Origin: an uncultured Bacteroidota bacterium
Lineage (GTDB): Bacteria > Bacteroidota > Bacteroidia > UBA4408
Assembly (NCBI GenBank): GCA_903842515.1
Contig: CAIMMJ010000127.1
Span: 1-34,679, forward strand
Direction of reading: 5' to 3'
DNA length: 34,679 nt
Below are positions 1-34,679 of this stretch, in pieces; the first letter of the stretch is position 1; the number at the start of each line of letters is the position of its first letter. Position numbers and translations under genes: made by a program. Under the pieces are notes generated by a model, which ran no database searches, had not been told where the DNA came from, and saw only the letters and a program-made list of their open reading frames with translations.

Positions 1-992
1 TACTCCCACACATCAACAATGTTTCCTTGGTAAGCCAAAGAAATTGCTTCTTGCGCAGTTCTTGCTGTTTGTAATCGCTTGGCAAGTTCATCTAAATTTG
101 TAAACACTTCGTCTACCCAACCTTGTGAGTGCCTTGTATGTATTGCCTTTTCATTTATTTCTGCCACCACACAAATTCCACCGGCAATTACAGTAGCTTT
201 AGGCTGTGCACCGCTCATTCCTCCTAGGCCACAGGTAACAAATACTTTTCCTTTTAATCCATCTCTGCCTTTTATAAATTTTCTTCCGGCATTCATTATA
301 GTAATACATGTGCCATGAACAATGCCTTGCGGACCAATATACATGTAAGAACCGGCGGTCATTTGACCATACTGCGTTACCCCTAAAGCGTTATATTTTT
401 CCCAGTCGTTGGGTTTAGAATAATTGGGTATCATCATTCCATTGGTAACTACCACCCTTGGTGCTTCTTTGTGAGAAGGAAAAAGGCCAAGCGGATGGCC
501 GGAATACATTACCAATGTTTGTTCGTCTGTCATTTCTGAGAGGTATTTCATGGTCAAGCGATACTGTGCCCAATTTTGAAATACCGCACCATTTCCGCCG
601 TAGGTAATTAGCTCATGAGGATGTTGAGCAACTGCATGGTCTAAATTATTTTGAATCATTAGCATGATGGATGCTGCCTGCTCACTTTTTGCAGGATATT
701 CCTCAATTGGTCTGGCGTATATTTTATGTGTGGGCATAAACCTGTACATGTAAATTCTACCGTATGTTTTTAGTTCGTTTAAAAACTCCTTTGCCAATGC
801 AGCATGAAACTTTTTGTTGAAATATCTTAAGGCATTTTTTAGTGCCAGCTTTTTTTCTTGGTGATTTAAAATGTCTTTTCTTTTGGGAGCGTGGTTTACA
901 TTACTGTCATACGCCAAAAGTTCCGGTAAATATTCAGGAATTCCCTCTGTTATTTCTTCTTGAAATGATTTTATTTTGCTCACTGTTTCCAT
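1..992 (-). CDS. hutU: Urocanate hydratase, C-terminal part cut off by window edge
   Basis: Reverse-strand translation from ATG at 992: METVSKIKSFQEEITEGIPEYLPELLAYDSNVNHAPKRKD...YGGNGAVFQNWAQYRLTMKYLSEMTDEQTLVMYSGHPLGLFPS...NGMMIPNYS...GVTQYGQMTAGSYMYIGPQGIVHGT, typical urocanase. Open at position 1, so absent from the ORF track. Confidence 0.93.
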   Translation of the reverse strand, partial: METVSKIKSFQEEITEGIPEYLPELLAYDSNVNHAPKRKDILNHQEKKLALKNALRYFNKKFHAALAKEFLNELKTYGRIYMYRFMPTHKIYARPIEEYPAKSEQAASIMLMIQNNLDHAVAQHPHELITYGGNGAVFQNWAQYRLTMKYLSEMTDEQTLVMYSGHPLGLFPSHKEAPRVVVTNGMMIPNYSKPNDWEKYNALGVTQYGQMTAGSYMYIGPQGIVHGTCITIMNAGRKFIKGRDGLKGKVFVTCGLGGMSGAQPKATVIAGGICVVAEINEKAIHTRHSQGWVDEVFTNLDELAKRLQTARTAQEAISLAYQGNIVDVWE

Positions 993-1006
993 AAAATATA
1001 TGGTGA

Positions 1007-1183
1007 TTAATTTTTTTGTTTTTTAAAACTGTCGGTACTTTTATTGTAGCCATATGGACAATGCCTGCAACCACTTTTGCAACAATGTCCTCTTTTTAAA
1101 TGATACTTTTCTGTAAACACCAAATATCCTTCGGGAGTTTTGTAAAAATCATCAGGTTCAAGTTCTGGTTTCTTTGCAAACAT
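1007..1183 (-). CDS. Small Cys-rich protein, DUF5522-like (58 aa)
   Basis: Reverse-strand ORF ATG at 1183 to TAA at 1007: MFAKKPELEPDDFYKTPEGYLVFTEKYHLKRGHCCKSGCRHCPYGYNKSTDSFKKQKN. CCxSGCRHCPYG motif. Too short for the supplied ORF track. Confidence 0.8.
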   Translation of the reverse strand: MFAKKPELEPDDFYKTPEGYLVFTEKYHLKRGHCCKSGCRHCPYGYNKSTDSFKKQKN

Positions 1184-1326
1184 GGTTTATTGCCTTTGGG
1201 CAAATTTACTATTCTATTTTAATAGATGTTGAATGTATTTTACAAATGAAGCCATAAAATGTTTTATGATAACTGTACAAATGTTAATTGCAATTTATTT
1301 GAAGTTTAATAATTCATTTAAATTCG

Positions 1327-1334
1327 TATTTTTG
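1327..1334 (+). promoter_or_regulatory. Candidate Bacteroidetes -7 box (TATTTTTG, consensus TAnnTTTG)
   Basis: TATTTTTG ends 15 bp before the ATG at 1350. No convincing -33 TTG at normal spacing. Confidence 0.35.
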
Positions 1335-1349
1335 AATAAAGTTGTATTT

Positions 1350-1691
1350 ATGAAATACTTGGAAAGGGATACAAATTATAAACGCAAGAAAAAAAATTCT
1401 ATTTTTTCTTCCTATGTAATTCAACGTTTAATGAAAAAATATAACGTAGATACTAAAGAAGGAATTTTTTTATCCTCATTAGAGGAAGATGCACTATTGA
1501 GTGCTGCAAAAATTGCCTCTTCAAAAGCAGTTAGAACCTCAATGGCTTTAGGAATTACAATTAAAATTATTAGAAGCCGCGAAATTATTGCTATTAATTC
1601 TGATAAATCATTTAAGGTCTTAAGAAAAATATCTGTACCGCAACTTAACATTTCTTCTTTAAGAAAAGGAATGATTTTAAAAAGAAAATAG
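1350..1691 (+). CDS. Small basic protein, putative antitoxin partner of the downstream Zeta-like kinase
   Basis: In-frame ATG at 1350 (MKYLERDTNYKRKKKNSIFSSYVIQRLMKKYNVDTKEG...), inside the longer ORF listed from 1233. One nucleotide upstream of the next ORF. Start preferred because of the -7-like box at 1327. Confidence 0.6.
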   Translation: MKYLERDTNYKRKKKNSIFSSYVIQRLMKKYNVDTKEGIFLSSLEEDALLSAAKIASSKAVRTSMALGITIKIIRSREIIAINSDKSFKVLRKISVPQLNISSLRKGMILKRK

Positions 1692-1692
1692 A

Positions 1693-2442
1693 ATGTCTTT
1701 ACCAAGACTGAGAATATTTGCAGGGCCAAATGGATCCGGAAAAAGTACACTCTTCGACTCTTTTTCAAAAAAATATGATGCTGGCGTATTTCTTAATGCC
1801 GATTTAATAGAGAAAGAACTGGAAACTAAAGGATACATTGATGTTAGCGAATTTAATTTAAATTTAAATCAGACAAATTTAGATGAGTTTTTAGAGACAG
1901 AAAGAGCTGTATCTCTTGTTAAAAAAGCCAATTCAGAATTTAATGAAATTAATATTGCATTAACAGAAAACATCATTGTTGGTGTTGAAAAGGAAACTCA
2001 TGGTTATGAAGGTGCATTAATCTGTTCATTTTTACGACATCATTTGCAAGAAAAGATGCTAAGTTTTTGTTTTGAGTCGGTAATGAGCCATCCGTCAAAA
2101 ATTGAAGAAATAAAAGAAGCAAAGCAAAAAGGATATAGAATTTATCTATACTTTATTTGTACAGATGATCTTGAAGTAAATATTTCCAGAGTAGAAAATA
2201 GAGTAGAAAAAGGAGGGCATAATGTTGCAAAAGAAAAAATATCTAGTCGTTACATTAATACATTAAACAATCTAATAAACATGATTGAATATGTTGACAA
2301 ATGCTATTTATTTGACAACTCTTCTGATATAGAGTTTAAGCTTATTGCCAAAATAGAGCAAAATCAATTATTGTTAGAAATTGAGCCGAAAGAATTACCA
2401 AACTGGTTTGTTGAATATGTACTAAAATATTATTTAATCTAG
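1693..2442 (+). CDS. Zeta-toxin-like P-loop kinase
   Basis: N-terminal Walker A GPNGSGKST followed by FLNADLIEKELE, typical of the Zeta toxin/UDP-GlcNAc kinase-like group. Immediately follows a small ORF. Confidence 0.75.
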   Translation: MSLPRLRIFAGPNGSGKSTLFDSFSKKYDAGVFLNADLIEKELETKGYIDVSEFNLNLNQTNLDEFLETERAVSLVKKANSEFNEINIALTENIIVGVEKETHGYEGALICSFLRHHLQEKMLSFCFESVMSHPSKIEEIKEAKQKGYRIYLYFICTDDLEVNISRVENRVEKGGHNVAKEKISSRYINTLNNLINMIEYVDKCYLFDNSSDIEFKLIAKIEQNQLLLEIEPKELPNWFVEYVLKYYLI

Positions 2443-2560
2443 TTTTATTATCCTCAGTTGAACTGCACAAACTTCAGATAATATTAACTTTACTATTTCA
2501 AATTGTTGGCAATAAATAAAAACGCTAGAGTAATTTTTTTAATAACTTATACTATAAATT

Positions 2561-3460
2561 TTGATAGATTTTGAGCAAAAACTTTTAGTTTCAGCGCCTC
2601 CATTAGAACATTTAAACATTGCAAACAACACACAAAACTACCATTGCAGCGTTTTGCGTTTAGATAAAATAAATGCTTGGTACGGAGGAAATAAATACTA
2701 TAAACTTAAAAAAAACCTAGAGGAATTTTATTCCGGCAATTATAGCAGTATAATTACTTTTGGTGGTGCTTATTCTAACCACATTTATTCATTGGCTGCA
2801 ATAGGAAAAGAATTGGGCATAAAAACTATTGGATACATAAGAGGACTTGAGCCAGATAAACTAAGTTCAACACTTAATTTTGCAAAAGAATGCGGAATGG
2901 AATTGGTTTGGATTTCACGAACTGATTATTCCTTAAAAAACGAAAAAGTTTTTGTTGATACGCTGCAAAAAAAACACCCCAATTGTTTACTAATTCCGGA
3001 GGGAGCAAGCAATGATCTTGGAATTGAAGGATGCAAAGAAATTACAATGGAAATTACCTGTGACTTTGATTACATTATTGTTGCTTGTGGCACGGGCAGC
3101 ACACTGGCAGGAATTGTTAGTGGCCTTAAGCCGCAGCAAATGGCAATTGGAATTTCTGTTGTTAAAGGTGTTGATACGTTGAGTTCTTTTGTTTGTAATA
3201 AAAACCCTGAAAAGAGAAATAATTTTAAAGTATTGTTTGATTATCACTACGGAGGTTATGCAAAAAAAAGTTTGTTGCTGGAGCAATTTGTAAACGGCTT
3301 TTACAAAGAAAACCAGGTGCCCTTAGATATGGTGTATACCGCAAAAGCAATGGCCGGATTGTTTGATTTGATAGAAAAAAATCTTTTTGAACCTCACTCA
3401 AAAATTGTGTTTGTTCATACAGGAGGATTACAAAATGGAGAAATGGCGGTGGGAAATTAA
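2561..3460 (+). CDS. PLP-dependent enzyme, 1-aminocyclopropane-1-carboxylate deaminase / D-cysteine desulfhydrase family
   Basis: RLDKINAWYGGNKYYKLKKNL...TFGGAYSNHIYSLAAIGKELG...GTGSTLAGIVSGL...VFVHTGGLQ, family motifs. Start codon appears to be TTG. Confidence 0.85.
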   Translation: MIDFEQKLLVSAPPLEHLNIANNTQNYHCSVLRLDKINAWYGGNKYYKLKKNLEEFYSGNYSSIITFGGAYSNHIYSLAAIGKELGIKTIGYIRGLEPDKLSSTLNFAKECGMELVWISRTDYSLKNEKVFVDTLQKKHPNCLLIPEGASNDLGIEGCKEITMEITCDFDYIIVACGTGSTLAGIVSGLKPQQMAIGISVVKGVDTLSSFVCNKNPEKRNNFKVLFDYHYGGYAKKSLLLEQFVNGFYKENQVPLDMVYTAKAMAGLFDLIEKNLFEPHSKIVFVHTGGLQNGEMAVGN

Positions 3461-3508
3461 TTTAAAATTTCAGAAATATTTTTTCTAATTTTAACTCCAA
3501 CATAAATT

Positions 3509-5575
3509 ATGAAAAACAACATATTGTTTCTTTTACTTTTTCTTTGCGGTGTAGGCTCATCTGCACAAGAAATTAATGTTTGTGGAACAGACATTTTGAT
3601 GGAACGCAGAATGAAAAAATTTCCGCTCATAAAAGAAAAAAGAAAAATGATGGATTTGCAGCCGCAAAAAAATTCGTTGCTTACTGCCACCTACACTATA
3701 CCTATTGTTTTTCATATTTTACATCAAAATGGCCCAGAAAACATTTCGGATGATCAAGTAAGAGACGGACTAAGAATTTTAAACGAAGATTTTTCTAAAA
3801 CCAATCCTGATATAGAGCAGGTAATCCCCTCGTTTACTTCTATAGCAGATTCTACAAGAATTAAATTTGTATTGCCAACCATTGATCCCTTAGGGAATTG
3901 CACCAATGGCATTATTCATTATTACGATGCAAATACAAATTGGGACGCCAATGTTTCGGAATACGCTTATACATGGGACCCTACAAAGTATTTAAACATT
4001 TATATTGTAAAAACCATTGACGTGGGTAATGGATTTTCTGCCGCAGGTTATACTTATTTACCGGGCACATGGCCTGATGGTGCAAGCCAAGATGCAATTG
4101 TAATGCTCAACAATTATTTTGGGTCCATTGGCACCGGAAATTACTTTATTTCTAGAGTACTCACCCACGAAATAGGACATTGGCTAAACCTCTATCATGT
4201 TTTTGGAGGAAGCAATAGTGCGGGTGTTGATTGCAATAGCGACGATTTTGTGGACGATACCCCCACAACACTTGGATATTTATTTTGTCCGGATTCTAAT
4301 AATCCTAGCTCCTATCAGGTTTGTACGCCCGGGGTTGACGAAAATTTTCAGAATTATATGGACTATTCATATTGCTGCAAAATGTTTACTGCCGGTCAAG
4401 GACAAAGAATGAGGGATGCCTTATCTTCTAGCGTTTCGGGAAGAAACAATCTATGGAATGCAGAAAACTTAGCTTTAACGGGTGTTTTTAATTTACAGAG
4501 CAACTGCGCCCCTCAAGCAGCTTTTAGCATAAGTAATTCTCAAACATGTGTTGGCGTGCCAATTACGTTTTACGACAACAGTTGGAATGGTTTTCCACAA
4601 TTTTACAGCTGGACTTTCCCTGGAGGAAATCCATCCACATCGTCAGAACAAAATCCGGTTGTTACTTACAATACACCAGGTGTATATTCCGTAACTTTTT
4701 CTTGCGGAAATTCAGCGGGCACAAGCACACCAATTTTTTTAGAAAACATTATTTCTGTGCAAGAGAATTCGCCGGGTGTGTATGCAAACTTTTGGGAAGA
4801 GAATTTCGAAAGTAATAGTATTCCTGGCGTAGATTGGAGAGTAAACAACAACAGCGGTGGTGCACAATGGGCTATGACAAACGAAACAAGTGTTTCGGGA
4901 ATTTTGTGTGCCAAACTTACCAGAGAATTTAATTTTAGATTTAACGTAGCAGAGCTAATTGGTCCTTCGGTGAACTTAAGCAGCTTTTCTGCTCCGCTCC
5001 TAACATTTAAATTAGCTGCTGCAGAGGTTTTTCCGGAACACGTAAATACCCTAAAGGTTTTTGCAAGTGTAGATTGCGAACAAAACTGGATAGAGCTATA
5101 CAGTAGAATTGGCCAGCAATTGGTAACAAGTAGCAGCACCGAGCCTGGGTTTATACCTCAAGGTGGCGGAGATTGGCGGATGGAATCTATTAACCTTAAT
5201 GCCTTGGCGAATGAAGATCACGTGTTATTTAAATTTGTTTATTACAGAGATAGTTTGCCACAGCCCAATAATGTTTTTATTGATGATATAAACATTGGCT
5301 CGCCTGATTTAACCTCAACTAACAATGAAGGCAAACATTTTGATGTTTTCCCTAACCCAAGCACCGGAAATATTTTTGTAAATGCTCCGCTTAATTCTTC
5401 TTTTTTTGTTGAACTTTATGATTCAAAAGGTAAATTAATAAAAAGAAAACAACACTCTGCTGCGGCAAATAATTCCATTAATTTAAGCGATGGAAAAAAC
5501 CTGGTAAAAGGATTGTATTTGGTTAAAGTTTACGCTTCAGATGTAGTGTTTACCAAGAAAATAATTGTAGAATAA
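3509..5575 (+). CDS. Secreted M43-family (pappalysin-like) zinc metalloprotease with PKD domain and T9SS C-terminal sorting domain
   Basis: Signal peptide; HEIGHWLNLYHVF (HExxHxxxxxH); PKD-like FYSWTFPGGNPSTSSEQNPVVTY; C-terminal FPNPSTGNIFV...GLYLVKV...KKIIVE. Confidence 0.9.
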   Translation: MKNNILFLLLFLCGVGSSAQEINVCGTDILMERRMKKFPLIKEKRKMMDLQPQKNSLLTATYTIPIVFHILHQNGPENISDDQVRDGLRILNEDFSKTNPDIEQVIPSFTSIADSTRIKFVLPTIDPLGNCTNGIIHYYDANTNWDANVSEYAYTWDPTKYLNIYIVKTIDVGNGFSAAGYTYLPGTWPDGASQDAIVMLNNYFGSIGTGNYFISRVLTHEIGHWLNLYHVFGGSNSAGVDCNSDDFVDDTPTTLGYLFCPDSNNPSSYQVCTPGVDENFQNYMDYSYCCKMFTAGQGQRMRDALSSSVSGRNNLWNAENLALTGVFNLQSNCAPQAAFSISNSQTCVGVPITFYDNSWNGFPQFYSWTFPGGNPSTSSEQNPVVTYNTPGVYSVTFSCGNSAGTSTPIFLENIISVQENSPGVYANFWEENFESNSIPGVDWRVNNNSGGAQWAMTNETSVSGILCAKLTREFNFRFNVAELIGPSVNLSSFSAPLLTFKLAAAEVFPEHVNTLKVFASVDCEQNWIELYSRIGQQLVTSSSTEPGFIPQGGGDWRMESINLNALANEDHVLFKFVYYRDSLPQPNNVFIDDINIGSPDLTSTNNEGKHFDVFPNPSTGNIFVNAPLNSSFFVELYDSKGKLIKRKQHSAAANNSINLSDGKNLVKGLYLVKVYASDVVFTKKIIVE

Positions 5576-5612
5576 ATCTACAATCTATTTGTGTTTAGGC
5601 TTATAAAGTGTA

Positions 5613-5867
5613 TTAACTTTGAGGAGTAATAGAAATTTCAAAATATTCCATTACAGAATTGGCCAATAATTTTTTGCAGGCAATCTCAACATTTTCTTTT
5701 GCTTGCTCAATAGAGTTGGCTTCAATTTCTAGGTCTATACTCTTGCCAATTCTAACATCGTTTATCAAGGTTAAATTTAGATTTTTTAAGCCCAATAAAA
5801 CCGCTTTTCCTTGAGGGTCCAATAAATTTTTATTGGGCATAATTTTTACAGAAGCAGTGTACTTCAT
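5613..5867 (-). CDS. purS: Phosphoribosylformylglycinamidine synthase subunit PurS
   Basis: 84 aa: MKYTASVKIMPNKNLLDPQGKAV...LKNLNL..INDVRIGKSIDLEIEA...ACKKLLANSVMEYFEI, characteristic PurS. Confidence 0.88.
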   Translation of the reverse strand: MKYTASVKIMPNKNLLDPQGKAVLLGLKNLNLTLINDVRIGKSIDLEIEANSIEQAKENVEIACKKLLANSVMEYFEISITPQS

Positions 5868-5875
5868 TTAAAAAA

Positions 5876-6106
5876 CTATTTTTTTGTACATGAATAATCT
5901 GGAGCAAAATTTGCTGCAGATGCTGCTTTGGCAGATAATTCTTCGTTATTTAATTCTGTAGAATTGCCACACACTTGTGGTCTTACAATGGTAGTATCTT
6001 TTAAATCTCTTTTGTAGGTGTATTCGCAAGTAATGCATTTGTTACAAGAAGAAATAGAAACTGCTAATGCAATTAAGAAAGTGGTGGTGCTTATAATTTT
6101 TTTCAC
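5876..6106 (-). CDS. Small Cys-rich lipoprotein
   Basis: N-terminal signal with lipobox (SISSC), then NKCITC, CGN and a C-terminal CTKK. Confidence 0.6.
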   Translation of the reverse strand: MKKIISTTTFLIALAVSISSCNKCITCEYTYKRDLKDTTIVRPQVCGNSTELNNEELSAKAASAANFAPDYSCTKK

Positions 6107-6147
6107 GATTCTATATTTTAATGATGCAATGATAAATAATTAATGTT

Positions 6148-6381
6148 TTAATCCCAAATACGAGTGTTCTTTTCCGTGCACTCTAATTTATTTTGTGGTG
6201 GTTTGTTTTGTTCTAATCTGTCTTGATAGTCTATAATATCTTTTCTGTTGCCACAGGTTTCGGGGTATGTAAATGAAAGACTATCGTTTGAGGCAGAAAC
6301 TTGTTGGCAAGTAACACATTTTTCGCAAGAGCTAAAACCTATTGTTAAAAGCAAAAACAGAGTTGCATAAATAAATTTCAT
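6148..6381 (-). CDS. Small Cys-rich lipoprotein, paralogue of the adjacent one
   Basis: Lipobox GFSSC, then EKCVTC, ETCGN and C-terminal CTEK, matching the Cys pattern of 5876..6106. Confidence 0.6.
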   Translation of the reverse strand: MKFIYATLFLLLTIGFSSCEKCVTCQQVSASNDSLSFTYPETCGNRKDIIDYQDRLEQNKPPQNKLECTEKNTRIWD

Positions 6382-6448
6382 ACTTATTTTAAAATTAAAT
6401 TTACAAATAATGATTTAAAAGTACATATTTTTTTGTTTCAGCAATTTT

Positions 6449-7030
6449 TTATCCGTGGATGGTTTCTTTTTTACCATAATTGGCAATTACGGATGCTTCA
6501 AATTCTAAAAATGCCTTCCACCTATCGTCTACCTCTTTTTCTGGAAAAAACTTTTTCGCTAACTTAATAAATGTGGTATAATGTCCTGCTTCGCTAATCA
6601 TTAATTCTCTGTAGAACTCTGCCAATTCAGGGTCATTTATTTTTTGCGACAACACCTTAAATCTCTCGCAGCTTCTGGCTTCTATCATGGCAGAAAAAAG
6701 CAAACGATCCATCAACACAATGTCTCTGTTGTATCCTTTTCGCACAAATTGAATAAGTTCGTTTACGTAGCTGTCTTTTCTTTCTCTGCCCAAGGTAAAG
6801 CCTCTTTTTACAATAATTTGATGAACCTGTTTAAAATGCTGCAACTCTTCTTGAGCAATTTCTAAAAGCTGTTGCACAATTTCTGTATGTTCTGGGTAAT
6901 TTACCACAATAGAAATTGCGTTGCTCAACGCTTTTTGTTCACAAAATGCATGGTCGGTAAGTACCTCCGAAATATTAGATTCTACTAATTCTACCCATCT
7001 TGGGTCGGTTGCCAATTTTAATCCCAGCAT
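6449..7030 (-). CDS. miaE: tRNA-(ms2io6A)-hydroxylase-like di-iron protein
   Basis: LTDHAFCEQKALSNA..., EELQHFKQVHQI, MIEARSCERFK, SEAGHYTTFI, matching MiaE di-iron ligand motifs. Confidence 0.85.
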   Translation of the reverse strand: MLGLKLATDPRWVELVESNISEVLTDHAFCEQKALSNAISIVVNYPEHTEIVQQLLEIAQEELQHFKQVHQIIVKRGFTLGRERKDSYVNELIQFVRKGYNRDIVLMDRLLFSAMIEARSCERFKVLSQKINDPELAEFYRELMISEAGHYTTFIKLAKKFFPEKEVDDRWKAFLEFEASVIANYGKKETIHG

Positions 7031-8269
7031 TTATTCAAAAGATAGTAATGTATTTTTAATGATTTCTACGCACTCTAATATTTGCTCTTTGGTAATGTTT
7101 AAAGGAGGAGCAAATCTAATTATATCGCCGTGAGTAGGTTTTGCCAACAATCCATTTTCTGCCAGTTTTAAACAAACACTCCAAGCGTCTTTGCCAGGAA
7201 TATTTTTTATAACAATTGCATTAAGCAATCCTTTTCCTCTAACGTCGGCAATAAGAGGGCTGTTTAAATTCTTTAATTCATCCCTCAACAATTTACCCAA
7301 TTCATTGGCATTTTCTGCTAATTTTTCGTCGAGCAAAACTTGCAATGCCTCCATTGCAACAGCACAAGCCAAAGGATTTCCGCCATAAGTGGAGCCGTGT
7401 TCACCCGGCTTTATGTTTAACATGATATGGTTGTTGCACAAAACAGCAGATACCGGCATTGTGCCTCCACTTAATGCCTTGCCCAAAATTAAAATATCTG
7501 GTTTAACATTTTCGTGGTCGCATGCCAACATTTTTCCTGTTCTTGCCAAGCCTGTTTGCACCTCATCGGCAATGTACAAAACGTTGTTCCTTTTGCACAA
7601 ATCAAACGATTTGCTCAAGTATCCTTCACTTGGAACAACAACTCCTGCTTCGCCTTGAATGGGTTCTACCATAAAACCTGCAACAGTTTTATCTTTTAAT
7701 GCATTTTCTAGTGCTTCCAAATCGTTGTAAGGAATAATTACATAACCCGGCATAAATGGACCAAATCCGCTAAAGCTGCTTGGGTCTGTAGAAGAAGAGA
7801 TGGCAGCAAGCGTTCTGCCCCAAAAATTTCCAGCTACAAAAATTATTTTTGCCTCGTTTTCTGGAATTCCTTTTTTTACGTATCCCCATTTTCTTGCTAA
7901 TTTTATGGCGGTTTCTCCTGCCTCAACTCCTGTGTTCATAGGCAATACCTTATCATAGCCAAAAAAAGCAGTGATGTATTTTTCGTATTTCCCCAATAAA
8001 TTATTGTAAAATGCCCTGGATGTTAATGTAAGTTTATGTGCTTGCTCTACAAATGCTTTTGTAATTCTTGGATGACAATGGCCTTGATTTACGGCAGAGT
8101 ATGCAGATAAAAAGTCAAAATATTTTTTACCGGCAACATCCCATAGAAAAACCCCTTCTCCTTTTTCAATAACTACAGGTAAAGGGTGGTAATTGTGTGC
8201 TCCGTAATTTTCTTCTAATTGAATGTATTTGTCAAACGAATTTTCTAATACTGTTGTTGATTGAGGCAT
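7031..8269 (-). CDS. rocD: Ornithine--oxo-acid transaminase
   Basis: [51 protein letters not shown]...[34 protein letters not shown]. Confidence 0.93.
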
Positions 8270-8393
8270 AAAATTGATTTTGAGGACGTAAAGTTAATCC
8301 TTTTTTGTTGAAATATGTGCCGCGAACCTATTCAATAAAAAGAAATTACACTACACATTACTTGTATCCACTAAAAATTTAGCAATTACTTAG

Positions 8394-8401
8394 TACTTTT
8401 G
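8394..8401 (+). promoter_or_regulatory. Candidate -7 box (TACTTTTG) upstream of trpS
   Basis: Exact TAnnTTTG match, 17 bp upstream of the trpS ATG; no clear -33 element. Confidence 0.35.
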
Positions 8402-8418
8402 AAAAAATTAATCACTTA

Positions 8419-9387
8419 ATGAAAAGAGTACTCACAGGAATACAGAGCAGTGGAATTCCGCATCTAGGAAATATTTTAGGGGCAATTGTTCCTGCCATAG
8501 AATTGTCGAAAAAAGAGGGAACAGAATCATTTATTTTTATTGCAGATTTTCATTCATTAACCACAATTAAAGATGCTCCAACAAGAATAAAAAACGTTTA
8601 CGCAGTGGCGGCAGCATGGATTGCATTTGGGTTTGACACTGAAAAAAACTTTTTTTATCGCCAAAGCAAAATTCCACAAGTAACAGAATTAACTTGGTAT
8701 TTAAGTTGTTTTACTCCCTTTCCAATGTTGGCAAACGCCCACTCTTTTAAAGATAAATCAGATAAACTTAGCGATGTAAATGCGGGGCTTTTTGTGTATC
8801 CTGTGTTGATGGCTGCAGATATTATTTTGTATCAGGCCAACGAAGTTCCGGTGGGTAAAGACCAAGTGCAGCATTTAGAAATTACAAGAGACATTGCCCA
8901 ACATTTTAATAATTTATACGGCCAAACGTTTGTTTTGCCAAAGGCAGTGATAGACGAAAATGTAATGATTATACCGGGAACCGACGGACAAAAAATGAGC
9001 AAGTCGTACAATAATTTTATTGATATTTTTCTGCCCGAAAAAGAACTAGAAAAACAAATAAAACTTATAGTAACAGATAGCAAAGAATTAGAAGAATCTA
9101 AGAACCCTGATACATGTAATGTTTTTAAATTGTTTAGCTTAATTGCCGATAATGCATCCATAAAAACCATGAGAGAAAAATACATTGCTGGTGGCTATGG
9201 CTATGGACATGCAAAAAAAGAACTCTTTAATACCATTTTAGAAAAATACAAATTGCAAAGAGAAAAATACAATTATTTGATGCAAAACACCAATGAATTA
9301 GAGGCCCTCTTAAGCATTGGCGAAAATAAAGCAGCTCAAGTTGCTCAAGTAACGTTAACGGATGTACGACAAAAACTAGGTTTTTAA
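8419..9387 (+). CDS. trpS: Tryptophanyl-tRNA synthetase
   Basis: LTGIQSSGIPHLGNILGAI, FIADFHSLTT, PVGKDQVQHLE, KMSKSYNN. Confidence 0.96.
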   Translation: MKRVLTGIQSSGIPHLGNILGAIVPAIELSKKEGTESFIFIADFHSLTTIKDAPTRIKNVYAVAAAWIAFGFDTEKNFFYRQSKIPQVTELTWYLSCFTPFPMLANAHSFKDKSDKLSDVNAGLFVYPVLMAADIILYQANEVPVGKDQVQHLEITRDIAQHFNNLYGQTFVLPKAVIDENVMIIPGTDGQKMSKSYNNFIDIFLPEKELEKQIKLIVTDSKELEESKNPDTCNVFKLFSLIADNASIKTMREKYIAGGYGYGHAKKELFNTILEKYKLQREKYNYLMQNTNELEALLSIGENKAAQVAQVTLTDVRQKLGF

Positions 9388-9393
9388 AAAAAC

Positions 9394-9723
9394 ATGGAAG
9401 CAACATCCATTATTTATCATTTTGCCACAATAGAAGGGTGGGAAGCACAACAAAAAAATGAGGAATATTTTCCATCTGCTTTTTTGCAAGAAGGATTTAT
9501 TCATTGTTGCACTAAAAATCAATTAGAAGGCGTATTAAAAAGATATTTTAAATCTTCAGACAAGGTTTACTTAATAACCGTAGATACTAAAAAAGTTGTT
9601 GCTCCACTAAAAATAGAACTAGCCAGCAATGGCGATTTTTTTCCTCATATTTATGGTAAGATAAACAAATCTGCCATCGTTAAATCTGAGCTAATTGTTG
9701 TTTGTAATTTTAGATTAAATTAA
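9394..9723 (+). CDS. DUF952-family protein
   Basis: YHFATIEGWEAQQ...YFPSAFLQEGFIHCCTKNQLEGVLKRYF...APLKIELASNGDFFPHIYGKIN, DUF952 pattern. Confidence 0.8.
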   Translation: MEATSIIYHFATIEGWEAQQKNEEYFPSAFLQEGFIHCCTKNQLEGVLKRYFKSSDKVYLITVDTKKVVAPLKIELASNGDFFPHIYGKINKSAIVKSELIVVCNFRLN

Positions 9724-10208
9724 AGAAACAATACTCCGACAAAACGTTTCTGAAGCAAATGTTCTTGATTTGAATTTACGTTAAGAAATGATTTTCTGCC
9801 ACAATAAACATATTGTTAAATTTTAAATACATCTACTCTAAATACTTACTTTATTCTATCTTTTTTGTAAGATTTGCCTATTTAAATTTCTTCTGAGACT
9901 ACTATTTTATTTTTGGTTTAAAAAGAAAGCTTAAAAGACTCATACAACAACAAAATTTGCATGCATTAAAGAAAGAAAAATTATTGTTTGCACACTATTT
10001 TACAATTATTTATTTATCCCGATCGACTATTGCACAATACTTTGGTAATAAAGTGTTTACTTTTGGTAGTGGTTGTAAATGTGTTGATATTAAAACAAAA
10101 TGTAGCTATCAATCCTATTTTTCAACACATAAAACCAGTTTCTTAGTGTATAAAACACACCTATTAATTTTTAAAAATAAATTAGATTTAGACCGTAAAA
10201 TATTTTCA

Positions 10209-11261
10209 ATGGATTTTAAGATAGAGCTTACTGAAGAATCGAGATTAAATACTGTAGATTTCTCCAACCTTGTTTTTGGAAAAGTTTTTAGTGACCACAT
10301 GCTAGTTGCAGATTTTGAAAACGGAAAATGGAACACTCCCCAAATAAAACCATATGGAAAATTTTTAGTGGCACCTTCAATGTCAGCTCTACACCATGCA
10401 CAAAGTATTTTTGAAGGGCTAAAAGTTTATAAAAATGAAAATGGAGACATATTGTTTTTTAGGCTAGAAGAAAATCAAAAACGATTAAATGTTTCGGCCG
10501 AAAGAATGTGTATGCCTGCCGTTCCAAAAGAAATATTTATACAAGGAATTAAAAAACTAGTAGAAATAGACAAAGCTTTTATTCCTTCTGGAGATGGACT
10601 TTCGCTATATGTTCGGCCTATATATTTTGCAACAGACGAAGCAATTGGGGTAAAAGCGTCGCAGAACTATAGACTAATTATTTTTACCACACCAACAGGG
10701 CCATTTTACTCCGAACCATTAAAAGTAAAAATTGAAACACATTACAGTCGCTCTGCCGAGGGTGGAACAGGATATGCCAAAGCAGCAGGAAACTACGGTG
10801 GTTCATTTTATCCCACCAAAAAAGCAATGGAAGAAGGTTTTCAGCAATTAATATGGACCGATGCAAAAGAAAATAAATACGTAGAAGAATCTGGTGCAAT
10901 GAATTTGATGTTTGCTTTTGATGATGTTTTGGTAACACCAAGCTTAAGTGCCAGCAAACTTGCTGGTATTACAAGAGACAGCATTATTACTCTTGCAAAA
11001 TCATTGGGCATTAAAGTGGAGGAAAGAAATATTTCGGTGGATGAAATTATTGAAAAGCACGAACAAGGAAAACTAAAAGAAGCCTTTGGAGTTGGTACAG
11101 CAGCAGTAATTGCGCCCATTGCAATAATTGGATACAAGGGGCAAACCATAAATTTGCCGGCAATTGCAGATACCAATATTTCTAGAATTATTGCCCTTGA
11201 ACTGCAAAAAATTAGAACTGGGCAAACTGCCGATAAATTTGGGTGGATGGAGAAATTGTAG
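10209..11261 (+). CDS. ilvE: Branched-chain amino acid aminotransferase
   Basis: MDFKIELTEESRLNTVDFSNLVFGKVFSDHMLVADFENGKWNTPQIKPYG...ALHHAQSIFEGLKVYK...GGTGYAKAAGNYGGSF. ATG at 10209 preferred over the ORF-track start at 9957. Confidence 0.92.
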   Translation: MDFKIELTEESRLNTVDFSNLVFGKVFSDHMLVADFENGKWNTPQIKPYGKFLVAPSMSALHHAQSIFEGLKVYKNENGDILFFRLEENQKRLNVSAERMCMPAVPKEIFIQGIKKLVEIDKAFIPSGDGLSLYVRPIYFATDEAIGVKASQNYRLIIFTTPTGPFYSEPLKVKIETHYSRSAEGGTGYAKAAGNYGGSFYPTKKAMEEGFQQLIWTDAKENKYVEESGAMNLMFAFDDVLVTPSLSASKLAGITRDSIITLAKSLGIKVEERNISVDEIIEKHEQGKLKEAFGVGTAAVIAPIAIIGYKGQTINLPAIADTNISRIIALELQKIRTGQTADKFGWMEKL

Positions 11262-11454
11262 CGTTTTTCTAAACTAATTAATTCTAAAATAAAACATCCA
11301 GCTTAAGTCTTCAGAGAAAATTTAGTTTAACACGGTTTAATTGGCAACACTCTTCACAATTCTGCTTTGTGAAAGCTTTTACGTGCCTTTTGCACTGCGC
11401 CATGGCAACTAAATTATCTTGTAAAAAACTCCAAAAGTGGTTTATTGATAACAA

Positions 11455-11483
11455 AAAGCTCCGGTAATAATTACCAGAGCTTT
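11455..11483 (-). terminator. Intrinsic terminator of tRNA-Cys
   Basis: Hairpin AAAGCTCcGGTAA-taa-TTACCaGAGCTTT just 3' of the tRNA on the minus strand, followed on that strand by a T tract. Confidence 0.75.
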
Positions 11484-11484
11484 G

Positions 11485-11558
11485 TGGAGGTCTCGAGCGG
11501 GGTCGAACCGCTGTACAAGGTTTTGCAGACCTCTGCCTAACCACTCGGCCACGAGACC
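11485..11558 (-). tRNA. tRNA-Cys (anticodon GCA)
   Basis: Reverse strand GGTCTCG TGGCCGAGTGGTTAGGCA GAGGTCTGCAAAACCTTGT ACAGCGGTTCGACCCCGCT CGAGACC T CCA. 7-bp acceptor stem, U73, anticodon loop CTGCAAA, encoded CCA. Confidence 0.96.
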
Positions 11559-11636
11559 AATTTTTTGAGTTGGCAAAACTACTATTTTTTTTAATATCAA
11601 ATTTGCAATTGCATTAAAAAGCCTTTAATTTTTATT

Positions 11637-12062
11637 CTAACACATTATTTTATCCACTCTATTGGCGTGTCTTCCACCTTCGAAAGGAATTGCCAAAAAA
11701 GTTTCTACCATTTGTTTGGCAAGTTCTTGGCTTACAAACCTTGCAGGTATTGAAATTACGTTGGCATTGTTGTGTTGCCTAGCCAAAGAGGCTATTTCGT
11801 TGGTCCAGCACAATGCCGCTCTTATTCCTGCATGTTTATTCACGGTCATATTTACTCCGTTTCCGCTGCCACAAATAATAATTCCTAAATCGGCTTGTTT
11901 ATTTTCTATTGCAATTGCCAAAGGATGTGCAACATCCGGATAATCCATACTATTGGTAGAATGCGTTCCAAAATCAATAAATTGGTGCTGTAATTTAAAC
12001 TCTTCTTTCAAGAATTCTTTTAGTTCATATCCCGCATGGTCGGCTGCAATGGCAAGTTTCAT
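11637..12062 (-). CDS. rpiB: Ribose 5-phosphate isomerase B
   Basis: MKLAIAADHAGYELKEFLKEE...DFGTHSTNSMDYPDVAHPLA...GIIICGSGNGVNMTVNKHAGIRAALCW. Confidence 0.95.
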   Translation of the reverse strand: MKLAIAADHAGYELKEFLKEEFKLQHQFIDFGTHSTNSMDYPDVAHPLAIAIENKQADLGIIICGSGNGVNMTVNKHAGIRAALCWTNEIASLARQHNNANVISIPARFVSQELAKQMVETFLAIPFEGGRHANRVDKIMC

Positions 12063-12063
12063 A

Positions 12064-12552
12064 TTATATTTTAAATACGTTTTTTAAAACTGTTTTTAGC
12101 TTCCATATTTTTGTAAAAGCACTTTCTTTTCTATAGTTCAAGGGTTTTAATTTCCCTTGTATCCTTCCTTCAAACCATTTATCGAAAGGATAAAAATAAT
12201 CTTCTACCCATTTTCCATTACTGTACTTGAAGTACAAAAAATCTGGGTAAAATGTTGTTTTCCTATGCAAAGATTCTAATAACAAATCATCTCCTTCGCT
12301 TGGGTGATAATCAAAATCGAAACAATTTTTGGTGTTCAGCTGCTCAAGAACAAATTTTTCTGTTAAACCCTCCCCAAGGTTTTTGCTTTGGCACTTTGCT
12401 TTTCCATACGTTGGATTTTGTTTTGGATAATGAACCTTTACTTGTAAAGTCCATTTATAGTCAGTATAAGTTTTTTCGTTTTTTTCGTTGCCACTCTTTT
12501 CTTGGCATGTACATAAAATAAATTGATTGACTAAATCGCACATATAAAACAA
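12064..12552 (-). CDS. Hypothetical protein
   Basis: Continuous 162-aa ORF co-oriented with and abutting rpiB; no family recognised. The antisense ORF 12252..12521 looks less protein-like. Confidence 0.55.
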   Translation of the reverse strand: MFYMCDLVNQFILCTCQEKSGNEKNEKTYTDYKWTLQVKVHYPKQNPTYGKAKCQSKNLGEGLTEKFVLEQLNTKNCFDFDYHPSEGDDLLLESLHRKTTFYPDFLYFKYSNGKWVEDYFYPFDKWFEGRIQGKLKPLNYRKESAFTKIWKLKTVLKNVFKI

Positions 12553-12577
12553 AAACTTATTTTCAAAAGTAAGGGTT

Positions 12578-13477
12578 TTAAAAACTCAAACTAAAGTTGG
12601 CAGCATAAAAGTTATTAAAAATTATAGGGTTTATTTTTAAACAACTAAGGCTTTTGTTTTTTGAAGTTATTTTGGGGTGATGACTTTTCCAAACCTGTCT
12701 TGCACAGGCATATCCTATGGCTCCTCCAAGCAAAACATCCGAAGCCCAATGGGTGTGTTCTGTCATTCTAGAAATACCAACTAAAGTTGCGGTAGCATAA
12801 GCAATAATGGGCACTAATGGCGTTTGATTGTATTGCATGGCAAAAACAGAAGCAATACTAAAGGCTGCACCTGTATGTCCACTCGGGAAAGCATCAACAC
12901 TTGAACCGCCCCAAATATTTTTCCATTTTGGCCCTGTCCATTTTCCGCCGATTATTTTACTGCTGTAGGCTGCACTTGGTCTTTCTCTGCCACTGAGCGT
13001 TTTTCCTAATCTAATCCATACTCCTGCTTGTATAGTTGCTTCCAGCGCCATTAATCCTGTTTCTACTATTTTTGGTTTTTTAAACACAATGCCTGATAGA
13101 GTATAAACCGCAACAGGAATTATCACATAATTTCCGCCCAATTCTGTTATTTTAGGGCTAACAAATCCTACAAAATTATTGGTGTATATTAGGTTGGTTA
13201 CCTTATCGTCAAGAGGAGGATCAAGAGGAATAAGAGCAAACGAAGTGGCGGTAACTGCCGAACCAATTAGCCATTGTTGTTTGCTGGCGCTAAATGGTGC
13301 AATGGCTTGTTTGTAGAAATTTACAAAAACTTCTTTCGGAAATTGTTTAAGGTAGTGCATTCCTCTGGCAGAATCAACTTTTAATTTTAAGTCTCTAGCA
13401 TTTGATTTATTGGGGAATAAAATTGCTTCAAGAAATAAAAAAAAGCAGAGAATAATATGTTTTCCTTTAAAAATCAT
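12578..13477 (-). CDS. PAP2-superfamily phosphatase
   Basis: Signal peptide; KTLSGRERPSAAY, SVDAFPSGHTGAAFSIASVFA, GISRMTEHTHWASDVLLGGAIGY: the three PAP2 motifs. Confidence 0.9.
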   Translation of the reverse strand: MIFKGKHIILCFFLFLEAILFPNKSNARDLKLKVDSARGMHYLKQFPKEVFVNFYKQAIAPFSASKQQWLIGSAVTATSFALIPLDPPLDDKVTNLIYTNNFVGFVSPKITELGGNYVIIPVAVYTLSGIVFKKPKIVETGLMALEATIQAGVWIRLGKTLSGRERPSAAYSSKIIGGKWTGPKWKNIWGGSSVDAFPSGHTGAAFSIASVFAMQYNQTPLVPIIAYATATLVGISRMTEHTHWASDVLLGGAIGYACARQVWKSHHPKITSKNKSLSCLKINPIIFNNFYAANFSLSF

Positions 13478-13563
13478 CGTTGATAAAATTTATGCAATAA
13501 AGAAATAAAAAAGAAAGCGATGAAATAAAAATTTAAAATCATTAAAATAGAAACAACTTTGTA

Positions 13564-14127
13564 TTAACCCATGTTCATTTTCTTTTTTTCCTCCCAATCC
13601 TCCCTGCTTATTTTTAACCAATTGCAGTAGATTTCATTCCATTCTGTCCAAGTAAAGTTTCCTATAATTTTTAATCCACATTTTTCTAGCACTCTTACCG
13701 ATTTCAGGTTTTCTACATTAGTTATTCCGTAAACTTCATTGGCATTCAATTGGTTAAAAGCAAAATCTAGTGATGCCTTGGTAGATTCTGTAGCATAGCC
13801 ATTTCCCCAATATTTTTTAATAATTCTGTATCCTACTTCGTAAAAATTTACGTGATTATTTATTGGCTCAGTAATAAATTTTATTCCTGTCCACCCCATA
13901 AAATTTCCTGTTGTTTTTTCTAGCATTGCAAAGCGTCCAACTCCGTTTTCGTGGTATTGCTTCCTTACCAATTCAATTGTTTTTATACATTCTTCAATAT
14001 TTTTTACGGGCTTATTGCCTAAGTATTTGTGCACCTCCGGGTCAGAATCTAATTCAAACATACCTTGTGCATCGCTTAGCTGCAGCTCTCTTAAAATAAG
14101 TCGCTCTGTTTCTAGCAGCAGTTGCAT
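13564..14127 (-). CDS. GNAT family N-acetyltransferase (RimJ/RimL-like)
   Basis: LLETERLILRELQLSDAQGMFELDSDPEVHKYLG...GYRIIKKYWGNGYATESTKASLDFAF...NVENLKSVRVLEKCGL. Confidence 0.9.
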   Translation of the reverse strand: MQLLLETERLILRELQLSDAQGMFELDSDPEVHKYLGNKPVKNIEECIKTIELVRKQYHENGVGRFAMLEKTTGNFMGWTGIKFITEPINNHVNFYEVGYRIIKKYWGNGYATESTKASLDFAFNQLNANEVYGITNVENLKSVRVLEKCGLKIIGNFTWTEWNEIYCNWLKISREDWEEKKKMNMG

Positions 14128-14207
14128 AGTTTACTCAGTTTTAAATATCAATTGCAATGATAACTCTTAATCTCGGTTAAAAAAGACAAAGTATAAGAAA
14201 TCATTCT

Positions 14208-14215
14208 TAATTTTG
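14208..14215 (+). promoter_or_regulatory. Candidate -7 box (TAATTTTG) upstream of the bacilliredoxin gene
   Basis: Exact TAnnTTTG, 27 bp upstream of ATG 14243. Confidence 0.35.
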
Positions 14216-14242
14216 TGGCTCATTAAATTAAAAATTAAAAAT

Positions 14243-14659
14243 ATGTATCCAGAACAATTAGTAATACCCATGAAAGGAGAGCTTTCTTCTGTGGGCTTCA
14301 AAGACCTTACCACACCTCAAGAAGTTGATGCTGCAATTAAAGATTCCAAAGGAACTTTATTGGTAGTAGTTAACTCTGTTTGCGGCTGTGCAGCAGGAGC
14401 AGCACGCCCTGGTGTGAAAGAAGCAGTAAATTCTTCACCAAAAAAACCAGATCAATTAACTGCTGTTTTTGCTGGCTTTGATACAGAAGCCACTGCTCAA
14501 GCCAGAAAATATTTTGCTCCTTACCCACCCTCTTCGCCTTGTGTTGCCTTGTTCAAAGACGGTAAACTTGTTCACTTTTTAGAAAGACACCACATAGAAG
14601 GCAGGTCTGCAGCAATGATTTCTGATAACTTAAAAATGGCTTTTGAAGAGTTTTGTTAA
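14243..14659 (+). CDS. BrxA/BrxB family bacilliredoxin
   Basis: MYPEQLVIPMKGELSSVGFKDLTTPQEVDAAI...VVVNSVCGCAAGAARPGV...APYPPSSPCVALFKDGKLVHFLERHHIEGRSA, with CGC motif. ATG 14243 preferred to the GTG at 14213. Confidence 0.93.
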   Translation: MYPEQLVIPMKGELSSVGFKDLTTPQEVDAAIKDSKGTLLVVVNSVCGCAAGAARPGVKEAVNSSPKKPDQLTAVFAGFDTEATAQARKYFAPYPPSSPCVALFKDGKLVHFLERHHIEGRSAAMISDNLKMAFEEFC

Positions 14660-14679
14660 AAGCATTTACACTTTTATTA

Positions 14680-14712
14680 AAAACCACCTTGTTTATTCAA
14701 GGTGGTTTTTTT
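14680..14712 (+). terminator. Intrinsic terminator after the bacilliredoxin gene
   Basis: AAACCACCTTG-tttatt-CAAGGTGGTTT followed by a T run. Confidence 0.85.
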
Positions 14713-15322
14713 GTATACACTGTTTTTTTATCACACTTAATTGCTTTACTCAACATCATTAATAACTTAAACAGTAAAGTAAGGGCGGTTATATAATTAA
14801 TTCTAAGAATAACTCACCATTATCGTTCACAATTTTTTAATGTTTATTTATCCACAATTTAACACAGTTGTGAACTTTGCAAATTTTAATGATAATTTTT
14901 TAACCTGATTTTCAACCCTATTCAAAACAAGTTTTCAGCACCAAAAAGCCGATTTTGGTTAATAACCCTGCTCATTTTTTGTAGCTAATTTTGTTGGTGC
15001 TGTAGCAAAAACTTATAAGCAAAACATGTTTTGATTTTTTGACAATAGATATTAACTTTTTGTTAGAATTTATTAGCCTGAAATGAACAAAAAATTTGCT
15101 GAATTAAACATCAAGTTATAAACACTGCAGCAAGAAAACAAGAATGTTAAAATCTAAACTAATTGTTGATTATTAAAGTTTTAGCTATTTTTAAATGTTA
15201 ATAATATGTTGATGAACTTTCATTATTTACTTTTACAAAGGTTTACATAAATATTTATACACTGTTTGAACAGACCATTAACAACAACATAGTTTAATTT
15301 AAAAAAGATATATAATTATTAA

Positions 15323-16273
15323 ATGGTTAAAAAAGACTTGGATTTATTTGAAGAAATAAAAAATCTAAAAAAAGAAAAGAATGCTGTAATATTGGCCCAT
15401 TATTATCAGAATACAGACATACAGGATGTAGCAGATTATTTAGGAGATAGCTTGGGCCTTGCAATTGCAGCACAAAAAACAGAAGCAGATGTTATTGTTT
15501 TTGCAGGAGTTCATTTTATGGCCGAAACAGCAAAAATTCTTAATCCTTCAAAAAAAGTGTTGTTGCCCGATTTAAAAGCTGGTTGTTCTTTGGCAGATTC
15601 TTGTCCGCCAAACGAATTTAAATTATTTAAAGAAAAACATCCCAATCATTTAGTAATTTCATACATCAATTGCAGTGCAGAAATTAAAGCACTTACAGAT
15701 ATTATTTGCACTTCATCCAATGCTCAAAAAATTGTTGAAAGTTTGCCCAAAGAACAAAAAATAATTTTTGCACCAGATAAAAATTTAGGAAAATACATCA
15801 ACAAACAAACTGGCAGAAATATGATTCTGTGGGACGGCAGCTGCATGGTGCACGAAATTTTTTCGTTAAAACAAATAATGAAATTAAAAGCAGCAAATCC
15901 AACTGCAAAAATTATTGCACACCCTGAGTGCGAAGAACCCGTTTTGGCAGTGGCCGATTTTATTGGCTCTACCACCGGACTATTAAATTATACTATAAAA
16001 GATAGTGCTATGGAGTTTATAGTGGCAACAGAAACGGGAATAATTCATCAAATGCAATTAAAGAGTCCACAAAAGACTTTTATACCTGCACCACCAAACA
16101 ACAACTGTGCATGCAATGATTGCCCTCACATGAAGCTAAATACATTAGAAAAGCTATATTTATGCCTTAAAAACGAAACTCCAGAATTAATAATGGAAGA
16201 AAGTTTAAGATTAAAAGCAGAAAAGCCAATAAAAAAAATGTTGCAGCTATCCATTGAATTAGGAATTGTATAA
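15323..16273 (+). CDS. nadA: Quinolinate synthase A
   Basis: [28 protein letters not shown]...[35 protein letters not shown]...HPECEEPV...ETGIIHQM...[21 protein letters not shown]. Confidence 0.96.
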
Positions 16274-17827
16274 ATGTTTGCGAAATTTAAAATAGTATTT
16301 GTATTTTTTCTCCTTACCGGGTTTAAGCCATTGCTTTCGCAAGAAATAAAAACCGAAAACCAAAACGGCTACAATAAGTTTTACTATCCCTCTGGTAGGA
16401 TTCAATCTGAAGGAAATTTAAAAGACGGAAAACCTGAAGGTTTTTGGATAAATTATTTTGAAAGTGGAAGAAAAAAATCTGAAGGAAATAGAAAGAATTT
16501 TCAACTGGACAGCATTTGGAATTTTTATAATGAAAACGGAATATTAGTTCAAAGTTTTAATTACCGCGAAGGAAAAAAAGAAGGATTTAAAAGAATTTTC
16601 GAACCCGATTCCGGTAAGCTGGTTTCTGAAGAACATTTTATTGCCGACTTAAAAGATGGTTATTCTTTTTTTTATAAAAACAACTACAAATACAAGGATA
16701 TTCCCTTTATAAAAGGCAAAGAAAATGGATTGGGAAGAGAGTACAGTAAAGATGGATTAATAATAACATTAACAACCTATAAAAATGGTTTTTTGCAAAG
16801 AGAAGAAAGAATAAATAGAAGAGACCAAGCCAATAGAAAACAAGGAAATTGGAAATCATTTTTTTCATCAGGAAAAGTTTATACGGAAAGTAAATACCTA
16901 AACGATAAACTAGATGGATACTACAAAGAATACAACGAAAAAGGAGATTTGATAAAAACAGAAAAATACATTGATGGCGTGCTGCAAATAAATGTTGCAG
17001 AGTTAATAAAGCTAGATACAAAAAAGACATTTTTTAGCAATGGACAAGTAAAAACTTCAGGAACATTTAAGCAGGGTATAGCAGAAGGCGTAACTAGGTT
17101 TTACGATAGCACAGGGGTAATAAATAATTCACAAATTTTTAAAAACGGAATATTAATTTCTGAAGGAATTTTTGATGAAAAAGGTTTTCAACAAGGCCCA
17201 TGGAAAGAGTATTATTTAACCGGTGAATTGCGTTCAGAAGGAGTTTATGAAAATGGAAAAAGAGTGGGATTGTGGAAATATTATCATCAAAACAAAAACA
17301 TAGAGCAAATAGGAAAATTCAATAAAAAAGGTAAGCCTGAGGGAGACTGGAAATGGTATTTTGAATCGGGAAATATTTTAAGAGAAGAAACATTTATAAA
17401 TGGTTTGTCCGAAGGTGAAATGAGAGAATACAATGACTCAGGAGCTATTGTTACCAAAGGAAATTTTGTGGAGGGAGAAAAAGAAGGATTTTGGTTTTTG
17501 CAAGACGGAGACGATAGAGAAGAAGGAAATTATAGAAATTCTATGAAAGATGACATGTGGAAATATTTTTACTCAAACGGAAAAATTTCTCATCAAGGAA
17601 AGTACATAGAAAATTTAGAAAATGGTAAGCATGTTTACTACTATGATAATGGAAGAGTAATGCAAGAAGGAGAATTTATTATGGGCAACAAAGAAGGAAA
17701 TTGGAGAAAATATGATAGAGATGGAACCCTGGTAACAACAATTCTTTTTAGAGACAATGCAGAAATAAAAATTGATGGCGAAAAAATTCCTATGTTAGAA
17801 GGGTCAAATACTAATCTTCCAGAATAG
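16274..17827 (+). CDS. Secreted YwqK/MORN-variant repeat protein
   Basis: Signal peptide then many repeats such as YYPSGRIQSEGNLKDGKPEGFWINYFESGRKKSEGN, EYYLTGELRSEGVYENGKRVGLWKYY, WYFESGNILREETFINGLSEGEMREYNDSG. Confidence 0.85.
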   Translation: MFAKFKIVFVFFLLTGFKPLLSQEIKTENQNGYNKFYYPSGRIQSEGNLKDGKPEGFWINYFESGRKKSEGNRKNFQLDSIWNFYNENGILVQSFNYREGKKEGFKRIFEPDSGKLVSEEHFIADLKDGYSFFYKNNYKYKDIPFIKGKENGLGREYSKDGLIITLTTYKNGFLQREERINRRDQANRKQGNWKSFFSSGKVYTESKYLNDKLDGYYKEYNEKGDLIKTEKYIDGVLQINVAELIKLDTKKTFFSNGQVKTSGTFKQGIAEGVTRFYDSTGVINNSQIFKNGILISEGIFDEKGFQQGPWKEYYLTGELRSEGVYENGKRVGLWKYYHQNKNIEQIGKFNKKGKPEGDWKWYFESGNILREETFINGLSEGEMREYNDSGAIVTKGNFVEGEKEGFWFLQDGDDREEGNYRNSMKDDMWKYFYSNGKISHQGKYIENLENGKHVYYYDNGRVMQEGEFIMGNKEGNWRKYDRDGTLVTTILFRDNAEIKIDGEKIPMLEGSNTNLPE

Positions 17828-17834
17828 CAAGAAC

Positions 17835-20800
17835 ATGAAAAGATCGAACTTCAAAAAGAACGAAAATGTAAATTCAATAACAAATGATACTGAATTTTAT
17901 AAATCAATCTTTGATTCATCTTTGCAAAACAAAGTAATTGTAGAAAACGGAATAATTATAGAAATAAACGACAAAGCACTAGAAAATATTTCTTCTAGTA
18001 AAGAAAACGTTATCGGAAAAAAATTAAGCCACTACTTTCCACAACTTCAGCCCGACGGTGAGCAATCTCTTGCAAAATCTCGGAGAATATTTAAACAGGT
18101 TGTGCAAAATAAAATTAATCAGTTCAGTTGGAAAGTTCTAAATCCACCCAATAAAAACTATGAAATAGAAGTAAATTTAAATTATATTAAGTACAACAAC
18201 CGTAAATTTTTTATTTATAATTTTTTCTTTGTTCAAACCAACACTAACTTCGATTTTTATTTAAACAGAATAAGAAACAGTTATAATTTTTTTATTGATT
18301 TTTTTACAGATGCAGCTATTATTCATAAAAAAGGAGTATTAATAACTTGCAATGCTGCTGCAGCACAAATTTTAGAAGCAAACACTATTCAAGAATTAAA
18401 TAATTATAATTTATTTAGTTTGTTGTTGCCCGAATACGTAAATAAGGCTGCGGAAAGGCTAGCTATTGTTGAAAAAGGAGGAAATGTAACATTTTCTGAC
18501 TATAAAATTAGAACCCTAAAAAACAATATAAAAACAGTAGAGTTAAAGTCCCTGTCAATAAATCAAATTGGAAAAGATGAAACACTTATGTTGGCCAAAG
18601 AAGTTATTGAAAACACCGACTTGCTTGAGAAAGAAATTTTTAAAAACAAAGAATTAGAAAATGTAGTAAAGCAATTAAAAGAGGTGCTTGTTCAAAAATA
18701 CGATACACAAATTGAGCTTACTAATTCTCAAAGGGTTGTTAGAAGTATTATAAACAGCTCTATTGACATTATTATTGCTTCGGATGAAAACGGTATCATA
18801 TCAGAATTTAACAATGCAGCACAAAATGTTTTTGGCTATAAAAAAGAAGAAGTAATAGGTAAATCAGTTGCTATGCTTTACGCCGGACCCGAAGAAAAAA
18901 TAAAGGTAAACAATGCACTAAACGAAACGGGTTTTTTTTCGGGAGAAATATTAAATAAAAGAAAAGATGGAGAAATTTTTACAAGTTATTTATCCCTTTC
19001 CGAAATGGTTAACGAAACAAATTCTTTTATTGGTAGAGTAGGCGTAAGCAGAGACATTACAGTTGAAAAAATTCAACAACAAAAACTTATAGATTCCGAA
19101 GAAAGATACAGAGAAATTGTTGAAAGCACCTCCGACTTAATTTTTAGTTTTACCCTCAACGGAAAATTTATTTTCTCTAATAATTCATTTTCAAATTCAT
19201 TAGGATACAGTCTTCAAGAATTAGAAAATACAACAATCAATCAAATAATACATCCGGAATCTTTAGCAACATTTAACCAAGAGATAAAAAAAATAGTGGT
19301 AAGCTCCAAGCAAATAAATTTAGAATTACCATTTGTAAAAAAGGACAGGAAATTATTAATTGCACAAGGAATTTTGAGTTGCAAAAAGAATGAAAAAAAT
19401 GATTTTGTTTTTTTAGCCAGCTTTAAAAATATATCGGAACAAAAACTAGCCGAAGAAAAAATTAAGCTAAGTGAAGAAAGATACAAAGCCGTATTTGCTC
19501 AAGAATTTTTAGGCATTGCTATATTAGATGTTTTTGGAAGAATTCAACAATTAAACAATACATTCTGCCATGTTTTAGGATATACAGAGCGTGAAATGTT
19601 GTTGATGAACATTATAGATTTAACACATCCCGAAGACAAAGAAAAAACAACAGAAATAAATAGGCTCTTTTTAAATTTAAAGCAAACAAAAATAACCGAA
19701 GAAAAAAGATTAATTCACAAGTTGGGTTCTGTTGTTTATGGCAATGAATCGTGGTCGGTTGTTAACGACAACAAAGGAAATCCCGATTATTTTATCTTGT
19801 TTTTTGAAGACATCACAGAAAAGAAAATAGCACAAAGGAAGTTTTTAGAACAATCAGCAAAATTAAAAGCTATTTTCCAAAGCACATCCCAATCAATAAT
19901 CACCGTAAATAGTAAGTATGAACTTACTTCATTCAACGATTATTTTAGCAAGGGATATAAAAACCTTTCAGGTTTGGAACCGCAAGAAAATTTAAAAATT
20001 CTTGAATTTTTACTCCTTATTCTTGGAAAAGAACAAACAAAATCTTTTAAAAATTACCACCAACGTGCTCTACTGGGTATTCCGCAGCAGTTCGAAAAAA
20101 GTGTAAGTTTACCCAATGGTCAAACAATATGGCTAGATTTTTATATCGACCCAATTATTGTGCCTGATAAACGCATAGAAGAAGCCTCTTATATTGTTCA
20201 TGATATCACAGATAAAAAACTCAATGAGGATCAAATAAAACAATCGTTGCAGGAAAAAGAAATACTACTCAAAGAAGTACACCACAGAGTAAAAAACAAC
20301 CTACAAGTTATATCAAGTATATTAAAACTTCAAAGTCATTATATAAAAGATGAAGCCGCCTTAGAAACTCTCAAGGAAATTCAAAATAGAATAAAATCTA
20401 TGGCTTTGATTCACGAAAATTTGTATCAAAACAAAGATTTGTCTCATCTTAATTTTGGCGAATACATTGCAAATCTTGTTCAAAACCTAGTATACACTTA
20501 TAATTCAAGTAAAAAAGAAATTGAAGTTTTAATGGATGTAGATGATATTTTCTTGAATTTAGATTATTCAATTCCTTGTGGTTTAATTATTAATGAATTA
20601 ATTTCCAACTCTTTAAAGCATGCATTTACGGAATCGGAAAAGGGAACTATAAAAGTTATTTTTAAAAAGCATGCCGATTTAGTACATTTGAGCATTGAAG
20701 ATGATGGAAAAGGATTTAATAAAAAAATAGATTTTAGAAATACCGATTCTCTTGGTTTGCAATTGGTGATGGCATTGGTAGATCAAATTAATGGTACAAT

Positions 20801-20864
20801 AGAACAAAAAGCACAAAAAAATAAAGGAACTATTTACACTATAGAATTTAAATACGATAAATAA
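17835..20864 (+). CDS. Soluble multi-PAS sensor histidine kinase, HisKA_2 type
   Basis: Repeated PAS/PAC segments (e.g. NSSIDIIIASDENGIISEFNNAAQNVFGYKKEEVIGKS...GVSRDITVEK), H-box LLKEVHHRVKNNLQVISSILKLQSHY, N-box LIINELISNSLKHAF, G-box DDGKGF. No TM segment evident. Confidence 0.92.
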   Translation: MKRSNFKKNENVNSITNDTEFYKSIFDSSLQNKVIVENGIIIEINDKALENISSSKENVIGKKLSHYFPQLQPDGEQSLAKSRRIFKQVVQNKINQFSWKVLNPPNKNYEIEVNLNYIKYNNRKFFIYNFFFVQTNTNFDFYLNRIRNSYNFFIDFFTDAAIIHKKGVLITCNAAAAQILEANTIQELNNYNLFSLLLPEYVNKAAERLAIVEKGGNVTFSDYKIRTLKNNIKTVELKSLSINQIGKDETLMLAKEVIENTDLLEKEIFKNKELENVVKQLKEVLVQKYDTQIELTNSQRVVRSIINSSIDIIIASDENGIISEFNNAAQNVFGYKKEEVIGKSVAMLYAGPEEKIKVNNALNETGFFSGEILNKRKDGEIFTSYLSLSEMVNETNSFIGRVGVSRDITVEKIQQQKLIDSEERYREIVESTSDLIFSFTLNGKFIFSNNSFSNSLGYSLQELENTTINQIIHPESLATFNQEIKKIVVSSKQINLELPFVKKDRKLLIAQGILSCKKNEKNDFVFLASFKNISEQKLAEEKIKLSEERYKAVFAQEFLGIAILDVFGRIQQLNNTFCHVLGYTEREMLLMNIIDLTHPEDKEKTTEINRLFLNLKQTKITEEKRLIHKLGSVVYGNESWSVVNDNKGNPDYFILFFEDITEKKIAQRKFLEQSAKLKAIFQSTSQSIITVNSKYELTSFNDYFSKGYKNLSGLEPQENLKILEFLLLILGKEQTKSFKNYHQRALLGIPQQFEKSVSLPNGQTIWLDFYIDPIIVPDKRIEEASYIVHDITDKKLNEDQIKQSLQEKEILLKEVHHRVKNNLQVISSILKLQSHYIKDEAALETLKEIQNRIKSMALIHENLYQNKDLSHLNFGEYIANLVQNLVYTYNSSKKEIEVLMDVDDIFLNLDYSIPCGLIINELISNSLKHAFTESEKGTIKVIFKKHADLVHLSIEDDGKGFNKKIDFRNTDSLGLQLVMALVDQINGTIEQKAQKNKGTIYTIEFKYDK

Positions 20865-20869
20865 AAGTT

Positions 20870-21622
20870 ATGTCAAAATTTAATATAATGGTAGTTGAAG
20901 ACGAAAGCATAGTTGCTAAAGATATTCAACAGAGTTTAAAAAAATTAGGCTACAATGTAGTAGATGTTTGTTCTACAGCCGAAGCAGCTATTGTATCGGC
21001 AAAAGAAAAAAAGCCCGATTTAATTTTAATGGACATCATGCTAAAAGGAGAAAAAAGTGGAATTGATGCAGCAGAAGAAATTAAAAGCATAATAAGCGTG
21101 CCAATAGTTTTTTTAACTGCCTATGCAGATGAAAGTACTTTGAACAAGGCAAAAATTACAGAACCTTACGGTTATATTATTAAACCATTTAAAGAAATAG
21201 AATTGCATACTACAATAGAAATGGCAATCTATAAACACAATAAAGTAAGCGAGGTAAAAAAAGAAAGAGATTTGTTTTTTTCAATGATAGAAAATCAATC
21301 AACCAACGATATGATTTTTATCAAATCTAACTCCAAGTTCATCAAATTAAAAACAGACGAAATTTGTTATGTTGAGGCATTGAAAGATTACGTTACAGTA
21401 AATACTCCCACCGCAAAATATACTATTCACACCACTATGAAAGACATAGAAAATAAGTTGCCTTCTAATCAATTTATTAGAGCTCACCGTTCTTTTATTG
21501 TTCGCATGGATAAAATTAAAGCAATAGACAACCCTAGTTTAATTATGGAGCCCGACAATAAAATTATTCCTATTGGTGGTTCTTACAAAGATACTTTGTT
21601 GCAAAAACTTAATATGCTTTAG
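20870..21622 (+). CDS. Response regulator with LytTR DNA-binding domain
   Basis: Receiver MVVEDESIVAKDIQQSLKKLGY...LILMDIMLKGEKSGIDAAEEI...VFLTAYADESTLNKA...YGYIIKPF; C-terminal LytTR IKSNSKFIKLKTDEICYVEALKDYVTVNT...FIRAHRSFIV. Confidence 0.93.
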   Translation: MSKFNIMVVEDESIVAKDIQQSLKKLGYNVVDVCSTAEAAIVSAKEKKPDLILMDIMLKGEKSGIDAAEEIKSIISVPIVFLTAYADESTLNKAKITEPYGYIIKPFKEIELHTTIEMAIYKHNKVSEVKKERDLFFSMIENQSTNDMIFIKSNSKFIKLKTDEICYVEALKDYVTVNTPTAKYTIHTTMKDIENKLPSNQFIRAHRSFIVRMDKIKAIDNPSLIMEPDNKIIPIGGSYKDTLLQKLNML

Positions 21623-21629
21623 AGATTTT

Positions 21630-22664
21630 TTAAAGAAAGTATTCCTTTTTTAATCCCAACCAATCTAAGGCAGATTTATGCAATAAATTTTCCTTAATTT
21701 CATTACTCAATCTCATTTTATTAATCAATTTACCCGGTATATTTTCTCCTAATGGAAAAGGGTAATCACTTCCTAATGCTATTTTTTCTTCTCCAATTAA
21801 TTCAATTAAGTTTTTTAAAGTAAACTCATCGTGCACCAAACTATCTAGCCAAAATTTTCCCAAATAATTCCTAGGATTTATTGGGTTGTCCACAGCCACT
21901 AAATCTGGTCGGCAATTATAGCCATGTTCTATTCTGCCTATGGTAGATGGAAATGAACCGCCCCCGTGTGCAAATGCCACTTTTAAATGAGGTAGTTTTT
22001 CAAATACTCCACCAAAAATCATAGAACAAATGGCCAATGATGTTTCTGCCGGCATACCCACTAACCAAGGCAACCAATATTTCTGCATTTTTTCTTGTCC
22101 CATCATTTCCCACGGGTGAACAAAAACACTCATCTCCAGATCTTGACAAGCGGTAAAAAAATCAAATAAATGTTCATCGTTCAGGTTCCAATCGTTAACA
22201 TGGCTTCCTATTTGAACTCCTCTCATTCCTATTTTTTTACACCTTTCCAATTCCTGAATGGCTAACCTAGGAGCCTGCAAGGGAACTGTTCCCAACCCAA
22301 CAAAATATTTAGGGTTGTTGGTACATATTTCTGCAATGTGGTCGTTTAAAAATTTGCTCCATTCTAAGCCATCGTTTGCTTGTGCCCAATAGGCAAACAT
22401 TACAGGAATTGTAGAAAGAACTTGAACATCTACTCCAAAGTTTTTACATTCCTCTAAACGTTTTTTGCTGCTCCAACAATTCTCTTCAATTTCTCTAAAA
22501 AATTTGCCATCTATCATCATTTTTGCACAACAACTCCCGTCGGGCTTGTGAATTTTTTTATCCAGCGATACAAATCCACCATACCCAAATTTATTGGCAA
22601 AGTCTGGAATCACCTCAGGTAGAATGTGAGTGTGAATATCTATCGTAAAAATATGATTTTCCAT
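21630..22664 (-). CDS. Amidohydrolase-2 family, 2-amino-3-carboxymuconate-6-semialdehyde decarboxylase (ACMSD)-like
   Basis: IDIHTHILPEVIPDFANKFGYGG...VQVLSTIPVMFAYWA...GTVPLQ...GVQIGSHVNDWNL...VFVHPWEMMG...FAHGGGSFPSTIGRIEHGYNCRPDL...LGSDYPFPLGE. Confidence 0.85.
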   Translation of the reverse strand: MENHIFTIDIHTHILPEVIPDFANKFGYGGFVSLDKKIHKPDGSCCAKMMIDGKFFREIEENCWSSKKRLEECKNFGVDVQVLSTIPVMFAYWAQANDGLEWSKFLNDHIAEICTNNPKYFVGLGTVPLQAPRLAIQELERCKKIGMRGVQIGSHVNDWNLNDEHLFDFFTACQDLEMSVFVHPWEMMGQEKMQKYWLPWLVGMPAETSLAICSMIFGGVFEKLPHLKVAFAHGGGSFPSTIGRIEHGYNCRPDLVAVDNPINPRNYLGKFWLDSLVHDEFTLKNLIELIGEEKIALGSDYPFPLGENIPGKLINKMRLSNEIKENLLHKSALDWLGLKKEYFL

Positions 22665-22666
22665 GC

Positions 22667-23554
22667 TTAAATTTTCTTTAGGATATAAATTTGGCTCGAA
22701 TAAGAATTGTTTCCTTTTGATGCAGCCTTAATGTTAGAAATTAAACCTATCCAAAATGCTTTTACTATACCGCCAGCTTTATATTTTTCGCTGAGCATAC
22801 TTACATAAAAAGAATCAAAAACCATGGGTAAGGTTCTCTCTACTTCTAATCCGTGCTTCTTTGCCAAATTTTCTATGTCTGTTGGCCTAAAATGATAAAG
22901 ATGACGTGGTACATCCAAGGCTGCCCAAAACTTGTTGTAATGCTTAAAATCATAGCTTGTGATATTAGGTACAGCAATCAATAATTTTCCTTTAGGGTGC
23001 AGTGCAGCAATTAATTTTTCTAAAGAAGAATTTAATTCATGAATGTGTTCTACTACATGCCAACAAGTAACAACATCGTAGTTGTTGGATAATGAGTTTA
23101 GTTTGCTTAAATCTGCTATTCTCTCCTCTCCTATTTTGCTTTGTGCTAATTTTCTGGCACCTTCATCCGGTTCCAGGCCATTTACCTCCCATTTTACGTC
23201 GTGCAGAATTTTAATAAAGTCTCCTGTTCCGCAGCCGTAGTCCAGTATTTTTCCTGTTTTTTTTCCACTTATTTGAACAACTAAATTTAGTTTTTTCCAC
23301 AGTGTATATTTTTTTACTAATTGATATATACTATTAATAAAGCCCTTGTTTGAATCGTTGTGCGAAACATAGTCCTCTGATTGGTAGTATTTTCCTATTT
23401 CTGTTGCGCCTGGTCTAGGAGTAGTAAATTTAAATCCACAAGATTCACATTCTACAATGGTAAAATCTTCTTTTGATACCGAGTGATCTTTGACTTTTAT
23501 AAATTGTTTGAGTTTATTACTCTCACAAATAGGGCAGTTGGATAGGTTTTGCAT
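22667..23554 (-). CDS. Class I SAM-dependent methyltransferase with N-terminal zinc-ribbon-like motif
   Basis: CPICESNKL..., CESCGFKFTTPRP, then ILDYGCGTGDFIKILHDVKWEVNGLEPDEGARKLAQ, DVVTCWHVVEHIHE, PRHLYHFRP. Confidence 0.88.
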   Translation of the reverse strand: MQNLSNCPICESNKLKQFIKVKDHSVSKEDFTIVECESCGFKFTTPRPGATEIGKYYQSEDYVSHNDSNKGFINSIYQLVKKYTLWKKLNLVVQISGKKTGKILDYGCGTGDFIKILHDVKWEVNGLEPDEGARKLAQSKIGEERIADLSKLNSLSNNYDVVTCWHVVEHIHELNSSLEKLIAALHPKGKLLIAVPNITSYDFKHYNKFWAALDVPRHLYHFRPTDIENLAKKHGLEVERTLPMVFDSFYVSMLSEKYKAGGIVKAFWIGLISNIKAASKGNNSYSSQIYILKKI

Positions 23555-23663
23555 ACGACTGCAAAATAAATTAAAATCTTTCTGTTTTTAACGTTATTAA
23601 TTTTTTTCGTCTTACAAATTAGATTTTTCACTTAAAACCCTCGATATTTGCACTTTATATAAA

Positions 23664-25520
23664 ATGAAAAATTCTTACGATGTAATTGTAGTTGGTGCAG
23701 GCCATGCTGGTTGTGAATCTGCTGCTGCTGCTGCCAATATGGGCAGTAAGGTTTTGCTCATTACCATGAACATGCAAACTATTGCTCAAATGAGTTGCAA
23801 TCCTGCTATGGGTGGCATTGCCAAAGGACAAATTGTTAGGGAGATTGATGCATTAGGAGGATACTCTGGTATTGTTTCTGATAGCAGTGCAATTCAATTT
23901 AGAATGCTTAATTTATCAAAAGGTCCTGCCATGTGGAGCCCAAGATGCCAAAGCGATAGAATGAGATTTGCCGAGCAGTGGCGTTTGATGCTAGAGAATA
24001 CTCCAAATGTAGATTTTTGGCAAGACATGGTAAGTGAAATTATTGTTGAAAATGATAAAGCAGTGGGTGTAAAAACAAGTCTTGGAATAGAGTTCCATTC
24101 CAAAGCAGTTGTGCTCACAAACGGTACATTTTTAAACGGGGTTATTCACATCGGCGAAAAACAATTAGGCGGAGGTAGAAGTGGAGAAAAGGCAAGTAAA
24201 GGCATTACTGAACAACTAATTTCACTTGGTTTTGATTCTGGTAGGATGAAAACCGGCACCCCGCCAAGAATAGACGGAAGAAGTCTTGACTATTCCTTTA
24301 TGGAAGAACAGGCAGGAGATGAACATCCGGGTAAATTTAGTTTTACGGATACAAAACCATTAACTAAACAATTGTCCTGTTGGATTACTTATACAAACGA
24401 TGAGGTACACGATATTTTAAAAACAGGATTCGATCAATCGCCCATGTATCAAGGCAGAATTCAGGGATTAGGTCCAAGATATTGTCCATCTATAGAAGAT
24501 AAAATTACTCGCTTTGCAGAACGTAACCGTCATCAATTATTTATTGAGCCTGAGGGATGGAACACTGTAGAGATTTACTTAAACGGATTTAGTACTTCAT
24601 TGCCTATGGAGGTACAGCAAAAAGCTCTGGAAAAAATACCTGGGTTCAAGAATGCTAAAATGTTTAGACCTGGTTATGCTATAGAATACGATTACTTCCC
24701 TCCTACTCAGTTAGACTTAACACTTCAAACAAATAAAATTGAAAACCTATATTTTGCAGGTCAAATAAATGGTACAACAGGTTATGAAGAAGCAGCTTGC
24801 CAAGGATTTATGGCAGGAATTAATTCTCACCTCAAAATAAATAGTCTTCCACCTTTTATTTTATCAAGAAGCGATGCATACATAGGGGTATTAATAGACG
24901 ATTTGGTTACCAAGGGTACTGATGAACCTTACAGAATGTTTACCTCTAGGGCGGAATATAGGATTCTGCTTAGGCAAGACAACGCAGATATCCGGCTTAC
25001 CCAAAAAGGGTTTGATTTGGGATTAATTTCAAATGAAAGATACACTGCTTTTCAAGAAAAGCTTGCAAATATCACAACTATTGTAAAAGCAATTAAGGAA
25101 ACAAGCGTTTCTCCAGAAGAGATGAACACTAATCTGGAAAGTGTAGGTAGTGCTCCTATTGTTCAAAAGGTAAAAGCAGCGAGTGTTTTAAGCAGGCCCA
25201 ATGTTAGCCTTAAAGAGTTTGCCAATGCAGATGTTTATGCTTCAATAAATGTTTTTTCTATAGAAGAACAAGAACAAGCCGAAATAGATATAAAATACAG
25301 CAGTTATATACAAAAGGAACAAGACGCTGCTATAAAGCAGAGTCAAACAGAGAACATTAAAATTAGATCAGATATAGATTTTAAAAACATTGTTTCACTA
25401 AGTTCAGAAGCCAAGGATAAATTTAGTAAAATTAAACCTCAAACAATTGGCCAAGCTGCACGTATTTCCGGTATTTCACCAGCAGACATTTCTGTTTTGA
25501 TGATTCATTTAGGTAGGTAA
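23664..25520 (+). CDS. mnmG: tRNA uridine-5-carboxymethylaminomethyl modification enzyme MnmG/GidA
   Basis: YDVIVVGAGHAGCESAAAAANMGSKVLLITMNMQTIAQMSCNPAMGGIAKGQIVREIDALGG...GRMKTGTPPRIDGRSLDYS...GQINGTTGYEEAACQGFMAGIN...MFTSRAEYRILLRQDNAD. Confidence 0.97.
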   Translation: MKNSYDVIVVGAGHAGCESAAAAANMGSKVLLITMNMQTIAQMSCNPAMGGIAKGQIVREIDALGGYSGIVSDSSAIQFRMLNLSKGPAMWSPRCQSDRMRFAEQWRLMLENTPNVDFWQDMVSEIIVENDKAVGVKTSLGIEFHSKAVVLTNGTFLNGVIHIGEKQLGGGRSGEKASKGITEQLISLGFDSGRMKTGTPPRIDGRSLDYSFMEEQAGDEHPGKFSFTDTKPLTKQLSCWITYTNDEVHDILKTGFDQSPMYQGRIQGLGPRYCPSIEDKITRFAERNRHQLFIEPEGWNTVEIYLNGFSTSLPMEVQQKALEKIPGFKNAKMFRPGYAIEYDYFPPTQLDLTLQTNKIENLYFAGQINGTTGYEEAACQGFMAGINSHLKINSLPPFILSRSDAYIGVLIDDLVTKGTDEPYRMFTSRAEYRILLRQDNADIRLTQKGFDLGLISNERYTAFQEKLANITTIVKAIKETSVSPEEMNTNLESVGSAPIVQKVKAASVLSRPNVSLKEFANADVYASINVFSIEEQEQAEIDIKYSSYIQKEQDAAIKQSQTENIKIRSDIDFKNIVSLSSEAKDKFSKIKPQTIGQAARISGISPADISVLMIHLGR

Positions 25521-26117
25521 AAAACTTATCCTTTTTTCATGGTATATTATCATGTTTGGTATTACGATATGCAATACCTATACCCATTATCTCAATAAAT
25601 TACATTATAGTTTTGCTCATTTCCATTTGCCCTTAGCTGACCATTTTCTTCGTTGTAGCAAATAGTAAGTGTTTAATAGATTTTATTTATTACTCTATTT
25701 GAAATTACACAGTTTTTCTGATCGCAGGGGTATGCCTGTATTTAACCCTTCTTGCGAATAATTTGTACTGCATAATCTTCTTCCTTTTTTTGCTTCTTTA
25801 GGGCATGGATGCAATTACAGTGTGGTTAAGAACCTTGAAAATATTTACTCTTATTTTCGTTGTATAATTCTAATATACTTTTAGTAATTCTTGTATGGTA
25901 TTAGATTCCTTAAATCTATATATCACGCTTGCTTGTTGGCCAAAACAAACTAGTTAAATTGATAATTATAAATCATATAAATTTACCAACTATTATCTAG
26001 GCATAAACAGAAAGTATAATACGATGTTTTTTAAACATTATTTGAGTATATTTGTCACTCATTTTATATGAAAAACATTCACTTTTTTATTAAATAAACA
26101 TTAAGAACAATTGTTTA

Positions 26118-26133
26118 TGTTTCACGTGGAACA
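26118..26133. promoter_or_regulatory. parS-like ParB/Spo0J binding site, copy 1
   Basis: TGTTTCACGTGGAACA; its reverse complement TGTTCCACGTGAAACA is the classical parS 16-mer. Confidence 0.9.
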
Positions 26134-26242
26134 TTTTTTGTTTTTAAAGAACATTATTGTTTTTTTATTCATATAAATTATATAAGTTATTGAAAATAAG
26201 ACAAATAAAGATTTAAATTTAAGAATTTCAAATTTTTTTATT

Positions 26243-26258
26243 TGTTTCACGTGGAACA
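26243..26258. promoter_or_regulatory. parS-like ParB/Spo0J binding site, copy 2
   Basis: Second identical TGTTTCACGTGGAACA, same orientation, 125 bp from copy 1. Confidence 0.9.
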
Positions 26259-27029
26259 AAATGTTTTAACTTGTTTTTTCAAGAAAAAACCGTTTAAAGG
26301 CCCAATAAAACATGTTTTTTTAAATAAATATTCCAAACCTGACAATTTATTTAGGGTTTAACATAAAGTTTTAGTATCAAGAAAACAAACAAAAAACTAA
26401 TAACAATACGCCAATATTGTGTTTTAAGGTAAAATAAATATTTAAAATAAATAATTGTATTTTTTAAGTTTCAGTGCTCATAAACAAATTCTTCCCAAAT
26501 TTTATTTTGATAAATTCTGGCTCCTGATTTTTAAATGCGATACTGCCAAGTAGAACAATAAAAATTAATTAGTGGAAGTTAATTTTCCCAACTCTCCGCA
26601 GCCAAGAAATGTTGTTAGGGTGTTTGTATGACTACGAAATAGTGGCAGAAGCTTTGCAACTGAACTTCGGCGAATCATTGGCGATAAATTCATATTAAAA
26701 ACCAAGTTGCATTCTGCTTCAGCGTATTTTTTATTGATAGGCTACAATGTACTTTAGAATCAGAGGAAGAAGAAAATGGGTGATTTGATAAATGTTTTAT
26801 CTAGTTCAATAATAGCAGTTGTATCATGCCGCCGCGGCGGAGTTCACAAAAAATGCACAAAGTTCCCCAAAGAAGTAGTTGTGTTGGGATTGGCGAAGGA
26901 GTGATGATGTTTGATGGAATTAGTTCTATTACTATTCCTTGATAGCGTTCACAAAGAAGGCCAAAGAATTACAAATAAGGAAATGGTGGAAGAATAAATA
27001 TAGGCTTATTGATTTGGAGTAGGAAAACC

Positions 27030-28397
27030 CTACCCAAAAATCTCGCCCAGCACCGCAGTAATATCTCTGGCAGGTATAATTGATAGTCCGTCTGCAATAA
27101 AATCGGCTTTGAATTGTGGTGCAGGAATAACAATTTTGGTGAATCCCATTTTATAAGCTTCCTTAATTCTTTGTTCTAACCCTAAAACACCCCTAATTTC
27201 TCCTCCTAAGCCCACTTCTCCAAATAGGCAGTATGATTTGTCAACCGCCACGTCTTCGTTGCTGGAGAGGACAGAAATGGCAACGGCCAAATCTATGGCG
27301 GGGTCGTTTATTCTAAATCCTCCGGTAATGTTCATAAAAACATCTTTTTGGCCCAACTTAAAGCCACATTTTTTTTCTAAAACAGCCAACAATAAATTCA
27401 ATCGTTTTGCATCAAAACCATTGGCTACTCTCTGCGGCATTCCATAAACCGCCGAGCTAACAAGGGCTTGAACTTCCAACAAAAAAGCTCTATTGCCTTC
27501 CAAAACGGTTGTAATTACACTTCCACTTAAATTATTGTTTTGCTCAAATCCCGACAGAAAAAATGTACCGGGTTTTTGCACTTCGTTCAATCCATCGGGT
27601 TTCATTTCAAAAACACCAATTTCAAACGAATTCCCAAATCTGTTTTTTAAGGTTCTCACAAGTCTATACAGGTGATTTCTATCTCCTTCAAACTGCAAAA
27701 CGGTGTCCACTAAATGCTCCAAAACTTTTGGCCCTGCTATGTTTCCTTCTTTATTGATGTGTCCTATTAAAAACAGTGGAATATTTCTTCCCTTGCAAAA
27801 TTCAATCAATTTGTAGGAGCATTCCCTTACTTGCGAAACCGAGCCCGGAGAAGATTCTATTTCTGGATTAAATAATGTTTGAATGGAATCAATTACCATT
27901 AAATCGTATGGATTTTTACTGGCTTGTTCAATAATTGAATTCAAATTAGATTCGCTGTAGATGTATAATCCCGAATTGTCGGAATATTCTTTAAGCCTGT
28001 TAGCTCTTAGTTTAATTTGTTCTTCGCTTTCTTCGCCCGAAACGTACAAAACATTTTTTCCCTGATAAGCCATCGCCGCTTGCAATAGGAGAGTAGATTT
28101 CCCTATGCCGGGCTCACCTCCAATAAGAACGGCGCTTCCTGCAACTACTCCACCACCTAACACCCTGTCTAATTCCGACATTCCGGTAGAAGTGCGGGTA
28201 CTATTTTTGCTTTCTATTTGAGAGAGCAACACAGGGTTTTTTTTGTTAGTATCGGCAATGGTTTTTAGGCCACTGCTTTTAGTTTTTACTTCTTCTACAA
28301 AGCTATTCCACGAACCACATGAGCTGCATTTTCCCAACCATTTGGCGGAGTTAAAGCCGCAACTCTGACACACAAATACCGAGCTGTTTTTTGACAT
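27030..28397 (-). CDS. radA: DNA repair protein RadA
   Basis: VFVCQSCGFNSAKWLGKCSSCGSWNSF, GGEPGIGKSTLLLQ, KNRFGNSFEIGVFEM (KNRFG), Lon-like C-terminal domain. Confidence 0.96.
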   Translation of the reverse strand: MSKNSSVFVCQSCGFNSAKWLGKCSSCGSWNSFVEEVKTKSSGLKTIADTNKKNPVLLSQIESKNSTRTSTGMSELDRVLGGGVVAGSAVLIGGEPGIGKSTLLLQAAMAYQGKNVLYVSGEESEEQIKLRANRLKEYSDNSGLYIYSESNLNSIIEQASKNPYDLMVIDSIQTLFNPEIESSPGSVSQVRECSYKLIEFCKGRNIPLFLIGHINKEGNIAGPKVLEHLVDTVLQFEGDRNHLYRLVRTLKNRFGNSFEIGVFEMKPDGLNEVQKPGTFFLSGFEQNNNLSGSVITTVLEGNRAFLLEVQALVSSAVYGMPQRVANGFDAKRLNLLLAVLEKKCGFKLGQKDVFMNITGGFRINDPAIDLAVAISVLSSNEDVAVDKSYCLFGEVGLGGEIRGVLGLEQRIKEAYKMGFTKIVIPAPQFKADFIADGLSIIPARDITAVLGEIFG

Positions 28398-28398
28398 T

Positions 28399-28887
28399 CT
28401 ATTTTCCTGTTATTTTATGGATGATTTTTGAACTAGAATAACCTTCTACAAAAGGAATCAATACTAATTTACCGCCGTAGCTTTCTACAAAATCTTTTCC
28501 AATTACTTGAGAAGGAGAGTAGTCGGCCCCTTTTACTAATATACTAGGTTTGGTTTTTTGGATGAGGGAGAGGGGAGTGGCTTCATTAAAAAATGTAACT
28601 GCACTTACAAATTCTAAAGCAGCCAATAAAAAAGCTCTATCTTCTTGGTTGTTTATGGGGCGATTATCACCTTTATTTAGGAGTTTTACAGACGAATCGG
28701 TGTTTATAGCAACAACAAGTTTATTACCTAGTTGTGCAGCATCGTATAAATATTGAACATGACCGCGGTGCAAAATATCAAAGCATCCATTGGTAATAAC
28801 AATAGAAAGACCTTGGCTTTTCCATTCCTCAATTTGAGAAACTAAACCAAGTGTTTCGTTAAAAATTTTACGTTGTGGTGATTGCAT
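28399..28887 (-). CDS. rfaE2: D-glycero-beta-D-manno-heptose 1-phosphate adenylyltransferase (RfaE2/HldE C-terminal-domain type)
   Basis: VITNGCFDILHRGHVQYLYDAAQLGNKLVVAINTDSSVKLLNKG.NRPINNQEDRAFLLAALEFV.....F.E.TPL.LI...KPSILVKGADY. Confidence 0.9.
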   Translation of the reverse strand: MQSPQRKIFNETLGLVSQIEEWKSQGLSIVITNGCFDILHRGHVQYLYDAAQLGNKLVVAINTDSSVKLLNKGDNRPINNQEDRAFLLAALEFVSAVTFFNEATPLSLIQKTKPSILVKGADYSPSQVIGKDFVESYGGKLVLIPFVEGYSSSKIIHKITGK

Positions 28888-29081
28888 TTTGCTTTTATCG
28901 CTGCTAAGTTAGGGCTTAATTTTTTATACCAAATAGAATTCTAAATTAGACCTATTTAACACCATCTTTTTGCTGTGGCAATAAATTACAACCAACATGG
29001 AGCAGCCAATAATACCAAGTGCTTTTATGTTGTATAATTTACACAACAAAAGTAAATAAGCTGTAAAAATCTTTCTTAATC

Positions 29082-29112
29082 AAAAAAAGCGATAACCTCT
29101 TACCGCTTTTTT
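29082..29112 (-). terminator. Intrinsic terminator after clpX (potentially bidirectional)
   Basis: AAAAAAAGCGaTAA-cctc-TTAcCGCTTTTTT stem-loop, about 18 bp after the clpX stop on the minus strand. Confidence 0.75.
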
Positions 29113-29129
29113 AAAAACATCATTTTAAT

Positions 29130-30374
29130 TTACGCTGCTTTAAGTTTACTCAGAGAGGCTTTTTTCATTTTCTCTAAGGCATAAGGCAGGGTAATTTTTA
29201 TTGCTTTTTCTTTGCTTTCTGGCAATTCAAACATGGCATCTGTGAGAATGGCTTCACAAATAGAACGCAAACCTCTTGCACCCAATTTAAACTCTAAGGC
29301 TTTTTGTATAATCAAATCTAAAACTTCTTTGTCAAAACTAAGTTCTATTCCATCCAATTCAAAAATACGGATGTATTGTTTTATCAAAGCGTTTTTTGGC
29401 TCTGTTAGAATTCTTCTTAGTGCTTTTTCATCCAATGGATTGAGGTAGGTTAGAACGGGTAAACGGCCAATTAATTCCGGTATTAAACCAAAGCTTTTTA
29501 AATCGGGCGGAGCAATGTATTGCAAAGGGTTGTCCTTGTCAAAATCTTCTCGTTTTTCGGTGCTGTAGCCTACGGTGTTTGAACCAAGGCGTTGAGCAAT
29601 TTTTTTACCTATTCCGTCAAAAGCTCCTCCGCAAATAAATAAAATGTTGTTGGTATCCACCTGTACCATTTTAGCTTCGGGGTGTTTTCTTCCTCCTTGC
29701 GGCGGAACGTTTACTACTGTTCCTTCTAAAATTTTAAGTAAGGCCTGTTGAACACCTTCGCCCGAAACGTCTCTGGTGATAGAAGGATTATCGCTCTTGC
29801 GGGCAATTTTATCTATTTCATCAATAAACACAATTCCTTTGGCAGCAGCAGCAGCGTCATAATCTGCGGCCTGCAACAAGCGAGATAAAATACCTTCTAC
29901 ATCCTCGCCAACGTATCCGGCTTCGGTAAGCACAGTGGCATCTGTTATACAAAATGGTACATTTAATATTTTAGCGATAGTTTTTGCCAAAAGGGTTTTT
30001 CCGGTTCCAGTTTCACCCACCATAATGATGTTTGATTTTTCTATCTCTGCGTCTTCGGGTTTTTTATTTCCTTTTTCGTTTTCTATTAATCTTTTGTAAT
30101 GATTGTAAACCGCTACGCACAATGTTTTTTTTGCATCGTCCTGTCCAATAACGTATTCATCTAAATGTTCTTTTATTGCCATTGGCTTGAGCAATTTTAT
30201 AGAAGTAGAGGCAAAAGGTTTTACTCCTTTTGTTTGTCCTATTTCTTCTTTAATTATAGCTCCGGCTTGGTCTATACAAAAGTTGCAAATATGGCCATCA
30301 ATACCTGCTATAAGAATAGAAACTTCTTTTCTTTCTCTCCCGCAAAAAGAACACTTTGAACCGGCTTTACTCAT
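29130..30374 (-). CDS. clpX: ATP-dependent Clp protease ATP-binding subunit ClpX
   Basis: [29 protein letters not shown] (zinc finger), [51 protein letters not shown]. Confidence 0.97.
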
Positions 30375-30479
30375 TTTTTATTTGTTGTTATTTTATAAAA
30401 ATAGATCTACAATTTTAATCATTTTCTCTCTCCACCAAAGCGGAAATTGGAATAATGGGTTTAAAATTGTTCTAAGATT

Positions 30480-31154
30480 TTACCTGCTTTTTAAAAGAAT
30501 TTCGTCTACCATACCGTAGTCTCTTGCTTCTTCAGAAGTCATCCAGTAATCTCGATCGCTATCTGACCATACTTTCTCGTAGGTTTGTCCGCTATGGAAA
30601 GCAATAATATCGTACAATTCTTTCTTTAGTTTTTGAATTTCACGGGCGGTAATTTCAATGTCCGAAGCTTGTCCTTGTGCACCACCTAATGGTTGGTGAA
30701 TCATTACTCTGGCGTGTTTTAGCGCAGAACGTTTTCCTTTTGCTCCTGCACACATCAACACCGCACCCATACTTGCAGCCATTCCTGTGCAAATAGTAGC
30801 CACATCTGGCTCTATGTATTGCATGGTATCGTAAATACCTAATCCAGCATAAACAGAACCACCTGGAGAGTTTAAGTAAATTTGAATGTCTTTTTTAGCG
30901 TCCGTAGATTGCAAAAAAAGCAACTGAGCCTGCACAATGTTGGCAACTTGATCGTCGATGCCGGTTCCTAAAAAAATAATTCTATCCATCATCAACCTAG
31001 AAAAAACGTCCATCTGTGAAACGTTAAGTTGTCTTTCCTCCAAAATATAAGGAGTAAGTGATGTTATTTGGTGTTTGTGATAGCTGTCTAGCGTATTGCC
31101 ACTAAGGCCTTTGCCTTGCACAGCAAATTTTCTGAATTCGTTGTAGTTTTGCAT
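30480..31154 (-). CDS. clpP: ATP-dependent Clp protease proteolytic subunit ClpP
   Basis: RIIFLGTGIDDQVANIVQAQLLFLQ, IQIYLNSPGGSVYAGLGIYDTMQ, CTGMAASMGAVLM (catalytic Ser), ARVMIHQPLGGAQGQASDIEI. Confidence 0.96.
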   Translation of the reverse strand: MQNYNEFRKFAVQGKGLSGNTLDSYHKHQITSLTPYILEERQLNVSQMDVFSRLMMDRIIFLGTGIDDQVANIVQAQLLFLQSTDAKKDIQIYLNSPGGSVYAGLGIYDTMQYIEPDVATICTGMAASMGAVLMCAGAKGKRSALKHARVMIHQPLGGAQGQASDIEITAREIQKLKKELYDIIAFHSGQTYEKVWSDSDRDYWMTSEEARDYGMVDEILLKSR

Positions 31155-31162
31155 AATTTTTT

Positions 31163-32506
31163 TTAGTTGGTTTGATAAAAATCTTTTTCTGGAACGTTCA
31201 CTTCTTTTAGATTAAATTTAGATTTGTAAAATTCCATGAGTTTGTTGTCGTATAACTGTTGGTAAATGTTTTGAGCTTGTTCAGGATTTTGTAAAATATT
31301 ACTAAGTGTGGCTTCCATTTTTTCGTCTTCCATTTCAAAGTTATTAAATCCAGCAAACTGTTTGCCTAAAATTTCTTTTAAATGGTCTTTTGCTTCTTCA
31401 GGAGTAACATTTATAGCATTTTCTAAAATTAATTTATTCTCTATCAATTGCCACCTTAAACCGGCAACATATCTATCGAAATCTGCTTCTAACTGCTCTA
31501 AAGTTAGAGGCTTTTCGTTAACTGCCATTATCCAACGTTTTAAAAACTCCGTGGGCAAAGTCAAGTTTGTTTTTTCTATTAATCGTTTTTGAATGTCGTT
31601 TTTTAACATTCTGTTAGAATCGGCCTCGAACATTTGCGACAATTCTTCGCGAATTTTATTTTTAAATTCTTCTAATGTAGTAACCTGTGAGCCGTAAACT
31701 TTTTCGAACAATTGTTCATTGTATTCTGCTGCAACCATTTTGCTGATGGCAGTAATTTTTGCTTGAAACTTTTTGGAGATGGAATCTACTTGAGAAGTTT
31801 CTATGCCAAGCATTGCAGCTAAATCGCTGGCATTGGTGCTAACATCAGCAGGATTAATTTCAAAGGTTTCGTCTAATTTTTTTCCGACAAAAGCGTCTTT
31901 TCCGTTTTGATTTGTGAGTCTTTCTAATGAAACGGGAGAGTTTTTAAAAATTCCACCTGCCACAATAGAGCCGTCTTCTGCAAGTTCAACAAAATCGGCA
32001 TACACCAGGCACTCTTCGTCGGCATACTCTGGATACTCTAGTTTGCCGTATCTTTTAGCAATATTGTTGGCGTAGGTTTCTATGGTAGCATCGTCTACCA
32101 TAACTTTTTTAATATTAAATTCTTCGCCGCTAAAGTCGAGGGTAAATTTAGGAGCAAAAGCAATGTCGAACTTAAATTCAAATGTTTTGTCGTTGTCCCA
32201 GTCTACTCGCTTGTTTTTGTCTTGAACTGATGGCAAAGCATTGCCAATAAGTTCTAACTTATTTTCTTTGATGTATCCGTCTACTTTTTCTTGAAGTAAC
32301 TTATTTACTTCGTCAACTAAAACGGCTTTTCCATGCATTTTTTGGATAAGGCTCATCGGAACCATTCCGGCACGAAAGCCGGGCAAGCTTACTTTTTTAG
32401 AATAGTCTTTAAGAGACTTTTTAACTTTTTCTTGGTAATCTTCTGGGTCAAGCGTAACGGTAAGTACGGCATTTAAATCGTCTATTTGTTCTTGAATAAC
32501 ATTCAT
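31163..32506 (-). CDS. tig: Trigger factor
   Basis: VTLDPEDYQEKVKKSLKDYSKKVSLPGFRAGMVPMSLIQKMHGKAVLVDEVNKLL (ribosome-binding GFRxGxVP), upstream of clpP-clpX as usual. Confidence 0.92.
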   Translation of the reverse strand: MNVIQEQIDDLNAVLTVTLDPEDYQEKVKKSLKDYSKKVSLPGFRAGMVPMSLIQKMHGKAVLVDEVNKLLQEKVDGYIKENKLELIGNALPSVQDKNKRVDWDNDKTFEFKFDIAFAPKFTLDFSGEEFNIKKVMVDDATIETYANNIAKRYGKLEYPEYADEECLVYADFVELAEDGSIVAGGIFKNSPVSLERLTNQNGKDAFVGKKLDETFEINPADVSTNASDLAAMLGIETSQVDSISKKFQAKITAISKMVAAEYNEQLFEKVYGSQVTTLEEFKNKIREELSQMFEADSNRMLKNDIQKRLIEKTNLTLPTEFLKRWIMAVNEKPLTLEQLEADFDRYVAGLRWQLIENKLILENAINVTPEEAKDHLKEILGKQFAGFNNFEMEDEKMEATLSNILQNPEQAQNIYQQLYDNKLMEFYKSKFNLKEVNVPEKDFYQTN

Positions 32507-32705
32507 TGTTTAGTATAAAAAAATCGTGCAAATGTATTAAAAAATTATGGGATGAGAAGTGTTAAATAAAAAGAAGAAGAGCAAGAAAAGTAGTGGAATA
32601 ATAATTAAAATCTTGTGTGTTAAATTTATAATTTTTGAGAAGAGACCAGATAATTTATAGGTATGGAGGATATTAAGGTAAAGATAAAAAGGAATTAATT
32701 TTTAT

Positions 32706-32713
32706 TACATTTG
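32706..32713 (+). promoter_or_regulatory. Candidate -7 box (TACATTTG) upstream of T9SS repeat protein
   Basis: Exact TAnnTTTG, about 116 bp upstream of ATG 32830; no clear -33. Confidence 0.25.
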
Positions 32714-32829
32714 CTATAACTAAAGAAAATGTAGCAATTTTGCTAGTAGTAAAAAATAGATGTACAAACATTGTTCCAATGATATTGTTAGTATTTCATA
32801 AACCTAATTAACAACACTAAAAAGCTGGT

Positions 32830-34122
32830 ATGAAAAAAATAATTACTTCACTGTTAGTCATTGCAGGATTTTCTGCTTATGCACAAAACAACAATACCAT
32901 CTTTGGAATTGTAAGGCAAAACTACTATACCTATACTTTTAATCCAGTAGACTCAAGTATAATTAGTCAGCAATTTGATTCCTCTGCTTTGCGTTTGGGA
33001 ACAATAAATCCAACCACTGGATATGTATCTAACCAAGGCAGTTTTGCGTTTAGCGAATCAATTAATTTAACAGGAGCATCTTTAAATCCCTACGAAAATT
33101 CTTTTGTTTTTATTGGTGCAAATAATATCAATACATTAAACTTAACAGATGGCACATTAACCGCAAGTTCAGGCTTAAGCAATCCAAACGGTCAAGGCTA
33201 TTTCGATAATTTTAGGTTCAATAATGCCGATAGTATTATGTATGGTTTATCAAGAAGAAATTACACAAATCCAAATACAGGCCAAGTGACCGGAGCAGTA
33301 TATTTAGCCAAAGCAAATACAACAACAGGTGTTATAACAGAAATTTCTACAAGCCCTGTTGCACAAAGTTTTGCCTTGGCCGGTAGCGTTGTTGACCCAC
33401 ATCAAATGGTGTATTATTTTTCTACTGGAAGTAATCTTATAGGTATTGATATTTATGATGGAAGTATTTTTAGTAATGTTCCTTTTATTAATCCCAATGG
33501 AATTGCATTTGACAATTTTACTTACAGTTGTGCAGATACTAGTATTTATGGTTTGATACGGCAAAATTATTTTTCGGCAAATCAACAATTCGATTCAAGC
33601 ACCATTAAACTGGGTAAAATAAATCCCAATACTGGTTTAGTAACAGAAGTCTCTCCATATTCTATTTTCAGTGGAGGTTATTCTCTAAATGCAGGCTCAA
33701 CTATAGATCCAGATGGTATGATTTACTACTTTGGAAATGGTGAGGCAATTATTGGCGTTTCATTAATTACAGGTTTGGTGGTGAGCAACCAAAGCTATTC
33801 TTTTGAAAATGGAATGTATTTTGATTTAATGAGGAACAACCAAAATTGTATTACTGCTAGAGCAGATAGATTTGCTAATTTTGCAACCACTAACGCTGTT
33901 AAAAACGAGGCTGAAAATTTTAGTGTTTATCCTAACCCAAGCACCGGTGTGTTTACATTTAAGGACACCAAAAACTTAAACTCAATGGAGGTGTATAGTA
34001 TTTTGGGAGAGAAAATTTTGAGTCAGACGAACCAGAAAACAATAAACTTAAACGGATTTAGCAAAGGGGTTTATTTTGCGAGGGTAAATGGTGGTGTGGT
34101 GTTGAAATTGGTGAAGGAATAA
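32830..34122 (+). CDS. Secreted protein with three ~100-aa tandem repeats and T9SS C-terminal sorting domain
   Basis: Signal peptide MKKIITSLLVIAGFSAYA; repeats starting IFGIVRQNYY / MYGLSRRNYT / IYGLIRQNYF; C-terminal VYPNPSTGVFTF...GVYFARVNGGVVLKLVKE. Confidence 0.85.
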   Translation: MKKIITSLLVIAGFSAYAQNNNTIFGIVRQNYYTYTFNPVDSSIISQQFDSSALRLGTINPTTGYVSNQGSFAFSESINLTGASLNPYENSFVFIGANNINTLNLTDGTLTASSGLSNPNGQGYFDNFRFNNADSIMYGLSRRNYTNPNTGQVTGAVYLAKANTTTGVITEISTSPVAQSFALAGSVVDPHQMVYYFSTGSNLIGIDIYDGSIFSNVPFINPNGIAFDNFTYSCADTSIYGLIRQNYFSANQQFDSSTIKLGKINPNTGLVTEVSPYSIFSGGYSLNAGSTIDPDGMIYYFGNGEAIIGVSLITGLVVSNQSYSFENGMYFDLMRNNQNCITARADRFANFATTNAVKNEAENFSVYPNPSTGVFTFKDTKNLNSMEVYSILGEKILSQTNQKTINLNGFSKGVYFARVNGGVVLKLVKE

Positions 34123-34182
34123 GGTTTAGATGTTGGTTGGTGGCGTCTACTTTAGCGGAGGGCAAGCAAAGGAGTAAATTAC

Positions 34183-34488
34183 CTATTTTTTGCCAATTTC
34201 AATCTTCACTTCTTTCATTTTTGAAAACCGAACACCATAGATAATTACAGAATTTTCTTCAACAACAAAATGCAAAACATATGGAAATTTTTTTACAGTT
34301 CTAACTCTTACATTTTCGTATCTAATTTGATAAAAAGGATTGTTTTTTAATTCTTTAAAGGTTGATTTTAATGCTTCTAAAAATTTTTTACCAAGCAAAA
34401 AATCAATGTTTTTGTAATAATTTATTCCATCTTGAATGTCCTCTATGGCAGAAGGAGCAAGTAAAACAGTGTGTTTTTTAAGAGTCAT
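34183..34488 (-). CDS. RelE/ParE-family toxin
   Basis: MTLKKHTVLLAPSAIEDIQDGINYYKNI...GKKFLEALKSTFKELKNNPFYQIRYENVRVRTVKKFPYVLHFVVEENSVIIYGVRFSKM, ParE/RelE fold pattern. Confidence 0.85.
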   Translation of the reverse strand: MTLKKHTVLLAPSAIEDIQDGINYYKNIDFLLGKKFLEALKSTFKELKNNPFYQIRYENVRVRTVKKFPYVLHFVVEENSVIIYGVRFSKMKEVKIEIGKK

Positions 34489-34491
34489 TAA

Positions 34492-34596
34492 TTATTCTAA
34501 GTTAAAGCCATCAATAACTTCGGACAGTTGTTTTAAATCTTCTTTTTCCTGTTTTGTGCGGCTACTGAAAACCGTGCTCTGAAACCCTTGTAAATA
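34492..34596 (-). pseudogene. Probable C-terminal remnant of the cognate antitoxin
   Basis: Frame directly upstream of the toxin reads YLQGFQSTVFSSRTKQEKEDLKQLSEVIDGFNLE* and is closed 5' by TAG (34597-34599), with no ATG. Confidence 0.5.
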
Positions 34597-34679
34597 CTAG
34601 GTTTTCTGTTGCATTTTGGGTGTCCCACTCAATTTTTAGACTGATTTTTTACATTTACAGCAATGTTTGTAAGGTCTAA

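Follow-up and report, generated by a model that had tools for sequence, protein, structure and literature searches.

Downstream of the mnmG (gidA) gene of an uncultured Bacteroidota bacterium lie two identical 16-bp palindromes that resemble parS, the chromosomal binding site of ParB. The locus raises the question of whether these sites are a centromere and, if so, of what kind. An earlier note, made from the sequence alone, took them for parS sites beside gidA and proposed a stand-alone segregation locus. We consider it highly probable (roughly 0.95) that the two sites are the ordinary, probably origin-proximal parS centromere of a chromosomal ParABS system. The parS reading is supported because the sites match the consensus exactly, parS is linked to mnmG across Bacteroidota and the genome codes for a ParB of the cognate type. 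On these grounds the first part of the earlier proposal holds.

The locus and its two sites

The analysed stretch of DNA (34,679 nt, hereafter the window) lies on contig C127 of a draft assembly (3.18 Mb, 93% complete, 440 contigs). Its relevant features are as follows:

22667..23554, minus strand: SAM-dependent methyltransferase, a relative of which holds and adjoins the parS pair in genome G005
23664..25520, plus strand: mnmG/gidA, tRNA uridine 5-carboxymethylaminomethyl modification enzyme (Pfam GIDA, E=3.6e-163)
25521..27029, no strand: intergenic region holding both sites, 1.5 kb from mnmG to the radA-like gene, AT-rich (28.5% G+C)
26118..26133, plus strand: parS site 1, exact TGTTTCACGTGGAACA
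26243..26258, plus strand: parS site 2, exact TGTTTCACGTGGAACA, in the same orientation as site 1
27030..28397, minus strand: radA-like DNA repair ATPase (KaiC-type ATPase, Zn ribbon and ChlI/Lon_C matches)

The last gene was named after radA because of the order of its domains (KaiC-type ATPase, Zn ribbon, ChlI/Lon_C). Measured from the stop codon of mnmG the sites are 0.6 kb away; the convergent radA-like gene ends 0.8 kb from them. Searches of the intergenic region for a hidden gene or structured RNA found none: it has no open reading frame of at least 80 amino acids, matches no Rfam family and lacks a terminator-like site. Elsewhere in the window, positions 17835-21622 code for a large protein whose translation looks like that of a multi-PAS sensor histidine kinase; the adjoining gene codes for an apparent LytTR-type response regulator, likewise read from its translation.

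Sequence searches confirmed the identical pair, with a start-to-start distance of 125 bp. The reverse complement of TGTTTCACGTGGAACA is the B. subtilis-type site TGTTCCACGTGAAACA, and both copies match the 16-bp parS consensus TGTTNCACGTGAAACA exactly on the reverse strand, with the CACGTG core intact. The sites are rare in the genome and clustered. When one mismatch was allowed, the two window sites were the sole matches in the entire draft genome, so that scattered copies, which would have spoken against a centromere, were not seen. Two mismatches added a single match, AGTTTCAAGTGGAACA, in which the CACGTG core is broken. The earlier view that such a pair is very unlikely to arise by chance is borne out by the expected number of exact copies, about 0.001 per 3.18-Mb genome on both strands given its base composition. 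Within the window, five matches with up to three mismatches were found against 0.27 expected from dinucleotide shuffles, four of the five being the two sites counted on both strands. Local duplication was rejected as the origin of the pair, as the flanks of the two sites are no more alike than nearby AT-rich DNA.

Conservation of parS beside mnmG in Bacteroidota

We compiled parS sites in 60 genomes: the present one, nine others of its family and 50 of its class. Sites whose CACGTG core is intact are present in 46 of the 60 genomes, and 38 of these 46 have one within 3 kb of mnmG, while none of the 12 core-broken control matches falls within that distance. No linkage to mnmG is seen in the remaining eight site-bearing genomes; in some of these the contig stops or no mnmG was identified. 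Four genomes (G005, G016, G037 and G048) have the site and mnmG on one contig at least 43 kb apart. We also examined 80 Bacteroidota mnmG loci. A site with at most two mismatches occurs inside the fetched stretch at 53 of them. With a degenerate consensus and at most one mismatch, the same loci hold 113 near-consensus sites no more than 1.5 kb from the gene (225 kb of sequence) versus eight farther out (484 kb), and the reversed control pattern gave no sites at all. The position of parS is thus conserved across relatives and much of the class. Our literature search, in which surveys of parS distribution were partly covered, found no direct report of parS with gidA/mnmG in Bacteroidetes.

An intact-core site and mnmG are both present in eight other members of the family, and adjoin each other in six. 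G002 has the site immediately upstream of the gene; G004, G006, G007, G008 and G009 have it 10-66 bp downstream. In G001, which belongs to the genus of G005, the site and mnmG are on separate contigs. The spacing of paired sites was also considered as a conserved feature and rejected, since the distance within pairs of other genomes can be as short as about 35 bp or as long as 1.9 kb. One genome, G042, carries an array of seven parS-like sites at about 99-bp spacing (contig C24, 13202-13810) and further parS-like sites on contigs C28, C40 and C43; no relative of the ParB described below was found in it at E=1e-15.

Linkage to a gene might also be expected if the palindromes were operators of a transcription factor controlling mnmG or radA. 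The sites are intergenic and in many relatives lie within 70 bp upstream of mnmG, as operators might. However, their side relative to mnmG varies: they are found upstream, downstream, on both sides or even inside genes. In the window itself they lie well beyond the ends of both flanking genes, mnmG and the radA-like gene. An informative case is G005, where one site of the parS pair (L191, 8341-8356 and 8484-8499) is inside a methyltransferase gene and the other immediately upstream of it, with mnmG 60 kb away. This gene shows 48% identity with the window's methyltransferase gene, next to mnmG, and 58% identity with its counterpart next to mnmG in G009, and one of the G005 sites is translated in frame, the protein reading ...TVSRETF... 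The sites therefore follow the chromosomal neighbourhood and not mnmG transcription. Because the G005 sites stay with the methyltransferase neighbourhood although mnmG is 60 kb off, the arrangement is the one expected of a centromere and not of an operator. The motif, moreover, is that of the parS consensus, and the genome codes for a cognate ParB; we regard operators as very improbable.

ParA and ParB of this genome

The observation that the window contains neither parA nor parB is correct for the window and does not extend to the genome. A ParA-ParB pair is encoded once, on contig C312, with ParA directly upstream of ParB. In a genome search a single protein scored above the ParB_N cut-off (E=3.7e-34), and it also has the HTH_ParB and ParB_C domains. 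A lack of ParB, which like scattered copies would have argued against the earlier note's reading, is thus not seen. A ParB relative was detected in 57 of the 60 genomes searched, and in nearly all of the genomes listed the sites and parB are on different contigs. A stand-alone segregation locus, for instance a relic or a locus dependent on a foreign ParB, would account for a window devoid of parA and parB. It is nevertheless hard to reconcile with one ordinary chromosomal parA-parB pair in this genome, with the near-ubiquity of ParB relatives and with the separation of parS from parAB as the usual arrangement among the listed genomes. This part of the earlier proposal is abandoned; there is only a very slight chance that it is right. 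Since the pair is on C312, the locus does not stand alone, and ParA and ParB would be supplied in trans.

Compared with solved structures, C312 ParB matches ParB, Spo0J and Noc, down to 1e-50, and the top-scoring match is Noc. In Caulobacter ParB, R173 and G201 contact parS; they are reported to be absolutely conserved in ParB and replaced by Gln and Arg in Noc (PMC7383237). Arg182 and Gly210 of C312 ParB align with these two residues, and the two variable positions are Tyr188 and Lys193. Accordingly, at the equivalents of the NBS (Noc) residues Q173, K179, K184 and R201, C312 ParB has R, Y, K and G. Judged by its residues, its specificity is of the parS type. The protein also carries the GERRFRA box, which binds CTP in the ParB family. 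Sites for Noc-type nucleoid occlusion are thus the least probable alternative: the best structural match speaks for them, and the Arg and Gly in place of Gln and Arg, the parS CACGTG core and the ParB gene adjoining a ParA gene speak against them.

No match to ScpA was found in this genome, which in a 93% complete draft is weak evidence of absence. Two SMC_N matches exceeded the cut-off, in frames of 558 and 381 amino acids, which we read as too short for a full SMC protein. No recognisable SMC-ScpAB condensin is therefore seen in this assembly. Given the missing ScpA and the short SMC_N frames, the SMC-loading role of ParB may be absent here or served by something else.

Position relative to the replication origin

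In this draft parS, parAB and dnaA fall on three contigs (C127, C312 and C422). The GC skew of the window has no clean switch at the sites, and its profile appears to follow gene direction. DnaA boxes are not enriched (159 near-matches versus 154.7 expected), and for this reason we place no oriC in the window. A near-complete member of the class, G043, is more informative. Sampled 20-kb stretches of its contig C2 show negative skew on one side of parS/mnmG and positive skew on the other, the sign changing somewhere from about 1.32 to 1.355 Mb, where parS/mnmG is located (1.347 Mb). Its dnaA, at 0.92 Mb, is 426 kb from parS/mnmG and well within the negative-skew side. In two members of the same family, G004 and G005, the skew around the sites is noisy and its sign changes weakly, too weakly to decide.

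Previous work provides a context for these data. Sites of the parS type are most often near the origin, and a single site often suffices for segregation (PMC7333895; PMC7022226). The gidA gene is among those that tend to lie near origins (PMC2099444). A Hi-C study that included two Bacteroidetes among its 12 gut species placed parS clusters at the replication origin and cautioned that dnaA is not always a marker of it (PMC10197239). By analogy, the two sites are probably near the replication origin in this genome as well. One may extend this to a broader scheme, in which the mnmG/parS point marks the functional origin across the phylum, parS is kept in the neighbourhood of mnmG but away from parAB and sometimes also from dnaA, and in members like the present one ParB acts independently of SMC-ScpAB. 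We put this scheme forward tentatively, at somewhat worse than even odds.

Proposed mode of action and comparison with known systems

Characterised ParABS systems serve as the model for binding, clamp sliding, segregation and origin proximity alike. By this analogy, ParB from C312 would bind each 16-bp palindrome, load CTP, close as a clamp and slide into adjacent DNA. The ParA ATPase encoded beside it would then pull the ParB complexes away from each other and so separate the freshly replicated origin regions. The two sites may represent redundant loading points.

The locus resembles the chromosomal parS of ParABS (Soj/Spo0J) systems in the identical 16-mer (as the reverse complement), the few clustered copies, the proximity to an origin-associated gene, and ParA and ParB each encoded once. 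It differs from them in that the contig with parAB is not the one with the sites and mnmG. A further difference from B. subtilis is that ScpA was not found, and SMC-ScpAB loading may not apply. Another close parallel is with the parS clusters of gut Bacteroidetes (PMC10197239). These belong to the same phylum and are reported at the origin, dnaA being an unreliable marker, and the authors likewise found no known condensin in their Bacteroidetes. Those species, however, are host-associated and have contact maps, whereas the present locus is known from sequence alone; linkage to mnmG was not seen in the part of that study on which we draw.

Taken as a parS centromere, the locus is a normal bacterial one: it represents no new system and leaves the known picture of chromosome segregation unchanged. 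It indicates a canonical parS/ParB pair in a little-studied Bacteroidota family. Moreover, draft genomes of this phylum, in which dnaA can be misleading, can be searched for parS next to mnmG as a simple marker of the probable origin region.
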